Shown: positions 1-64,000 of the stretch, one piece after another
Position numbering within the stretch: the first letter of the stretch is position 1
Layout: every line of letters begins with the position of its first letter
Assembly: GCA_003170475.1 (NCBI GenBank)
Contig: PMZI01000081.1
Coordinates: forward strand, 13,558 to 77,557
DNA length: 64,000 bases
Reading direction: 5' to 3'
Source: Ignavibacteriota bacterium
Lineage (GTDB): Bacteria; Bacteroidota; Ignavibacteria; UBA10030
Notes under the pieces: generated by a model
Databases searched by the model: none
What the model was told of the DNA's origin: nothing
The model's input: the letters and a program-made list of their open reading frames with translations, nothing else
Made by a program: the position numbers and the translations under genes

Positions 1-19
1 CATCATCAGGAAGGTTCCC

Positions 20-2887
20 ATGAAACGAGACCTCTTTGTCCTTCTCGGACTCTGTCTGTCCTTCACTCTGATTGCATTCGCGGGTGAAAAGAAGGAATTC
101 AAGATCCCGTATGAGAAATACTCGCTCTCAAACGGGATGGACGTGATTCTTCACGTCGATCACTCGAACCCGATCGTTGCCGTCTATATCGTCTATCATG
201 TCGGATCGGCGAGGGAAGAGAAGGGAAAGACCGGATTTGCCCACCTGTTTGAGCATTTGAGATTCAACGAATCGCAGGATGTTCCTCAGGGGCAATGGTT
301 CAGGAAACTTCAGACCGCGGGCGCGACGAACGTCAACGGCTCGACGAACAATGATCGCACAAATTACTTCGAGGTGGTTCCGATTAACGCTCTTGAAATG
401 GTCCTGTGGATGGAGTCTGATAGAATGGGATTCCTCCTGAGCAAGATCTCCCCACAGACATTCATTACTCAGCAGAACGTTGTCCAGAACGAAAAGCGTC
501 AGGGTGAGAACTCACCCTACTCGCAGACGAGTTACATCGTTGACAAGTTGACGTATCCCGAGAACCATCCATACAACTGGCAGGTGATTGGATCGTTAGA
601 GGACCTGTCGAATGCGAAGATTCAGGATGCGATCAGTTTCCACGACAAGTACTACGGTCCCAGCAACGCCACGCTTGTTGTGTCGGGAGATATCAATGTC
701 GCCCAGACGAAGCAATGGATCGACAAATACTTTGCTGAGATTCCTTCGTCTCCGAAGCCGAAGTCGTTGGCGAAGATGCCGGTGAAACTCAATGAGACGA
801 AACGTGCATCGTACGAAGACTACCTTGCCAATGCTCCGCAATTGACGATGACGTTCCCGACGGTTGAACAATACAGTAAAGATTCCTACGCGTTGACGTT
901 TCTCGCGCGGATTCTCTCCGCGAGCAAGAAATCGCCTCTTTATAAAGTCCTCGTCGAAGAAAAGAAACTCGCTCCGTCCAGTTCGGGTGGAGGCGGTTTC
1001 GGGCGGGGAGGAAGAGGGGGAGGAGGGTCTGCAGTGACTGCCTTCCAGAGCAGTCAGGAAATTGCGGGAGCATTTCAGATTTCAGTCCGGGCTTTTCCAA
1101 ACATCAAGTTAGGCGATGTTGAGGTAGCGATTAAAGAAGCGTTCGACCGGTTTGAAAAGGAAGGATTCTCGGACCAGGACGTTGCACGACAAAAGGCCGG
1201 ACTGGAATATCGTTTCTACACATCTGCGAGCAGCGTGTTTGGTAAAGCGTCGCAACTTGGAAACTATAATCTCACCTCGGGTTCACCGGATTTCATGACC
1301 ACCGATCTGCAGAACTCAATGAGTGTGACGAAGGACGATGTGTGGAGAGTCTATAACAAATATATCAAAGGGCAGAACTATGTCCTCCTGAGCACGGTCC
1401 CGAGCGGAAAGGCCGATCTCGCTGCTCCAAACTCGCCCGCATTTGTGGTGCCGGAGGAATCAGTAGACAAAGCCGGGACGAAGAGGGATGTCGGGGCATA
1501 CAATCCCGCACCGATTCCGTCAAAGATTGACAGGACCAAGGAGCCGCCGAAGGGACCCGATCCAGCAGTCACCGTGCCTTCGATATGGACAGCCAAGACC
1601 TCGAATGGCATCCAGATGTTCGGAATAAAAAAGACTGACCTCCCGATCGTAGATTTTGCGATCACGATCACGGGGGGAATGCTCCTCGATGGTCAAGGCA
1701 AGATTGGTACCTCCTATTTGGCCGCTCGCCTGATGAACGAAGGTACGAAGAACAAGACGCCCCTTGAACTCCGTGAAGCGATTGAAGATCTTGGTGCCAA
1801 TATCAATATCTCCGGAGGCGAAGAATCCATCACGCTCAGTGGGAGTTGCTTGTCCAGTAAGCTTAAAGAAGTCTTCGCGCTTTCGAAGGAGATGATGTTC
1901 GAACCGCGCTGGGACGAGAAGGAGTTTTCACTGGCCAAGGCTCAGACGATGGAATCTCTGAAGCGATCGGAGACGTCACTCACTTCGATTGCCTCCAACG
2001 TCTTTGGTAAGCTGATCTACGGTGATGACAACGTTCTTTCCAATACGGTGATGGGGACTCAGAAATCAATCGAAAGTATTACGATCGATGATCTGAAAGC
2101 CTACTACAACCAGTACTTCTCGCCGTCCATGGCGAAGATCATGGTCCTTGGGGATATCTCCAAAGAAGATGCCGTGGAACTCTTTGATGGATTGAAGAAC
2201 TGGAAAGCAAAAGACGTGAAACTCCCTGATTTCAAGATCACGAACCCTGCCAAGCCGGGAGTGTACTTCGTCGACGTCCCGAAGGCAAAGCAGTCTGTCT
2301 TCAACGTTGGGCACGTCAGCCTGGCGGCATCGGATCACGACTACTACAAAACTATCATCATGAATTATAAACTGGGGGGAGATTTCTCCAGTGTGTTTAA
2401 TATGATCCTGCGCGAAACAAAGTCGTTCACCTATGGAGCGCGTTCCGCGTTTTCGGGAACATTGTATCCCGGCGCATTTCTGATGTCGACGTCGGTGCAG
2501 ACAAATGCAACATTTGAAACTGCGCAGATCGTCAAGGAGGAGATCGCGAAATATCGCCAGGGAATCACGGCCGACGACTTGAACCTCGTGAAGAGCACTC
2601 TGCTGAAGAGCAATGCCGGTAGATTCGAAACTCTCCAGCAACTGAGCGGAATGTTGAGTCCCATCGTCACGTATGGCTTGCCATTCGACTATATCAAGCA
2701 GCGGGAGGCAATGGTGCAGAAGATGACTCTGGATGAGCACAAAGCTCTTTCGCAGAAATACCTGCAGCCTGATAAGCTGGTCTTCGTCATCGTTGGTGAC
2801 AAGGAGACACAGTTCGACAAGCTGAAAGAACTGGGCTTGGGCGATCCGATTCTCCTGGACAAAGATGCGAAACCGGTGACGAAGTAG
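20..2887 (+). CDS. Exported M16 family zinc metalloprotease (two M16 units in one chain)
   Basis: Predicted periplasmic or surface zinc protease of the insulinase/pitrilysin family. An N-terminal signal peptide (about residues 1-21, ending FAG) precedes the first M16 unit, which carries the inverted zinc motif HLFEH at residues 75-79 and the downstream glutamate in the 'QNEKRQ' segment. The second unit (roughly residues 520-955) lacks the HxxEH motif, as expected for the inactive partner half of a full-length bacterial M16 protein of about 950 residues. A glycine/arginine-rich low-complexity insert lies near residue 325, at the end of the first catalytic unit. The start is the ATG preceded by AGGAAGG. 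The gene is followed directly by a strong terminator, so it ends its own transcript. Family assignment is firm; the substrate is unknown. Confidence 0.93.
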   Translation: MKRDLFVLLGLCLSFTLIAFAGEKKEFKIPYEKYSLSNGMDVILHVDHSNPIVAVYIVYHVGSAREEKGKTGFAHLFEHLRFNESQDVPQGQWFRKLQTAGATNVNGSTNNDRTNYFEVVPINALEMVLWMESDRMGFLLSKISPQTFITQQNVVQNEKRQGENSPYSQTSYIVDKLTYPENHPYNWQVIGSLEDLSNAKIQDAISFHDKYYGPSNATLVVSGDINVAQTKQWIDKYFAEIPSSPKPKSLAKMPVKLNETKRASYEDYLANAPQLTMTFPTVEQYSKDSYALTFLARILSASKKSPLYKVLVEEKKLAPSSSGGGGFGRGGRGGGGSAVTAFQSSQEIAGAFQISVRAFPNIKLGDVEVAIKEAFDRFEKEGFSDQDVARQKAGLEYRFYTSASSVFGKASQLGNYNLTSGSPDFMTTDLQNSMSVTKDDVWRVYNKYIKGQNYVLLSTVPSGKADLAAPNSPAFVVPEESVDKAGTKRDVGAYNPAPIPSKIDRTKEPPKGPDPAVTVPSIWTAKTSNGIQMFGIKKTDLPIVDFAITITGGMLLDGQGKIGTSYLAARLMNEGTKNKTPLELREAIEDLGANINISGGEESITLSGSCLSSKLKEVFALSKEMMFEPRWDEKEFSLAKAQTMESLKRSETSLTSIASNVFGKLIYGDDNVLSNTVMGTQKSIESITIDDLKAYYNQYFSPSMAKIMVLGDISKEDAVELFDGLKNWKAKDVKLPDFKITNPAKPGVYFVDVPKAKQSVFNVGHVSLAASDHDYYKTIIMNYKLGGDFSSVFNMILRETKSFTYGARSAFSGTLYPGAFLMSTSVQTNATFETAQIVKEEIAKYRQGITADDLNLVKSTLLKSNAGRFETLQQLSGMLSPIVTYGLPFDYIKQREAMVQKMTLDEHKALSQKYLQPDKLVFVIVGDKETQFDKLKELGLGDPILLDKDAKPVTK

Positions 2888-2913
2888 AGGAAGCTTCATC
2901 AATAATACACTTC

Positions 2914-2948
2914 ACGGAGACGCCCCTTTCAGGGGCGTCTCCGTTTTT
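2914..2948 (+). terminator. Rho-independent terminator after the M16 protease
   Basis: A perfect 14-bp stem (2914-2927 with 2931-2944), 3-nt loop TTC, then a T run. It sits 26 nt past the protease stop codon. The T run is only on the + strand side, although the hairpin also lies just beyond the end of the converging exporter gene. Confidence 0.9.
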
Positions 2949-2987
2949 GTCGGTGCCAGGACTTTGACTCTGACGTTTCAGAGTTGG

Positions 2988-5252
2988 TTATTGAGCGGGC
3001 CGAACTTCATTCTGCCCCCTGTACCCGATCTTCGGCAACAATGATCCGATTCGTTTGGGGAACCACCAGTTTGCAGTTCCGAAGAGCTTCATAAGAGTGG
3101 GGACAAGCACGATCCGGATCAACGTCGCGTCGATCGCGACGGCGAACGCAAGCCCGAGCCCGAACTCGCGCGTAGCGGTGAGTTGCGTGAATCCGAACGA
3201 TCCAAACAACACTACCATGATGAGAGCGGCACTGGTGATCAGCCCGCCGGTGTGTGCCAACCCGCTGGCTACTGCCTCACGATTGTTACCCGTCCGCTCG
3301 TACTCTTCACGAATGCGACTCAGCAGGAAGACCTCGTAGTCCATTGACAGACCGAAGAGGATCGTGAAGAGCATAAGAACGATGAACGAATTGAGCCCTC
3401 CGGGAGGCACCAGTCCGATCAGGTTCGCGCCGATCCCATCCTGAAATACATAGACGAGAAATCCGTACGATGCCAGCACGGAAAGCAGATTCATCACGAT
3501 TGCCTTGAATGGTATGATGACGGAACGGAAGACGAAGGCGAGAACGAGAAACGTTGTCACAAGGACCACAGGAACGACACGCTTCAGACTGCCGAACAGT
3601 TCATCGTCGAAATCCAGAATTCCAGCACTGAATCCACCGATCCGAACCTCGAGACCGGCATTTCGGGCGTCGGTCCATGGAGAATTGCGCAACTCATGCA
3701 CCATGTTCATGACTTCTTTCGATTCCGGCTCGGACCGTGTTACCACGAAGATCAGCGCAGTCCTGCCATCGGCAGACAGTACCTTCGCAGCTCCTTTTTG
3801 AGCAAGCGGCGGAAGATCTTCGGTTCTGTGGATCATCGTTCCGAACGATCCAAGCATCGCCAGAAGGGACGGGAAGCCGCCTGTTATTGCCACACGCTGA
3901 TCGGCCGCGAAATATGAACTGAGGGAAATGATGGCTGCCTGGTGTTCCTGAGACCAGAGCGTCTCTCCTTCACGACAAGAAACGAGCACGCCGATCGGTC
4001 CCATCCAACCTGCGGAAAAGTTCTTCTCGAGAATCTCAAATCCCTGCCGTGCTTCCATCGTGGGCGATAGATCCCGCACGCCCATGTTCCATGGGGCGAG
4101 TCGCCGAGTGGGGAGTATCAACACGCCAAGAATGATCACCGTTGGGATCAAATAGCGCATCGGTCTGGCCATCGCCTCGTGGGCCCATCGTGACCAGATT
4201 CTGCCCATCTCGGTTTGCGGCTTCGAACGATGAGGCCAATTCACTCGCTTGCCGATGAGGATCAACACCGCAGGGAGAAGAGTGAGCGTTGCCAACACTG
4301 CCGTCAGCACCACAGTGACGCCGCCGATCGCAAGCGTGTGCAGAAATCCGACATGAACCTGAAAGAGCGCAGCGAATCCAATGCAGACCGCGAGGCCTGA
4401 GATGAGTACGGCATGTCCGGCCGCCAGAGTCGCAATCTCGACCGCGACAGGGAATGAGGCGCCACGTGCCAGCTCCTGGCGGCATCGACTCACGAGAAAG
4501 AGCGCGTAGTCCACGCCCACCCCCAGACCAACCATCGTAACGGCGTTCTCCGCGAAAACGCTCACCGGCATAATTGCGCTGATCGCATACAACACGGCGA
4601 GGGCAACCGCCGTTGCGCCCAGGGCAAGTAACAAAGGGAGGCTTGCCGCGATGGGTGCTCCGAACACGATGAGAAGAATGATCAGGGTGAGTGGAACGCC
4701 GAGGCGTTCTGCTTTCAAGAGGTCGTCGGATGAGTTGACATCGAGATCGTGAAACATGGACACCATGCCGGTCAGCTTCACCGAGAAGCTCCGCTCAAGC
4801 CCTGTGCCCGCAATGGCTGCCCGGATCCGTTCGACGTTTGTCTCCGCTTCGAAGAATGTTGCGGCCGGCGGCGTGACGAGCAGGAGCGCCGTGTGACCAT
4901 CGCGGCCGGCGAGACGCTTGTCACCGGTATTCCAGAGATGTTGCACACCATGCATTCCTGAGGCATTGAGTGCGTGCTCAACCGTCATCGCAGCGGCGGC
5001 GAAACGCGGATCGGTGACTGGAACATCTTCTGAAACGAGTACTGCAGGAAACACAAACGCAGAGCCGTCGCCGAATGCCCGGTTTAAGTCTCGTGAGACC
5101 AGTTCCGAAGGGCTGCCCGGCACCGCATCGGTGCTCCCACGAAGAACTTCCGAAAGATGCGGTGCATACGAGGCTGCGAGTGCAAGAATTGCCGCCCACA
5201 TCATGATCACCGCCAGCGGCCGACGAAGAACAAACTGCACAAGGGTACGCAT
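2988..5252 (-). CDS. MMPL/RND-superfamily membrane exporter
   Basis: A 754-residue inner-membrane protein of the MMPL (mycobacterial MmpL-like) branch of the RND superfamily, which moves lipids or other hydrophobic molecules with the proton gradient. Two repeats of one N-terminal helix, a large extracytoplasmic loop (about residues 35-180 in the first half) and a block of five helices are visible, giving about 12 membrane segments. Each helix-4 region carries the family Asp-Tyr pair: 'GVGVDYALFLVSR' (D248-Y249) and 'LSMDYEVFLLSR' in the second half. The GGGAG sequence upstream supports this ATG. It lies 17 nt downstream of a PaaK-like ligase on the same strand and is almost certainly co-transcribed with it, suggesting export of an acyl-type product made or activated by that enzyme. 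No membrane-fusion or outer-membrane partner is adjacent. Confidence 0.9.
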   Translation of the reverse strand: MRTLVQFVLRRPLAVIMMWAAILALAASYAPHLSEVLRGSTDAVPGSPSELVSRDLNRAFGDGSAFVFPAVLVSEDVPVTDPRFAAAAMTVEHALNASGMHGVQHLWNTGDKRLAGRDGHTALLLVTPPAATFFEAETNVERIRAAIAGTGLERSFSVKLTGMVSMFHDLDVNSSDDLLKAERLGVPLTLIILLIVFGAPIAASLPLLLALGATAVALAVLYAISAIMPVSVFAENAVTMVGLGVGVDYALFLVSRCRQELARGASFPVAVEIATLAAGHAVLISGLAVCIGFAALFQVHVGFLHTLAIGGVTVVLTAVLATLTLLPAVLILIGKRVNWPHRSKPQTEMGRIWSRWAHEAMARPMRYLIPTVIILGVLILPTRRLAPWNMGVRDLSPTMEARQGFEILEKNFSAGWMGPIGVLVSCREGETLWSQEHQAAIISLSSYFAADQRVAITGGFPSLLAMLGSFGTMIHRTEDLPPLAQKGAAKVLSADGRTALIFVVTRSEPESKEVMNMVHELRNSPWTDARNAGLEVRIGGFSAGILDFDDELFGSLKRVVPVVLVTTFLVLAFVFRSVIIPFKAIVMNLLSVLASYGFLVYVFQDGIGANLIGLVPPGGLNSFIVLMLFTILFGLSMDYEVFLLSRIREEYERTGNNREAVASGLAHTGGLITSAALIMVVLFGSFGFTQLTATREFGLGLAFAVAIDATLIRIVLVPTLMKLFGTANWWFPKRIGSLLPKIGYRGQNEVRPAQ

Positions 5253-5269
5253 GAGAGGACTCCCTTCGA

Positions 5270-6865
5270 TTATTGTGCTTTAAGGAATCGTGTCTGCTTG
5301 ATCTTAGCCTTGTCGCCTGCGAAGGGGCCTTCACCCAGTCGGTACAGCTGGATCTCCGGGACAAGCGTGTCAGGATATTCTTTCCAGGCCTCACGGAAAT
5401 CGGCATTGAGTTCAACCAGACGGTGCAGCATCGTCTCACGGTAGGTCGCCTGCAACTCTTCGCTCGGCTCTGCATCCACCTCAAAGACGAACCGCGGACG
5501 GACCGATGAGTCTGCACCTTCGGCCAGCGAGAGACAGAATGAATGCGTGATCTTTGCGAGCTCAGGTTCTGCATAGAGGCATTGTTCGAGATCTTCCGGA
5601 TAGATGTTGGCGCCCATCACGGAAATGGTATAGTCGCGTCGTCCATAAATCCAAAGGAAGGGGAGTCGTAGTTTTCCGCTCCCGGCTTCTTTCCTCAGGG
5701 TCTCCATATCAATCCCAACCTCAGCCAGCTTCCGTGCCAAATCGTCGAACCGCGCGACACCACCTTCGTCGTGCACGTTGTAGCGAATGCGTGGGGAAAG
5801 GAGTGTTCCGCGTGAGATGGTGAAGAGAAGCTCACGATTGTCGTTCGCTTCGATGTAGTGCATCAACGGATTATACTGGAAGATCATAGGAAGGCGCGAG
5901 TCTGATCCAAATAGTTTTTCGCGCACGTCAGAGCGTTCACGGCAAAGCCTGCGGATGGCGATGGCCAACGGAGTCTCACCGGCGATTCCGATTTCCAGAT
6001 CGGTCGCACCGAAGCCGCTGAACACCGTCTTGAACCGTCGCAACAAGTAATCGCGCAGGCCTTCCGACATTCCTTCGCCGCCGACCAGCCCACTCAGTTC
6101 ATACTGTTCGAAGGGGAATCCTTCTGCCTCGGCTGCGTCCATCAGGTGTTTGAGAAATGGAGGGTAGCCGGCAATCAAGTAGTGATAGCGTGGTCCAAAG
6201 AAACGCAGCGTGTGGAGGATCTTCCCGATATCCGGCCCCGTGCACTTGACGATACCATTATTCGCCATCGCGACTCCCATGTTGACACCAGTAGCCCATG
6301 CGCCCATGGAGAATGCGTTGATGGTGATGTACGATTCGGTTCCGAAACAGTACTTCGCGAAATAGCTGATGAAGATGTGGCTCTGGTGCCGTTCCTTCTC
6401 CGTCCGCACCCAATTGTACGGTGTTCCTGTGCTGCCAGAAGATTCATCAATGGCTGTGCTTGACATCGGCAGGGCGCCTCCCACGCATCTTGCCTCCGTC
6501 GAGTACTTCTTGATATAGTTTTCTTTGTCCGTTTCGGGGACTTCGCCGTGCCGCGCATCGTTTGCAGCGAGGAAGTCAGCATACCCGGGGACTTTTCGCG
6601 CAGCGCGATAGTACGCTGCACGGGCACGCAGCCTGCCAGCCCAATCGAGGAACCAGGGGGGAAGCGTCTCGAAGAAGAACAGAAACGTCTCAAACCGGAT
6701 GCAGGCCGCCTTCATGATCTGGTTGAAGAAGGCCAGGAAAATGAACCCCAGCCGTTCAGTCGGCGTCGGTGTTGGGACGGCCGACTCAGATGCGCCGAGG
6801 TAATCCGTGGCTCGATTGAATTGCTCTTCCATTTCGTTCTGTGAAAGACTGATTGCAGTTTCCAT
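5270..6865 (-). CDS. PaaK-like adenylate-forming enzyme (phenylacetate-CoA ligase superfamily)
   Basis: A 531-residue member of the ANL superfamily, nearest in layout to phenylacetate-CoA ligase and related acyl-AMP synthetases. The phosphate-binding loop reads SSGSTGTP (about residues 142-149). The hinge segment 'YGRRDYTISVMGANIYP' leads into the C-terminal lid, and a lysine-rich end (GDKAKIKQTRFL) supplies the usual late catalytic lysine. These enzymes activate a carboxylate as its adenylate and usually pass it to CoA. The ATG used here has AAGGAG seven bases upstream; a longer frame reaching 6928 has no such site and would cover the palindrome upstream. It is the first gene of a two-gene operon with the MMPL exporter. 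The substrate cannot be read from sequence; an aryl or fatty acid is possible. Confidence 0.82.
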   Translation of the reverse strand: METAISLSQNEMEEQFNRATDYLGASESAVPTPTPTERLGFIFLAFFNQIMKAACIRFETFLFFFETLPPWFLDWAGRLRARAAYYRAARKVPGYADFLAANDARHGEVPETDKENYIKKYSTEARCVGGALPMSSTAIDESSGSTGTPYNWVRTEKERHQSHIFISYFAKYCFGTESYITINAFSMGAWATGVNMGVAMANNGIVKCTGPDIGKILHTLRFFGPRYHYLIAGYPPFLKHLMDAAEAEGFPFEQYELSGLVGGEGMSEGLRDYLLRRFKTVFSGFGATDLEIGIAGETPLAIAIRRLCRERSDVREKLFGSDSRLPMIFQYNPLMHYIEANDNRELLFTISRGTLLSPRIRYNVHDEGGVARFDDLARKLAEVGIDMETLRKEAGSGKLRLPFLWIYGRRDYTISVMGANIYPEDLEQCLYAEPELAKITHSFCLSLAEGADSSVRPRFVFEVDAEPSEELQATYRETMLHRLVELNADFREAWKEYPDTLVPEIQLYRLGEGPFAGDKAKIKQTRFLKAQ

Positions 6866-6894
6866 GGCCTGCTCCTTTGGATGAGTGTGACAAT

Positions 6895-6919
6895 GAACTC
6901 GGTACCATGGTACCAGTTC
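6895..6919. promoter_or_regulatory. Palindromic operator-like site upstream of the ligase/exporter operon
   Basis: A perfect 14-base palindrome GGTACCATGGTACC (6901-6914) is flanked by a further inverted pair GAACT/AGTTC, offset by one base. It lies about 30 nt upstream of the ligase start, where a repressor of the TetR type would bind. No regulator gene is adjacent, so the binding protein is unknown. Confidence 0.5.
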
Positions 6920-7098
6920 GGTTGCCAACTCTTGCCACGGAACTGTCAGCCATTTGTAAAAGAATTGTCATGTTGAAAGGCCTTTTTGGTGGGAATGCTC
7001 ATTTCTGACTTGTCTCAAAGCCATCCGTCGTGTCATTCTCATTTTTGGCACAACTTATTTTGACCGCGCAATATGTTCTGTTCAGTTCCAATGTCAAG
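6920..7098. other. Divergent intergenic region, left part
   Basis: Non-coding spacer between the minus-strand ligase operon and the plus-strand kinase. I saw no RNA gene or convincing small ORF. It should hold the minus-strand promoter of the ligase operon, but I could not find a confident match. Confidence 0.5.
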
Positions 7099-7129
7099 TT
7101 GCCTTTGGCTCGCTGAGGTTGTAGCTTTG
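7099..7129 (+). promoter_or_regulatory. Bacteroidota-type promoter for the Ser/Thr kinase
   Basis: TTG (7099-7101), exactly 20 bases, then TAGCTTTG (7122-7129), matching the Bacteroidota -33/-7 pattern TTG...TAnnTTTG. It would give a 5' leader of about 65-70 nt before the kinase ATG. Three other sites in this window have the same spacing and a near-identical TTGCCT start. Confidence 0.7.
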
Positions 7130-7203
7130 TAGAGTTTCAAATCCCCTCTGTCGCCGTATTTGTTATTCTCTGAGACCCGATTCCCACCATCTAGGAGACA
7201 CCT

Positions 7204-10200
7204 ATGGTCGGGCAAATCATATCCCACTATAAGATCCTCGAGAAACTCGGTGAGGGTGGAATGGGCATCGTCTACAGGGCCCATGACACCAAGCTCGATC
7301 GCGATGTTGCGCTCAAGTTCCTTCCGCATCATCTCACAGCTACGCCGGATGAGCAAGCTCGCTTTCTACAGGAAGCCCGCGCTGCCTCCGCACTCAATCA
7401 TCCAAACATCTGCGGTATCCATTCGATAGGCGAAGAAGGAGACCAGCAGTTCATCGAAATGGAGTACGTGGATGGCAAGACTCTGCGGCAACTGATTCCG
7501 ATCCAGAAGACACAGGTAGCTATCGATTACGCAATCCAAATAGGCGACGCTCTTCAAGAGGCTCACAGCAAGGGAATTGTACACCGTGATATCAAGGCAG
7601 AGAATATCATGGTGAATTCCAAGAACCAGATCAAAGTGATGGACTTTGGGTTGGCGAAGCTGAAAGGATCGCTGAGGCTAACGAAAACCTCGAGCACAGT
7701 CGGGACATTGGCCTATATGGCGCCGGAGCAAATCGAAGGCGGAGAAGTCGATGCGAGGAGTGATATTTTCTCTTTCGGAGTTGTGCTCTATGAGATGTTG
7801 ACCGGGCATATGCCTTTCCGCGGAGAGCATGAAGCCGCGGTGATGTATTCGATCGTAAATGAGGAGCCGACTCCAGTAGAGAAATATCTGCCAGACATTC
7901 CTTCAGAGCTCGTGCACGTCCTGAATCGCGCGCTTGAGAAAGACCCGGGGGATCGGTATCAGTTCGTTCACGAAATGGTAATCGATCTGCGCAGACTGAA
8001 GAAACAGACATCGAAGGTTGTGAGGTCGTATCAAGCCTATGCTCCTCACGGAGCTCCCGAAAGCCGGGTGGCGGAGGCCACGAAATCATTGAAGGTTCTT
8101 TCCCAGAAGAAGTGGTTTCGTCCTTCTGCGTTCGGCGTCGGCGGGTTAGTTGTGCTGGTGATGCTTTACTTCCTGGTGTGGCCTTCGCTCCATGGTCTCT
8201 TCTTCAGCACCAACCGCATACCGGTCGCTGTGATTTCGTTTGAAAATCAGACGGGCGATCCGCAATTCGATTATCTTCGCACCGCCATTCCGAATCTCCT
8301 CATTACAAGCCTGGAGCAATCTTCATCACTGAGAGTTACAACGTGGGAGCGAATGAAGGATTTGCTCAAGCAGATAGGAAAAGCGGATGTTCAAACCATA
8401 AACACGGATCTCGGATTTGAGTTATGTCGACGGGATAGCGTCAAGGCACTGGTCACTGGAAGTTTCGTCAAGATGGGAGAGATGTTTGCCACCGACGTGA
8501 AGGTCTTGGATGTTGAAAGCAAACAACTCCTGAAGAGCGCGGGCTCGAAGGGGGAGGGAGTTGGCAGCATCCTCAAGGTGCAGATCGATGAGCTCGGAAA
8601 GCAGATCGCGACAGGAATGGGGCTGCCTGAATCCAAGGTTGCGACCGAGCAAAAGGCGATCGCGAGTGTCACCACTGCCTCGTTGGAAGCATACAATCTC
8701 TATCTGAGAGGCGTTCAGGACTATGATAAATTCTATTTCAAGGATGCTCGGCGGTCGTTTGAGAAAGCTCTCGCTCTCGATTCCACGTTTGCAATGGCGT
8801 ACCTCTATCTCGGTCGTGCCTGTGATGATCTGGGGGACCTGCAATCGCGACGTGCGGCCTATGAGCGTGCTCTCAAGTTCTCGGGGAGAGTTACAAGAAA
8901 GGAGAAGCTCTTCATCGAGTCCAGCTGCGCACTGGTTCTTGAGGCGGATCGCGAAAAACAATATCGAATTCTTAAGCAGCTTGAAGTGGAATTCCCGCAG
9001 GAAAAAGTTGTTCACTATCGTCTTGGTGTCCTCGAGCAGGAGGACGGGAGTGCCCAGTTACAGCAGGCAATTGCTTTGGACCCCACCTATGGCGCCGCGA
9101 TGAACCAGCTTGCATATGTGTACTCTGGCAAGGGGGATTTTGAGAAGGCAATTGAGTGGTTCAAACGCTATGCATCGATCTCACCCGGAGATGCAAATCC
9201 GTACGACTCGATGGGGGATATGTACTTCTTGATGGGAAAACTTGATGAGTCCATCGCAAACTACAAGGAGGTTCTGGAGATAAAACCGGATTTCGGCTCG
9301 GATATCAAGATCCCGTACATTTACGGCCTCATGGAGAACTATGAAGAAGCAATGAAATGGGTCGAAAGGTACCCGTCGGGAACGCGTCCGCTAAGGCAGG
9401 AATTCGAAGCACAGGTTTTGCGGGGCTTTCTTGTCTATTGGCTTGGAAGCACCAGGGAGGCAATGCGCAGGATTTCTTCGGCCTCCGCGATGTTCGAAAA
9501 GTCAGGTAATCCATATTTTCAGGCAGGGTTTGAGCACCTTCGATGTCTCGTTCTGGCCGATCGTCGAGAGTTCGAAGCCGCTCGGAACGCCTCGGTGTCT
9601 GCTAACAAGCTCTCGGATGCAGGGTATCCAACGTACTCCGAGTTCTTTGATGGAGCATTCAGGCTTCAACAGGCGAGCCTTCGTTTGAGTGAGGGGGATG
9701 CACATCTTGCAGAAAAGGTGCTTGCTGAACCGAACCCTACACTCCAAGGATTCCCTGATTTCACCAAGATGTGGCTTTCTCTTCAGCGTCATCAGCTGAA
9801 AGGTAAGTTGCTGATAGTGCAGGCGAAGATCGATGATGCTATCCTTCATCTGAAAACTCCCCCCGCTTTGCCAACAATGTCTCCATCGGGCCCTGCCGGG
9901 TATGTCGTCTACTACAATGTGACGTTCATTCGCGATGGATTGGCACGGGCATACGTGATGAAAGGGGATCTCGACGACGCCATAGCAGAATACGAGCGCA
10001 TCACGAGGTTCGATCCAGCCGGTAATGACCGGAGATTGATTCATCCGTTGCATCACTTTGAACTGGCGAAGCTGTATGAGAAGAAGGGAATGAAAGAGAA
10101 GGCAATCGCGCAGTATGAGAAATTCCTCACGCTCTGGAAAAACGCAGATGTGGAGCATCCTGAGCCAAAGGATGCGCGCACAAGGCTGGCGAGACTCAAA

Positions 10201-10218
10201 GCACCAGGAAAGAAATGA
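7204..10218 (+). CDS. Transmembrane Ser/Thr protein kinase with TolB-like and TPR sensor region
   Basis: A 1004-residue Hanks-type kinase. The kinase domain (residues 9-270) has the glycine loop GEGGMG (16-21), VALK lysine K38, HRDIKAEN (127-134), DFG (147-149) and APE (173-175), so it should be active. One membrane helix follows at about 308-327. The exported part begins with a TolB-N/FlgO-like alpha/beta domain ('IPVAVISFENQTGD', about 339-480) and continues into a long tetratricopeptide array to the C-terminus (for example 'AYNLYLRGVQDYDKF' and 'AIEWFKRYASISPGDANPY'). This kinase/TolB/TPR layout recurs in Ignavibacteria and Acidobacteria. It probably phosphorylates cytoplasmic targets in response to an envelope signal. 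It is monocistronic, with its own promoter. Confidence 0.93.
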   Translation: MVGQIISHYKILEKLGEGGMGIVYRAHDTKLDRDVALKFLPHHLTATPDEQARFLQEARAASALNHPNICGIHSIGEEGDQQFIEMEYVDGKTLRQLIPIQKTQVAIDYAIQIGDALQEAHSKGIVHRDIKAENIMVNSKNQIKVMDFGLAKLKGSLRLTKTSSTVGTLAYMAPEQIEGGEVDARSDIFSFGVVLYEMLTGHMPFRGEHEAAVMYSIVNEEPTPVEKYLPDIPSELVHVLNRALEKDPGDRYQFVHEMVIDLRRLKKQTSKVVRSYQAYAPHGAPESRVAEATKSLKVLSQKKWFRPSAFGVGGLVVLVMLYFLVWPSLHGLFFSTNRIPVAVISFENQTGDPQFDYLRTAIPNLLITSLEQSSSLRVTTWERMKDLLKQIGKADVQTINTDLGFELCRRDSVKALVTGSFVKMGEMFATDVKVLDVESKQLLKSAGSKGEGVGSILKVQIDELGKQIATGMGLPESKVATEQKAIASVTTASLEAYNLYLRGVQDYDKFYFKDARRSFEKALALDSTFAMAYLYLGRACDDLGDLQSRRAAYERALKFSGRVTRKEKLFIESSCALVLEADREKQYRILKQLEVEFPQEKVVHYRLGVLEQEDGSAQLQQAIALDPTYGAAMNQLAYVYSGKGDFEKAIEWFKRYASISPGDANPYDSMGDMYFLMGKLDESIANYKEVLEIKPDFGSDIKIPYIYGLMENYEEAMKWVERYPSGTRPLRQEFEAQVLRGFLVYWLGSTREAMRRISSASAMFEKSGNPYFQAGFEHLRCLVLADRREFEAARNASVSANKLSDAGYPTYSEFFDGAFRLQQASLRLSEGDAHLAEKVLAEPNPTLQGFPDFTKMWLSLQRHQLKGKLLIVQAKIDDAILHLKTPPALPTMSPSGPAGYVVYYNVTFIRDGLARAYVMKGDLDDAIAEYERITRFDPAGNDRRLIHPLHHFELAKLYEKKGMKEKAIAQYEKFLTLWKNADVEHPEPKDARTRLARLKAPGKK

Positions 10219-10388
10219 ATCGGAGATTTGGAAAAGAGAGAAAACGTCTCCGACCGAAAGAACATGATTATTCCATGCCGGATTCGGAGATTGTCATGTT
10301 CCTGTAGCACCCTTCGCTGCGCTCAGGGCGACCGGCATTTTTCTGCCTGCATTGCTTCTTGTTTTTGACACCCCACCCCTTCTTCCTA
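10219..10388. other. Intergenic region with a repeat fragment
   Basis: Non-coding. About 10308-10333 contains CTTCGCTGCGCTCAGGGCGA, a fragment of the widely dispersed GTCACCCTGAGCG(C)AGCGAAGG-type repeat in reverse orientation. A weak inverted pair TCGGAGA/TCTCCGA just after the kinase stop could act as a terminator but has no T run. Confidence 0.4.
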
Positions 10389-10419
10389 TTGCCTTTCATC
10401 CATTCCTGCCGTAGTTTTA
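10389..10419 (+). promoter_or_regulatory. Bacteroidota-type promoter for the GH31 gene
   Basis: TTG (10389-10391), 20 bases, TAGTTTTA (10412-10419). It has the same spacing and the same TTGCCTTT start as the sites before the kinase and the hydantoinase gene. The last base departs from the TAnnTTTG consensus. The leader to the ATG would be about 120 nt. Confidence 0.6.
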
Positions 10420-10545
10420 AAAATCAACCGGGAGTTGTACCCCCTTGACCACACTCGACTATCTTCTGATGTATCTGAAGTTACTATGCGAAGAACCAAT
10501 GCGTGAGCCAGGTTCATTTCGCTCACCTAATCTATGAGGTTTATT

Positions 10546-13284
10546 ATGAGAAAGTCTCCAACAGCCATCAGCTTCTCTGCTCTCTTCCTGTTTGCCGGGT
10601 TGATCATTTTTTCGACAGCTCAGGCTCAGATCAAATCGGAAGGGAATACCGTCATCTGGGGTGATGTGCGGTTCACGTTCATGACCCCGACATCGGTGAG
10701 AATGGAATACGTCCCTGGCGGCGATTTTGCCGATCGCCCTTCGATCGTCGTACAGAAACGGGACTTCAAGCTCCTCGATCCGAGAATTGAAGCCTGGCGC
10801 GACAATGACGGCTGGCTGGTAATCCGGACGTCAAAGATGTTCCTTCACTACAAGCTGAATTCCGGACGCTTCACGAAGGACAATTTGAACATGGTCTTCA
10901 AGGGCCAGACAAAACCGTTCTGGACTCCGGCCGACTCGGACAAAGGCAACCTTGGTGGTATTTCGACGTCACTCGACGGTCTGCGGAAGGACAGGATCAG
11001 TGATGCCATCGGGAAGGGAATTCTCAACAGATCGGGCACGACGCTGATCGATGACAGCCGGTCGCCACTGTGGGACGCCTCCACAAACTGGATCACACCG
11101 CGCTACCAAGGCAGCAGTCAGGACTGGTTTTTCTTTTATTACGCGTCTGATTATGCCCAGATGCTGAAATGGTACGCCGAGCTCTGCGGACCGATTCCCA
11201 TGATTCCGCGCTACGTGTTTGGGTCCTGGATCACCGATCTCAACTATGAGTATCTTCCCGGAACAGAATTCGTGGACAAGTATCAGTACGGGGAGAAAGA
11301 CGTGAAGAAGATTGTCGACAGGTTTCGAGGGGAAGGCATTCCCCTCGACGTGCTTGTGCTCGATTTTGCCTGGCACAACTATGGATGGAAGGGGGGCTAT
11401 GACTGGAGTCCCATCTTCCCACAGCCGAAAGATTTTCTTGACTGGGCTCACAAGGATGGCCTCAAGGTGACTCTCAACGATCATCCCGGCTATGAAAAAG
11501 AAAGTGTGCTCGCCGATGAAGACAGTCATGCATCGGCTATACGAGGTGAGTTGCGGATGCCGAAACCCGAAGCGCCGACGTACTCAGTGACGCTCGCGCC
11601 CGATTGGAAATTCAAGACCGATCCATCGAAAGTCGGTGTCAACGAAAAGTGGTTCGATGTCGCAACGAAAGACGACGGATGGAAAACGATTCAGTCAGGA
11701 AAACCGTGGGAGGAACAGGGATTTGCGGGCTATGACGGCGTTGCCTGGTATCGTCAAACGCTGAGTCTTCCGGTCAATGTGCCGTTCGGTCCTCTCTATA
11801 TTGTTTTCGGTGGCGTTGACGACGAGTATGACCTCTATATCAATGGGAGCTTGGTGAAACATCACGGATCGCCGACCGCCAGTGTCTATAATACACCCAC
11901 AGCAACAGAAGTCGGTACCGCCTTGAGGCGCGGTGAAATCAACCTCATCGCTGTGCGGGTCATTGATAATGGCGGAAATGGCGGAATGACAGCAGGTCCG
12001 TTCGTCGTTGCAAACAAGGCCCCGGTGCCGGGCATTCGTTTCAACCTGGCGAATCCTCAACATGCTCAGGCGTTCATGGAGATTTTGCACAATCCGCTTG
12101 TGGATCAGGGAGTTGATTTCTGGTGGGTTGACGGCGGCCGGGGGGCAGCAGAGATGGGCGGTTTGAACGCCCAGCTGTGGACCAACAAGATCTTTTACGA
12201 CTACACGCAAGATCACACAAAGAAGCGCGGGTTCATTTTCAGTCGGTATGGCGGATGGGGAAACCATCGTTTTCCGGCGTTCTTCACAGGTGATACATAT
12301 GCTCAGTGGGAAGTGCTGGCGTACGAAGTGCCGTTTACCGCGCGGGGGGGCAATGTGCTGATGCCGTACATCACGCATGACATTGGCGGGTTCATTGGAA
12401 ACGAGAGCTTCGATCTTTATGCGCGTTGGCTGCAGTTCGGCGTGTTCAGTCCGTTCCTCAGGCTTCATTCTGACATCGAGAATCCAAAAGAAGGAAACGC
12501 GCGGATGCCGTGGACCTATGGCGACAAGGGGGTAGATCTGGCGAAGAAGTTGTTCCGTCTGCGCTACAATCTCATTCCGTATATCTACACCTACAGTCGA
12601 ATGGCGACCGAGCAAGCGCTTCCGATCGTTCGTCCGATGTATCTTGAGTATCCATCGGCTTCGAAATCTTATTCATCGCCGTATCAATACATGTTTGGCA
12701 AGGAACTCCTCGTTGCACCGGTGACTGATTCCTCGGGAATGAAAGAGGTCTTTCTCCCGGCCGGCGAGTGGTTCGACTACTTCACAGGGCAGAAGTATTC
12801 CGGCGACAAGACTATCAAAGAGAAGTATCCGCTTGACCGGATGCCTGTATTTGTAAAGGGGGGTGCCGTCATACCGATGCAAACGAACATGCAGTATTCC
12901 GATCAACGGCCGCTTGACACACTCGTGGTGGACATTTACGGCTCCCAGGCCGGCTCCTTCAATCTGTACGAAGACGATGGCGTGTCGCTGGACTATAAGT
13001 CCGGAAAATATGCCTGGACTCCGATTGTGTTCAGCAGATCAGGGCACAACGAACTCTCTGTTGGTCCCACGAAAGGAGAATTCAACGGCCAGCCTCAGGC
13101 TCGCGCATATGAACTTCGATTCCACGGCGTTGGGAAACCAGCGTCGGTGACCGTGAACAATCGTAAGGCTGAGCTGGGAGCGAAGTCCGGCGAAGGATGG
13201 ACCTGGGACAAAGACAAATCTGTCGCAATTGTGACTGTAGAGGCGAAGAAGATTCGCGAAACGGTGAAAGTTGTGGTTCAGTAG
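10546..13284 (+). CDS. Secreted family 31 glycoside hydrolase with inserted beta-sandwich domain
   Basis: A 912-residue exported glycosidase (alpha-glucosidase/alpha-xylosidase family GH31). The signal peptide ends near 'STAQAQ'. An N-terminal beta-sandwich is followed by the catalytic barrel. The nucleophile candidate is D529 in 'DFWWVDGGRG' and the acid/base candidate is D583 in 'FFTGDTYAQW', after the typical 'SRYGGWGNHRFP' stretch. Between early barrel strands sits an extra domain of about 150 residues ('DGVAWYRQTLSLP', 'DDEYDLYINGSLV') resembling the sugar-binding sandwich of GH2 enzymes. C-terminal sandwiches close the protein. The ATG at 10546 is preferred because GAGGT lies at the right distance, though an in-frame ATG at 10534 also exists. 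The exact sugar is uncertain. Confidence 0.9.
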   Translation: MRKSPTAISFSALFLFAGLIIFSTAQAQIKSEGNTVIWGDVRFTFMTPTSVRMEYVPGGDFADRPSIVVQKRDFKLLDPRIEAWRDNDGWLVIRTSKMFLHYKLNSGRFTKDNLNMVFKGQTKPFWTPADSDKGNLGGISTSLDGLRKDRISDAIGKGILNRSGTTLIDDSRSPLWDASTNWITPRYQGSSQDWFFFYYASDYAQMLKWYAELCGPIPMIPRYVFGSWITDLNYEYLPGTEFVDKYQYGEKDVKKIVDRFRGEGIPLDVLVLDFAWHNYGWKGGYDWSPIFPQPKDFLDWAHKDGLKVTLNDHPGYEKESVLADEDSHASAIRGELRMPKPEAPTYSVTLAPDWKFKTDPSKVGVNEKWFDVATKDDGWKTIQSGKPWEEQGFAGYDGVAWYRQTLSLPVNVPFGPLYIVFGGVDDEYDLYINGSLVKHHGSPTASVYNTPTATEVGTALRRGEINLIAVRVIDNGGNGGMTAGPFVVANKAPVPGIRFNLANPQHAQAFMEILHNPLVDQGVDFWWVDGGRGAAEMGGLNAQLWTNKIFYDYTQDHTKKRGFIFSRYGGWGNHRFPAFFTGDTYAQWEVLAYEVPFTARGGNVLMPYITHDIGGFIGNESFDLYARWLQFGVFSPFLRLHSDIENPKEGNARMPWTYGDKGVDLAKKLFRLRYNLIPYIYTYSRMATEQALPIVRPMYLEYPSASKSYSSPYQYMFGKELLVAPVTDSSGMKEVFLPAGEWFDYFTGQKYSGDKTIKEKYPLDRMPVFVKGGAVIPMQTNMQYSDQRPLDTLVVDIYGSQAGSFNLYEDDGVSLDYKSGKYAWTPIVFSRSGHNELSVGPTKGEFNGQPQARAYELRFHGVGKPASVTVNNRKAELGAKSGEGWTWDKDKSVAIVTVEAKKIRETVKVVVQ

Positions 13285-13309
13285 CAGCAACGAATACCAG
13301 AAATATCGA

Positions 13310-13339
13310 AAGCGCTCCCTCGATGGGGGCGCTTTTTTT
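13310..13339 (+). terminator. Rho-independent terminator after GH31
   Basis: A 10-bp stem (13310-13319 with 13325-13334, one G-T wobble), 5-nt loop, then seven T residues. It is placed 25 nt past the GH31 stop and upstream of the M28 peptidase. Confidence 0.9.
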
Positions 13340-13388
13340 AGAACGGCACCGCAATGAAACGTCCTCAAGAATAAAGAAGAGAGGTATT

Positions 13389-14924
13389 ATGAAAATGGTC
13401 AGCAGAATTGTCATTGCCATTATGTTCCTTCTCCCAACATTGGTGTTCTCGCTGAAGGAACCGCCGAAGGTCGATTGGGATGCTGTTGCCCGAATTCGTG
13501 AAGAGGGGCTCCAACGCTCCCAGCTCGTGGACATCGTGGGATATCTGACGGACGTTTTGAGCTCGAGACTGTCACTCTCCGAGCATATAAAGAAAGCACA
13601 AACCTGGGCGAAGGACAAAATGGGAACGATCGGCTTGACGAACGTGCAGATCGAGCCGTATATGGACTTCGGCAATGCATGGGACAATGAGTATTTTTCC
13701 ATCCAGATGCTGGAGCCGACCTACGTTCCGATGATGGGATTTCCGCTCGCCTACACTCCCGGTACTCAGGGAAAGGTCGTTTGTCAGGCCGTCATCGTCG
13801 AGATTCAGACGAAAGCTGATTGCGAAAAATACCGCGGGAAGCTGAAAGACGCTGCTGTTCTTACCTCAGCTCCTCTGGTGTTTGATCTCCTGAATCTGCC
13901 GCGCGATGTCACGCGGCGCACAGACGAGGAACTGAAGAATCTTGCCGAAACAGTTATTCTCCCGGGACCGCGGGTCGCTCCACCGACGGTGCCAAATCCC
14001 GAGCTTCTCAAGCCAGAGGAGAGAATCGAATTCCTGAAATCAGAAGGTGTCGCGGTTGTTCTTCAATGTGACGGAGGGTCATTTGGGTACGTCAGAGGTT
14101 TCACCAGGCCAGGAGCGAACGCAGACAAATGGTCGCGGGAAAAAGACCTTGCCTCTCTGCCGATGATTGCAGTGACGCCGGAACACTACAATCGCATGTA
14201 TCGGATTCTGAAGCGAGGCATTCCTGTCAAGATCGAGGTTGAAGTGCGGAACAGGATCGGCGAATCTGTCGAGAAGGCGTGCAACGTCATCGGTGAAATT
14301 CCCGGAACGGATTTGAAGAATGAAGTCGTGATGATAGGTGCACATCTCGACTGTTGGCACGAGAGTCCGGGAGCATCCGACAATGCAGCAGGGTGTGCAG
14401 TCGCTCTCGAAGCAGCGAGGATCCTCAAGGCTATCGGTGTGCAGCCGCGGCGCACTATCCGCGTTGTTCTTTGGAGCGGAGAGGAACAGGGGCTCAATGG
14501 CTCGCGAGAATATGTGCTCGCACATTTTGGTGATCCGCAAAAGGGGACGAAGCCGGACTACGAAAAGTTTTCCGTGTACTTCAATCAGGACTACGGGGCG
14601 GGAGCATATCGCGGCATCAATCTGCAGGGGAACGAACGCGTTCGCCGCATCTTCACCGCATGGATGGAACCGTTCAAGGACATGGGCATGACAACCATCG
14701 CCCTCCAGAGTGTGGGGAGCACGGATCATGTTCCGTTTGACAATGCAGGACTCCCGGCATTTCAGTTTCTTCAGGACGGAGTTGGAATCGGTGGTCATTC
14801 CAATATGGACGTGTTTGATACACTGGTGCCGGATGATCTGAAGAAGAATGCTGTTATTATGGCATCATTTGCGTATCATGCTGCCATGATGGACCAGCGA
14901 ATTCCGCGGAAGCCATTGAGATGA
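13389..14924 (+). CDS. Exported M28 family zinc aminopeptidase/carboxypeptidase
   Basis: A 511-residue exported peptidase with an N-terminal signal peptide (about residues 1-21), a PA-like inserted domain in the first half ('YTPGTQGKVV' onward) and an M28 catalytic domain. The two-zinc site is visible as H319 in 'GAHLDCW', D331 in 'ASDNAAG', the E365-E366 pair in 'SGEEQG', the Asp of 'NQDYGAG' and H447 in 'STDHVPF'. The ATG chosen has GAGAGG just upstream; the reading frame is open further 5' but runs through the preceding terminator, so the longer start is rejected. Family members remove amino acids from peptide ends and serve peptide scavenging. No partner gene is adjacent. Confidence 0.92.
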   Translation: MKMVSRIVIAIMFLLPTLVFSLKEPPKVDWDAVARIREEGLQRSQLVDIVGYLTDVLSSRLSLSEHIKKAQTWAKDKMGTIGLTNVQIEPYMDFGNAWDNEYFSIQMLEPTYVPMMGFPLAYTPGTQGKVVCQAVIVEIQTKADCEKYRGKLKDAAVLTSAPLVFDLLNLPRDVTRRTDEELKNLAETVILPGPRVAPPTVPNPELLKPEERIEFLKSEGVAVVLQCDGGSFGYVRGFTRPGANADKWSREKDLASLPMIAVTPEHYNRMYRILKRGIPVKIEVEVRNRIGESVEKACNVIGEIPGTDLKNEVVMIGAHLDCWHESPGASDNAAGCAVALEAARILKAIGVQPRRTIRVVLWSGEEQGLNGSREYVLAHFGDPQKGTKPDYEKFSVYFNQDYGAGAYRGINLQGNERVRRIFTAWMEPFKDMGMTTIALQSVGSTDHVPFDNAGLPAFQFLQDGVGIGGHSNMDVFDTLVPDDLKKNAVIMASFAYHAAMMDQRIPRKPLR

Positions 14925-15045
14925 GAGGTCGGGAGCCGCATATGATGGAGTATTATCGACAGACGCCATGTGTGATATTCCTCACGAAAATCCATGATAA
15001 TTTTCCCTATTTATATCAAAACCATCTATGAAAGGAAAATCCCCA

Positions 15046-15726
15046 ATGCACTTTAGAAACTTGTTCATTCTCGGTTTGGTTCTTCTCGTTGGATTAACAT
15101 CAGTGCTTACAGCGCAGTCGATCGCAACTCAGCCGTCGGGTACTACGCGCGGAGGATTGATGCTTTTCGGCGGACTCGCCATGCCGAATGGAGAATTCGG
15201 TAAGACTGATGGAGACAATGCGGGTTTTGCGAAGAAGGGATATTTTGGCGGTGCTGAGATCATGTTCTCGGTGGCTCCGAGCATCGGTATCGTACTGGAC
15301 GGAAGATACATCATCAACAAGTACGATGATTCCCAAATCGCAGCAGCGATTGGAAGTTATCCTGGTTTCTCTTATAGCGTTGGTTCCTACACGGGCATCC
15401 TCCCGATGGGGGGAATCAGGCTCTACACGACTGGTACGCTCGGGCTTTTCGTGGACGGTCAGGCCGGTTACATGTTTGCCAAATCTCCTGAGGTGACGAT
15501 CACCGGACCTGGTGTGAATGAAAAAGTCGATGCAGTGTCCGGCAAGGGCCTTGCTTACGGCGCTTCAGCAGGCATCGATATTGGAAACACGCTCATCATT
15601 GGAGCCAGCTATATCATATGCAAGCCGAAGTTTGAAATGAGTGTGACTGAGAACGGGCAGCAGACAACGCAGACGGCGGAGCAGCCCATGAACATGATCC
15701 ACATTTTTGCAGGTATTCGATTCTGA
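15046..15726 (+). CDS. Small outer-membrane beta-barrel protein
   Basis: About 226 residues. A signal peptide (to about 'TAQS') is followed by alternating hydrophobic beta strands with glycine and aromatic residues ('GGLMLFGGLAMPNGEF', 'GLAYGASAGIDIGNTL') and a C-terminal strand ending IFAGIRF, the terminal-aromatic signature recognised by BAM. This fits an eight-stranded OmpX/OmpA-like barrel of the OMP_b-brl type. The ATG at 15046 has AAAGGA upstream; an in-frame ATG at 15028 is an alternative. It stands alone, with an inverted repeat downstream. No specific function can be assigned. Confidence 0.8.
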   Translation: MHFRNLFILGLVLLVGLTSVLTAQSIATQPSGTTRGGLMLFGGLAMPNGEFGKTDGDNAGFAKKGYFGGAEIMFSVAPSIGIVLDGRYIINKYDDSQIAAAIGSYPGFSYSVGSYTGILPMGGIRLYTTGTLGLFVDGQAGYMFAKSPEVTITGPGVNEKVDAVSGKGLAYGASAGIDIGNTLIIGASYIICKPKFEMSVTENGQQTTQTAEQPMNMIHIFAGIRF

Positions 15727-15796
15727 TGACAGAGAGTTTATGGCGGGGGCCGGTGATTCTTGAGCCCGCCATCGCTGTCGGAGTGTTTCAGAGAGG

Positions 15797-15831
15797 ATCC
15801 TCGCCAGTCGACTGGCGGGGATTCTTTCTTT
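15797..15831 (+). terminator. Probable terminator after the barrel gene
   Basis: A near-perfect 12-bp inverted repeat (15797-15808 with 15811-15822, centre CG) is followed by ATTCTTTCTTT. A second, weaker inverted pair ATGGCGGG/CCCGCCAT lies at about 15739-15772, without a T run. Confidence 0.6.
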
Positions 15832-15857
15832 ATAGGGGATTATGTTCCCTCTTCCTG

Positions 15858-15888
15858 TTGCCTTTCTAGCTTCTCTGTAGTAGTTTTG
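15858..15888 (+). promoter_or_regulatory. Bacteroidota-type promoter of the purine-catabolic island
   Basis: TTG (15858-15860), 20 bases, TAGTTTTG (15881-15888), a full match to TTG-N20-TAnnTTTG. It lies about 100 nt upstream of the hydantoinase start and probably drives the island genes from there. No operator or riboswitch fold was recognised in the leader. Confidence 0.7.
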
Positions 15889-15988
15889 GTCAGCGGAATT
15901 TTAGCTGTGTCCTCCGCATCACCATACCTCTTGCGTCCAGCCGTCCATTCAAGAGAGGGCTGAAGAGCATACATTCCTCACCAAACGA

Positions 15989-17383
15989 ATGTCACTCCTG
16001 ATCAAAAATGGGACCGTCGTAACGCCTGAAAACACAGCGATCGCTGACGTCTATGTTGAGGGCGAAACTATAACCGCGATCGGCGAAAACCTGCCCCACA
16101 AGTCTGAGAGCACTATCGATGCGAAAGGGAGTTACGTTATTCCCGGTGGAATTGACGTGCACACACATCTGGAAGCTCCGGTGGGGGGCACGACGTCCAG
16201 TGATGACTTTGAAACGGGAACCCGCGCTGCCGCGTTCGGTGGAACGACCTGCATCGTAGATTTCGCCACTCAATCGAAGGGGCAATCGCTTCTCGCTGCC
16301 TACAAGGCTTGGCGACTGAAAGGCACCAAAGCCACCATCGACTTTGGACTGCATATGATCGTCGTCGACGTTGGCAATGGTCGGATTGAGGAGCTCGATG
16401 ACCTCGTCAGGGAAGGGGTCACAAGCTTCAAGCTCTTTACGGCATATCCCGGTGTTCTTATGGTGGACGACGGAATGCTGCTTCAGGTCATGGTGCGCGC
16501 GAAGAGTTTGGGGGCGCTTGTTGCAGTGCATGCCGAAAACGGTGGGGCGATCGAATACCTCGTTCACAAAGCCCTGACCGAGGGACGTACCACGCCGATC
16601 GAACATGCCTTGACCCGTCCCGCAATTACGGAAGCCGAGGCGGTTCATCGGGTGATTGCACTTTCAAGAATAGCAGAGGCTCCCGTCTATATTGTCCACG
16701 TCTCGTCGGCGGAGGCGCTCGAAGAGATTTCCCGTGCACGCCGGAAGGGATTCGCAGTCCTCGGTGAAACCTGTCCTCAGTACCTTCTCCTCACCAAGGA
16801 AGAATTGCTGAGACCGGGTTTTGAAGGGGCGAAGTTTGTTTTGACTCCTCCGCTACGCGAACATGCTGATCAGGAGGCTCTCTGGAAGGGTCTTGAGGAT
16901 GGTACTCTACAAGTCGTTTCAACTGATCACTGTCCGTTCTTCTACGCGACGCAGAAGCACGCCGGCTTGAACGATTTCACCAAAATCCCCAATGGCGGTC
17001 CCGGCATCGAGCATCGCCTGCAGCTTCTCTATCATTTCGGAGTGAGGACGGGAAGATTGTCCGTACAGAGGTGGGTGGAGTTGGTCGCCTCAAATCCGGC
17101 GAAGATCTTTGGCCTCTATCCCAGAAAAGGAGTGCTTCAGGTGGGCAGCGATGCTGATATCGTCATCTGGAACCCCAACCAGAAGTACAAAATTTCTGCG
17201 GTGTCGCATCATATGAATGTCGACTACTCGATGTACGAAGGCATGGTTGTCGAAGGAAATGCAGAGACCGTCATCTCCCGCGGCGAGGTTATCGTGAACC
17301 GCAACAACTGGTCTGCGAAGCCTGGGCGTGGCAGATATCTCAAGCGTTCTCCTTTTGCTGCTGCTTCGTCAACCGTTCGGTGA
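15989..17383 (+). CDS. hyuA: Dihydropyrimidinase / hydantoinase (HyuA/YgeZ-like amidohydrolase)
   Basis: A 464-residue cyclic-amide hydrolase that opens dihydropyrimidine or hydantoin rings to N-carbamoyl amino acids. The binuclear metal site is complete: H58 and H60 (DVHTH), the carboxylated lysine K148 (SFKLFTAYPG), H181 (AVHAENG), H237 (IVHVSS) and D313 (STDHCPF). Length and motif order match D-hydantoinase/dihydropyrimidinase rather than dihydroorotase. It is the first gene of the island, 12 nt ahead of the xanthine dehydrogenase small subunit, which suggests it opens a ring produced by the oxidoreductases. No strong ribosome binding site precedes the ATG. The homolog in the E. coli yge cluster is hyuA (ygeZ). 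Confidence 0.9.
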   Translation: MSLLIKNGTVVTPENTAIADVYVEGETITAIGENLPHKSESTIDAKGSYVIPGGIDVHTHLEAPVGGTTSSDDFETGTRAAAFGGTTCIVDFATQSKGQSLLAAYKAWRLKGTKATIDFGLHMIVVDVGNGRIEELDDLVREGVTSFKLFTAYPGVLMVDDGMLLQVMVRAKSLGALVAVHAENGGAIEYLVHKALTEGRTTPIEHALTRPAITEAEAVHRVIALSRIAEAPVYIVHVSSAEALEEISRARRKGFAVLGETCPQYLLLTKEELLRPGFEGAKFVLTPPLREHADQEALWKGLEDGTLQVVSTDHCPFFYATQKHAGLNDFTKIPNGGPGIEHRLQLLYHFGVRTGRLSVQRWVELVASNPAKIFGLYPRKGVLQVGSDADIVIWNPNQKYKISAVSHHMNVDYSMYEGMVVEGNAETVISRGEVIVNRNNWSAKPGRGRYLKRSPFAAASSTVR

Positions 17384-17395
17384 ACAGAGCTCATC

Positions 17396-18832
17396 ATGAA
17401 AAGTTCCATAGCGTTCGTTCTTGATGGAAAGGTTGTCGAGATCGATTTCGATCGATCATCACAACTGACGCCCACGACAACGGTGCTGAACTATCTGCGC
17501 GGTCTTCCACAACACCGGGGCGTAAAGGAAGGTTGTGCGGAAGGCGATTGCGGAGCGTGCACCATTGTGGTCGGTGAATTGACAGCGAACAGGACTATCG
17601 AATACCGTGCCGTCGATTCGTGCTTGCTCTTTCTTCCGATGATTCACGGAAAGCAATTGATCACCGTTGAGAATCTGCAAGAGTTATCGGGGAAACTCCA
17701 TCCAGTCCAGCAAGCAATGGTGGACGCGCACGGAAGTCAGTGTGGTTTTTGCACACCCGGCATTGTGATGACGTTGTTTGCGCTGTACAAGGGAGGAAGC
17801 AGGCCTTCAAAAGACGAGATCGGTGATGCACTTGCAGGCAACCTCTGCCGATGCACGGGCTATGAGCCGATTCTGAAGGCCGCTGCAGCTGCGTGCGACG
17901 GGCAGGGAAGGGATCACTTCTCCGCCGATGAGGCAGGCATTGCGGAGCTCCTGGGATCTATCGCTCCCGACGGAATTTCGATTTCGACAGAATCGCAGCG
18001 CTATGATCAACCTGCAACCGTAAACGAGTGTCTTCTCCTCATGGAGAAACTCCCCGATTCACTCATCGTCAACGGAGCGACAGATGTGGCGCTCAGGGTT
18101 ACGAAGAAATTTGAGAATCTTCATCACATTATCGACTGTTCACGCATCGCCGAACTCAGGTCAGTTTCAGGTGGCGATCGCTCTCTGACAATCGGAGCGG
18201 GCGTTCGGATCAGCGAGGTGATGGAACTTGTCCGGAATGATTTCCCCGGGCTGTACCAGATGTTGACCGTGTTCGCCGCCCGACAGATACGGAATGTGGC
18301 AACACTCGGGGGGAACATTGGAACGGCATCACCTATTGGTGACTCGCTTCCGGTGCTCATGGCATATGGTGCAGAGATCATTCTTCGGAGTCGACGGGGA
18401 ACCCGGCATGTCAAGGCGGACTCGTTTGTACAAGGGTACAGGAAAACGGATCGTCAACCCGATGAGCTGATCATGGCCGTTATGCTGCCCCGGCCGTCGG
18501 CATCGGCACGCATCCAGACCTACAAGGTGTCGAAGCGCCGAGATCTCGATATCGCTACAGTGAGTGCAGCGTTCCGAGTGGATCTGGACAAACAAGGAAT
18601 GGTGAGTGACATTACCCTCGCGTACGGGGGTATGGCGGCATACACGAAACGGGCAAGCTCGGCCGAAGCATTTCTCAGCGGGAAGCATTGGGATCGTAAG
18701 CAGGTTGAAGAAGCCCAAAATCTTATCGACAAGGATTTCAGTCCGATCTCAGACGTACGCGGGAGTGCAGAGTTCAGACGAATCGCGGCCCGAAACCTGC
18801 TGCTGAAATTCTGGAGTGAAACAAAAGGGTAA
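17396..18832 (+). CDS. xdhA: Xanthine dehydrogenase small subunit (2Fe-2S plus FAD domains)
   Basis: A 478-residue fused iron-sulfur/flavin subunit of a molybdenum hydroxylase. The N-terminal plant-type ferredoxin cluster is held by C47, C52, C55 and C76. The second [2Fe-2S] cluster is held by C116, C119, C151 and C153 ('QCGFC' and 'LCRCTGYEP'). The FAD domain (about 200-380) has 'NGATDVALR' and 'TLGGNIGTASPIGDSLP', and a CO-dehydrogenase-flavoprotein C-terminal domain follows. This is the XdhA layout of bacterial two-subunit xanthine dehydrogenases, where electrons pass from the Mo centre through both clusters to FAD and NAD. Its Mo partner lies 139 nt downstream, separated by a low-complexity repeat. 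Confidence 0.93.
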   Translation: MKSSIAFVLDGKVVEIDFDRSSQLTPTTTVLNYLRGLPQHRGVKEGCAEGDCGACTIVVGELTANRTIEYRAVDSCLLFLPMIHGKQLITVENLQELSGKLHPVQQAMVDAHGSQCGFCTPGIVMTLFALYKGGSRPSKDEIGDALAGNLCRCTGYEPILKAAAAACDGQGRDHFSADEAGIAELLGSIAPDGISISTESQRYDQPATVNECLLLMEKLPDSLIVNGATDVALRVTKKFENLHHIIDCSRIAELRSVSGGDRSLTIGAGVRISEVMELVRNDFPGLYQMLTVFAARQIRNVATLGGNIGTASPIGDSLPVLMAYGAEIILRSRRGTRHVKADSFVQGYRKTDRQPDELIMAVMLPRPSASARIQTYKVSKRRDLDIATVSAAFRVDLDKQGMVSDITLAYGGMAAYTKRASSAEAFLSGKHWDRKQVEEAQNLIDKDFSPISDVRGSAEFRRIAARNLLLKFWSETKG

Positions 18833-18950
18833 ATTCGAAAAGCTCAATCCGAAAACTAAAACTGAGTACTCCGTTTCGAATTTTGAGTTTAGGGTTTTGA
18901 GTTTGTTTGGTATTTCGATATTGGATTTTCGTATTTGCTCTGAGCCTCTT
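18833..18950. repeat. Low-complexity GAATTT/GAGTTT repeat between xdhA and xdhB
   Basis: An AT-rich stretch made of degenerate words such as GAGTTT, GGATTT, CGAATT and GGTATTTCG. The first third is roughly an inverted copy of the rest (CTCAATCCGAAAACTAAAACT against words like AGTTTAGGGTTTTGAG), so the unit can fold back on itself. A related tract lies at 38189-38299. No protein is encoded. It interrupts an otherwise tightly packed operon. Confidence 0.7.
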
Positions 18951-18971
18951 ATGAGCTAAGAAAGGGCGTTG

Positions 18972-21311
18972 ATGCATCAACAGATTCCTCACGAAAGTGC
19001 AGCCCTTCACGTCACCGGTGAAGCGCTCTATATTGACGATCTGTCGTCCAGCCCGAGTCTCCTGGTCGGGCGAGTCGTCTCTAGCCCTCACGCACACGCC
19101 CGCATTGCGTCGTATGACTTGACGAAGGCGATGAAAGCTCCCGGCGTCGTCGCAGTTCTGTGTGCAAAAGATATCCCGGGCCACAACCAGATGGGACCTG
19201 TTGTGAAGGATGAGCCCTGCCTTGCTTCCGGTGAGGTCAGCTTCGTTGGTCAGGCAGTGTTCTTGATCGCAGCAAAGACCGACGCTCAATGCCGAGCAGC
19301 TGAAAAGTTGATTGACGTATCGTATGAGCCGCTCCATCCCATTCTCACCATCGATGAAGCTGTTGCTTCCAACAATCTCCTTGGGCCAGCGCGAACAATG
19401 CAGCGTGGGGATGCGGACACAGCTCTCCGCTCGGTCGCGCATGTCATAAAAGGAGAATTGAGAACCGGCGCAGCTGAGCACTGGTATCTCGAATCGCAGG
19501 CTTCGTTGTCCGTTCCGGGAGAAGGCGACGAGATGGCGGTGTACTGCGGATCGCAACACCCTTCGGAGACTCAAACTCTCGTTGCTGAGGTTCTTGGCGT
19601 GCGAAAGAAGGATGTCGTTGTTGAAGTCCGACGAATCGGTGGAGCTTTTGGCGGCAAAGAAACCCAGGGAAATCATGTCGCATGCTGGAGCGCACTTCTT
19701 GCTCATGCGACCGGCTGTCCCGTCAAAGTCAGGCTCTTTCGCGATGACGATATGATCATGACGGGGAAGCGACACCGTTTCCTCACGCGGTATGAGGCCG
19801 GGTTCGATAACGAGGGAATACTGCAAGCCGTCAAGATTGAGTTGAATAGTGATGCCGGCGCTGCGACGGATCTTTCGTTTGCGATCATGGAACGGGCGAT
19901 GTTTCATTGCGACAATGCTTATTTCGTGCCTCACATGCATGTCGTTGCGCGTGTTTGGAAAACGAACCTCCCATCCAATACCGCCTTCCGCGGATTTGGC
20001 GGTCCCCAGGGAATGGCAGCGATGGAATCAATCATCGACCGTGTTGCGCGCTTCCTCCATAAAGACACTTCGGAAATCCGCCACAAGAACTTCTACGGTC
20101 TGAATTCGAACAACACGACTCACTATGGCCAGACCGTGGAAGAAAACAGGCTTCCTCGTCTGTTCGATGAACTGATGGAGTCGTCGGAATACTATTCACG
20201 ACGCGTCACTGTTCAAGCATACAACGCTGCCAATGAATTCACGAAGAAGGGGCTGGCGCTCACGCCGGTCAAGTTTGGTATTTCGTTCACGACAACGTTT
20301 CTGAACCAGGCCGGAGCTCTCGTCAGCATCTACAATGACGGTACTGTGCTCGTCAATCACGGCGGCATTGAGATGGGGCAGGGCCTGCATACGAAGATGC
20401 AACAGATTGCCGCCGCAGAGCTCGGTATCAGTATCGATCGGGTGCGCGTGAATGCAACGAACACCTCCAAAGTTCCAAACACTTCTGCGACTGCCGCCTC
20501 GTCGGGAACCGACATGAACGGCGCAGCGGTGAAGAACGCCATCGAGACGTTGAAACTCCGGATTGCTGAGTGCGTTGCCGGGATGTTCAACGAAAAGAAC
20601 CCTTCACTGAAAACTTCGAAGGACGACATTCGATTTGAGAGCGACGTGATCTTCGACTCGAAGCATTCGGAGCGGAAGATCGACTTTGCGGAAGCGATGG
20701 CGCAGATGGTTCTTCGCCAGGTAAGCCTTAGCTCGACAGGGTACTTCCGTACACCAGGCATAGGGTGGGACAGGGAGAAGGGCGTGGGGACGCCATTTCG
20801 CTACTTCGCTTTTGGCATGGCTGTGTCTGAAGTGTTAGTCGACACTCTCACAGGGGCCACGACACTTCTTCGGACAGATATTCTCCACGACGCCGGAGAT
20901 TCCATCAATCCTGCGATCGATATTGGACAGATCGAAGGAGGCTACGTACAGGGTGTTGGTTGGTGTACCACAGAGGAAATAAAGTGGGATGACGCCGGAA
21001 ATCTCATGACGCATTCCCCGGATACTTACAAGATTCCGACGGCTAGAGATATTCCCGCTGATTTCCGGGTCAAACTCCTCGAGAACGCGACGAATCCGAA
21101 TGCAATTCACGGCAGCAAGACGGTTGCGGAGCCTCCTCTGATGCTTGGCCTTTCAACCTGGCTGGCGATCAAGGATGCGGTCTCTGCGGTTGCGAATCAT
21201 CAGATTGAACCCGAGTTTTCACTTCCCGCAACCAACGAAGTGATCCTTCTTTCGATTGACAACTTGAGGGGACAGATGAAGGCACGAGCGTCGAAGCAGG
21301 TGTCGGCATGA
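18972..21311 (+). CDS. xdhB: Xanthine dehydrogenase molybdenum-binding subunit
   Basis: A 779-residue molybdopterin subunit paired with the preceding FeS/FAD subunit. Moco-contact motifs include 'GGAFGGKE', 'FRGFGGPQG' and 'GGIEMGQGLHTK'. The catalytic base is E720 in 'GSKTVAEPPLMLG', the position used by xanthine dehydrogenases. 'AFRGFG' and the conserved substrate-loop arginine context favour a purine hydroxylase over an aldehyde oxidase. The ATG at 18972 has AAAGGG upstream; a TTG three bases earlier is a weaker option. Its stop overlaps the start of the next gene by four bases (ATGA), showing translational coupling. It should convert hypoxanthine to xanthine and urate, or run in reverse under reducing conditions. 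Confidence 0.92.
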   Translation: MHQQIPHESAALHVTGEALYIDDLSSSPSLLVGRVVSSPHAHARIASYDLTKAMKAPGVVAVLCAKDIPGHNQMGPVVKDEPCLASGEVSFVGQAVFLIAAKTDAQCRAAEKLIDVSYEPLHPILTIDEAVASNNLLGPARTMQRGDADTALRSVAHVIKGELRTGAAEHWYLESQASLSVPGEGDEMAVYCGSQHPSETQTLVAEVLGVRKKDVVVEVRRIGGAFGGKETQGNHVACWSALLAHATGCPVKVRLFRDDDMIMTGKRHRFLTRYEAGFDNEGILQAVKIELNSDAGAATDLSFAIMERAMFHCDNAYFVPHMHVVARVWKTNLPSNTAFRGFGGPQGMAAMESIIDRVARFLHKDTSEIRHKNFYGLNSNNTTHYGQTVEENRLPRLFDELMESSEYYSRRVTVQAYNAANEFTKKGLALTPVKFGISFTTTFLNQAGALVSIYNDGTVLVNHGGIEMGQGLHTKMQQIAAAELGISIDRVRVNATNTSKVPNTSATAASSGTDMNGAAVKNAIETLKLRIAECVAGMFNEKNPSLKTSKDDIRFESDVIFDSKHSERKIDFAEAMAQMVLRQVSLSSTGYFRTPGIGWDREKGVGTPFRYFAFGMAVSEVLVDTLTGATTLLRTDILHDAGDSINPAIDIGQIEGGYVQGVGWCTTEEIKWDDAGNLMTHSPDTYKIPTARDIPADFRVKLLENATNPNAIHGSKTVAEPPLMLGLSTWLAIKDAVSAVANHQIEPEFSLPATNEVILLSIDNLRGQMKARASKQVSA

Positions 21312-22561
21312 AGCCAACCACGGCGTCTTTTGTGACGGGCCTCAGGTGTCTCCTCTGCAACACGACATTCGAAAATGGAAACCTCCATACCTGTCCGAAG
21401 TGCGGAGTCCAGGGAATTCTGGACGTCCAGTACGACTACGACGCGATTGGGACAGTGCTTTCTTCTGCTGCACTCTCAGGCCGTCCCTTCGATCATTGGC
21501 GCTACCGCGAGCTTCTGCCGATTTCTCGAGACGCGGTGCTTCCACATTTGGCCGTCGGCGGAACTCCTCTCTACAACGTTCCGCAACTCGCCGCTGCTGT
21601 CGGCATTCACAAGATGTTTCTGAAGGACGAAGGTCGAAATCCGACCAGCTCGTTCAAGGATCGGGCAAGCTCGGTTGGTGTGTTGAAGGCGCAGGAATTC
21701 GGATTCAATACCATCTCCTGCGCATCGACGGGAAATGCGGCATCGTCGCTGGCGGGACTATCGGCCGCCGTTGGATTGCGGAGTATCATCTTCGTGCCAG
21801 AGAGAGCGCCGGAACCGAAGGTAACGCAACTTCTGATTTTTGGTGCTACGGTTGTTCGAGTGAAGGGGACGTACGAAAACGCGTTCGAACTTTGCCGGGA
21901 AGCGTGCAGAAAATTCGGTTGGTATGATCGCAACAGCGGTACGAATCCCTTCCTCGTGGAGGGAAAAAAGACCGCTGGCTTGGAAATTGCGGAACAGTTC
22001 GGAGCGACAATTCCGGATTGGGTGGTCGTGTCTGTTGGTGATGGGTGTACCATCGGAGGAATTGGAAAAGGTCTTCAGGAGATGCGCGGACTGGGATTCA
22101 TCGATCGTATGCCGCGACTTCTTGGCGTTCAGGCGGAAGGTGCGCGACCAATCCTCGATTCTTTTCTGAGTGGCAAGGATCTCATTCCATCGAGCACAAA
22201 CACGATCGCTGACAGCATCGCCGTGGGCACTCCTCGGAACTGGCGTCGTGCCATCCAGCAGATCAAAGCTTCGCGAGGAGAAATGATCGCCGCCTCTGAT
22301 GACGAGATACTGGACGCGATGCGTTTGACAGCGCGTCTCGGCGGGGTCTTTGGTGAGCCGGCAGGTGTCGCTGGCGTTGCCGGCCTGAAGAAGGCGATCA
22401 CTCAGGGTCTGGTGAAGCCCGGTGAATCAGCTGTCGTGGTCATTACCGGAAATGGTTTGAAGGATGTGCAGTCCGCGAAGCTCGCTGTGGGGCAGGCGCT
22501 TGATATTGAGCCTGATTTTCGGGTTCTTGAAAAGCATTTGTCAGAGCTTTCTCTCATTTGA
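21308..22561 (+). CDS. Threonine synthase-like PLP enzyme with N-terminal zinc ribbon
   Basis: A 417-residue fold-type II PLP enzyme. An N-terminal zinc ribbon (C14, C17, C29, C32) precedes the PLP domain, where K117 in 'NPTSSFKDR' forms the Schiff base and 'STGNAASS' binds the phosphate. The nearest named family is threonine synthase of the archaeal/plant-like type. Its position, overlapping the Mo subunit upstream and SsnA downstream by four bases each, argues against a housekeeping threonine role. A lyase acting on an amino acid formed in purine breakdown, such as 2,3-diaminopropionate or a carbamoyl derivative, is a plausible alternative. That idea is context-based only; plain threonine synthase cannot be excluded. 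Confidence 0.75.
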   Translation: MKPTTASFVTGLRCLLCNTTFENGNLHTCPKCGVQGILDVQYDYDAIGTVLSSAALSGRPFDHWRYRELLPISRDAVLPHLAVGGTPLYNVPQLAAAVGIHKMFLKDEGRNPTSSFKDRASSVGVLKAQEFGFNTISCASTGNAASSLAGLSAAVGLRSIIFVPERAPEPKVTQLLIFGATVVRVKGTYENAFELCREACRKFGWYDRNSGTNPFLVEGKKTAGLEIAEQFGATIPDWVVVSVGDGCTIGGIGKGLQEMRGLGFIDRMPRLLGVQAEGARPILDSFLSGKDLIPSSTNTIADSIAVGTPRNWRRAIQQIKASRGEMIAASDDEILDAMRLTARLGGVFGEPAGVAGVAGLKKAITQGLVKPGESAVVVITGNGLKDVQSAKLAVGQALDIEPDFRVLEKHLSELSLI

Positions 22562-23874
22562 ATGCGATAGACGTGAACCTTCTCCTCAAAAATACTCTAG
22601 CGACCACACTGATTCCGCCTGCCATCGAGGAATGCGATCTCCGCATTGATGATGGAAAGATCATCGATCGTGCTCGACACCTGAGGCCGAAACGGGATGA
22701 GGAAGTTGTTGATCTTCAGGGCAGAATTGTCATGCCGGGATTCGTGTGTTCGCACACCCATCTGTACTCGGCTTTGTCCCGTGGTATGCCGCCGCCAAAG
22801 TCTGCACCAAGGAATTTCGTTGAAATCCTGCAAAAAGTCTGGTGGAAACTGGACGGAGCCCTGGACGAGGAGGCAATCTATTATAGTGCCCTCGTCGGGG
22901 CAATCGAGGCAGTCAAGTTCGGCACGACGACGTTGATTGATCATCATGCGTCTCCGAACTTTGTCACGGGCTCACTCGATCTTATCAAACATGCCATGAG
23001 TCAGGTCGGAATGCGGGGGATTCTTTGTTACGAGACGACGGACCGTGGCGGGAAATTGAGACGAGATCTCGGTCTGAAGGAAAACGAGCGGTTCGTCATG
23101 GAGAATGCGAGCAATGCTCATTTTCGTGGCACGATCGGCGCTCACGCGCAGTTTACGCTCGATGATGATTCTCTCCTTTGGCTTGGTGAGTTGGCGGCAA
23201 TGTACGATTGCGGGGTACATATTCATGTGGCAGAAGACGAAGCCGATGTGGTGAATGCGCAGAAGAAGCATAAGCAAGACATTGTCGAGCGCCTCGAGAA
23301 ATTCGGGATTCTCAGAAAGAAGTCGCTCATCGTCCATGGCGTACATCTTTCGAAGAAGCAGCTGGCAACCATCGCAAGATCGGGTGCGTGGATGATTCAT
23401 AATCCCAGATCAAACATGAACAACGCTGTGGGTCACGCACCATTACAATGGTATGGCGAACACGCGGCCCTCGGTACGGATGGATTCCCTGCTGACATGT
23501 TTGAGGAATCGAAATTCGGATACTTCCGCAACGCCGAATCGGAGTCACCTGTTGGCTTTTCCAGAATTCCCGAGATGCTGAACAACGGCCAGCGCCTAGC
23601 TTCCGAGTTCTTTGGTCGTACGTTTGGAATGCTGCAGAAAGGAAGCCCCGCGGACCTTGTTATCCTCGGATATTATCCCCCAACTCCTTTGACGTCCCGC
23701 AATCTCCTGGGTCATTTCCTTTTTGGCATGAACTCATCGATGGTCGAGCATGTGATGGTGAATGGCAATCGCATCGTGTGGGATAAACACCTTGTGGGCA
23801 TAGACGAACATGAGTTGATGCAGAAGGCAGCATGCGCTGCAAAAAAGCTCTGGAGCCGGATGCATGGCAGGTAA
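22558..23874 (+). CDS. ssnA: SsnA-like aminohydrolase
   Basis: A 438-residue amidohydrolase that agrees closely with E. coli SsnA: 'GRIVMPGFVCSHTHLYS' (metal ligands H66 and H68), 'DHHASP', 'GAHAQFT', 'HNPRSNMNNAVG' and 'ALGTDGFPADMFEESKF'. SsnA belongs with guanine deaminase and chlorohydrolase-type enzymes and occurs in the anaerobic purine/urate clusters. It probably deaminates an aminopurine or a ring-opened product. The apparent start is a TTG overlapping the upstream stop (TTGA); a GTG at 22573 is an alternative. The 3' end overlaps the next Mo-subunit gene by 11 bases. Confidence 0.9.
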   Translation: MNAIDVNLLLKNTLATTLIPPAIEECDLRIDDGKIIDRARHLRPKRDEEVVDLQGRIVMPGFVCSHTHLYSALSRGMPPPKSAPRNFVEILQKVWWKLDGALDEEAIYYSALVGAIEAVKFGTTTLIDHHASPNFVTGSLDLIKHAMSQVGMRGILCYETTDRGGKLRRDLGLKENERFVMENASNAHFRGTIGAHAQFTLDDDSLLWLGELAAMYDCGVHIHVAEDEADVVNAQKKHKQDIVERLEKFGILRKKSLIVHGVHLSKKQLATIARSGAWMIHNPRSNMNNAVGHAPLQWYGEHAALGTDGFPADMFEESKFGYFRNAESESPVGFSRIPEMLNNGQRLASEFFGRTFGMLQKGSPADLVILGYYPPTPLTSRNLLGHFLFGMNSSMVEHVMVNGNRIVWDKHLVGIDEHELMQKAACAAKKLWSRMHGR

Positions 23875-26227
23875 ACTCAAAATCATCGGCAAGTCCGAAC
23901 GTCGCGTTGATGCCTGGGGAAAGGTGACAGGCAGGGCGAAGTTCGCTGAGGACTACACCGTTGGCCATCAGCTTTGGGGAAAGGTGCTTCGGCCAAAGCA
24001 TCCTCATGCCAAGATCCTCTCCATTGATTTTTCTCGAGCGGTCAGTCTCCCCGGAGTGGCGGCTGTGCTGACAGCGAAAGATATCCCCGGCAGCAAGGTA
24101 TTCGGAATCGTACAAAAAAATCAGCAGATCCTTGCCGAGGATCGAGTCCGGTATCTCGGTGATGGCGTCGCTCTCGTCGCCGCAGCGTCCGAGGAAATTG
24201 CCGAACAGGCGATTGCACTCATTACGGTCGAGTATGAGCCGCTTCCAGTCGTTTCAGATCCGGAAGAGGCCATGAAACCCGGGGCACCCATCCTCCACGA
24301 CGAGAAGAATGAATTCGTCCACCACAAGGTTCGCAAAGGAGATATTGCGAAAGGATTCGCGGAAGCGGACTTCATCATCGAACGGAAATTCAAAACGCAG
24401 TTCATCGAACACTCCTACATCGAACCCGAGTGTGTGCTTGCTGAGCCCGCAGAACAGGGAGGGGTGAAGATCACCGGCTCTGTGCAAAACCTTTTCTCCA
24501 GCCGCCGATCGGTCGCTGACTCTTTGGCAATCTCTTTGAATCGGGTCCAGATCATTCAGGCAACACTGGGCGGCTCGTTCGGTGGCAAAGATGAAGTGAT
24601 GACATCGATGTGTTGCCGTGCAGCGCTTCTCGCGGTGAAAACCCGCAAGCCTGTCAAAATGGTGAACACGCGCGAAGAGTCGATGTTGGAGAGTTACAAG
24701 CGGCACCCCTATGCGATGGAGTACAAATGGGGAGCTAGGAAGGACGGCACGATCACAGCGATGGAAATTCGCTGTGTTGCTGACGGCGGTGCCTATTCCT
24801 CGATGAGTCCTTTTGTAACCTGGAGGTCGGTGGTTCAAGCGACCGGTCCATACTATTGCGAAAACGTGAAGACCGATGTCTACGCCGCCTACACAAACAA
24901 CAACTACACAGGGGCGATGAGGGGATTTGGCTCTCCGCAAGTGAACTTTGCCATCGAATCGATGATGGATGAACTTGCGGAACACGTCGGCATGTCCCCG
25001 CTGGAAATTCGACTGAAGAACGGGTTCGAAAGCGGAGCAGTCACGGCAACGGGGCAGAAGCTGACACATACCGTGAGCCTGAAACAAGTATTGACGGAAG
25101 CAGCACAGGCCATCGACTTCGACAAGAAATGGCGAAAGTACCGTGGAGTGAACAATGGGGAGAAGAAGCGCGGTGTTGGCCTTGCCTGCAGCTATCGGGG
25201 AGTTTCTCTCGGTGCAGAAGGGGCCGATGCTGCGGAGACAATCGTCTCGGTTCAGACGGATGGCAGCGTCATCATCTCCTCCGGTGTAACGGACATGGGG
25301 CAAGGTGCGCAAACTCAGATGTCACAGATTGTGGCTGAAGTACTTGGTATTTCCATGGACCGGATCCAGTTCCTGAATACGAATACCAGTCGTGTCGCCG
25401 ATTCCGGGCCGACGGTTGCTTCACGCGGCACAATTATGGGAGGATCGGCTGCAAAGAACGCTGCCGAGAAAGTGCGGGCGACGCTGCTCGAGGTTGGTGC
25501 TGAGATATCTGGCGTTGCCGTGAACGATCTCGATCTGTCAGACAACTATTTGATCAACAAGAATACCGTCGAGCGGCTTGCATCGTTCAGCGAGCTGACG
25601 AACGCTAGCTTCAACAAAGGCCAGCCGATGATCGGCCTTGGGTGGCACAAGTCACCACCGACGTCCTGGCATGAAGAAGAGGGTAAGGGGGAAGCGTATT
25701 TCACATTCGTCTACGGCGCGAATGCAGCAGAAGTCGAGGTGGACACCGGCACCGGCAAGGTGGACGTGGTTGACTTCGTCTCCGTCCACGATGTCGGCAA
25801 AGCGATCAATCGCGGGATGGTCGTTGGTCAGATGTGCGGAGGCGTAGCGATGGGACTCGGCTACGGGCTGCTGGAGGATTTCGAAATCGAGGATGCAATT
25901 CCGAAGCAATTGAATTTTGATGAATACCTGATTCCCACCTCGATGGATGTTCCGCGTATCAAAACGATCATCGTCGAGAACGAAGATCCTACGGGACCGT
26001 TTGGCGCGAAATCTGTCGGGGAGCCGACGAATGAACTTGCGGCGCCGGCGCTTGTCAATGCCATCTTCAACGCGACAGGGAAGCGGATTTATGAAATCCC
26101 CGCGAACCTCGAGCGTGTTTTGCTTGGACATAAGCTCTCGCGCCCGGGCAAACGTGGTTCGGAGCAAAACAGTTCGCTCGATTCCATGATGGTGGAGTCG
26201 TGCAAGATTCGGGGGGAGAACAGATGA
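23864..26227 (+). CDS. xdhD: Second molybdenum hydroxylase, Mo-binding subunit (XdhD-like)
   Basis: A 787-residue molybdopterin subunit, distinct from the one at 18.97 kb. Motifs include 'GGSFGGKDEV', 'MRGFGSPQ', 'VTDMGQGAQTQMSQ' and 'GAKSVGEPTNEL' with catalytic E720. It is followed at once by separate FAD and 2Fe-2S genes, giving a three-subunit enzyme. In E. coli the related XdhD carries an attached FeS domain; here that domain is a separate protein. Such enzymes in yge-type clusters were predicted to be selenium-dependent, but no SelD or YqeB is visible here. It starts inside the 3' end of ssnA and overlaps the FAD gene by four bases. The substrate is probably urate, xanthine or a related purine. 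Confidence 0.9.
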   Translation: MAGKLKIIGKSERRVDAWGKVTGRAKFAEDYTVGHQLWGKVLRPKHPHAKILSIDFSRAVSLPGVAAVLTAKDIPGSKVFGIVQKNQQILAEDRVRYLGDGVALVAAASEEIAEQAIALITVEYEPLPVVSDPEEAMKPGAPILHDEKNEFVHHKVRKGDIAKGFAEADFIIERKFKTQFIEHSYIEPECVLAEPAEQGGVKITGSVQNLFSSRRSVADSLAISLNRVQIIQATLGGSFGGKDEVMTSMCCRAALLAVKTRKPVKMVNTREESMLESYKRHPYAMEYKWGARKDGTITAMEIRCVADGGAYSSMSPFVTWRSVVQATGPYYCENVKTDVYAAYTNNNYTGAMRGFGSPQVNFAIESMMDELAEHVGMSPLEIRLKNGFESGAVTATGQKLTHTVSLKQVLTEAAQAIDFDKKWRKYRGVNNGEKKRGVGLACSYRGVSLGAEGADAAETIVSVQTDGSVIISSGVTDMGQGAQTQMSQIVAEVLGISMDRIQFLNTNTSRVADSGPTVASRGTIMGGSAAKNAAEKVRATLLEVGAEISGVAVNDLDLSDNYLINKNTVERLASFSELTNASFNKGQPMIGLGWHKSPPTSWHEEEGKGEAYFTFVYGANAAEVEVDTGTGKVDVVDFVSVHDVGKAINRGMVVGQMCGGVAMGLGYGLLEDFEIEDAIPKQLNFDEYLIPTSMDVPRIKTIIVENEDPTGPFGAKSVGEPTNELAAPALVNAIFNATGKRIYEIPANLERVLLGHKLSRPGKRGSEQNSSLDSMMVESCKIRGENR

Positions 26228-27078
26228 AGCCCTTCGACTATCATTCCCCGCGATCTCTGCCGGAGGCTTGCTTACTGCTTGCTGAACTCGGCGCTGAAGC
26301 AAAGATCCTTGCCGGGGGTACCGACGTGCTCGTCGAAATGCGCAAGCCCGGTTCATACTCCTCGAAAGCAGTTGTCGACATCACCCGGATATCATCACTC
26401 AAAGGCATAGGAGAATCTGGCGATGCGATTCTCATAGGCCCGCTCACGACGCACGCCGAGATTTTCCACTCCAGAATTGTGGAGCAGTATGCTCCGTTGC
26501 TCAAGGCCGCCGTCGCTGGGATTGGGTCGCCTCAAATCCGAAACCGCGGTACCGTCGGTGGAAACCTTATGAATGCGGCAGCATGTGCCGATACGGTTCC
26601 TCCTCTCCTTGCTCTGAACGCGACCATCAAACTGCTCTCATCGAAAGGGGAGCGATCGATAGCGTTGTCGGACTTTTTCATCAAGCCGTACGCAACGGTT
26701 GCACAGCGGGACGAAATCCTTGTTGAGATTCGGTTTCCCAAACTCCCAGCCAACGCTCGAAGCTCGTTCGTGAAGCTCGGAAGGCGTAATGCGCTGTCGA
26801 TCGCTCGTTTGAGCGTGGCGGCAATCCTTGTGAAATCAGATGCCGGAGTGATCACGGATGCGCGTATTGTGACGGGAGCCGCATTTCCAAAATGGCAGAG
26901 AGTCCTGGAGGCAGAAAAGGTTCTTATCGGACAAAAGCCTTCACGCGAGTTGTTTGATGCAGCAGGAAAGAAAGTCTCGGAAGCCCTGATATCATTTACG
27001 GGCAGGCGGTGGTCCACGGAATACAAGGAGCCGGTCATTGCGGTCCTGGTGCGCCGGTCTCTTGAGGCATGTCAGTAG
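26224..27078 (+). CDS. ygfM: Molybdenum hydroxylase FAD-binding subunit (YgfM-like)
   Basis: A 284-residue flavin subunit of the CO-dehydrogenase/xanthine dehydrogenase medium-chain type. The FAD segments are 'ILAGGTDVLVEMR' near the N-terminus and 'IRNRGTVGGNLMNAAACAD' near residue 110, with the C-terminal domain following. The start is the ATG in ATGA, overlapping the stop of the Mo subunit, with GGGGAG just upstream. It accepts electrons from the 2Fe-2S subunit encoded next and passes them on to NAD or another carrier. The agreement with E. coli YgfM is in family and neighbourhood; I cannot judge orthology strictly. Confidence 0.88.
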   Translation: MKPFDYHSPRSLPEACLLLAELGAEAKILAGGTDVLVEMRKPGSYSSKAVVDITRISSLKGIGESGDAILIGPLTTHAEIFHSRIVEQYAPLLKAAVAGIGSPQIRNRGTVGGNLMNAAACADTVPPLLALNATIKLLSSKGERSIALSDFFIKPYATVAQRDEILVEIRFPKLPANARSSFVKLGRRNALSIARLSVAAILVKSDAGVITDARIVTGAAFPKWQRVLEAEKVLIGQKPSRELFDAAGKKVSEALISFTGRRWSTEYKEPVIAVLVRRSLEACQ

Positions 27079-27095
27079 AAGACGGAATGCATTTC

Positions 27096-27569
27096 ATGAA
27101 GAATGTGCTCATAAAGACTACGATCAACGGCAAACAGGTCGAACTCGACGTGCGTCCGAACATGACGCTCCTGGACTTCTTGCGCGATGAAATGGGACTT
27201 ACTGGCACGAAGCGAGGATGCGAGGTGGGCGAGTGTGGAGCATGCACCGTCCTCTTGAATGGACAGGCGGTGAATTCTTGTCTCATCCTTGTGCCTCAGA
27301 TTGACGGACAGGAAATCCTTACGGTCGAGGGGCTCGCGCAGGGAGAGAAGCTTCATCCTCTTCAGGAATCGTTCCTCGATCATGATGCGGTACACTGCGG
27401 TTTCTGCACTCCCGGGATGTTGATCAGTGCGAAAGCCTTGCTCGACCATACCCCCGATCCTTCAGAGGAGGAAACTCGCGTTGCGATTTCCGGCAACCTC
27501 TGCCGGTGCAGCGGCTATCAACAAATTGTTGACGCGATCAGGGAAACGAAACATGTTGGAGAGTCGTGA
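27096..27569 (+). CDS. Molybdenum hydroxylase 2Fe-2S subunit
   Basis: A small electron-transfer subunit of about 157 residues with two [2Fe-2S] clusters. C42, C47, C50 and C62 hold the ferredoxin-type cluster, and C101, C104, C136 and C138 hold the hydroxylase-type cluster ('HCGFCTPG' and 'LCRCSGYQQ'). It completes the three-subunit enzyme with the two genes before it. The frame is open from an ATG at 27069 that overlaps the FAD gene; the ATG at 27096 has better spacing to a GGA sequence and gives the usual N-terminus, but the choice is uncertain. Confidence 0.9.
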   Translation: MKNVLIKTTINGKQVELDVRPNMTLLDFLRDEMGLTGTKRGCEVGECGACTVLLNGQAVNSCLILVPQIDGQEILTVEGLAQGEKLHPLQESFLDHDAVHCGFCTPGMLISAKALLDHTPDPSEEETRVAISGNLCRCSGYQQIVDAIRETKHVGES

Positions 27570-27647
27570 GACGTGAGACTGCAGATGATACCGGTAAACC
27601 CCACATCGGAATTTGACCATTGACAATCGCAAATCATACTCGCCTCT

Positions 27648-28898
27648 ATGCATTCACAACAAGCCAAAACTGAATCCGAGCGATGCCTGCAATGTTTCGA
27701 CGCTCCATGCATGGCCGCATGTCCGACGCATATCAATGTGCCGAAGTTCATCTCGATGATCAGAACGGACAACATCATCGGGGCCGCAGAAGTGGTGAAG
27801 ACTTCCAATGCGTTGGCCAACACCTGTGGCAAAATCTGCCCCGAGGAAGTCTTCTGTCAATCGGTCTGCACCCGCGGCAAGCAGGACTCGCCGATTCAGA
27901 TCCGTGAGCTGCATTTCTTCGCAACACAGCAGGAAGCGAAAAAGGGCTTTTCGGCGACGAAGATATTTCCGGCCTCGGGCAAAAACGTCGCGGTGATCGG
28001 AGCCGGACCGGCAGGGCTTGGATGTGCGTTTGAGCTTTCGAAACTCGGTTATCACGTTGACGTCTACGATGCTCAGAAACCCGGGGGTGTGCCCCGGAAA
28101 AGTATTCCATTGTTTCGGCTCGCACCGCGTGAACTGGAGTCGGATACGAAGTTCCTTTCGGGTTTCTTTGCGACGAAGAAGTGTCTTGTCGATTCAAAAA
28201 CATTTGAGCGGATCCACAGAGAGCACGATGCGACATTCCTCGCCGTTGGTCTTGGCCGGGACCGGTTGCTCGGTATTGCCGGGGAAAAGTTGAAAGGTGT
28301 GCTTCCCGTTCTGCAATTCCTCGAGAAGGCCAAAACCGCGCCCTCGAAGATGAACGTAGGGAAGAAGGTTGTGATCGTCGGCGGCGGCAACGTGTCGCTG
28401 GATGCCGCTGCTACGGCGAAGCGACTTGGCGCCGAAAGTGTGGTCCTCATCTATCGCCGCGGCGAAAAAGAGATGCGCGTATGGAAGGGTGAACTCGACG
28501 AAGCGCGCCGGCAGGGAGTGGAGATCCGGTTCCTGATCAATCCAGTCAGCATTCTAGGAAAGAACAAGGTTGCCGGAATCAAGTGCATGCGAACTCGCTT
28601 AGGCAAGCAGAAGGACAAAACTGGCCGACCGGTACCGGTTGAGATCAAGGGTTCAGACTTCACCATCGATGCAGACACCATCGTCATCGCCATCGGGCAG
28701 ACGATCGACGCGAATTGGCTGGGAGATTTCGAGCGAAAAGTGGGAGGGTACGTGAAAGTGCGCGAGAACTTTCGGACTTCTCTCCACGGAGTCTTTGCCG
28801 GAGGGGATATGATCGCCGGAGAAGGAACGATTGTGCAGTCCGTGTCGCATGGCAAGTACGCTGCACGGGCCATCCATGATTACTTATCAGTGAAGTGA
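27648..28898 (+). CDS. preT: Dihydropyrimidine dehydrogenase, NAD(P)H/FAD subunit (PreT-like)
   Basis: A 416-residue flavoprotein of the GltD/PreT type. The N-terminal cysteine-rich helical domain ('CLQCFDAPCMAACP', 'TCGKICPEEVFCQSVC') holds 4Fe-4S clusters. Two dinucleotide-binding sites follow: FAD 'VAVIGAGPAGLGCA' and NAD(P) 'VVIVGGGNVSLDAA'. The C-terminus has 'FAGGDMIAGEGTIVQSV'. Size and the PreA gene 10 nt downstream identify PreT, the partner that feeds electrons from NADH to the pyrimidine-reducing subunit. In E. coli's purine cluster the large protein YgfK, which includes a GltD-like part, sits in a similar place; the PreT-PreA pair may do the equivalent job here. It lies 78 nt after the 2Fe-2S gene. 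Confidence 0.9.
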   Translation: MHSQQAKTESERCLQCFDAPCMAACPTHINVPKFISMIRTDNIIGAAEVVKTSNALANTCGKICPEEVFCQSVCTRGKQDSPIQIRELHFFATQQEAKKGFSATKIFPASGKNVAVIGAGPAGLGCAFELSKLGYHVDVYDAQKPGGVPRKSIPLFRLAPRELESDTKFLSGFFATKKCLVDSKTFERIHREHDATFLAVGLGRDRLLGIAGEKLKGVLPVLQFLEKAKTAPSKMNVGKKVVIVGGGNVSLDAAATAKRLGAESVVLIYRRGEKEMRVWKGELDEARRQGVEIRFLINPVSILGKNKVAGIKCMRTRLGKQKDKTGRPVPVEIKGSDFTIDADTIVIAIGQTIDANWLGDFERKVGGYVKVRENFRTSLHGVFAGGDMIAGEGTIVQSVSHGKYAARAIHDYLSVK

Positions 28899-28908
28899 AG
28901 GGTGACCT

Positions 28909-30141
28909 ATGGAATACCAGAAGCTCAAGGAAATTGACATTTACCCGTTGCGTGATATGTCGTACGATTTTCTGGGAATCCACCTCGAGAATCCTTTCAT
29001 CCTTGCAGCCGCCCCTTCGACGGATAATCTTGACATGGTGCGCCGAGCGTTTGAGATGGGCTGGGCCGGAGCGATCCTGAAGACGACGTCCGTGGAAGGT
29101 AACCGCGTGGATCTTGCGTATCCGATGATGTCGACGTTCGATCATGAAGGACGGAAACTGTTCGGCATGGGAAACATCGATCTGATCTCCGAGCGGCACA
29201 TCGACGAGATTGAGCATGACGTCAAGGTGCTGAAAAAAGAGTTTCCTGAGAAAATGGTAGCGGCCAGCATCATGGCGGGCCGAAAGGAAGACTGGCAATC
29301 GCTCGTCGAACGGCTTGAAAAGGCCGGTGCCGACCTGATTGAATGCAGCTTCTCCTGTCCTCAGGGAAACATCGGCGAGGATCCGGGAAAGATGCTCGCA
29401 CAGAGCCTGAGTGCGACCGAGCTCACCGCGCGATGGGTCAAAGAGGCCACAAAAAAGATTCCGGTGTCCATCAAGATCACGCCCCATGTTACTGACATCG
29501 TTGAAGTGGCGAGAGCAGTAAAGCGAAGCGGCTGCGACGCTCTTACGGCGTCCAACTCGATCCAGGCTTTGATGGGCATTGATATCCGCTCATTCTCACC
29601 GTATCCCAATGTCGGGGGAAAATCCACGTACAGCGGCATGACGGGACCGGCGATCAAGCCGATCACCCTTCGGACGATAGCAGAGATCGCACGTAATGTC
29701 GATATCCCGATTCTCGGCACGGGCGGAGCTTCGACCTGGAGCGATGCTGTAGAATTCATGGCGGTTGGAGCTGGTGTCGTCGAGCTTTGTACGGTTGTCA
29801 TGCACTATGGCTTCCGGGTGATCGACGACCTGAAAAGCGGCATGTCGCACTATCTTGAAGAGATGAACTTCTCATCACCGGCAGTGCTTGTTGGCAAAGC
29901 ACTCCCCAATATCGTCATGCACGACGATCTACAACGGAAGAAAATTCGGAGTCATATCAACAAGAAACTCTGCATTGCGTGCGACCTTTGCTATGTCGCA
30001 TGCAGAGATGGTGGTCACATGGCGATCGATCAGAAACCGAGTCGGGTGCCGCACGTTGAGTGGGAACGCTGCGTCGGGTGCGGGCTTTGCCAGCATGTGT
30101 GCCCGGTCGAGAGTTGTATCGAAATGCATATCATGGCGTGA
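28909..30141 (+). CDS. preA: Dihydropyrimidine dehydrogenase, FMN/4Fe-4S subunit (PreA-like)
   Basis: A 410-residue FMN TIM-barrel enzyme of the dihydroorotate/dihydropyrimidine dehydrogenase family. The active-site loop 'IECSFSCPQGN' and FMN-phosphate segment 'ILGTGGASTWSDA' are present. The C-terminal ferredoxin domain has two 4Fe-4S motifs, 'CIACDLCYVAC' and 'CVGCGLCQHVC'. Length and layout match E. coli PreA. With PreT it would reduce uracil or thymine to the dihydro form or oxidise it back; the hydantoinase at the head of the island can open the dihydropyrimidine ring. In this setting the true substrate might instead be a purine-derived ring. Confidence 0.91.
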   Translation: MEYQKLKEIDIYPLRDMSYDFLGIHLENPFILAAAPSTDNLDMVRRAFEMGWAGAILKTTSVEGNRVDLAYPMMSTFDHEGRKLFGMGNIDLISERHIDEIEHDVKVLKKEFPEKMVAASIMAGRKEDWQSLVERLEKAGADLIECSFSCPQGNIGEDPGKMLAQSLSATELTARWVKEATKKIPVSIKITPHVTDIVEVARAVKRSGCDALTASNSIQALMGIDIRSFSPYPNVGGKSTYSGMTGPAIKPITLRTIAEIARNVDIPILGTGGASTWSDAVEFMAVGAGVVELCTVVMHYGFRVIDDLKSGMSHYLEEMNFSSPAVLVGKALPNIVMHDDLQRKKIRSHINKKLCIACDLCYVACRDGGHMAIDQKPSRVPHVEWERCVGCGLCQHVCPVESCIEMHIMA

Positions 30142-30177
30142 TGGATTGCTCCAGCAAGGTCTGACTACGGGAAAGCG

Positions 30178-31365
30178 ATGACACAAAAACAATTGCGGAC
30201 AAAAATCAAAGAGCTGAAGAAGCTCAAGCTCAGCATGTTCAACAAGGACTTCCTGCTCACGTGGGAACGCTCCGATGACGAACTCAAAGGCGTGCTGCTT
30301 GTGGCTGAGCTCTTCAAGGAAATGCACAAAGCAGGGATTTCATTCCGGACGTTCGACACCGGTCTCGCAATCTCGATCTTCCGCGACAAGTCAACGCGCA
30401 CGCGTTTCAGCTTTGCCTCTGCGGTCAACGCGCTGGGATTGGGTTTGTCGGAGCTCGATGAGGAGAAATCGCAGATTGCACACGGTGAGACGATTCGTGA
30501 GACTGCTAATATGATTTCCTTTCTTGCGGAGACGATCGGAATTCGCGATGACATGTTTCTCGGCGAAGGGAATAAGTACATGCGGGTGGTGGGGGCGGCT
30601 GTGCAAGAGGGATTTGAAAAAGGAGTGCTCCACCGCCGGCCGAGTGTTGTGAATCTGCAGTGCGATATCGATCATCCGACACAATCGCTCGCTGACCTGA
30701 TGCAATTGAGGTCCCACTTCGGTTCGCTCAAGGACCTGCGCGGCAAGAAGATTGCAATGACGTGGGCTTATTCTCCCAGCTATGGAAAACCGTTGTCGGT
30801 GCCGCAAGGCATTATCGGTTTGATGACAAGATTTGGCATGGATGTATCACTCGCTTCCCCCAAAGGCTATGATTTGATTCCGGACGTAGTCAAAGTGGCG
30901 CGGAACAACGCAAACCAGCAGGGAGGGTCTTTCAGGATCGTTGAGAGCATGGAAGAGGCATTTGAGAATGCAGATGTTGTCTATCCAAAATCCTGGGCAC
31001 CCTACCAGGTTATGCAGCGGAGGACGGAGTTGCTCAACAAGAACGACAAATCCGGTCTTGTCGAACTCGAGAAGGAGTGCCTCGCAAACAATGCTCGCCA
31101 TAAGGATTGGGAATGCGACGAGCGAAAGATGAAGCTCACGAAGAAGGGGGCCGCGCTTTACATGCATTGCCTGCCGGCCGACATTTCAGGCATGAGTTGT
31201 GTTCAAGGCGAAGTGTCCAAGAATGTCTTCGACAAATACAGGCTCGCAACGTACGCCGAAGCCAGCTTCAAACCCTTTGTCATCGCAGCAATTGTTTTTC
31301 TGACGCGAATCGAAAAGCCTTTTGAGAAGCTGACAAAGCTGATAAGCAAGAAGACCCTAAGATGA
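30178..31365 (+). CDS. ygeW: Knotted carbamoyltransferase YgeW
   Basis: A 395-residue member of the aspartate/ornithine carbamoyltransferase family that agrees throughout with E. coli YgeW: 'FRDNSTRTRFSYAS'-type carbamoyl-phosphate loop (here FRDKSTRTRFSFAS), 'IAHGETIRETANMISF', 'LQCDIDHPTQS', 'MTWAYSPSYGKPLSVPQG', 'YPKSWAPY' and 'MHCLPADISG'. The family has an unusual trefoil knot and an unproven substrate; in purine-degrading clusters it may form carbamoyl phosphate for ATP synthesis. Its ATG follows GGGAAAG. The carbamoylated compound could be a breakdown product released by the hydantoinase. Identification is very firm; the reaction is not established. Confidence 0.95.
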   Translation: MTQKQLRTKIKELKKLKLSMFNKDFLLTWERSDDELKGVLLVAELFKEMHKAGISFRTFDTGLAISIFRDKSTRTRFSFASAVNALGLGLSELDEEKSQIAHGETIRETANMISFLAETIGIRDDMFLGEGNKYMRVVGAAVQEGFEKGVLHRRPSVVNLQCDIDHPTQSLADLMQLRSHFGSLKDLRGKKIAMTWAYSPSYGKPLSVPQGIIGLMTRFGMDVSLASPKGYDLIPDVVKVARNNANQQGGSFRIVESMEEAFENADVVYPKSWAPYQVMQRRTELLNKNDKSGLVELEKECLANNARHKDWECDERKMKLTKKGAALYMHCLPADISGMSCVQGEVSKNVFDKYRLATYAEASFKPFVIAAIVFLTRIEKPFEKLTKLISKKTLR

Positions 31366-31445
31366 GACGAATTGTCCGTGATGAGGAATCCGTGACGATT
31401 CGTGTAGTTTCCGTGTAACCCGTGGTTCATTCTCCAGGAATCAAC

Positions 31446-32894
31446 ATGTCAAAGCTGATCAAACAACTCTCTCCGGATGTTATCAAGAAAACTGCGCAGC
31501 GGTGCAAAGAGCGTGGTGTCATCATACCGACATTTGCGCAAATGCGGGATCCGAAGCTTGTACCGGACTCGGTCAAGTCGAAGCTCAAAACCATCGGCCT
31601 CTGGGACATCAATCCGCTGAATCTTTTTCGGATTACATGGAAGAATGATATCACGACAGGATCATTCGGAGGGGTGAATTATTTGGAGATTCCATCAAGT
31701 GTCACGGGCATCAAGGCGCGTGTCATCGGACTGATAGGCAAGTACTTCCCCACGGGAGCCCACAAGGTGGGCGCGGCATTCGGCTGTCTGGTGCCGAGGC
31801 TCGTGAGCGGCGAGTTCGATCCTTCGCGTCACAAGGCGGTGTGGCCCTCGACGGGTAATTTTTGCCGGGGTGGAGCATTCGATTGTGCCCTTCTCGGATG
31901 CACGCCGGTAGCGATTCTCCCGGAGGACATGTCGAAAGAGCGGTTTCAGTGGCTTCGAGAGATCGGCGCTGAGGTCATCGCCACTCCGGGCTGCGAGTCG
32001 AACGTGAAGGAAATCTATGACAAGTGCTGGGAGCTCAAGAAAGATCCCATGAATATCATCTTCAATCAGTTTGAGGAATTTGGCAATCCCATCTGGCACT
32101 ACAATGTGACGGGACCTGCCATTGAGGAAGTATTCGCGAACATCTCAACGAGCGCACGAGCGGCTGCGTATGTTTCCGCTACCGGATCGGCTGGGACGAT
32201 TGCGGCGGGGGACTACCTGAAGAAAAAGTATCCGCATCTGAAGATCGTTGCAAGCGAAGCTCTCCAATGTCCGACCCTTTGGATGAACGGCTTTGGCGGA
32301 CATCGGATCGAGGGAATTGGTGACAAACACGTTCCCTGGGTTCACAATGTGCGCAACACCGATGCCGTGGCGGCGATTGATGATGAGGATTGCATGCGCG
32401 TGCTTCGCCTTTTCAATGAACCGGAGGGGAAGAAGTATCTCTCTTCCTTTGGGCTTTCTGAGGCAGAGCTCGATCACTTGTCGCTCTTGGGCATTTCCGG
32501 TATTGGCAACGTGCTCGCAGCGATCAAGACGGCAAAATACTTCGAGCTGACAGAAGACGACGTCGTGTTCACGATCTTCACTGATTCGGTTGAACTCTAT
32601 CGGTCGCGTCTTGAGGAATTGAGTAAGGAACACGGACCTTATTCGACCATCGAAGCCGCAAAGGACCATGCCGGTCCGCTGGCACATCAATCGATCGATT
32701 TCTTCAAGGAGTTGGGTTACTACGACCGAAAAGCAATTCACAATCTGAAATACTTTACGTGGGTGGAGCAGCAGGGAAGAACTTCCGAAGAGCTGAACGC
32801 TCAATGGAATCCCGAATATTGGCGTAGCCTGTTTGAGGACGAGGTGGGGTATTTCGACAAGCTGATCACTGATTTCAATACGCTGGCAAGTTGA
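31446..32894 (+). CDS. Fold-type II PLP-dependent enzyme of about 480 residues, unassigned reaction
   Basis: A PLP enzyme of the tryptophan-synthase-beta/cysteine-synthase superfamily. K107 in 'PTGAHKVGAAFG' is the likely Schiff-base lysine, 'WPSTGNFCRGG' follows as the substrate/cofactor loop and 'SATGSAGTIAAGDYL' as the phosphate loop. At 482 residues it is larger than cysteine synthase, with a C-terminal extension rich in aromatic residues ('YYDRKAIHNLKYFTWVEQQG'). It lies between ygeW and ygeY, exactly where E. coli has the diaminopropionate ammonia-lyase ygeX, but its motifs are not those of YgeX ('GGAYA', 'TTDGNHGRG'). It may be a functional replacement that releases ammonia from the amino acid left after ring breakdown. 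The start is the ATG preceded by AGGA. Confidence 0.8.
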   Translation: MSKLIKQLSPDVIKKTAQRCKERGVIIPTFAQMRDPKLVPDSVKSKLKTIGLWDINPLNLFRITWKNDITTGSFGGVNYLEIPSSVTGIKARVIGLIGKYFPTGAHKVGAAFGCLVPRLVSGEFDPSRHKAVWPSTGNFCRGGAFDCALLGCTPVAILPEDMSKERFQWLREIGAEVIATPGCESNVKEIYDKCWELKKDPMNIIFNQFEEFGNPIWHYNVTGPAIEEVFANISTSARAAAYVSATGSAGTIAAGDYLKKKYPHLKIVASEALQCPTLWMNGFGGHRIEGIGDKHVPWVHNVRNTDAVAAIDDEDCMRVLRLFNEPEGKKYLSSFGLSEAELDHLSLLGISGIGNVLAAIKTAKYFELTEDDVVFTIFTDSVELYRSRLEELSKEHGPYSTIEAAKDHAGPLAHQSIDFFKELGYYDRKAIHNLKYFTWVEQQGRTSEELNAQWNPEYWRSLFEDEVGYFDKLITDFNTLAS

Positions 32895-32906
32895 GGAAAA
32901 CGAGCA

Positions 32907-34112
32907 ATGCAAAAAGAGATTCTCGCAGCGGCACAGAAGAATGAGCGAAAAGTCGTGCAATTCCTTCGCGACCTCATCGCAATCAAGTCCCTGAGTTCTC
33001 AGGAAGAAGAGGTCATCTACCGCATCAAGAAAGAAATGGAATCGAGCGGTTACGATGAAGTGACAATCGATCCGATGGGCAACATCCTCGGTCGCATCGG
33101 AAAAGGGAAACATATCATTGCCCTTGACGCGCACGTGGATACTGTCGACGTCGGGAATCCGGCAAATTGGACGGTTGATCCGTTCAAGGGGGCGGAGAAA
33201 GACGGCATCGTCTACGGACGAGGGGCATGCGATATGAAAGGTGCGCTCGCGTCGATTGTCTACGGCGGCAAGATCATCAAGGATCTCGGGCTCGAGGATG
33301 ACTACACGTTGTACGTTGTCGGAAGCGTCCAGGAAGAGGACTGCGATGGTCTCTGCTGGCAATACATCATCAATGAAGACAAGCTTCGACCGGAAATCGT
33401 CGTGATCGCAGAGCCGACGAATCTCGGCATCTATCGCGGGCACCGCGGGCGGATGGAAATTGAGGTACGCACGAAAGGCATCTCTTGTCACGGTTCTGCA
33501 CCGGAACGAGGCGTTAACGCGGTCTACAAGATGGCCCCGATCATCCAGGACATCGAGAAGTTGAACGAACGTCTGACAGGCGAGCCATTCCTCGGCAGGG
33601 GCACGGTCACGATCGCGGAAATTCGTTCCACATCTCCTTCGCTCTGCGCTGTCGCCGACTCGGCCACCATTCACCTTGATCGGCGTTTGGCTGCGACGGA
33701 CAGCCTGTTATCCGCCACAAAGGAAATTCAGGATCTCCCGAGCGTGAAAAACGCTCAAGCAGAGGTCGTCGTTATTGACTATGCCGTCCCAAGCTGGCGC
33801 GGCCTGACGTATCCCACCAAGAAATACTATCCAACCTGGCTTCTGCCTGAGAACCATCCTGCTCTCAAGAGCGGGGTAGGGGCGTTCGAGAAACTCTTTG
33901 CCGAGAAGCCGGTGGTCAATCGCTGGCAATTCAGCACGAATGGTGTTGCGGTGATGGGCATGCATGGTATCCCATGCATCGGATTTGGTCCGGGCAATGA
34001 GATCTATGCACACATGGCCACAGAACAAATTGCCATCGAACAGCTCGTCAAAGCAATGGCTTGGTACGCGATGTTTCCTCTGGTGTACACCGATTCTGCA
34101 CGAGTACGATAA
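32907..34112 (+). CDS. ygeY: YgeY family M20 metallohydrolase
   Basis: A 401-residue M20-type deacylase/peptidase agreeing closely with E. coli YgeY: 'IDPMGNILGRIG', metal ligands in 'LDAHVDTVD' and 'GRGACDMKG', 'GSVQEEDCDGLCWQYII', 'YRGHRGRMEIEV', 'CHGSAPERG' and 'STNGVAVMG'. Members of this group travel with ygeW and ssnA in purine/urate clusters and probably hydrolyse an N-acyl or N-carbamoyl amino acid. It starts 12 nt after the PLP gene and ends 10 nt before the XdhC gene, so all three are one transcript. Confidence 0.94.
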   Translation: MQKEILAAAQKNERKVVQFLRDLIAIKSLSSQEEEVIYRIKKEMESSGYDEVTIDPMGNILGRIGKGKHIIALDAHVDTVDVGNPANWTVDPFKGAEKDGIVYGRGACDMKGALASIVYGGKIIKDLGLEDDYTLYVVGSVQEEDCDGLCWQYIINEDKLRPEIVVIAEPTNLGIYRGHRGRMEIEVRTKGISCHGSAPERGVNAVYKMAPIIQDIEKLNERLTGEPFLGRGTVTIAEIRSTSPSLCAVADSATIHLDRRLAATDSLLSATKEIQDLPSVKNAQAEVVVIDYAVPSWRGLTYPTKKYYPTWLLPENHPALKSGVGAFEKLFAEKPVVNRWQFSTNGVAVMGMHGIPCIGFGPGNEIYAHMATEQIAIEQLVKAMAWYAMFPLVYTDSARVR

Positions 34113-34122
34113 ACTTATTTCC

Positions 34123-35241
34123 ATGACAGACATTCTTTCTGAGATCGTCGTCGCTCTGAGAAATCAAGAGAGCGTTGTCCTCGCAACGATCGTCGCATCG
34201 TCGGGTTCGACGCCGTTGCCGTCCGGTTCATCGATGCTCGTGAGGCGGGACGGGAAAACCGCGGTGGGAACTATCGGTGGCGGTGCCGTAGAGGCGAATG
34301 TGATCGCAGATGCAAAAGAGTTCTTCTCGGGAAACCTGAGTTCAGTCGTCAAACAGTTTGAACTGAGCGAGGGAGATCTCGAAGTGGGGATGATCTGCGG
34401 CGGAACCATCGACGTCTTGATCGAAAAGATAACATCGGATGCTCTTCCGCTCTTTTTTCAATTGATGAGTTTACGGGATGCCGGGGGCGATTGTATCCTG
34501 CTCCGTGCAGTGGATTTGACAAAGTTGAATGTGCGTCGCAAGATCGTGGACGGGACAGCCCAACAAACACTTCAGCTCTCGCAGTCTGCTGATCTGCTCG
34601 AGGAGCTTGGAGTCTCCGGAGAGAAATTTCTTCCGTGTCTTCAACGCTCACATCGTGAAGAATCTGTGGGCCGGGTGTCGGGATTGAGGGGGGAGCTGAT
34701 CATTCAACCGATTGCGGGAACGCAGCCTCTGATTATTTTCGGTGGGGGGCACGTGGGTCGGTCCCTGTCAAGGCTCGCTGCTCTGTCCGGGTTTTCTGTT
34801 ATGGTCGTTGATGATCGGGCGGAGTATGCACTCCAGAGCCGATTCCCGGAGGCAGCGCGGACAATCTCAAAGAGCTGGAGTGAAGCGTTCGGAGATTTGA
34901 AGATACGCCCGGCGACATCCATTGTCATCGTTACTCGCGGCCATCAATCTGATGCAGAAGTCCTGCACCAGGCCGTCACAGCTCCGGCGCGCTACGTTGG
35001 TATGATCGGAAGCAAGAAGAAAGTCGCTGCCACATTCGCGCGACTCCTGAAAGACGGCGTGCCTCTCGCCGAACTGAAACGTGTCCATGCTCCCATAGGC
35101 CTGGATATCGGTGCGGTGACGGCGGAGGAAATTGCGGTGAGCATTCTCGCCGAGCTTATCAGTGCGCGGCGAGGCTTTCAGAGCGTCTCGGTCCCGATGT
35201 CTGTGCAGATGAACTCATGGTTCGATCAGCCTGACTTGTGA
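34123..35241 (+). CDS. xdhC: XdhC/CoxI family molybdenum hydroxylase maturation factor, copy 1
   Basis: A 372-residue protein with the XdhC N-terminal domain ('SSGSTPLPSGSSMLVR', 'GTIGGGAVEANV', 'GMICGGTIDVLIE') and a C-terminal Rossmann domain ('LIIFGGGHVGRSLS', 'MIGSKKKVAATFARL', 'HAPIGLDIGAVTAEEIAVSI'). XdhC binds molybdenum cofactor, helps exchange an oxo for a sulfido ligand, and inserts the cofactor into xanthine dehydrogenase. The ATG lies 10 nt after ygeY. The frame is open far upstream inside ygeY, but that part is a shadow of the upstream gene. A second XdhC copy is encoded at 37.05 kb, perhaps one for each hydroxylase. Confidence 0.92.
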   Translation: MTDILSEIVVALRNQESVVLATIVASSGSTPLPSGSSMLVRRDGKTAVGTIGGGAVEANVIADAKEFFSGNLSSVVKQFELSEGDLEVGMICGGTIDVLIEKITSDALPLFFQLMSLRDAGGDCILLRAVDLTKLNVRRKIVDGTAQQTLQLSQSADLLEELGVSGEKFLPCLQRSHREESVGRVSGLRGELIIQPIAGTQPLIIFGGGHVGRSLSRLAALSGFSVMVVDDRAEYALQSRFPEAARTISKSWSEAFGDLKIRPATSIVIVTRGHQSDAEVLHQAVTAPARYVGMIGSKKKVAATFARLLKDGVPLAELKRVHAPIGLDIGAVTAEEIAVSILAELISARRGFQSVSVPMSVQMNSWFDQPDL

Positions 35242-35271
35242 CCGACTGCAAAGTCTCAACGATCTCTCGCG

Positions 35272-36714
35272 CTAAGTCTCGGATTTGTTCTCAGTTGAAT
35301 CGTCGGTTTTCTCCGGCTGAACGTGAAGCGCTCTGCTGAGAGCCATGGCGGGTCCCCAGTGTCCTTTTCTCTGCAGCCAGGAGAGAAGTTTGCGGGGATC
35401 GAAAAGGCGAGCGACCGAAAACAACACCCATCCCACAGTCACTGCCCGTACAACAATCCACATCGCCTGTTCCCAGCTTGACCCCGTCATCATCACGACA
35501 GCCGCGACGACGATCACGGGTGCCCAGAAGAGCGGACGAAGAAGGTCATGCAACCCTCTACGAATCGCGACTCCCCATGTGGGCGCTGCAAAATTCCGTG
35601 TCACACCTCTTGTTCCCTTTGAAAGCATTTCCGTGAGTCTCGCGGGAACCTTGTGGCGGCGCAGCCATGCAATCATGGTAACGAGCGATGACAAAGAGCC
35701 GCACAATACCATCCAGAGGAAGACCAATGTGATGATGCCGGGCATATTCAGATGAAGCTGGTTTGAAGCCCAACGGATCACGACGTCGACAGCGGGAAAG
35801 AGATTGTCGCCGATGAAAAGGTATTGAAGCACCACCCCCTGCAATGCGGCCCAGGCGCCGACAACCCAGCCAGCAATGATTATTCCGAACACGTTCCAGC
35901 CGAATACTGTCGTCGCGATGGTGAAGAGGAATCCCTGAACTGTAATTCCGAGCATTGGGCGGAGGCGTCCTCCATAGGGAGAAAGGGCCTTTAGTCCGGC
36001 AGAAATGAACGGAACCCACATGAGCCGACGGCGCTCGGTGAGCCGATCGCCGGCATACATCATCACCAACGACTGGACGATGGAGAGGAAGAGGCCGGTG
36101 AAAGGCAGGCGCGTTTCATGAAGGGCTGTGCCGACCGTTGCCTCGAATCCTCCGGCTGCGGCGCCAAACTGGCCGACTCTCGTCCAATCGGAGTGATGCA
36201 GTACAAGAACCTGCAGCTTTGACAATGCATCGGGAGCAGTCGCATCGATCACGACATCGAAGAGAATCCCGAGGCGCTGTTCAATTTCACGGATGGAATT
36301 GTCACGAACAGCGATGAGAACGACTTCTGGATTCGCCTTCCGAAGGTTTTCCCAATGCCCCATATGACCCTGGCCCCTGGTTTCCAGCGGTCCGAATTCA
36401 TCAAGGACAAGCAGCGAAAGCGGATGAGAACCCGAGAGGGAGGTAGCCCACGCGGAAAGCTCACTCAGCGCTTGGGGATCGACCTGATATGGCGGAGTCA
36501 AGGATTCATCGCGTCGAGCGAAGGGAATTGACTTCCCGGAACCGATCATCTGAAGGAAATACTGTTGTGCACCTCTTCGAGGAGCGAGGCGATCCTGCGG
36601 AAGCGCAAGAAACCCGTCGACCGATTTGAGATGTTCCTTTCCCCACTGGACGAGCGAAGAAAGAACGGTAGTCTTTCCGGAGCCAACGGGCCCGGTGACT
36701 GCAACAAGAACCAT
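35272..36714 (-). CDS. THEP1-like NTPase fused to a polytopic membrane domain
   Basis: A 480-residue protein, the only minus-strand gene in the island. Residues 1-185 resemble the nucleoside-triphosphatase THEP1/NTPase_1 family: Walker A 'GPVGSGKTT' (8-16) and Walker B 'LLVLDEFGPLETRG' (101-114), the latter typical of that family. Residues from about 200 hold six or seven hydrophobic segments ('GLFLSIVQSLVMMYAG', 'FLFTIATTVFGWNVFG', 'IITLVFLWMVLCGSL', 'FWAPVIVVAAVVMMTG') with a conserved-looking 'ISAGLKALSPYGGRLRPM' loop, a little like an ECF-type substrate-binding membrane subunit. That resemblance is only an impression. The C-terminal tail is charged. Context suggests a link to the uptake or control of a purine, vitamin or molybdenum compound. 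Confidence 0.7.
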   Translation of the reverse strand: MVLVAVTGPVGSGKTTVLSSLVQWGKEHLKSVDGFLALPQDRLAPRRGAQQYFLQMIGSGKSIPFARRDESLTPPYQVDPQALSELSAWATSLSGSHPLSLLVLDEFGPLETRGQGHMGHWENLRKANPEVVLIAVRDNSIREIEQRLGILFDVVIDATAPDALSKLQVLVLHHSDWTRVGQFGAAAGGFEATVGTALHETRLPFTGLFLSIVQSLVMMYAGDRLTERRRLMWVPFISAGLKALSPYGGRLRPMLGITVQGFLFTIATTVFGWNVFGIIIAGWVVGAWAALQGVVLQYLFIGDNLFPAVDVVIRWASNQLHLNMPGIITLVFLWMVLCGSLSSLVTMIAWLRRHKVPARLTEMLSKGTRGVTRNFAAPTWGVAIRRGLHDLLRPLFWAPVIVVAAVVMMTGSSWEQAMWIVVRAVTVGWVLFSVARLFDPRKLLSWLQRKGHWGPAMALSRALHVQPEKTDDSTENKSET

Positions 36715-37051
36715 GGGGATTCCAAACGATATATCAGTTCACCTACACATCCGGTCTACGACCTCTGGTGCCACATCCCGAGCAATGTCACCTCGCTCAA
36801 TTTCTCTTATCAGTATCATGGAAAATCGGTGCGGGGGAGAGGAGGGCATCTCTCTGGGGCAAAGAAGCACGTGTCATTGATGAGTAGATGGTACAAAAGG
36901 GATGGAATAATAGCAACTCTCCAAACGGGGAATCGGATTGTGAACTCCCTGCGTTGATGATCCGGTCGCCCGATGAATCTGGAAGTTGTGAAACAGATTA
37001 GCTACTATTAAAGAAGAATCCAGAACGAGTTCATCAGGGAGTGATCCGGCT
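36715..37051. other. Divergent intergenic region between the NTPase fusion and the second xdhC
   Basis: About 340 bases without a convincing gene. It must contain the promoters for the minus-strand NTPase fusion and for the xdhC-mocA pair. I found no clean TTG-N20-TAnnTTTG match and no hairpin of note. TTGTGA followed by TACTAT (about 36994-37015) is a weak candidate on the + strand. Confidence 0.4.
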
Positions 37052-38227
37052 GTGAAAGAACTTCAAGAAATCCTCGAAGCGTACGAGGCGGTCAAGAAAG
37101 CTGAGAGCAAGGCGAAGCTTGCCACCATCGTCAAAGTGAAAGGTTCTGCGTTCCGCCGACCCGGTGCGCGGATGCTCATCCGCGATGATGGAACATCGGT
37201 CGGGACTTTGAGTAGTGGATGCCTTGAAGCCGATGTCATCGAACGATCGAAGAAGATGGCGGATTCCTGCGATGCCATCACTGTTACATACGATACGAAT
37301 TCGCAACAAGATGACCTCTGGGGGCTCAATCTCGGCTGCGGCGGCGTCATACAGATCCTCCTCGAGTCGCTCCCGCTAAGTGCCGGCTCACCGCATCTGC
37401 GATTTCTCTCTGAGTGCATTTCCGCCCGTACTTCGGGCGTCATCGCAAGTGTATTCAGAGTTGAGGGTGAGTTGAAGGTTTCGGTAGGTTCACATCTTTT
37501 CCTTGCAGAGAATGGGAGGATCACGGAAGATGTCCGGAACCCTGTTCTTACCGCGGCGCTGACAGAGGATTGCCTTAAGGCACTCCAGAAGAAATCATCC
37601 TACGACAGAGAGTATCGATTCACCGAAGGAGTCGCCGAAGTTTTGATTGAATTTGTGCGGCCACCGCTGCCTATGATCATCTTCGGGGCGGGGACAGATG
37701 CTGTTCCACTGGCGCGCATGGCCGATGACATTGGCTGGACTGTCACGATCGTTGACCATCGGCCGGCGTTCATTGACAAAACCAGATTCGCAACCGCTCA
37801 TCATCGCATTCTTGCGAGGCCTGAAGAAGTTTCCGAGAAGGTAACATTGACGTCGAGTACCGTAGCAGTGGTTCTCACACACGACTTCTCTCACGACCTG
37901 CAGGTTCTCCGAACACTCCTGCCGTCTCAGGTATCGTATATCGGCCTTCTGGGTCCGGCGAAGCGGGCAGAGTTGCTGCTCGAGAAACTGAAGGAGGAAG
38001 GCTTCAGGCCAACTCCTCAGCAATTGTCACGGCTTCATGCTCCCGTTGGGCTCAATATCGGTGCCGAATCGCCGGAGGAACTTGCGCTCTCAATTTTGTC
38101 AGAGATTCAGGCTTATATGAACGGGAGAAGCGCTGGATTTCTCCGTGATCATCCGGGGCCAATTCATAGTGAAAAGCAATGTACAATCTGGAGTTTTGGA
38201 TTTCGAGTTTCGAATTGGTTGTACTGA
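37052..38227 (+). CDS. XdhC/CoxI family molybdenum hydroxylase maturation factor, copy 2
   Basis: A 391-residue XdhC-family protein: N-domain 'GSAFRRPGARMLIRDDG', 'GTLSSGCLEADVIE', 'GLNLGCGGVIQILLE'; Rossmann domain 'MIIFGAGTDAVPLAR', 'YIGLLGPAKRAELLLEK', 'HAPVGLNIGAESPEELALSI'. The Rossmann loop is GAGTDA rather than GGGHVG as in copy 1, so the two are not recent duplicates. The start is GTG with GGGAGTGA upstream. The natural C-terminus would be about '...RDHPGPIHSEK'; the last 14 or so residues are translated from the low-complexity repeat that begins at 38189, which also supplies the stop codon. Confidence 0.88.
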   Translation: MKELQEILEAYEAVKKAESKAKLATIVKVKGSAFRRPGARMLIRDDGTSVGTLSSGCLEADVIERSKKMADSCDAITVTYDTNSQQDDLWGLNLGCGGVIQILLESLPLSAGSPHLRFLSECISARTSGVIASVFRVEGELKVSVGSHLFLAENGRITEDVRNPVLTAALTEDCLKALQKKSSYDREYRFTEGVAEVLIEFVRPPLPMIIFGAGTDAVPLARMADDIGWTVTIVDHRPAFIDKTRFATAHHRILARPEEVSEKVTLTSSTVAVVLTHDFSHDLQVLRTLLPSQVSYIGLLGPAKRAELLLEKLKEEGFRPTPQQLSRLHAPVGLNIGAESPEELALSILSEIQAYMNGRSAGFLRDHPGPIHSEKQCTIWSFGFRVSNWLY

Positions 38228-38299
38228 CCTTGACGTTCGAATATTGAGTTTTGGATTTGGAATTTGATTTGGTGTTTCGGATTTGAGATTTCGGATTTC
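38189..38299. repeat. Low-complexity GAGTTT/GGATTT repeat between xdhC copy 2 and mocA
   Basis: Degenerate words GAGTTTTGGATTT, CGAATTGG, GGAATTTGATTTGG and TCGGATTTGAGATTTCGG, of the same family as the tract at 18833-18950 but with only one orientation of the words. It overlaps the 3' end of the upstream gene and reaches to within 14 nt of the mocA start. A shorter related stretch is at about 38929-38970. Confidence 0.7.
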
Positions 38300-38312
38300 C
38301 ACACACGCTCTT

Positions 38313-38903
38313 ATGAAAAATTCTTCAACATCGATCGTTGTTCTTGCAGCGGGCAATTCATCCCGCCTCGGTCTTCCCAAACAACTTCTTCAGTACAAGA
38401 ACAAGAGCTTTCTCCGACACATTGTCGAGATCGCCCTGGAGGTCCGAGCTTCAGAAGTCATCGCCGTGCTCGGCTTTGAATCCGATCGGATCCGGCACGA
38501 GTGTGACGACTTGCCCATTCGAACTGTCCTGAATCATGATTGGCCCGAAGGCATCGCCTCTTCCATCAGAGCGGGCATTCGTGCAATTCATCCTCAGGCC
38601 GAAGGAGCGCTGATTTGTCTGTGCGATCAACCTGCCATAACGACAGAACTTCTGAGCACCCTCGTATCGATGTGCTCGCATGAGAAGCCGATTGCGGCCA
38701 CCGAGTATAATCAGATTCTCGGCGTGCCTGCGTGTTTTGATCGCTCAATATTTGCTGAGCTTCTTCAACTCCAAGGAGATATCGGCGCGAAACGAGTCAT
38801 CGCACAAGAGAGGATTCGCGTAGCATCCTGCGTATTTCCAGAAGCTGCCGCAGACATCGATACTCTCGAGGACTACCAGAATCAGCGACTTTCTCGTGAA
38901 TGA
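38313..38903 (+). CDS. mocA: MocA/YgfJ-like molybdenum cofactor cytidylyltransferase
   Basis: A 196-residue MobA-like nucleotidyltransferase. 'VVLAAGNSSRLGLPKQLL' is the NTP-binding loop and 'ALICLCDQPAI' the metal-binding segment. MocA adds CMP to molybdopterin to make the MCD cofactor used by xanthine dehydrogenase-type enzymes; E. coli YgfJ/MocA sits in the homologous cluster. It is paired with the second XdhC, so cofactor modification and insertion are encoded together. The ATG at 38313 gives the usual start; the longer frame begins in repeat sequence. Confidence 0.9.
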   Translation: MKNSSTSIVVLAAGNSSRLGLPKQLLQYKNKSFLRHIVEIALEVRASEVIAVLGFESDRIRHECDDLPIRTVLNHDWPEGIASSIRAGIRAIHPQAEGALICLCDQPAITTELLSTLVSMCSHEKPIAATEYNQILGVPACFDRSIFAELLQLQGDIGAKRVIAQERIRVASCVFPEAAADIDTLEDYQNQRLSRE

Positions 38904-39287
38904 CCCGCGCCCACAAGAAACGATCCGACTTCAAGTTGGGAGATTTTGAGTTCCGAGAGATTGGAAGTGAAAGTCGACAGGAGAGATCGTCGCAGCATTC
39001 GAGAAAAAACACGCATCGCTGTGAGATGAGTATGTTCTCGTCCACCGCGGACAGAGTTGATGCGAAGGCACATGAAGGTATTTTCTTAACGATTTCTTAA
39101 TTGACTTTTGGCGCATTTCCATTCATATTCTGGCGAACAGTTTCGCTTGTCCGCTTCTCCTGGCTCGAGCGCACTCGATGTAGATTCCTAGTCCTGACAA
39201 GCACGAGGACGGCAACGCTCCCGTGCAACTTCCAGAACCGCACCAAGCACCCTACGAAAGAAAGCAGAAGACTCTACGTTGCATCGC
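38904..39287. other. Intergenic region between the purine island and the T9SS cargo gene
   Basis: About 380 bases with no supported gene. It contains a fragment of the GAGTTT-type repeat (about 38929-38970) and a promoter candidate at 39101-39129. No terminator hairpin was seen after mocA. Confidence 0.45.
39101..39129 (+). promoter_or_regulatory. Possible sigma70-like promoter upstream of the T9SS cargo gene
   Basis: TTGACT (39101-39106), 17 bases, CATATT (39124-39129), about 155 nt before the chosen ATG. It fits the general sigma70 pattern rather than the TAnnTTTG type seen elsewhere in the window, so confidence is limited. Confidence 0.4.
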
Positions 39288-41348
39288 ATGCGTGACTATC
39301 GTTTCCATCTGATCTTCTTCCTCATGCTCGGCGGCACTCTTTGCCTCGCGCAAGACGGCAATAATTACGTGCTGAGAAAGCAGACCGGAGATGACAATTC
39401 CAAGTATACGACGGTTGGCAATATCGGTGTAACGGTAACCAACTACGGAGTCATCGGGCACGGATTCCGGCTTTGGCCGCAGCAGCCTTCCATGCAATAT
39501 CCTCGCGGTTCGGGTATCGAGCACATGTTTGTTGGAGGCTTGTGGGTTGGTGTTGCCTCAGATGGCGGCGGCGGCGGAACGAGGGTCACGACGGGGGCCA
39601 TCGATGTGTCTTCCCTTCGGACCGGTGTGACGGAGGGATTTGAGTTTACGACCGCCCCCGATTCACGTGTTCTTGAGCGTTCTTCACTCCCGGACAATCC
39701 GTTCTACGACCCGAAAGCAACGAGCCATCAGGATTTCATCGCTGACTTCACCGATGTCAACACGACAAATCCGAATCAGAACAACGAGTTGATTCCGAAT
39801 CACGTGCCGATCGGCATCAATGTTCACATGGAATCATACGCGTTCAATTTCGCCTTCGCTGACAATTTCGTCATCTTCAACTACACGATAAAGAACATCA
39901 ATCCCTTTTCCCTCGACAGCGTCTATGTGGGGCTCTGGGCTGACCTTGTTGTCCGAAATACGAATGTGACGCCGCCGACGGTGGGAAGTCCTTTCTACAG
40001 TCACGGTGCGATGGGCTATGTAGACTCACTTCACATGGCATACCAGTACGACTACGATGGCGATGGCGGTCTTGCGGATAGTTATGCTGCAATGCAGTTC
40101 CTCGGATCGACGCCGTTCAAGACGCAGACGTACTACAACGCATATCAGTTCCATAATACAACCGATCCAACGTACTTTTCGCCGGCCACCGACCCTGACC
40201 GTTACGCAAAAATGGCGACCGGACTATCGCCGATTCAGGTGACGCTGATTCCGAAGCCTGTGAATGGCATCACGTTGATCAGCGCTGGTGCATACAGTCA
40301 TATCGCCGCGGGGGATTCCATCAATGTGGTCTTCGCCGTCATGGCAGCGAAGAAGAAGTCCCCCTCGCCAACGACAGAGGACACTCCCGAACAAAAGGTC
40401 AACCTCTATAGAGCCGCGCAATGGGCGAAGAGAACCTATAACGGTGAAGATCGAAACGGGAATGGAATTCAAGATGCAGACGAGCACTGGACGAACAAAG
40501 GACAACCGAGACGGTACTTTCTGCCGGCTCCGCCTGATGCTCCGCATGTGAAGGTTATTCCAAAGGACAAGACGACAGAAATCTATTGGGACAAAGTCTC
40601 GGAGGCTTCTGTCGATCCCATTTCCAATCAGAAGGATTTTGAAGGATACAGGATCTACGGAACTCCAGCAGGTTTCGACCTCACCGTATCGCAGAACATT
40701 CTCTCCAGCATGATCCTGCTTGGAGACTATGATAAGTCAGACGATAACATCGGCTACAATACCGGCTTCGGGCACGTACGGTTGCCGTCGCCTGTCCAGT
40801 TTGCTCCTGACACGACGCATTACTTCTACAAGTTTGTTGTTCCGCAGCTTCTGAACGGATGGCAATATGGATTTGCGGTGACCGCGTACGATTCAGGCGA
40901 CGCGACGATCAACCTCGAGAGTCTCGAAAGCAGCAAGCTGCAGACTCTTCAGCGCGTCGTTCCCGGAACGCCGTCAGCTCAGAGCTCCGACAGCCACGTC
41001 GGTGTCTATCCTAATCCTTACTATGCCCGCGCCATTTGGGACGGAGGGGCCGAGAGATCGCGGAAACTTTATTTCTACAATCTGCCCGCGCACGCGGAAG
41101 TCCGCGTCTATACGCTCGTCGGTGATCTGATCGATCAGTTTCAGCATGACGCGGCGATGTACAACGGAAGCGACATCCGTTGGTTCCAGACGTTTTCCGA
41201 CGGGTCGCAGATCCTTGCCGGAGGAGAGCATGCATGGGACCTGATCACACAGAAGGATCAGGCGGTTGCGACTGGTTTGTATCTGTATACCGTGAAGAAC
41301 AAAGACACTGGTGATATTCAACGCGGAAAGTTTTTGGTGATCAAGTAG
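39288..41348 (+). CDS. Large secreted protein with type IX secretion sorting domain
   Basis: A 686-residue exported protein. The signal peptide ends near 'TLCLAQ'. The body is beta-rich, and a fibronectin-III-like domain lies near residue 410-540 ('APHVKVIPKDKTTEIYWDKV', 'FEGYRIYGTPAG'). The C-terminal 100 residues form a T9SS sorting domain: 'VGVYPNPYYAR', 'KLYFYNLPAHAEVRVYTLVG' and 'GLYLYTVKNKDTGDIQRGKF', ending in a lysine-bearing strand. It is therefore delivered across the outer membrane and possibly anchored there. The ATG at 39288 is preferred over a TTG nine bases upstream. It is first in a run of six envelope genes in one direction. No enzyme motif is seen. Confidence 0.85.
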   Translation: MRDYRFHLIFFLMLGGTLCLAQDGNNYVLRKQTGDDNSKYTTVGNIGVTVTNYGVIGHGFRLWPQQPSMQYPRGSGIEHMFVGGLWVGVASDGGGGGTRVTTGAIDVSSLRTGVTEGFEFTTAPDSRVLERSSLPDNPFYDPKATSHQDFIADFTDVNTTNPNQNNELIPNHVPIGINVHMESYAFNFAFADNFVIFNYTIKNINPFSLDSVYVGLWADLVVRNTNVTPPTVGSPFYSHGAMGYVDSLHMAYQYDYDGDGGLADSYAAMQFLGSTPFKTQTYYNAYQFHNTTDPTYFSPATDPDRYAKMATGLSPIQVTLIPKPVNGITLISAGAYSHIAAGDSINVVFAVMAAKKKSPSPTTEDTPEQKVNLYRAAQWAKRTYNGEDRNGNGIQDADEHWTNKGQPRRYFLPAPPDAPHVKVIPKDKTTEIYWDKVSEASVDPISNQKDFEGYRIYGTPAGFDLTVSQNILSSMILLGDYDKSDDNIGYNTGFGHVRLPSPVQFAPDTTHYFYKFVVPQLLNGWQYGFAVTAYDSGDATINLESLESSKLQTLQRVVPGTPSAQSSDSHVGVYPNPYYARAIWDGGAERSRKLYFYNLPAHAEVRVYTLVGDLIDQFQHDAAMYNGSDIRWFQTFSDGSQILAGGEHAWDLITQKDQAVATGLYLYTVKNKDTGDIQRGKFLVIK

Positions 41349-41384
41349 TTGGGATGTATTCTTTCATTCATTAAGGAGGTCTCT

Positions 41385-43706
41385 ATGAACAGATTGTTGA
41401 TACGATTGTTGACCTGCGTGATTGTTCTGACGATGGTATTCTCCGTCGGATTTGCGCAGAAGGTCGTGACGATCCCGCAGCTCCAATTCGTGCCGCTGGA
41501 CTCGTTGAAAAAGATCGATTCATTGCAGGCGGGAACTGGCGCCGCGACTGCCGACAAGTCTCCATACTGGCACGGAGCGAATGCAAACGCTGATACCGTC
41601 AGTGTTACGGGAGTCGTGATCGTGAAACCCGGCATCTTGTCCTATACGCTCGCGCGCTACAATATTTATCTCCAAGACACCACCTCGGGGGCTGTGTGGG
41701 CAGGTCTCAACGTGCTCACAAACGACACAAGTGCCGGAGCGCAGGCATCGGGTATTGCAGCGCTCGACACCGGAATGGTTGTTACGATCACAGGAAGGAT
41801 CCTGGAATTTGGGGGTAATAACAGTCTTACAGAAATGTATCACTACAGTGTTTCTGCGCCGATTTACACGACGCCTCCGCCCATCAGTATCGGGAATATC
41901 ATTCGAAGGCCTGCCGCGAGAGAAATCAGACTCTCCGAACTAGCCCAAGGAAATTTTCCTCATCCCTCAACAGGTGAGCAATACGAGGGGATGTATGTTG
42001 TCGTCAGAAACGTCACGGTAACATCCGTCGACTACACTTCGGGCGCTTTCACTTTTCAGGATTCCCTCGGCAACATTGGATATGACTATGACGGGTCCGG
42101 TTGGTACACACTGCGCGGCCACAAGTTCACCGCTTCAAAGTTTACCCCGCCACCGGTTGGCACGAAATTGAGCTACATCCGCGGCGTGGTTGTGCCACAA
42201 ACGCGCAGTGGAACATGCGGTGACTATCGCATCATGCCCATGTATCCGGGACCGAGAGAACAGACGAATTCCACGTATGCCGGTGACATTGGCATCTCAC
42301 AGTTCTCTCCGCAAATTACGTCTATTCTTAGAACTCCAACGCCTCCCAAACGGACAGATGCCGTGACGGTGACATGGAAAGCAAAAAATCTCAACACCGG
42401 TGGAAAGATTGACAGCAGCTACTTCAATTATCGTGTCGGCTACAACAATCCAAGAGGGGTAAGGTTCAAGGCAACGGCGACATCTGGAGATTCTCTGTAC
42501 ACAGCAACCATTCCGGCTGCAAACGTTGACACGTTGGTATGTTACTTCGTCGAGGCATGGGGCGGTGGGGTATATGGCTCCGCTCCAGATTCGTCGAAAC
42601 CCAATTTCTACCAGATCCGCCAAAGCGGTTTGACGATAAGGGATGTGCAGTTTACTCCTTTCGCGGGCGGTCTTTCCGGCTTTCTTGGTGACACTGTTAC
42701 GGTCAGTGGTGTTATCACAGCCGATACGACGGATATCAAACAAAACCTGGGCGGACGACCGACATTGTGGATGGCATCAGCTTCTGGTGCATGGAATGGC
42801 CTCGCGATCTTTTCCGCTGTCTCCAACGTTATCCCCGACACACTCGTGAGAGGGGACAGCGTTCAGGTGACCGGTCTGGTCACAGAACGAGGTGTGAGCA
42901 CCAATGATAGCCGTACAGCACTTCAGGTCACGTCGTTCACAGTGGTGAAACGTGGTGTGACCGTACCGGCAGCAGCATCCATCGGTATTAGTGGATCCGG
43001 CTCGGTGAGTTACCAAGATGCAAACAGACCCGTCAAGGGAAATGCAACATTTGAACAATGGGAGAGCGTCCTCGTCAAGCTTCCGACTGCCTATGTCAAC
43101 ATGCTGAATGCAGACAACTCAGCGGTGACAGGGTCGAGCAACTTTGGCGAATTCTTCATCAGCACTACCAAGGGGGCCACGACTACGGCGTTCGGTATTC
43201 GGGTCAATGACGATGGTACCAACAACTACTTCTGCGACACGACCGTGGCGTACCAAACGTCGTGGCGATCTGCTCACACAACCAGTCCGCCCAAGAACAG
43301 GCCGATTGTGATCGGGTCTGCCATTGCCTCACTCACAGGTATCATGACGTACTCGAATGGAGAATATAAGCTCGAACCGCGCAAGAACGATGACTTCGGA
43401 GTCATCACGGCCGTCACGTACCAGGTGGCAGACGTTGTACCGACGGGATTCGAACTAAGCCAGAACTATCCGAATCCATTCAACCCGTCAACAACGATTC
43501 GCTACTTGTTACCGACCGGCGGAAAAGTAACCCTGAGAGTGTTCAACCTTCTGGGACAGGTCGTCGAGACGCTCGTCGAGCAACAGCAAAATGCAGGATC
43601 GTATATTGTGGTCTTCAATGCCTCGCGGTTGTCCAGCGGAACGTACTTCTACAAACTGGAAACTGATCAGTACTCAGTGACAAAGAAGATGATGCTGTTG
43701 AAATAG
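41385..43706 (+). CDS. Secreted OB-fold-containing protein with T9SS type A sorting domain
   Basis: A 773-residue exported protein. It starts at an ATG with a perfect AAGGAGGT ribosome site; the longer frame runs back to the previous stop and is rejected. After the signal peptide (to about 'SVGFAQ') come at least two beta-barrel OB-fold-like domains, near residues 55-240 ('SVTGVVIVKPGILSYTLARY') and 410-540 ('TVTVSGVITADTTDIKQNLG'), similar to those in YhcR-like nuclease-associated proteins, with no nuclease motif seen. The C-terminus has the classic sorting domain 'NYPNPFNPSTTIRYLLP' ... 'GTYFYKLETDQYSVTKKMML'. A strong terminator follows. Probably a surface or secreted binding protein. Confidence 0.85.
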   Translation: MNRLLIRLLTCVIVLTMVFSVGFAQKVVTIPQLQFVPLDSLKKIDSLQAGTGAATADKSPYWHGANANADTVSVTGVVIVKPGILSYTLARYNIYLQDTTSGAVWAGLNVLTNDTSAGAQASGIAALDTGMVVTITGRILEFGGNNSLTEMYHYSVSAPIYTTPPPISIGNIIRRPAAREIRLSELAQGNFPHPSTGEQYEGMYVVVRNVTVTSVDYTSGAFTFQDSLGNIGYDYDGSGWYTLRGHKFTASKFTPPPVGTKLSYIRGVVVPQTRSGTCGDYRIMPMYPGPREQTNSTYAGDIGISQFSPQITSILRTPTPPKRTDAVTVTWKAKNLNTGGKIDSSYFNYRVGYNNPRGVRFKATATSGDSLYTATIPAANVDTLVCYFVEAWGGGVYGSAPDSSKPNFYQIRQSGLTIRDVQFTPFAGGLSGFLGDTVTVSGVITADTTDIKQNLGGRPTLWMASASGAWNGLAIFSAVSNVIPDTLVRGDSVQVTGLVTERGVSTNDSRTALQVTSFTVVKRGVTVPAAASIGISGSGSVSYQDANRPVKGNATFEQWESVLVKLPTAYVNMLNADNSAVTGSSNFGEFFISTTKGATTTAFGIRVNDDGTNNYFCDTTVAYQTSWRSAHTTSPPKNRPIVIGSAIASLTGIMTYSNGEYKLEPRKNDDFGVITAVTYQVADVVPTGFELSQNYPNPFNPSTTIRYLLPTGGKVTLRVFNLLGQVVETLVEQQQNAGSYIVVFNASRLSSGTYFYKLETDQYSVTKKMMLLK

Positions 43707-43716
43707 CTCATTGTGT

Positions 43717-43752
43717 CGGAGGGGGAGCATGTTCTCCCCCTCCGCACTTTTT
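43717..43752 (+). terminator. Rho-independent terminator after the OB-fold T9SS cargo gene
   Basis: An 11-bp perfect GC-rich stem (43717-43727 with 43734-43744), 6-nt loop CATGTT, then CAC and five T residues. It separates the cargo genes from the lipoprotein/TonB operon, although the next gene starts only about 25 nt later, so some readthrough is likely. Confidence 0.85.
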
Positions 43753-43777
43753 GATTGTATTATTGACCAGGCCTCTT

Positions 43778-45154
43778 TTGCACAAAGCATTACCGTACAT
43801 AGTGCTCGTCATTGTTCTTCTGTCCGGCTGTTCGAAACGGTATCCCAATGAACCGATTCCCAACCAGCCGCCGAAGACCTATATCGCTCTGGATCCAGAT
43901 GGCGCATTACGCAGGACTGTTAGTCTGCAGCATATCCATTGGTGGGGCGTCGATCCCGACGGATTCGTTGTCGGCTACTATTTCTCGCTCGACAACCAGC
44001 ACTGGACCTTCACAACTCAGACGGACAGTGTATTCACATTTCGATTGAACAGACTTGATACGACGTATTCGTTCTTTGTCGCTGCGGTTGACGACCAGGG
44101 AGTTCGCGATCCACATCCAGCCTCGTTACTGTATCCCGTCCAAAACACTCCACCGAGTGTCGCATATCTCCTGACTTCTGCGGTGCCCGAGACGACCTAC
44201 ACGGTTGCCACATTCCAGTGGACCGGGACGGACATTGATGGCAACGAGACCATCACGAACTATTTTTACGCTCTCGACGACACTTCAAATCCGTCGCGCT
44301 GGAAGACTCTCCCGGGGTCAGCGAATCTCGTGACACTCTTCAAAAGCGATGGGTTGGTGGAAGGGAACCATGCGTTCTATCTGAAGGCTCAAGACGTTGC
44401 CGGAGCCTACAGCCAGACCGTACGAATGCCCGATACCAACAAAGTATGGTATGTGCGTGAGCCCAAAGGCGATTTCCTCATCGTGAGAGATTACCTGCCG
44501 AGCGATTTTGCGGTAACGTTCTACAAACAGATGTTCGACACGTTGATGGGTGGTCGGTTGGGGAGCAAAGATGTGCTCGATATCAAGTTGGGGGCATCAG
44601 CGATCAGCAAGGGAAAATTTGTCCCTCCGCTTATCAATCCTACGTTCACCGAGACGCTGAAACTTTTCAAATACGTTTACTGGTACGCAGACAATTCTCC
44701 GAGCCTCGACATCCTCCAAGCGAGTTTGCCGGGATTCAAGAAGGCAGGTGGTAAGGTGTTCCTCGCCTCCGGCTTCCCGCAGTATATTCCGGCACAGGGT
44801 GGGCTCGGTGATTTCTTCCCGATCGATAACATTGAGTCGAGCTATTTCACCTCGATATTGCTCGGCAAGGACTCGATTGTAGCTGTCGATCCGTCGTATC
44901 CAACGTTGGTGCGCGATTCGCTCGGGTTCATTTACACATTTCCAAGAGGCATCCTGCCGAAGGTGAACGCCCGGGTACTCTATCAGATGCAGAATTCAAC
45001 ACGCTGGCCGGGTCAGCCGATCATGGGCGTGAAGGATGCAGATCAACCGAGTTTTGTTCTGCTCGCTGCCATCCTGCATCGATTCGGCACGCCACCAAAT
45101 CGTGCCGCTGCACTGCTGCGCAGAGTCTTCAGAGATGAGTTTGGAGTCCGATGA
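43778..45154 (+). CDS. Exported lipoprotein preceding the TonB receptor
   Basis: A lipoprotein of about 458 residues with lipobox LLSGC close to the N-terminus. The start is uncertain: the proposed TTG gives a leader 'HKALPYIVLVIVLLSGC' that parallels 'MKRALPYIVLAIVVYVIGC' of the lipoprotein at 48.95 kb; a TTG at 43751 lies inside the preceding terminator's T run. The body has Ig/fibronectin-like beta domains ('HWWGVDPDGFVVGYYFSLDN' and 'QWTGTDIDGNETITNYFYAL'), then an alpha/beta region near residues 245-450 with no catalytic motif recognised. Its stop overlaps the TonB receptor start by four bases (ATGA). Probably a surface substrate-binding partner, comparable in position, not in sequence, to SusD-type lipoproteins. 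Confidence 0.75.
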   Translation: MHKALPYIVLVIVLLSGCSKRYPNEPIPNQPPKTYIALDPDGALRRTVSLQHIHWWGVDPDGFVVGYYFSLDNQHWTFTTQTDSVFTFRLNRLDTTYSFFVAAVDDQGVRDPHPASLLYPVQNTPPSVAYLLTSAVPETTYTVATFQWTGTDIDGNETITNYFYALDDTSNPSRWKTLPGSANLVTLFKSDGLVEGNHAFYLKAQDVAGAYSQTVRMPDTNKVWYVREPKGDFLIVRDYLPSDFAVTFYKQMFDTLMGGRLGSKDVLDIKLGASAISKGKFVPPLINPTFTETLKLFKYVYWYADNSPSLDILQASLPGFKKAGGKVFLASGFPQYIPAQGGLGDFFPIDNIESSYFTSILLGKDSIVAVDPSYPTLVRDSLGFIYTFPRGILPKVNARVLYQMQNSTRWPGQPIMGVKDADQPSFVLLAAILHRFGTPPNRAAALLRRVFRDEFGVR

Positions 45155-47964
45155 CGAAGAGGGCTACCATATCGCTCTTGCTGCTGCCACTCTTGCTGCT
45201 TCTCGGCACCGCCGACCTCAATGCTCAGGGCAAAAGCTTGATCAAAGGTCGGGTGAAAGACGCGAGGACAGGAGAGGGCTTGCCCTCCGTCAATGTGACG
45301 ATCAAAGGCACTTACTACGGAGCGGCGACCGATCCGGACGGAAATTATAAGATTCAAAATGTCGGTCCGGGGAGCTATACCCTCGAGTTCAGTCTCATCG
45401 GGTACACTGTGGTGCAGCGTACGGCGGTTCGTGTTGAAGCGGGGAAGGAAACGACTATCGATCAGGACCTAACGGAAACAACGTTGAGCATCGGTCAGGA
45501 GGTCGTAATTGTCGGGACGAGGCCTCTCTTCAATCTGGAAGAGACAGCGAGCCGGAGAGCCGTGACGTCTGATGACATAAAATCTGCGGCCGTTGCAGAT
45601 GTGAGGGAAGTCGTCACGCAGCAGGTCGGTGTCGTACAAACCGACAACGAAATCCATATCCGCGGCGGTCGGGCGAACGAGAATGCGTATTTGCTTGACG
45701 GCATATCCATCCAGGATCCGCTCTCCGGAACAGGTTTCGGACTCCAGATCAGCGCCGATGCCGTACAGGAAATCGAAGTCATCACCGGCGGATATAATGC
45801 TGAGTACGGACAGGCAACGTCTGGCGTTGTCAATGTGACCTTGAAGGATGGAGCTCAAAAATACCAGGGCTCCCTTGGCATCAAGAAGGATCAACTGGGG
45901 TTGAGCAACAAGATTGCGCGCAGCTTCAACACCGACATCTACGAAGCAACCATCAGCGGACCAGAACCAATTACGGGGAGCCTGCTGCCGCTCGTCGGCA
46001 TACAGGTGCCGGGAACGATCACTTTCTTCAGCAACCTGTACGTAGGACTGACGGACGGGTTCATGGGGAACCAGGCAAAACAGCTCGTCTCGTCGACGTT
46101 CTACGGCTCGCGTTTCGCTCCGCGGGAAGATAACAACTGGTTCCTGTTAGCAAAGCTCACATGGCGTCCGACACCTCTGGTCAGGATTTCCTATTCCTAT
46201 AATCACTCTGTAGCGATCAATCAGAATTCCCAGTCGTTGCAGACAAATCTGGAATACGTTGAACCCAGTCCCGGATATCAGTACGAATTTCAGAATATCC
46301 TTGATGGGGCAAACACGTATACTCACAACAATCAGCTGCACGTCCTTTCCTTGACGCACACGCTGTCGAATTCGTTGTTCTACGAACTGAAGCTCTCGCA
46401 CTTCTTCACCAACCTGCGGGCTGATGCAAACGGTCTGGACTACACTCAATATCATGAGCCGAAAGACATCGTCACCTTCCCGATCGTCTATTTCAACTCG
46501 GGGCATGACACTGTCGGCGTGATTCCGGGAGATGGTTTCTACGATTATGGCAACGGATTCACCTGGCATGACCACTATGTCATCGAGAACACGTTGAAGC
46601 TGGATATCACGAATCACTTCTCTGAGAAGAACAAGCTCAAAGCCGGATTCGAACTCACGCTGCAGGAGATGCAGAATGTCGACATTTATGAACCGTGGAT
46701 CGGGACGCTTGGCCTGAACAACGACATCTACAAGGTCAATCCCGCGTTCGGAGCGATGTATGTCCAGGACAATGTGAATTTCAGCGGGATGATCCTGAAC
46801 GCCGGACTTCGTTTCGATTATTGGTTCCCCGGAAAGTACGTCGATGATGCAGTGAACAATCCGGATGTCGTCACGATTCCGGATCAGATCAGACAGGACT
46901 ATCACGATCAGACGCATATGCTCTTTGGACGACGGTGGAAGGGAAGGATCAGCCCGCGCATCGGCATCTCGCATCCGGTATCCGATAATCAAATGCTGTT
47001 CTTTTCGTACGGGCACTTTTCGAAGCTTCCGAAGCCGCAGTTCGTCTACGCGAAACTGAGTCCTTCTTCGGCACAGTCCACGTTTCAGAAATTCGGCAAC
47101 CCCAATCTGAATCCTGAAACAACGGTGGCCTACGAGTTGGGGCTGCAAACGCAATTCTCGAATGACGATGTTCTGACAGTGACGGCGTACAACAAAGACA
47201 TTTTCGACTACGTCTCGACGGTGCAGGCGAAGATCACGACTTCAAGAATTTCGACATCGAACTTCATCACATACGTCAACAGCGATTATGCCCGATCGCG
47301 CGGAATCGAAGCGGAGTTCCGGAAGAGAATCGGGAAGTGGTTCCGAGGCAGCGTCTCAGGCTCGTATTCTATTACAACAGGCAAGAGTTCAACGCCTGAC
47401 CAGGCGTTGCTCGTGGCGCGGGGAATTCAGGACGAAACCATCAAAGAAAGCTATGTGGTATGGGATCGTCCCCTGCAATTCAATCTGAACACAACATTCA
47501 TCGTCGCCAAGGACGAGCCGTTGTTCGGTTTCGCACCGGGGATCCTTGATGACTACATGGTCTATCTGCGAGGATTCTACGAATCGGGGAAACGCTATAC
47601 GCCCGATATGTTGGACGGAACGCTTTCGAACGGTCGTCCCAACTATGTGACAGATAATTCGAATCTCCTTGGGAGTCTTGGTCAACCGTGGTTTTGGGTT
47701 GACATGAATATCGAGAAGTACATCCACGTCTCGGGTCTGGAGTTCACCCTGTCGATGCAAATCAAGAATCTCCTCGACATCAAGAACTCGGCGATCATCA
47801 ATCCGGTCACCGGCCGGGCGTACGAATTTGGCGACCCGACTCCGAGCAGCTGGAATGATCCGCTCTATCCACAATTGCAGGCACCTGTCACGGCGTATCC
47901 GCTCAACCCGGCTCGGTATCTGACGGGAAGAAACGTTCAGGTTGGTTTGGCTATGAGGTTCTAA
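45151..47964 (+). CDS. TonB-dependent outer-membrane receptor with carboxypeptidase-regulatory-like domain
   Basis: A 937-residue outer-membrane receptor. A signal peptide (to about 'DLNAQ') is followed by a carboxypeptidase-D regulatory-like domain (about residues 30-115, 'IKGRVKDARTGEGLPSVNV'), a plug domain (about 118-235, 'VQTDNEIHIRGGRANENAYL', 'ITGGYNAEYGQATSGVVNV') and a long 22-strand barrel ending in 'GRNVQVGLAMRF' with a terminal phenylalanine. It imports a ligand using TonB energy; no TonB/ExbBD genes are in the window. It is translationally coupled to the lipoprotein before it and two bases ahead of the PorV-like gene. The ligand is unknown. Confidence 0.92.
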   Translation: MTKRATISLLLLPLLLLLGTADLNAQGKSLIKGRVKDARTGEGLPSVNVTIKGTYYGAATDPDGNYKIQNVGPGSYTLEFSLIGYTVVQRTAVRVEAGKETTIDQDLTETTLSIGQEVVIVGTRPLFNLEETASRRAVTSDDIKSAAVADVREVVTQQVGVVQTDNEIHIRGGRANENAYLLDGISIQDPLSGTGFGLQISADAVQEIEVITGGYNAEYGQATSGVVNVTLKDGAQKYQGSLGIKKDQLGLSNKIARSFNTDIYEATISGPEPITGSLLPLVGIQVPGTITFFSNLYVGLTDGFMGNQAKQLVSSTFYGSRFAPREDNNWFLLAKLTWRPTPLVRISYSYNHSVAINQNSQSLQTNLEYVEPSPGYQYEFQNILDGANTYTHNNQLHVLSLTHTLSNSLFYELKLSHFFTNLRADANGLDYTQYHEPKDIVTFPIVYFNSGHDTVGVIPGDGFYDYGNGFTWHDHYVIENTLKLDITNHFSEKNKLKAGFELTLQEMQNVDIYEPWIGTLGLNNDIYKVNPAFGAMYVQDNVNFSGMILNAGLRFDYWFPGKYVDDAVNNPDVVTIPDQIRQDYHDQTHMLFGRRWKGRISPRIGISHPVSDNQMLFFSYGHFSKLPKPQFVYAKLSPSSAQSTFQKFGNPNLNPETTVAYELGLQTQFSNDDVLTVTAYNKDIFDYVSTVQAKITTSRISTSNFITYVNSDYARSRGIEAEFRKRIGKWFRGSVSGSYSITTGKSSTPDQALLVARGIQDETIKESYVVWDRPLQFNLNTTFIVAKDEPLFGFAPGILDDYMVYLRGFYESGKRYTPDMLDGTLSNGRPNYVTDNSNLLGSLGQPWFWVDMNIEKYIHVSGLEFTLSMQIKNLLDIKNSAIINPVTGRAYEFGDPTPSSWNDPLYPQLQAPVTAYPLNPARYLTGRNVQVGLAMRF

Positions 47965-47966
47965 TC

Positions 47967-48956
47967 GTGTACCGAGTGAGGCACTTCATATTGTTGGTTC
48001 TTTGTCTGCTGGTCGTTCAGCATGAGCTGAATGCTCAGCTGATGCCGGTGTTGGGGGCGCAACGGGCGGGGACGGCCAGCGCACAGTTCCTGAAAATCGG
48101 TGTTGGTGCACGTGCAGGGGGGATGGGCGAGAGTTTTGTTGCAGTCGCCAACGACGCGTCGGCGTTATATTGGAATCCCGCCGGCATTTCCCAATTTGAG
48201 GCCAATGAAGTGATCTTTTCCCATACAACCTGGTTGGTCGATGTCCAGCATGAATTCTTCGGAGCGGTCTATCATCCGACATTGGATGACGCATTCGGTC
48301 TTTCGATTACCTCGCTCCATACCGATGACATGCCGGTAACAACGGAAGTGCAGCCCTTGGGCAATGGAACGTACTTTCGGTTCGGCGACCTCGCTGTGGG
48401 ATTGACCTACAGCCGAAAGCTGACATCTCAGTTCAGCTTCGGGGCAACAGTCCGGTTCTTCGAAGAGACGCTGGATGTTCTGAAGATGCGGGGGACACTT
48501 CTGGATCTTGGTACGTATTACTGGACGGGACTCGGCTCTCTGAGGTTCTCCGCCGTGGTGTCGAATTTCGGCGGCCAGGTTTCTCCGACGGGAACTGTGC
48601 AGTCGATCAGCGGTGTGTCAACAACTCAGTTCCAACAGTTCTCGCCGCCGACTCTTTTCAAATTCGGTTTTGCATTTGAGCCTCTGCAGAATGCCACGAA
48701 CTCGCTGACAACGTCTCTGCAGTTGAATCACCCGAATGACAACTCCGAGAACCTGAGTGCCGGCGCCGAGTATCGATGGTCCAACATGTTTTTTGTCCGT
48801 GGCGGATACAAGTTCAACGTGGACGAGGAAAGCTTCTCCCTTGGTGTCGGGGTGGCAGCATCCCTCAGCGCTTTCACTTTGCATGTCGACTATGGGTATG
48901 CTCCGTTCAAGAATCTGGGCGGTGTTCACAGACTTTCGGTGATTGGACAGTTATGA
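47967..48956 (+). CDS. PorV/PorQ-like outer-membrane protein
   Basis: A 329-residue outer-membrane protein of the PorV/PorQ (UPF0164-like) family related to FadL-type barrels. The N-terminal signal peptide ends near 'ELNAQ', and the diagnostic stretch 'FLKIGVGARAGGMGESFVAVANDASALYWNPAGIS' (residues 41-75) is clear. In T9SS, PorV shuttles cargo from the translocon to the attachment complex; paralogs may serve dedicated cargo. The start is GTG two bases after the receptor stop. It is in one operon with the receptor and the two lipoproteins, with T9SS cargo genes just upstream, so a cargo-specific role is possible. Confidence 0.88.
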   Translation: MYRVRHFILLVLCLLVVQHELNAQLMPVLGAQRAGTASAQFLKIGVGARAGGMGESFVAVANDASALYWNPAGISQFEANEVIFSHTTWLVDVQHEFFGAVYHPTLDDAFGLSITSLHTDDMPVTTEVQPLGNGTYFRFGDLAVGLTYSRKLTSQFSFGATVRFFEETLDVLKMRGTLLDLGTYYWTGLGSLRFSAVVSNFGGQVSPTGTVQSISGVSTTQFQQFSPPTLFKFGFAFEPLQNATNSLTTSLQLNHPNDNSENLSAGAEYRWSNMFFVRGGYKFNVDEESFSLGVGVAASLSAFTLHVDYGYAPFKNLGGVHRLSVIGQL

Positions 48957-50041
48957 AGCGCGCACTTCCCTATATCGTTCTCGCGATTGTGGTGTACGTC
49001 ATCGGATGTCAGGAGACTCATTTCCCCGTCGATTCGCTTCCTCAAGGGAACGTCAACACGAGAATCGGCGACACGGTCTATGTTCTCCAGAATCCGGTAT
49101 GGACAGGATTCAATCACCCTCAGGCCGTGATCGTTGGAAATGAACCCTTCATCTACGTTGCCGATACGGATAACGACAGAATTGTTATGCTGGACCTCAT
49201 TGGCCGGGTGATCGGATATTCTCCGAAAATAAAGCACCCCGTGGCTCTCACGGAAGACAAGCGGCTCCAACTGATCGTCTGCGCGCAATTCGATACGCTT
49301 CTTCCCGGCAAGCAGTCTCCGACAACGTTCGGCGCTGTCTATCGCCTGGACATGGTCTCCGCTAATCATGACATCAGCAGCGCACGGCCCCGCAGGGTAT
49401 TTTATGAGCCGAGCGATTCGACCCGTCGCTATGCTGGCGTAGCATCGCTCTACAACAATCAATACTACATCTGCCGCAATGGTCCGAAGAACGAACTCAC
49501 CCGCATAGACCGGGACCTCGCCGTCCTGCAGTTTTCGATGAACGACGAACTGCTTTCTCCGGTCACGACCAGCTTCTCGCCAGACGGTACCGGATTGCTC
49601 TCGTTGAGCACCATGTCAGCGATCGCCACCATGCCCTGGAATAGAAGTGTTGAGTTCGTTTTCTGCCAAACCGGCGATCACGCACTGTACAAAGTGCAGT
49701 GGATTCAGTATGTGGTCGAAGGGCAAACGGCAAACTACATATCAAAGTTCTACCCCAGTCTCGATGGCAGTATTGATTTCCTCCGCCTCAATCATTTCAC
49801 ACAGCCGGCCGGAGTGACGTTTGATCCGTCCGGCAACCTCTACGTCGTCGATGCCGCGAAGGACAGCCTCTACAGATTCTCCACACGGGGGATCGAGCGG
49901 TATTCGTTCGGTGGGACGGGATCGGGCGACATGCAATTCCATCAGCCTTCAGGAATCGCCTATTTTGACAAGACTCTCTTCGTAGCAGACCGAGGCAACA
50001 ACCGCATCGTTCGGTTCAAGCTCTCCAGCGACATCCAATAG
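48953..50041 (+). CDS. NHL-repeat beta-propeller lipoprotein
   Basis: A 362-residue lipoprotein with lipobox YVIGC (Cys19). The body has NHL-type propeller repeats: 'GFNHPQAVIVGNEPFIYVAD', 'FTQPAGVTFDPSGNLYVVD' and 'QFHQPSGIAYFDKTLFVAD', each with the P-x-G-(V/I)-A/T and Y-V-A/V-D signature. Propellers of this kind bind proteins or sugars. The ATG overlaps the PorV-like stop by four bases; a longer frame reaching back into the PorV-like gene is a shadow. It ends the operon and is followed by the repeat cluster. Confidence 0.88.
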   Translation: MKRALPYIVLAIVVYVIGCQETHFPVDSLPQGNVNTRIGDTVYVLQNPVWTGFNHPQAVIVGNEPFIYVADTDNDRIVMLDLIGRVIGYSPKIKHPVALTEDKRLQLIVCAQFDTLLPGKQSPTTFGAVYRLDMVSANHDISSARPRRVFYEPSDSTRRYAGVASLYNNQYYICRNGPKNELTRIDRDLAVLQFSMNDELLSPVTTSFSPDGTGLLSLSTMSAIATMPWNRSVEFVFCQTGDHALYKVQWIQYVVEGQTANYISKFYPSLDGSIDFLRLNHFTQPAGVTFDPSGNLYVVDAAKDSLYRFSTRGIERYSFGGTGSGDMQFHQPSGIAYFDKTLFVADRGNNRIVRFKLSSDIQ

Positions 50042-50106
50042 ATCCTCTTCTCCATTCTCCGTTGCTTGCATCTCGATCGGAAACCCAGTACTGAATTCGA
50101 TGCTTG

Positions 50107-50172
50107 GTTCTGGACCCCTTGCCGCCTGACCTGTAAGCCCTGCAAAGTCGGGCAGGCTTATGAAGGGGTGAC
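50107..50172 (-). repeat. REP-like palindromic repeat, copy D1 (minus orientation)
   Basis: On the minus strand it reads GTCACCCC...CCTGCCCG...GGTCAGGCGG...GGGTCCAGAA. The outer half-sites (GTCA...CC / GG...TCCAGAA) match copies A-C, and an inner inverted pair CCTGCCCG/GTCAGGCGG sits inside. Confidence 0.75.
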
Positions 50173-50252
50173 TTACGGGTCTTCTTCTGAAGCTGAGGTC
50201 CCTCTCAATGCGGAAACAAGCGTTCAAATATAGCCCACGACAAAGAGACATA

Positions 50253-50281
50253 GTCATTCCTGCGAAAGCAGGAATCCAGAA
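50253..50281 (+). repeat. REP-like repeat, minimal copy A
   Basis: The short form: GTCATTCCTGCGAAAGCAGG followed by AATCCAGAA, a simple hairpin without the inner insert. About 38 bases upstream of it (GTTCAAATATAGCCCACG...) are also partly repeated upstream of copy B. Confidence 0.8.
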
Positions 50282-50404
50282 GAAGGCTTGATGTAGGCCC
50301 TGAACCGCGTCTTGCGCGCAGGCGAATTTCAAGCGCGCTTTCGAAGCTCATTTCTTTGTTTCTCCTGAGACAAGGTTCAAACATACCCAACGCCAAACAA
50401 CAGA

Positions 50405-50468
50405 GTCAATCCCGCGAAAGCGGCTTGACCGCCTTGTTGATTCTCACAGGTTTGGCGGGAATCCAGAA
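50405..50468 (+). repeat. REP-like repeat, copy B, with inner palindrome
   Basis: GTCAATCCCGCGAAAGCGG ... GGCGGGAATCCAGAA, split by an insert containing GACCGCCTTGTTGATTCTCA that recurs in copy C. It ends 19 nt before the GIY-YIG start codon. Confidence 0.8.
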
Positions 50469-50487
50469 CGAAGCTTGAGAATGGTAA

Positions 50488-50799
50488 ATGAAAGCCTGCT
50501 TCGTCTATATCCTCGCGAGCAAGAGAAACGGAACGCTTTACATCGGTGTGACGAACGACCTCGTGCGCAGAGTCATCGAACACAAGTCGGGCTCCATCGG
50601 GGGGTTCACCACACGGTACGCCGTTTCCATTCTGGTCTACTATGAAGTATACGACAACATGTACGATGCCATCCTGCGAGGGAAGCGGTTGAAGAGATGG
50701 AAAAGGCAATGGAAGATTCAGTTGATCGAAGGGCACAATCCGAAGTGGCAAGATCTCTTTTCTGACGATCGTGCCATAATGTCCTTGCCAAAGGACTGA
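50488..50799 (+). CDS. GIY-YIG domain protein with probable loss of the catalytic glutamate
   Basis: A 103-residue protein of the single-domain GIY-YIG family (YhbQ-like). The motif pair is Y7-I-L and Y18-I-G ('FVYILASKRNGTLYIGVTND'), with the following 'LVRRVIEHKSG' helix. In most relatives the helix reads A-I-x-R-E-K-x-L-K-x-W, where Glu is the metal-binding catalytic residue; here it is 'AILRGKRLKRWKRQWK', Gly at position 65. A single G-to-A change (GGG versus GAG) separates the two. The C-terminal end (from 'AKD', near 50790) runs into AAAGGACTGAGCGAAGCGAG, a dispersed repeat fragment. It is flanked on both sides by REP-like repeats, two upstream and two downstream within 0.4 kb. Confidence 0.85.
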   Translation: MKACFVYILASKRNGTLYIGVTNDLVRRVIEHKSGSIGGFTTRYAVSILVYYEVYDNMYDAILRGKRLKRWKRQWKIQLIEGHNPKWQDLFSDDRAIMSLPKD

Positions 50800-50843
50800 G
50801 CGAAGCGAGATTTCTGAACGGCGCACATGAGAGAGAGCGCAAA

Positions 50844-50908
50844 GTCATTCCCGCACAAGCGGCCTGCCCGCCTTGTTGGTTCTCACTGGTCAGGCGGGGA
50901 GTCCAGAA
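50844..50908 (+). repeat. REP-like repeat, copy C, with inner palindrome
   Basis: GTCATTCCCGCACAAGCGG ... CAGGCGGGGAGTCCAGAA, with the inner insert CCTGCCCGCCTTGTTGGTTC...GGTCAGGCGGG. The inner pair CCTGCCCGCC/GGTCAGGCGGG can form its own hairpin inside the outer one. Confidence 0.8.
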
Positions 50909-50926
50909 ACAAACTTGACACTAAGT

Positions 50927-50990
50927 CCTGGGCCCCTTCCCGCCTGACCTGTAAGCCCTGCAAAGTCGGGCAGGCTTACGAAGGGGTGAC
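50927..50990 (-). repeat. REP-like palindromic repeat, copy D2 (minus orientation)
   Basis: Nearly identical to copy D1 over about 55 bases (GCCTGACCTGTAAGCCCTGC, then AAAGTCGGGCAGGCTTA/C and GAAGGGGTGAC), and in the same orientation as D1. Copies D1 and D2 bracket A, B, the GIY-YIG gene and C. Confidence 0.8.
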
Positions 50991-51032
50991 TTATGACTCT
51001 TTTTACTGGCGTGTCAATCCCTCGAGTGGTCC

Positions 51033-51063
51033 TTGCCTCCCACCTCTAACTTCCGTAGTTTTG
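51033..51063 (+). promoter_or_regulatory. Bacteroidota-type promoter for the DUF362 operon
   Basis: TTG (51033-51035), 20 bases, TAGTTTTG (51056-51063): a complete match to TTG-N20-TAnnTTTG, with the TTGCCT start shared by the sites at 7.1, 10.4 and 15.9 kb. The leader is about 107 nt. Confidence 0.7.
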
Positions 51064-51176
51064 AAAAGGTTATCAGATCAGCCGTTTCTTTCCAACCCTT
51101 CTGCATAGTGATCCGATTCCGACACGAACTTGAATCACCGGATCAGTGCGCACCGCACCGTGAAATGGAGGTTGTC

Positions 51177-52361
51177 ATGCATCCGCCCGAGAAACCGAAG
51201 CAAATTGATCGACGTGAATTCGTCAAGATGGTCACCGTTGGAGGGATCGCAGCAGCGATTCCGTCAATATCGCAGGGTGGGATTCTTGGACAGGACAAAA
51301 CGCCGCCCGCCAAGCCGGGTACTAATATTAAAGATGCTCTGAAAGTCCCACGCACGGCCGCTTCGATGCCTGGAAAGATGCCGGGTGCCGTCGTGCAGAC
51401 TTTTCACAATGGTTCGATTACGAATGACAAGGTCGATCTGGCGGTAGTGGACGAAATGGTGCGCAAGAGTTTGATGGAACTTACCGGCGCGTCCACTGCT
51501 GCGACCGCGTGGAAGTCATTCGTCGAGCCAGAAGACGTGATTGGGTTGAAAGTGAATCCGGTTGCCGGCAAGACTCTCTCCACGAGCCTGGAAATTACTC
51601 ATGCGATCATCAAGCAACTCGAAGAAGCAGGGATTCCGAAAAAGAATATCGTGATCTGGGATCGGAGGGAATTTGAGCTTCAGGAGGTGGGCTTTACCTC
51701 TGAGAATTTCCCCGGCGTCAAAGTGATGGGAACGGAGCGCAAAGACGAGAAGGGATCCTACTACGACCCCAAGGGGGTTCTTTACGGGCAACGAATGATC
51801 GATGAATCGTGGTATTACTGGGCTGATGTGGAGCAGAAGTACGACGCCGAAACACTGCCGTACATGATCAATGAAGGGAAGTACTCCTATTTCGGAAAGA
51901 TCTGTACAAAAGATGTCACGAAAATCATCAACATCCCGATTCTCAAGAACGCAGGTCCGACCGTGACGCTGTGCCTCAAAAACCTCGCTTTCGGCTGCAT
52001 CACGAACACGGGGAGACTTCATCAGCAACTCTGGGCAGAAACGTGTGCAGAAGTGCCGTCGTTCGCGCCCATCCGCGACAAAGTCGTGCTCAACATTGTC
52101 GATGGGATCAAAGGATGCTACAACGGAGGACCTGGTGCAGATCCGAAGTTCTTCACGGAGTACAAGACGGTGCTCGTCGGAACGGATCCCGTTGCCGTTG
52201 ATCGGATCGGTTATGAAATAGTGCTGAAGAAGAGGCTCGAAGAAAAGGTCCAGAAGGCGGAGGCGCCGAGCGGAAAGAAATTCATGGAACTTGCGAGAGA
52301 CCTCGGCCTTGGGGTTGCCGACATCGAGAAAATCCATCTTCAGAAACTGAATCTTTCGTGA
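51177..52361 (+). CDS. DUF362 domain protein with Tat-like signal
   Basis: A 394-residue protein with an N-terminal twin-arginine-like signal ('DRREFVKMVTVGGIAAA') and a DUF362 domain filling the rest. Recognisable stretches are 'VEPEDVIGLKVNPVAGKTLS', 'IVIWDRRE', 'INIPILKNAGPTVTLCLKN' and 'GTDPVAVDRIGYEI'. The start is the ATG with GGAGGT upstream; the frame is open earlier, but the added part covers the promoter. DUF362 proteins often occur with ferredoxins or redox proteins; no iron-sulfur motif is seen here, so it is the cluster-free exported type. It shares an operon with a DUF6599-like protein. Molecular function unknown. Confidence 0.85.
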   Translation: MHPPEKPKQIDRREFVKMVTVGGIAAAIPSISQGGILGQDKTPPAKPGTNIKDALKVPRTAASMPGKMPGAVVQTFHNGSITNDKVDLAVVDEMVRKSLMELTGASTAATAWKSFVEPEDVIGLKVNPVAGKTLSTSLEITHAIIKQLEEAGIPKKNIVIWDRREFELQEVGFTSENFPGVKVMGTERKDEKGSYYDPKGVLYGQRMIDESWYYWADVEQKYDAETLPYMINEGKYSYFGKICTKDVTKIINIPILKNAGPTVTLCLKNLAFGCITNTGRLHQQLWAETCAEVPSFAPIRDKVVLNIVDGIKGCYNGGPGADPKFFTEYKTVLVGTDPVAVDRIGYEIVLKKRLEEKVQKAEAPSGKKFMELARDLGLGVADIEKIHLQKLNLS

Positions 52362-52363
52362 GT

Positions 52364-53236
52364 ATGATGCGCCTGTATTTCGTCATCGTATGCATGCTTC
52401 TCTGCGTAGTGGGCGGTGTCTCGAAGGCACAGGAGGTGCCCGTTCTCATTTCGGGGGATCTTTCCGGCGGGACGATTCTATCGACGGACTACTACACGGG
52501 CCAGGCCCTGTTCGGGTACATCGATGGAGGAGCGGAGCTTTATCTCGAGTACAGGTTCAAGAAACTCGGGAGACAGGAAATCCAGACTTCGAACGAGAAA
52601 ATCGTCGTCGAAATCTACCAGATGGCTGGAGCAAACGAGGCGTATGGCATATTTTCTGTTCAGCGGTTCAAGTGTGTGCCCGTCGATTCTCTTTCTCCCA
52701 ACACCTGTCTTTCCAAGTACCAGCTCCAGGCGGTTGTCGGCAATTGCTATCTGAGTATTGTCAATGAGAGCGGCTCGCCTGATGCCCGGCGGGCGAGCGT
52801 TGAGATCTTTCATGCGATTCGGGCGAAGGTGAAGCCCCAGCCAATGGATTTTCCGGAGATCTTTGCGCGTCCCGAGTTGAAACAACACCGCAGCGGAATC
52901 ATCGTTGCCTACGGGCGACTCGGCGTTCAAAATGGCTGCTCAGAATTGGATACTCTGTTTCAGAATATTCCACGCTTCTCACTTACACTTCTCCCCATAG
53001 AGATCGGAAGTGAACGCCTGTCGATCGCGCACCTCCGTTTCGCCTCGGATCGCGAGAGCAGTGAGTTTTGCCGACGTGCAGGTTTCCCCGATGTCCTTGT
53101 GGGATCGGTTCGTACCTGTAAGGTCAGCGGGATCGTCCGGCTGGTCCGTCGGCTGAACAGCGAAGAACTCTATTTTGGTGAAGCAACCGAGTCTTTTCCG
53201 AGACGAGAGCCATTGTTTACACTTATGCTGAGGTAG
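52364..53236 (+). CDS. Exported DUF6599-like protein
   Basis: About 290 residues, with a signal peptide ending near 'VSKAQE'. The fold region begins 'GYIDGGAELYLEYRFKKLGR' and 'VEIYQMAGANEAYGIFSVQR', segments typical of the uncharacterised family DUF6599, which is commonly encoded beside DUF362 proteins. The start overlaps the DUF362 stop: GTG at 52358 or ATG at 52364; the ATG is used here. No catalytic residues can be proposed. The genetic link suggests the two exported proteins act together. Confidence 0.75.
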   Translation: MMRLYFVIVCMLLCVVGGVSKAQEVPVLISGDLSGGTILSTDYYTGQALFGYIDGGAELYLEYRFKKLGRQEIQTSNEKIVVEIYQMAGANEAYGIFSVQRFKCVPVDSLSPNTCLSKYQLQAVVGNCYLSIVNESGSPDARRASVEIFHAIRAKVKPQPMDFPEIFARPELKQHRSGIIVAYGRLGVQNGCSELDTLFQNIPRFSLTLLPIEIGSERLSIAHLRFASDRESSEFCRRAGFPDVLVGSVRTCKVSGIVRLVRRLNSEELYFGEATESFPRREPLFTLMLR

Positions 53237-53280
53237 TGCGTCCAAAGAACTCGCTCGACCAAGCAAAGGAATTCCCAGCC

Positions 53281-53847
53281 ATGGATCTTAGTGTCATCAT
53301 CAACATCGTCTCTGTGCTTTGGTTGGGTTCGGAGATCGTTCTCTCCCGCATAAAGCGCTCGCTCCCAACGGATGCGCGATTCGACAACTCGTCACTGCGC
53401 GTGCTCTGGATAACCATTCTCACCTCCGTGACCATCGGAGTGTTGCTTGGGTTTCAGCGTGTTGGATATTTTGGTGGTGGATCCAGCACCTTCCCAATCA
53501 TTGGCCTCATCCTCATTGTCGGCGGATTGCTTGTTCGTTGGATTGCTATCTTCTCCCTGAGACGCCAGTTTACGGTAGACGTGGCGATCACGAAAGACCA
53601 TCGGATCGTCAATCAGGGGATCTATCGTTTTGTTCGTCATCCTTCATACTCGGGCAGCATCCTTTCATTTTGTGGACTCGGGATATGTTTCGCGAATGTT
53701 TTCAGCCTCTCCGTAATCTTTCTACCGATATGCGCAGCTTTTCTCTACAGGATTCGCGTTGAGGAGAAAGCTCTGATAGACGCGTTCGGCGACGAATACG
53801 TTCGCTATTGTGCCTCCACGATGCGGCTGATTCCCTGGGTTTACTGA
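53281..53847 (+). CDS. Isoprenylcysteine carboxyl methyltransferase-like integral membrane protein
   Basis: A 188-residue membrane protein of the ICMT/PEMT (phospholipid methyltransferase-like) family, with about five hydrophobic segments. The SAM-binding C-terminal half shows 'YRFVRHPSYSGSILSFCGLG' and 'RIRVEEKALIDAFGDEYVRY', the diagnostic HP-x-Y and E-E-x-x-L ... Y motifs. Bacterial members methylate small lipids or carboxylates; the substrate is unknown. The ATG at 53281 has AAGGA upstream; a GTG at 53236 overlapping the previous stop is possible. It is the third gene of the DUF362 operon and ends at a bidirectional terminator. Confidence 0.87.
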   Translation: MDLSVIINIVSVLWLGSEIVLSRIKRSLPTDARFDNSSLRVLWITILTSVTIGVLLGFQRVGYFGGGSSTFPIIGLILIVGGLLVRWIAIFSLRRQFTVDVAITKDHRIVNQGIYRFVRHPSYSGSILSFCGLGICFANVFSLSVIFLPICAAFLYRIRVEEKALIDAFGDEYVRYCASTMRLIPWVY

Positions 53848-53881
53848 ACGCAGCGTTCCTGACGGATGACGTGCCTGAAGC

Positions 53882-53907
53882 AAAAAGCCCCGGAGCAACC
53901 GGGGCTT
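53882..53907. terminator. Bidirectional terminator between converging genes
   Basis: A 9-bp perfect stem AAGCCCCGG/CCGGGGCTT (53885-53893 with 53899-53907), loop AGCAA. On the minus strand it is followed by five T residues (AAAAA at 53882-53886 on +), so it is strongest for the cytochrome gene; on + it is followed by GTCGTTT. Confidence 0.88.
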
Positions 53908-53935
53908 GTCGTTTCGACGGACGATCAACGAGACC

Positions 53936-55258
53936 CTACTTCCCGTATCGCTCCTCATAGTACTTTCTGATTTTCTCCAACTGCTCCTTGCTCATTCCTT
54001 TCAAGTACCATTCGTGTCGGACATCCTGCTCGAGGTATTTCTTCACGAGCATCGCGTACAGCTCGGGTCCGGCGACCTGCTTGACCTCCGGCAGGAATTC
54101 GCTATAAAACTTCTTGGCCACCTCGTAGATCCCATGCCACCAGGCGTAGTCAGGGCCTGACATCGCAGCTCCATGTCTTGCCCGCCGGCCTTCGTGGTGC
54201 CAAAGCTCGTAGTAGATCCAATCCAGTTTGTCATCAAAATCGGCCGGCGTCAGTTTCCCCGCATCGATCAAATCCTGCCTCATGCCCATCGCTGGTCTGG
54301 CAAATTTCTCGTTGTAGAAGACAACAAGGTTGTCGAACTGGTTGTAGAAGCCATCCACGAAGGGGGAGGAGTGACAGCTGGAGCAGACATCTTTCATGTC
54401 GTCTCGTCGCTTCTCGGCATTCTCCAGTTTCTTTGATATTGCCGGTCTCAACGTCCAACTGATCCTTGTCCCGACATCGTGAGTGACCGGCTGATTTGGC
54501 GTCGCGCTCATATGACAAGTTGCGCATGTCGGTGCAGCCGAATAGTCTTTACCAACGATCCACGACTTCTTCTCCATATTCAATTGCGCTTTGTTGGCTT
54601 CGTACAGAATCCCATGTTTCGATTCCTGATAGACCTCGATCTGCGGATGGTCCGGTCCAAGGTGGCATTTGCCGCATGTCTGTGGCTCCCGAGCTTGTGC
54701 CCGTGAAAACCGATGACGGGTATGGCACGCGGAACAGGAACCTTTGGAGCCGTCAGGATTGATACGCCCGATACCAGTATTGGGCCAGGAGTTGATGTCC
54801 AGTTTTCCTCCCGGAAGCACTTTCACTTTCGCGCCATGGCATTGCAGGCAGCCGACCGCCACCGCCTCGGGTCCTCCAAGAACCTCTCCGAGGTAATTGT
54901 CGAGAGAATTCAGAATGTCTCCCGCCATTGCATGATGGCTGTTGGTCATCTCCAGCACTTCCTTCGCATGACATCGGCCGCAATCTTTGGGAGTAACGAG
55001 AATGGCGATCGTAAAACCGTTATGTTCCATCGCATCAGGATCTGTCTTCTCTGCCTTGTGGCAGGTATAACAGTCCACCCCCTTAGCCGCGTGGCTGCTG
55101 AGTTGCCACTCCTTCACGAAGGAAGGTGAGAGCTCTTTGTGACATTCAATGCAGGCTTTTCCCTCTTTTGACAGTGGAATTGTCTGGGAATGCGAATCGC
55201 AAGTCGTGATCAGGAATCCGCAGATGATGAACATCAGGAAGGTGAGGTGTCTTCGCAT
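53936..55258 (-). CDS. Octaheme c-type cytochrome, HAO-like
   Basis: A 440-residue exported cytochrome with eight CxxCH sites at residues 36, 63, 93, 137, 175, 195, 245 and 292, followed by a helical C-terminal third. Eight hemes, length and the 'YQESKHGILYEANK' segment match the hydroxylamine oxidoreductase (HAO) family of octaheme proteins. I saw no clear equivalent of the cross-linking tyrosine of true ammonia-oxidiser HAO, so a reductive nitrogen role like epsilonproteobacterial HAO is more likely. An N-terminal hydrophobic segment (residues 5-20) ends at Cys20 in 'LITTC', a poor lipobox. The start has GAGGG upstream. No electron-transfer partner (NapC/NrfH type) is adjacent, so it may be soluble in the periplasm. 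Confidence 0.88.
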   Translation of the reverse strand: MRRHLTFLMFIICGFLITTCDSHSQTIPLSKEGKACIECHKELSPSFVKEWQLSSHAAKGVDCYTCHKAEKTDPDAMEHNGFTIAILVTPKDCGRCHAKEVLEMTNSHHAMAGDILNSLDNYLGEVLGGPEAVAVGCLQCHGAKVKVLPGGKLDINSWPNTGIGRINPDGSKGSCSACHTRHRFSRAQAREPQTCGKCHLGPDHPQIEVYQESKHGILYEANKAQLNMEKKSWIVGKDYSAAPTCATCHMSATPNQPVTHDVGTRISWTLRPAISKKLENAEKRRDDMKDVCSSCHSSPFVDGFYNQFDNLVVFYNEKFARPAMGMRQDLIDAGKLTPADFDDKLDWIYYELWHHEGRRARHGAAMSGPDYAWWHGIYEVAKKFYSEFLPEVKQVAGPELYAMLVKKYLEQDVRHEWYLKGMSKEQLEKIRKYYEERYGK

Positions 55259-55424
55259 GGCTATTCCCTCAGAAGTGTGGGTGTTGCTATGAGATTTCGG
55301 AGATCGGTAACGGTGCGGGAAGCTGTAACTTTACAGAACGACTGCTTCCATGATAACGAGTCGAACATTCATTCGCAAGTCTCTTCTCCTGCACGATGGG
55401 GTCTCAGATCGATGGGCTTTTCTT
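55259..55424. other. Divergent intergenic region, cytochrome side
   Basis: Non-coding spacer between the minus-strand octaheme cytochrome and the plus-strand GlcG-like gene. No palindrome of note and no minus-strand TTG-N20-TAnnTTTG match was found. Confidence 0.4.
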
Positions 55425-55455
55425 TTGTTTCTCAAGTTCCTGCTGTTTAGATTCC
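55425..55455 (+). promoter_or_regulatory. Candidate promoter for the GlcG-like gene
   Basis: TTG (55425-55427), 20 bases, TAGATTCC (55448-55455). The spacing is the same as in the stronger sites, but the -7 element matches only TAnnTT. Confidence 0.45.
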
Positions 55456-55497
55456 AGTGTCCGCTGTCCCGTCCCTTTTTGTCTCCAGGAGGTCTGA

Positions 55498-55983
55498 ATG
55501 ACAAGATCCACCGCCGTTGTGATCGCATGTCTATTGTCCGTTTTGTTTCTTTCCCCATTCTCGGTTCAAGCGCAACTCGCAACGAAGAAGGCCCTCACCC
55601 TTGAGGCCGCGAAGAAACTTGCGTCGGTTGCCGAAGCTGAAGCGCTCAAAAACAAGTGGACGATGGTCATCGCCATCGTTGACGACGGAGGAAATCTTCT
55701 CTTTCTGGAACGAATGGACAACACGCAAATCGGCAGTATCGAGGTGGCGATTCAGAAGGCGAAGTCGGCAATATTCTTCAAGCGCCCTACGAAGGCCTAT
55801 GAGGACCTGGTTGCACAAGGCAAAACAGATATCCTTGGTGTGCCGGGAGTTATTCCTATCGAAGGCGGGTTGCCGCTCGTTGTCGATGGACAATATGTCG
55901 GTGCCATTGGAATCAGTGGCGGCACGCGACAGCAAGATGGCATCGTTGTGAAAGCCGCCGTCGATGCTTTTCCGGCTCAGTAG
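55498..55983 (+). CDS. Exported GlcG/HbpS-like protein
   Basis: A 161-residue protein. A signal peptide (to about 'FSVQAQ') precedes a complete GlcG/HbpS (DUF336) domain: 'LTLEAAKKLASVAEAEALKN', 'WTMVIAIVDDGGNLLFLERM', 'SIEVAIQKAKSAIFFKRPT', 'GVPGVIPIEGGLPLVVDGQY' and 'VGAIGISGG'. HbpS binds heme in Streptomyces and GlcG is linked to glycolate use; other members bind cobalamin-like or flavin ligands. Exported copies probably bind a small ligand. The ATG follows a strong AGGAGGT. It heads a run of secreted-protein genes on the same strand. A heme link with the neighbouring octaheme cytochrome is possible but unproven. Confidence 0.88.
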   Translation: MTRSTAVVIACLLSVLFLSPFSVQAQLATKKALTLEAAKKLASVAEAEALKNKWTMVIAIVDDGGNLLFLERMDNTQIGSIEVAIQKAKSAIFFKRPTKAYEDLVAQGKTDILGVPGVIPIEGGLPLVVDGQYVGAIGISGGTRQQDGIVVKAAVDAFPAQ

Positions 55984-56029
55984 CGTGACCGTGATTCACC
56001 GGATTCAGAACACATCCAGCGTAGGACAA

Positions 56030-56725
56030 ATGAGAACGCACACCGCGAAAATGAAACGAATCCTCTTTGCATCGCTTGTTTCCTGCCTGGTCGTCGTAAT
56101 ATTCCAATCATGCTCATCATCAAAGGGAGTTGCCGTGTCTACAGATGTCAATGTTGTCAAATGGCAATTGGGTGGATTGATCGCAGATTCGAAATCCGGC
56201 AATCCGTCAACCATCCATTCCCCTTACGGAGAAGCGGTTCAGTTCGACGGAAAGGGAGATGCGCTGTTTCTCGATAAGAATCCGATCATGAACCTCCGCC
56301 AATTCACCGTTGAAGTCGTTTTCCGACCCGATCCCAAGAGCCAATTTGAACAACGCTTTCTGCACATGGGCGAAGTCAACGGCGACCGGATGTTGATTGA
56401 ACTCAGGATGACGGAAGAAAGTCAATGGTATCTTGACGCTTTCATCAAGTCGGGCGATTCATCGAAGGCTCTGATCGACAAGAGCCTGCTCCACCCGGCC
56501 GGGGAATGGTATCACATTGCGCTTGTTGTCGATGATGGCAAGATGGACACCTACGTCGCAGGCAAGCAAGAATTGGAGGGAAAGGTCGTCTTCTCTCCGT
56601 TCAAGCGTGGCGGAACCTCGATTGGCTCGCGCATGAACAAGGTTTCCTGGTTTCAAGGAGCGATCGCGCGGATCAGGATCACGCCGAAGTGTCTGAAGCC
56701 TTCCGAGTTTACACTGTCTCGCTGA
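56030..56725 (+). CDS. LamG-domain lipoprotein
   Basis: About 231 residues. A lipoprotein leader with lipobox IFQSC is followed by a single concanavalin-A-like/LamG sandwich ('AVQFDGKGDALFLDKNPIMN', 'FTVEVVFRPDP', 'GEWYHIALVVDDGKMDTYVA', 'SIGSRMNKVSWFQGAIARIR'). Such domains bind sugars or proteins at the cell surface. Two starts are possible: 56030 (GGA nearby) or the ATG at 56051, which gives the more usual MKR leader. It lies 18 nt ahead of the secreted PPC-domain gene. The large protein at 57.4 kb also begins with a LamG domain. Confidence 0.8.
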   Translation: MRTHTAKMKRILFASLVSCLVVVIFQSCSSSKGVAVSTDVNVVKWQLGGLIADSKSGNPSTIHSPYGEAVQFDGKGDALFLDKNPIMNLRQFTVEVVFRPDPKSQFEQRFLHMGEVNGDRMLIELRMTEESQWYLDAFIKSGDSSKALIDKSLLHPAGEWYHIALVVDDGKMDTYVAGKQELEGKVVFSPFKRGGTSIGSRMNKVSWFQGAIARIRITPKCLKPSEFTLSR

Positions 56726-56743
56726 CCGTGAAAGGGGGTTCTT

Positions 56744-57292
56744 ATGAAGCAAGTGTTCTGTATCCTTGCATTCCTGGCGATGTGCCACACCGCGATTGCT
56801 CAACAAACCCGCTCAGAGGTCACCAAGCCGACAACGCCGACAGACGATGCAAAACCCAACAGCCCGTCCGTTCCCGATGTCTATGCCATTGAGGGACAAT
56901 TCGATCGCGTCCTGGTCCTTCGCTTCAAGTACCAAGCGGATTTGTTGGCGGGACTCGAAGCCATGGTGAAAGAGCACAAGATCCGGAATGCAGTGATCCT
57001 GGCCGGAGCCGGATCTGTTACGGGTTATCACTTCCATGGGGTCAGCAATCGGACCTTTCCATCGAAGAACGTCTATGTGAAGGATCCCACCGCGCCTGCT
57101 GACATTGTGAGCATGAACGGATATGTCATCGACGGGCGTCTGCATGTGCACATGACCCTGACGAATCCCGACAATGCCTTCGGCGGTCACCTCGAATCAG
57201 GAACCACAGTGTTTACTTTTGCCATCGTCACCGTTGGCGTGTTCAAAGACGGAATTGATCTCAGTCGTATTGACGACAAGACGTACCGCTAG
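56744..57292 (+). CDS. Exported PPC/DUF296-domain protein
   Basis: A 182-residue protein with an N-terminal signal peptide (to about 'TAIAQQ'), a proline/threonine-rich linker (25-45) and one PPC domain (plants and prokaryotes conserved, DUF296). The metal-binding pattern of the family is present: 'GRLHVHMTLTNPDNAFGGHL', two His in HxH and a third in GGH. PPC domains are usually cytoplasmic, in plant AT-hook DNA-binding proteins and bacterial single-domain proteins. An exported copy is therefore unusual and argues for a ligand-binding or enzymatic role rather than DNA binding. The ribosome site is GGGGG upstream of the ATG. The gene is followed immediately by a hairpin. Confidence 0.85.
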   Translation: MKQVFCILAFLAMCHTAIAQQTRSEVTKPTTPTDDAKPNSPSVPDVYAIEGQFDRVLVLRFKYQADLLAGLEAMVKEHKIRNAVILAGAGSVTGYHFHGVSNRTFPSKNVYVKDPTAPADIVSMNGYVIDGRLHVHMTLTNPDNAFGGHLESGTTVFTFAIVTVGVFKDGIDLSRIDDKTYR

Positions 57293-57313
57293 GGAAGAAG
57301 GTCGCCTTCTTCC
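57293..57313 (+). terminator. Hairpin directly after the PPC-domain gene
   Basis: A 9-bp perfect stem GGAAGAAGG/CCTTCTTCC (57293-57301 with 57305-57313), loop TCG. No T run follows, so it may protect the transcript end or weaken readthrough rather than terminate. A fragment of the dispersed CCTTCGCTGAGGGTGAC repeat follows at about 57321-57338. Confidence 0.45.
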
Positions 57314-57385
57314 ACGCGACGCCTTCGCTGAGGGTGACCGTCGACCAGGCACTCTTTCACTTACGTAATCACATCGGACCTCGCT

Positions 57386-60300
57386 ATGAATCGACTTTTG
57401 CATTGCTTAAGGAATCCGTTGGCCCTCGCATTCTGCGCATTCGTTCTTGTCATGGCGTGTTCCTTACCCTCTGTCATCGCTCAGCAGAAGCAAGAGCCCG
57501 GTCTTCTGTTCTATCTCTCTGGAAGTCAGGGCTTCAAAGCGGATTATTCGGCGGGAGGGAAGGCGGACCCAAACTTCTTGCGCGACGTGAAGATTATTCC
57601 CAATGGTGCCAAAGGTCCCGGTTTTGAATGTGCCAATGATCAACTTTTTTCGTACTGGGCCCCAGGAAACATCTACGCAGAACGGGGCACGCTGAGTTTC
57701 TTCTGGAGATCAAGGGAGACAGTAGGGAAGACTGAGTTTCCCATTTTCCGCGTAGGGTTCGCGGATCATTCAAGCTGGGACATGGTTTGGCTTCGTTTCG
57801 ACTACAATGGCCACGGATTTGACGCGTTTGTAACGGACGCGAATCTTGCACGTGTGCGAGTTTCCTGCACGATGGCACCGTTTCCCAAACCGGACTCATG
57901 GATACATCTTGCGCTGGCGTGGGACGAAACGTCAGGCATACGATTCTATGTGAACGGAAAGCTCGCTGCGAAGAAAGACAGCGTTGTTGTGCTCTCGACG
58001 GGTCTCGATCAATTCGGACCGCATTCACGTATCATCAGTCCGACGCAAGTGCAAAGCGCGTACAACTTTCAGCGAGGAGGAGACATCGACGAAATCCGCA
58101 TCTATGATCGGATGCTGTCGGATGGAAACATTCTTCGGTTGTCCAAAGGCGATGACTCCGGCAAAGTCCCGGAACTTGCCCGAACTCTCAGCAACCCCCA
58201 GTGGCGGGCCGAGTGGCGCTTGCGGTACGGATGGAATAGGGAAGGAGACGTTCCTCCCTACGTCGACCAGCCGGCAACCCGGGTGAGGAAGGTTGAGATT
58301 CAGGATGTTTACGATTTGAAACGATGGTGGTGGAAGGCAACCGACGGAATCCGCGAGACAACGTGGCCGGGTGTCTACAACCGCTCACGTCTTCCAGGCC
58401 GCAACGACTATTTTCAGCTGCCTGATTGGGACTGCTATTCGCTTTCCGGCAAGGCGGTCACGTTCTTCATGCCGGACGAACCCTGGAATCATCTCGAGAT
58501 CTCGGGTGCAGCATGGGGAACCATGTCGCTGGTTGCCTCAGGCAAAGATGGTGCGGGGACAATATTGTTCGAGCGTGCGAAAGGACAGGAGAAAACATTT
58601 CATCGTCTTGCAGAACCTCTCCGCGGCAAGAAAATCCAGTTTACCAACGTGGAGCAGGAAGTTCCGATTGGCGAACTGTCAGCATATTATGTTGATGCGG
58701 GGAAAGAGCCAACGGGCTCATGCGTGGTGAGTTACTCCTTATCTTCTGTCTCTCTCGGATTGATGGATCAGGTCAAGCCGTTGGTGGATTTCATCGACGG
58801 TCGATACTCGCCCGATGAACAATCAACAATGATCGCAGTCCCGGCAGCATTGCCTCAAGTCAAGCATTCGGCGATGAGTCGCTCACTTCCGCTCGTACAC
58901 ATTCTCGTACCATATGATTCGCGGATTGGGACCGCGTTCAACAGTCTGGACTCTTCGTACAGCTGGCAAAACATCGACGGCGGACTGGACGGCATCGCCA
59001 TTGACCTTCCTGCAATGAAGCTGAAACCTACTCACGGGCAATTCGTGCCCATGAACATTCAGATCAAAGATCCGAACTGGCCAGCGCGGAACATGCTCGA
59101 CTTCTCTTTCTCTGTGAAACCGGGTGAAGCCCGCACGCTGTGGCTTGATACCCGTGATCGGATCCTCGCGAAAGGAAAAAGCCTTTACCTGACAATCGCT
59201 TCGGCGTCACCGGAATTCGCTCCGCAGATTCTGGAGGGAGCACAGATCAGGTTGATCTTCAAGCCCACGAAGGAAGCCTTCCGCGAGCACGTACAGGATC
59301 GCTTCACCCAGGTGCGCGACAACTTCGCAAACTGGGTGGAGGAGCGTGCGAGCGACCCGCGGTTGAACCTGTATAATCGACTGATGTCGGACTTGAAGGA
59401 TCTCCTGACCGTAGACCCCAAGCACTACCCCGGCCAAAGTTATTGGTACGATCTTGACCATTCGCACTCCAAGCCGGCGTTTGTTCAAACCGCATGTCCT
59501 GACGGAATTCCCCTCTGGGCGTTTCGGCAGGTGGAGGATCTTCGATACTTCAATCGATTTGTGACGTGGTGGATCGACAAACGCCAGATTGAAAACGGCG
59601 AGCTTGGCGGCGGTCTCTCTGACGATGACGACCTCACGAACTGCTGGCCGGGAGCTGCCTTGATGGGGGCGGAACCGGATAAGATCCGCACCGCCGTCCT
59701 GAAGTTGCTGGATGCGATCTACGACCAAGGGATGTTTACGAACGGACTTTCATCAATACAGACGGATGGCCTCCATGCACACGAGGAGGGAATCGAGGCA
59801 CAAACGCAAGCGATGCTTGTTGACTACGGCAGCCCGAAACAGGTTGAACGCATCATGGAAACCGTCAAGGCGCTTGATGAACGGCTGATTCAGAAGAACA
59901 ACGTCGGACATCGCCATTTCCGTTCAAGTTACTTCAGTGGGACAAAACTGGCTGACGAAGGTGTCTGGGAGTGGTCGCTTCAGCCTCAGGAGTTTCTGCT
60001 TCTCCAGCCGGTGTTGACGCTCGCGGAATTCAACGGCAACGCCCGAGCACGCCAGCTAGCAATCGATGTAGCCGATGGATTACTTGCGCATGCAAGAAAA
60101 GACGAAAACGGAAAGATCGTCATCGACTATCAGATCAACTTCTCCACCGATGCGAGCCGTCCTTCTCCCCTTGGCTCGAAGGGTATGCTTGCCTCGAGCA
60201 TGGGTGACGGAGCGACGATCAGCACGTCGTCAGCAGGACTGCAACTCCTCTGGGTAGTCTATAGAATGACAGGGGAGAAGAAGTATTTACAGCCATTGCT

Positions 60301-62116
60301 TGATCTTGGCGACGGGGTGTTGGGATTGCTTTGTCCGGATGCCTTGGATTTGCTCGACATGAGGGATACATGGGGAAAGCAGATCGTCGAAAAGACGAAC
60401 CCGGCCAGCGGACCGGATCTCTTCCGGCACATCGCATGGCAGATGACAGGGAACAAGGCGTTCCTCGAAAACTATTACACCGAACAAATTGAAGAGACGG
60501 CTCTTCGCGAATACATCAACACGGAAGGTTCCCTTTGGAGTGATCGTGTGTACGCAGCCAACCGTGAGCTGCAGCGATCGAGACTAGGTGGCGTTGCGTT
60601 AGTGCGGGGGGCCATTCACAGCGGTCACAGCGTGAGCTGGAGATTCAAGGCGCCAGCCAAAGACGAAAGTGCAGCAATCCTTGTGCAAAAAGCAACACCT
60701 TCGGAACTCAAGATCATTGCCTTCGCCCTGGACGCGAAGCCCGTTAATGTGACGATGACAGCCTGGGGCATCGAGCCCGGAGTGTGGGAGATTGTGCAGG
60801 GAATCGATACGAATGGAGATGAGAAGGCCGATACGGTTCTTTCAAAACGGACGGTCGCGCTGGAGAGAAGCAAGAGCATAGACCTGACATTCGATCCGCG
60901 CAAAACCACCATACTCACGATGCAACTCTTGTCGAAGTCGACTCCCTATGCCCAGCGGCCGGATCTTGGAATCAGCAAGGAAGACATTGTGTTGAAGGAA
61001 AACATGATTCACGTGAGAGTGCACAGTCTCGGTTCAGTTACTGCTCCGGCGACGAAAGTGGCACTGCTGGAGAATGGGAAGACCATCGCCATCGCCCCGG
61101 TACCTGAGCTGCAGGCCCCCAACGATCTCCTGCCGAAATTCGCCGATATCCTGCTTCCGGTTCCACCGAGCGCTCATCTGCAGAAGTGCAGCGTTCAGGT
61201 CGATCCGGAGAAGAAGCTGAACGAAATCACTTTTATGAATAACACCATAGATCTCAACGGGAGCTTTGACATGAGTTCGAATTCACAGGACAAGAAACGG
61301 GCAGACCAGATTGGCACGCCGAAGATGCAACCGAGGCCGGAGCATATTGCATTCAATGTGAAAGATCCGGCAGCGGTGGCGAAATGGTACGGCGAACATC
61401 TGGGCATGAAGATCATCCGGAAGAGTCCTCCGCCGGCGAACACCCATTTCATCGCCGATTCTGCAGTCAACATGATGCTCGAGCTGTACAACAACCCGAG
61501 CGTCCCTGTCCCCGACTACAGCTCCTGGAGTCACATGTCGCTGCATCTCGCGTTCATGGTTGACGACGTGAAAGCAATTCGGGATTCTCTCCGTGCCGCC
61601 GGTGCGACGCTGGTCGAAGACGTGACAACGACTCCCATTGGTGACCAGGTCCTGATGATGCGAGATCCCTGGGGCCTGTCTATCCAGTTCGTGAAGCGTA
61701 TTGCGCCCATGTTGAAACCCACAGGTCTGCGTTTTGAACACCTTGCACTCAACGTTCCGGATCCGCAGAGCATGACGAACTGGTATTTCGAGAACATGGG
61801 AATGAAAGTGATCCGCAAAGGCACACCGCCAACCTACACGAACTTCATCGCAGACGCCGGAGGTAACATGATGATGGAGTTGTTCCACAATAGCGCATTT
61901 CCGATGCTCGATCTTTCGAAGGTTCCCCATCTCGCACTTCACTTCGCCTTCATCCTGGACGATGTTCGCTCCATCCGCACGAATCTGATCGGTGCCGGAG
62001 CAACGCTGGCGGAAGAGTTTCGAGAGACCAATGCAGGGGATCAGGTTCTTGTGCTGCGTGATCCGTGGGGACTGGCGATCCAGTTCATTAAACGCGGCGA
62101 ACAGATGCTGAAATAG
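57386..62116 (+). CDS. Giant exported LamG / alpha-toroid / CARDB / double-VOC protein
   Basis: A 1576-residue exported protein. After a signal peptide (to about 'SVIAQQ') come: a LamG-like sandwich (about 40-255, 'DSWIHLALAWDETSGIRFYV'); a beta-rich region (about 270-640); a long helical region (about 650-1120) with 'GELGGGLSDDDDLTNCWPGA' and 'HAHEEGIEAQTQ' that looks like the (alpha/alpha)6 toroid of polysaccharide lyases or glycosidases; a CARDB-like Ig domain (about 1185-1300); and two tandem VOC (glyoxalase/bleomycin-resistance) domains, 1316-1440 ('EHIAFNVKDPAAVAKWYGEH', H1320) and 1447-1576 ('EHLALNVPDPQSMTNWYFEN', H1452). No stop or frame break separates the parts. Only the overall fold types can be proposed; VOC domains on a secreted glycosidase-like protein are very unusual. 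Confidence 0.72.
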   Translation: MNRLLHCLRNPLALAFCAFVLVMACSLPSVIAQQKQEPGLLFYLSGSQGFKADYSAGGKADPNFLRDVKIIPNGAKGPGFECANDQLFSYWAPGNIYAERGTLSFFWRSRETVGKTEFPIFRVGFADHSSWDMVWLRFDYNGHGFDAFVTDANLARVRVSCTMAPFPKPDSWIHLALAWDETSGIRFYVNGKLAAKKDSVVVLSTGLDQFGPHSRIISPTQVQSAYNFQRGGDIDEIRIYDRMLSDGNILRLSKGDDSGKVPELARTLSNPQWRAEWRLRYGWNREGDVPPYVDQPATRVRKVEIQDVYDLKRWWWKATDGIRETTWPGVYNRSRLPGRNDYFQLPDWDCYSLSGKAVTFFMPDEPWNHLEISGAAWGTMSLVASGKDGAGTILFERAKGQEKTFHRLAEPLRGKKIQFTNVEQEVPIGELSAYYVDAGKEPTGSCVVSYSLSSVSLGLMDQVKPLVDFIDGRYSPDEQSTMIAVPAALPQVKHSAMSRSLPLVHILVPYDSRIGTAFNSLDSSYSWQNIDGGLDGIAIDLPAMKLKPTHGQFVPMNIQIKDPNWPARNMLDFSFSVKPGEARTLWLDTRDRILAKGKSLYLTIASASPEFAPQILEGAQIRLIFKPTKEAFREHVQDRFTQVRDNFANWVEERASDPRLNLYNRLMSDLKDLLTVDPKHYPGQSYWYDLDHSHSKPAFVQTACPDGIPLWAFRQVEDLRYFNRFVTWWIDKRQIENGELGGGLSDDDDLTNCWPGAALMGAEPDKIRTAVLKLLDAIYDQGMFTNGLSSIQTDGLHAHEEGIEAQTQAMLVDYGSPKQVERIMETVKALDERLIQKNNVGHRHFRSSYFSGTKLADEGVWEWSLQPQEFLLLQPVLTLAEFNGNARARQLAIDVADGLLAHARKDENGKIVIDYQINFSTDASRPSPLGSKGMLASSMGDGATISTSSAGLQLLWVVYRMTGEKKYLQPLLDLGDGVLGLLCPDALDLLDMRDTWGKQIVEKTNPASGPDLFRHIAWQMTGNKAFLENYYTEQIEETALREYINTEGSLWSDRVYAANRELQRSRLGGVALVRGAIHSGHSVSWRFKAPAKDESAAILVQKATPSELKIIAFALDAKPVNVTMTAWGIEPGVWEIVQGIDTNGDEKADTVLSKRTVALERSKSIDLTFDPRKTTILTMQLLSKSTPYAQRPDLGISKEDIVLKENMIHVRVHSLGSVTAPATKVALLENGKTIAIAPVPELQAPNDLLPKFADILLPVPPSAHLQKCSVQVDPEKKLNEITFMNNTIDLNGSFDMSSNSQDKKRADQIGTPKMQPRPEHIAFNVKDPAAVAKWYGEHLGMKIIRKSPPPANTHFIADSAVNMMLELYNNPSVPVPDYSSWSHMSLHLAFMVDDVKAIRDSLRAAGATLVEDVTTTPIGDQVLMMRDPWGLSIQFVKRIAPMLKPTGLRFEHLALNVPDPQSMTNWYFENMGMKVIRKGTPPTYTNFIADAGGNMMMELFHNSAFPMLDLSKVPHLALHFAFILDDVRSIRTNLIGAGATLAEEFRETNAGDQVLVLRDPWGLAIQFIKRGEQMLK

Positions 62117-62125
62117 ACTATCGTT

Positions 62126-62156
62126 TTGGAAAAGCGACCACTTGTGCGTAAATTAC
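62126..62156 (+). promoter_or_regulatory. Candidate promoter for the HAD phosphatase gene
   Basis: TTTTG with TTG at 62126-62128, 20 bases, TAAATTAC (62149-62156). It has the same 20-base spacing as the other sites; the -7 element matches TAnnTT only. The leader would include the hairpin element at 62163-62310. Confidence 0.45.
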
Positions 62157-62162
62157 ATATGT

Positions 62163-62310
62163 GTCGGCTTGCTGAATAACGCTTTTTGCGGTGCCATCCG
62201 ATGAATCGGATGGCTCAGTTTCAACAAAACCCGCCCCGAAGGGGTCCCTTTGGGAAAGGGTTTCGCGGTTTCGGAGTCGTCGACTTCAGTCGATGATGAC
62301 CATTGTCCGA
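62163..62310. repeat. Non-coding multi-hairpin element
   Basis: At least four short hairpins in a row: GCCATCCGAT-GA-ATCGGATGGC (62193-62214, perfect 10-bp arms), CCCC-GAA-GGGG (62234-62244), TCCC-TTT-GGGA (62245-62255), and GTCGTCGACT-TC-AGTCGATGAT (about 62276-62297, two G-T pairs). It has the look of a dispersed structured repeat, but only one copy is seen here. Confidence 0.5.
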
Positions 62311-62356
62311 CGGCTCCTGGAGACATCTTCTCACAAATCATGAAGAATGGTTGTCC

Positions 62357-63004
62357 ATGATCAAAGCTGTCTTATTCGACCTCGATGGCGTGCTTGTTTC
62401 TACCGATGAGTATCATTATCGTTCCTGGCTCAAGCTCTCGGAAGAGGAAGGCTTTGATTTCTTTGACCATGAGTTCAATCACCAGTTCCGCGGTGTAGCA
62501 CGAATGGAATGTGTGGAGATCCTGACACGGGCCTCAGGCAGGAGCTACACTTTGGAACAAAAAGAGGAAATCGCCGACAGGAAGAACAGGTATTTTGCGG
62601 AGTCGTTGGCCTCGGTGACGCCTGATGAGCTTCTCCCGGGGGCTCTTGCTGCTCTCCAGGAGCTCAATCGGCGCGGCATCAAGATCGCTGTGGCTTCCAA
62701 CAGCCGCAATGCCAAGTCCATCATCAAACAGGTTGGCATTGAGCAATATCTGGATGCCATTGTTGACGGGCATGAGATCGAGAATTCCAAGCCGGACCCG
62801 GAGGTCTTCCTCCTTGCCGCGAAAAGCGTGGGCGTGATGCCTGCTCAGTGCATCGTTGTGGAGGATGCCATCGCTGGCCTTGAAGCAGCCAGGCGGGCGG
62901 GCATGAAAGCGCTCGGCATCGGCACACGTGAACGACTCCCCAACGCAGACATCGTTGTTCCAGATCTGGCCGCAATCTCAATCGATCAACTTTTGTCGCT
63001 CTGA
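62357..63004 (+). CDS. HAD-family beta-phosphoglucomutase-like phosphatase
   Basis: A 215-residue cytoplasmic HAD hydrolase. The nucleophile motif 'LFDLDGVLVSTDEYHYRSW' (D8 and D10) is followed by the cap domain ('FRGVARMECVEILTR'), then motif II 'VASNSRNAKSII' (Ser), motif III lysine in 'SKPDPEVFLLAA' and motif IV 'CIVVEDAIAGLEAA'. This matches beta-phosphoglucomutase, which converts beta-glucose 1-phosphate to glucose 6-phosphate in maltose/trehalose phosphorolysis. The ATG begins 'MIKAVLFDLDG'; the longer frame reading upstream lacks homology. No maltose phosphorylase is adjacent, so another sugar-phosphate phosphatase is possible. Confidence 0.85.
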   Translation: MIKAVLFDLDGVLVSTDEYHYRSWLKLSEEEGFDFFDHEFNHQFRGVARMECVEILTRASGRSYTLEQKEEIADRKNRYFAESLASVTPDELLPGALAALQELNRRGIKIAVASNSRNAKSIIKQVGIEQYLDAIVDGHEIENSKPDPEVFLLAAKSVGVMPAQCIVVEDAIAGLEAARRAGMKALGIGTRERLPNADIVVPDLAAISIDQLLSL

Positions 63005-63111
63005 GTCGGATCTCTGCTCTGCGAACGATGCGTTGCTCACCGGTTTCCTCAGTACCGCTTCTATTTTCTGCACGTCGATTTCATCTGGAACAAGCGAGGG
63101 AGGGTTCCTGC

Positions 63112-64000
63112 TTGAAAAGAATCGTCTTCATCTTCGTATCGATCTTCCTGATCGTATCCCCGTTCCATGCACAAGAGAAAGTCCATCAATCCGCTCAGCT
63201 TCAGCTCGCATCTCCGGAATCCCAGGGGTTTACCCCTGATCGTCTGCAGAGAATAGACAAAGTGCTGCAAGAGTATGTCAATAAGGGGTTGATAGCGGGG
63301 GCGTCGGCCATCGTCGCTCGGAACGGATCTATCGTCTATTACAAAGCGGTTGGCTACGATGACATCGCAACGAAGTCACCTGCAAAGAAAGATGCCATTT
63401 TCCGGATTGCCTCCCAGACGAAATCGGTTACAAGCGTTGCTGTGATGATGCTCTATGAAGAAGGCAAGTTCCTCCTGGATGACCCCATATCGAAGTACAT
63501 ACCCGAATTCAAAGACCCGAAAGTAATCGACAAGTTCAACGACGCCGATACGACGTACACAACGGTGAAGGCAAAGAGAGAAATCACCATCCGCGATCTG
63601 CTGACCCATACTTCGGGCATCGGCTATCCTGACATTGGCAGCAAGTCGATGAAAGCCATGTACTCCAAAGCGAAGATCATTTCGGGAATCGACGCCGACA
63701 CGTCCAGGCTCGGACCCATGATGAAGAAACTGGGATCTCTCCCTTTGTTCCATCAGCCGGGGGAACGCTTCACGTATGGATTGAGTATTGATGTGCTGGG
63801 ATATCTGGTGGAAGTGGTCTCCGGCATGAGTCTCGATGAGTTCTTTCACAAGCGGTTGTTCAAGCCTTTGGGGATGAACGATACTTATTTCTTCCTTCCC
63901 AAAAACAAACAAGCGAGGCTCTGGACTCTGTCTTCGGAGGATTCTCTGAAACATCTGATGGATGCAAAAGACAAACGAAGTGTTGTCAGTGATCATAATC
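63112..64000 (+). CDS. Serine beta-lactamase-like hydrolase, cut by the window end
   Basis: At least 296 codons, open at the right edge. The start is TTG with GAGGGAGGG upstream and a signal peptide ending near 'FHAQE'. The serine beta-lactamase/class C penicillin-binding fold is clear: S101-x-x-K104 in 'ASQTKSVTSVAVMM', 'LLTHTSGIGYP' and tyrosine Y222 in 'FTYGLSIDVLGYLVEVVSG'. Many bacteria carry such periplasmic esterase/D-aminopeptidase-like enzymes. The C-terminal KTG-like box lies beyond the window. The TTG start and the missing 3' end explain why it could be overlooked. Confidence 0.85.
   Translation, partial: MKRIVFIFVSIFLIVSPFHAQEKVHQSAQLQLASPESQGFTPDRLQRIDKVLQEYVNKGLIAGASAIVARNGSIVYYKAVGYDDIATKSPAKKDAIFRIASQTKSVTSVAVMMLYEEGKFLLDDPISKYIPEFKDPKVIDKFNDADTTYTTVKAKREITIRDLLTHTSGIGYPDIGSKSMKAMYSKAKIISGIDADTSRLGPMMKKLGSLPLFHQPGERFTYGLSIDVLGYLVEVVSGMSLDEFFHKRLFKPLGMNDTYFFLPKNKQARLWTLSSEDSLKHLMDAKDKRSVVSDHN

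Follow-up and report, generated by a model that had tools for sequence, protein, structure and literature searches.

An exported LamG-containing protein joined in one frame to a pair of VOC domains in Ignavibacteriota, with a possible role in pectin breakdown

Domain architecture of the fusion protein

The window analyzed in this work (64,000 nucleotides of contig PMZI01000081.1 from an Ignavibacteriota bacterium) contains, at 57386-62116 of the forward strand, a single open frame of 1,576 codons with zero internal stops, in which a LamG-containing part (hereafter the body) is followed by two VOC domains. This raises the question whether the frame corresponds to a genuine protein and, if so, what the body and the VOC pair could do together. 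The host genome (G000) is a 4.08 Mb draft. The frame was divided into the following features:

57386..57487, + strand: putative signal peptide, residues 1 to about 34 (the sequence opens with basic residues, followed by a hydrophobic core and an A-Q-Q boundary)
57491..58156, + strand: LamG/concanavalin-like sandwich, residues 36-257 (PF13385, E 1.3e-10)
58157..59212, + strand: beta-rich region without a known family, residues 258-609 (predicted strands, mostly well-scored)
59213..60610, + strand: helical toroid-like region without a Pfam family, residues 610-1075 (alignments A3 and A5; helices in the model)
60611..60943, + strand: predicted beta-sandwich 3' of the helical region, residues 1076-1186 (strands in the model)
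60944..61261, + strand: probable CARDB domain, residues 1187-1292 (PF07705, E 2.7e-4; fold match)
61262..61327, + strand: linker between CARDB and VOC1, residues 1293-1314 (fast-evolving, low pLDDT)
61328..61705, + strand: VOC domain 1, residues 1315-1440 (PF00903; predicted metal ligands H1320, E1366, H1387, Q1434)
61706..62113, + strand: VOC domain 2, residues 1441-1576 (PF00903; predicted metal ligands H1452, E1498, H1519, Q1566)

The Pfam search assigned residues 101-249 to Laminin_G_3 (PF13385; 42.1 bits, cut-off 27.6), which makes the protein a member of the LamG family, and reported the glyoxalase family (PF00903) twice, at residues 1319-1435 and, as a second copy, near 1449-1570 (E 1.9e-25). 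The probable CARDB domain (PF07705, residues 1193-1287) scored 21.5 bits, slightly under the Pfam cut-off of 22.7, and gains support from fold matches of the predicted structure (3idu, Z 9.1; 2l0d, Z 10.2). LamG and CARDB are binding or spacing domains. The stretch of about 900 residues between LamG and the C-terminal domains has no Pfam family; its beta-rich part (residues 258-609) is kept across 59 homologues. The first-pass annotation, which had listed LamG, a helical toroid, a CARDB-like domain and two VOC domains in one frame, was thus right in its inventory, with CARDB borderline by profile. It had also proposed that the protein is exported. The N-terminus, MNRLLHCLRNPLALAFCAFVLVMACSLPSVIAQQ, reads by eye as a signal peptide and a hydrophobic leader is also present on homologues of the body, which agrees with probable export.

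Conservation of the fusion

A search covering 100 relatives revealed the fused architecture in 5 other Ignavibacteriota genomes, of which 4 encode it intact and full-length (G003, 82% identity to the window protein; G028 and G030, 72%; G002, 68%) and one (G031) has it split over two contigs. The records L024, L023 and L069 of the named genome collection appear to be the same genomes as G003, G028 and G030 (identical frame lengths and identities) and were counted once. No stop was found between the body and the VOC domains among the relatives that have the body and a visible C-terminus. A missed stop or frameshift had been suspected near 61260-61340, but the further assemblies have an uninterrupted frame across this join, which excludes such an error at the junction. 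The suggestion of a gene fusion conserved in other species is borne out by these intact frames: the body-VOC fusion is real and not an artefact.

Comparison with L024 gave dN/dS values of 0.04 (LamG), 0.04 (helical region) and 0.07 (VOC2), indicative of purifying selection; in VOC1 the synonymous sites are saturated with respect to L024 and dN/dS is not measurable. VOC1 is 67-82% identical across the fused copies. The 22-residue linker before VOC1 exhibits only 28-58% identity, versus 66-82% in the VOC domains, as expected of a tether that joins folded domains.

Both parts also live apart, which does not imply that the fusion is an artefact. At the syntenic locus of G013, from the same genus as L023, the body and the adjacent HbpS-like gene (see below) have been lost and one 145-residue VOC is kept (L147:6875-7309, G013:C9); on the upstream side the 1,246-residue gene is still present, and so are the rubrerythrin-like and GTPase-like genes downstream. 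This VOC begins much like the VOC1 linker, and the sequence 3' of it can be aligned to the end of the VOC2 region, a pattern that recombination between the two VOC copies would produce; the locus indicates that loss of the body need not entail loss of the VOC. Tandem VOCs that are exported and free-standing are found in several Ignavibacteria (L007-L009, L017-L019), and L010 has a leaderless tandem VOC beside PCC and LamG genes. The first-pass annotation had named one observation that would argue against its reading, a separately encoded VOC in relatives with a stop in this region. A separate VOC does exist in relatives, but a stop at the junction is absent from those with the body and a visible C-terminus.

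The VOC domains

The PF00903 superfamily assignment is based on profile-recognized paired beta-alpha-beta-beta-beta modules and on metal ligands at four strand positions per domain. Of the 45 VOC domains compared (fused, free-standing tandem and single), 44 have His-Glu-His-Gln at the canonical metal positions, and the Gln at the fourth position is found in all 45. The sole exception is VOC1 of L069, in which the first ligand, His, is replaced by Tyr. The two domains of the pair would be arranged as in monomeric glyoxalase I, each with its own His-Glu-His-Gln site, and the invariance of the ligands suggests that the pair binds a divalent metal, in line with the metal-dependent binding proposed earlier. 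The isomerisation of a sugar product by the VOCs and a glycosidase or lyase activity of the body, also suggested in the first-pass annotation, stay hypothetical.

The predicted structure of the pair (mean pLDDT 84) resembles the tandem VOC folds of maize GLX1 (6bnx, 5d7z, 6bnz; Z 24.6, rmsd 3.3 over 259 residues for 6bnx) and human GLOD4 (3zi1, 9csj; Z about 21). Maize GLX1 shares His-Glu-His at three metal positions, but is only about 19% identical, and in the profile alignment the Gln of our domains corresponds to position 144, which is Glu in the wild-type maize enzyme and Gln in its E144Q mutant (6bnz). Moreover, unlike maize GLX1, the VOC pair described here is predicted to be exported and is fused to a LamG protein; GLOD4 (about 19-20% identity) likewise has no LamG fusion.

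Several known VOC functions were considered and rejected. Since the catalytic Glu of glyoxalase I is replaced by Gln, the VOC pair is probably not a glyoxalase I, and the corresponding models score far below their cut-offs (TIGR00068, 32.6 bits vs 120; NF050074, 14.4 vs 165). The same is true for methylmalonyl-CoA epimerase (TIGR03081, 25.2 bits vs 114.95). In extradiol dioxygenases and HPPD-type VOC enzymes the fourth position is the Glu of a His-His-Glu triad, whereas all domains analyzed here have Gln there.

In the tree of VOC domains, the fused VOC2 copies form one clade (100/99) and the free tandems split into their own first-domain and second-domain clades. The single VOCs of Verrucomicrobiota and Balneolota group together, apart from the domains of Ignavibacteriota, and the fused VOC1 copies branch basally within the Ignavibacteriota part, closest to these singles, in a midpoint-rooted tree that is poorly resolved in this region.

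The body

For the helical middle of the body (about residues 610-1075) AlphaFold gives confident alternating helices, and alignments A3 and A5 reveal two invariant motifs, RQxxxGE[FL]GGG..DD and DxLH..E.G. The toroid-like fold of the region is putative. The profile search of PDB and Pfam reported no significant match of this region to carbohydrate enzyme families; the best match to a toroid enzyme (GH88, GH105, GH127 and PL families were considered) was to the GH88 unsaturated glucuronyl hydrolases (3ani, 3wux), a similarity that is not significant (E 0.04) and is confined to an 85-residue stretch. The fold search with the body returned LamG matches only (e.g. the AbnA arabinanase 5hp6, Z 19.3). 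The matches to this arabinanase and to neurotoxin binding domains carry no functional hint, since the LamG jelly roll is common to them.

Distribution of the body and the VOC domains

Without the VOC domains, the body (residues 37-1290; 40-60% identity) is common in Acidobacteriota, Bacteroidota, Verrucomicrobiota and Pseudomonadota, and it is also present in Balneolota and in one record labelled Actinomycetota. In Ignavibacteriota, the close form was found only in the family of the window's bacterium (genera g1 and g9), and every copy with a visible C-terminus has the VOC domains. At 13 of the 25 Verrucomicrobiota loci with visible upstream sequence, a single VOC gene precedes the body on the same strand, within a distance of 1 kb. 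No such gene was found upstream of the body at the loci of Acidobacteriota (0/21), Bacteroidota (0/11) and Pseudomonadota (0/5). In these pairs the likely start of the body is mostly 18-102 bp (usually less than 110 bp) past the stop of the VOC gene; at one further locus (L050) an extra gene sits between the two. The Verrucomicrobiota loci are mutually related, so the 13 pairs are not 13 independent events, but the other neighbors vary widely among these loci, which indicates that the pair outlasts its surroundings. In the whole genomes searched, this kind of VOC nearly always occurs as one copy, which is usually located at the body gene; in one genome (G339) it lies elsewhere. The search of plasmids gave no VOC match. 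A fusion in one lineage and a gene pair in another (the 'Rosetta stone' pattern) argue that the VOC and the body act on the same substrate, and suggest that they work together.

Genomic neighborhood

Three genes precede the fusion in the window:

55498..55983, + strand: exported HbpS-like (DUF336/GlcG) gene, first in a likely operon (PF03928, E 2.5e-37)
55964..56725, + strand: small LamG gene, probably a lipoprotein (PF13385, E 4.4e-16)
56744..57292, + strand: exported PCC-domain gene (PF03479, E 3.3e-17)

Together with the body-VOC gene they are co-directional and separated by small gaps. The LamG-PCC-body order is kept in L024 and L005, and an HbpS-like gene adjoins the body-VOC gene in L023, L069 and L072, a free tandem VOC in L009 and L017, and a single VOC in L012. 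Outside Ignavibacteriota, an HbpS-like gene (L064:11818-12336, Opitutae) directly follows a body without VOC, which extends the HbpS-body pairing beyond this phylum. On the opposite strand of the window, a multi-haem cytochrome with CxxCH repeats (53936-55258, - strand) adjoins the HbpS-like gene, and its position is kept in L024.

Among 189 genes around the body in other phyla, 8 encode PL10 pectic acid lyases and 4 encode GH28 enzymes (raw counts). In Novosphingobium the body gene lies after a GH43 gene and before a small annotated LamG gene, with kduI, kduD and a sugar kinase gene a few kilobases off. L062 also encodes KduI near the body, and L144 does so near a free tandem VOC; the host genome of the fused gene carries KduI and two GH28 genes. 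These pectic neighbors, though present in a minority of the neighborhoods, and the KduI and GH28 genes of the host point to a pectic polymer that contains uronate as the most likely substrate.

Functional predictions

The explanation that we tentatively favor, giving it somewhat less than an even chance, is that a periplasmic or secreted pectin-associated body is fused to a metal-binding VOC pair that binds or converts the released uronate. The neighbors, the helical model and the invariant acidic, His and Arg residues suggest that the body (LamG, helical-toroid region and CARDB) is a polysaccharide-active enzyme of an undescribed family, probably acting on galacturonan or a rhamnogalacturonan fragment. 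The VOC pair would then probably bind or convert the uronate, whose adjacent oxygens could chelate the metal. Several observations stand against this explanation. The profile and fold searches identified no catalytic fold for the body, and the majority of body proteins lack a VOC in their vicinity. In Verrucomicrobiota the VOC has no visible signal peptide, whereas the body has one, and they may therefore operate in separate compartments in that phylum. Finally, the exported free-standing tandem VOCs of several Ignavibacteria imply that the VOC is also useful alone. We also speculate, as an unlikely but more specific variant, that the tandem VOC acts outside the cytoplasm on pectin-derived unsaturated or keto-deoxy uronates, as a metal-dependent isomerase or a ring-opening enzyme physically coupled to a polysaccharide-degrading enzyme; it would represent a new fold for the reactions of KduI and KdgF, both cupins, and would have a cytosolic counterpart in the gene pair of Opitutaceae.

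It is possible, if doubtful, that the VOC pair instead has no catalytic role and serves, with the help of its metal, as a ligand-binding module keeping an oligosaccharide or a small product of the breakdown close to the body. The replacement of the glyoxalase I base Glu by Gln, the presence of antibiotic-binding TnmS-type VOC proteins among the fold matches, and the flexible linker and CARDB, which would suit a tethered binding part, are consistent with such a role; however, a full four-residue metal site in both domains of nearly all copies is stricter than binding usually needs, and the remaining Glu could still serve as a base. A role of the VOC pair in detoxifying or sensing reactive carbonyls from pectin breakdown, together with the HbpS-like neighbor, seems rather improbable. 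It would agree with the adjacency of HbpS-like genes to VOCs with or without the body, with the closeness of the VOC fold to glyoxalase I, and with the fact that another DUF336 protein, EfgA, is a formaldehyde sensor (PMC8153426), but the base Glu of glyoxalase I is absent, EfgA and HbpS are only 23% identical, and the adjacency is found in only 3 of about 10 free-standing VOC loci. Far less probable still is a chance fusion without function or an assembly artefact, to which one might be led by the divergent linker and by the close relative that retains only a VOC at the locus. It is largely refuted by the open frames conserved in six genomes, and the conservation of VOC1, the purifying selection on VOC2 and the occurrence of the same two parts as a gene pair in Verrucomicrobiota also argue against it.

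If the uronate explanation is true, a VOC family takes part in the breakdown of plant polysaccharides beyond the cytoplasm, and a family of 1,250-residue 'LamG domain-containing proteins' from several phyla gains its first functional lead. The fusion and the gene pair tie together two proteins without an assigned function, and the prediction is testable in culturable Opitutaceae, Granulicella, Bryocella, Rhodanobacter and Novosphingobium.

Relation to known families

Every part of the protein can be placed in a known superfamily; for the body family the only annotation is 'LamG domain-containing protein'. In the open-licence papers searched, we found neither this architecture, nor the VOC clade with the His-Glu-His-Gln site, nor the tie between VOC and body, and nothing relevant on VOC or glyoxalase proteins together with pectin, lyases, LamG or uronate enzymes. 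A member of the annotated family from a Novosphingobium plasmid (WP_245652468.1) corresponds to the same body over 99% of its length (41-44% identity), but has no VOC domains, none nearby and no described function.

More distant relatives of the helical part (23-29% identity, 860-1030 aa) are encoded at L014:1492-4542 (- strand), L022:253-3345 (+ strand) and L015:385-2967 (+ strand); they exhibit the RQ..GE.GG..DD and D..H..E motifs, with no recognized LamG domain. An acidobacterial body (L035:3852-8561) carries a C-terminal GDSL lipase/esterase domain (residues 1347-1547) in the place of the VOC domains, i.e. another fusion at the same end of the protein.
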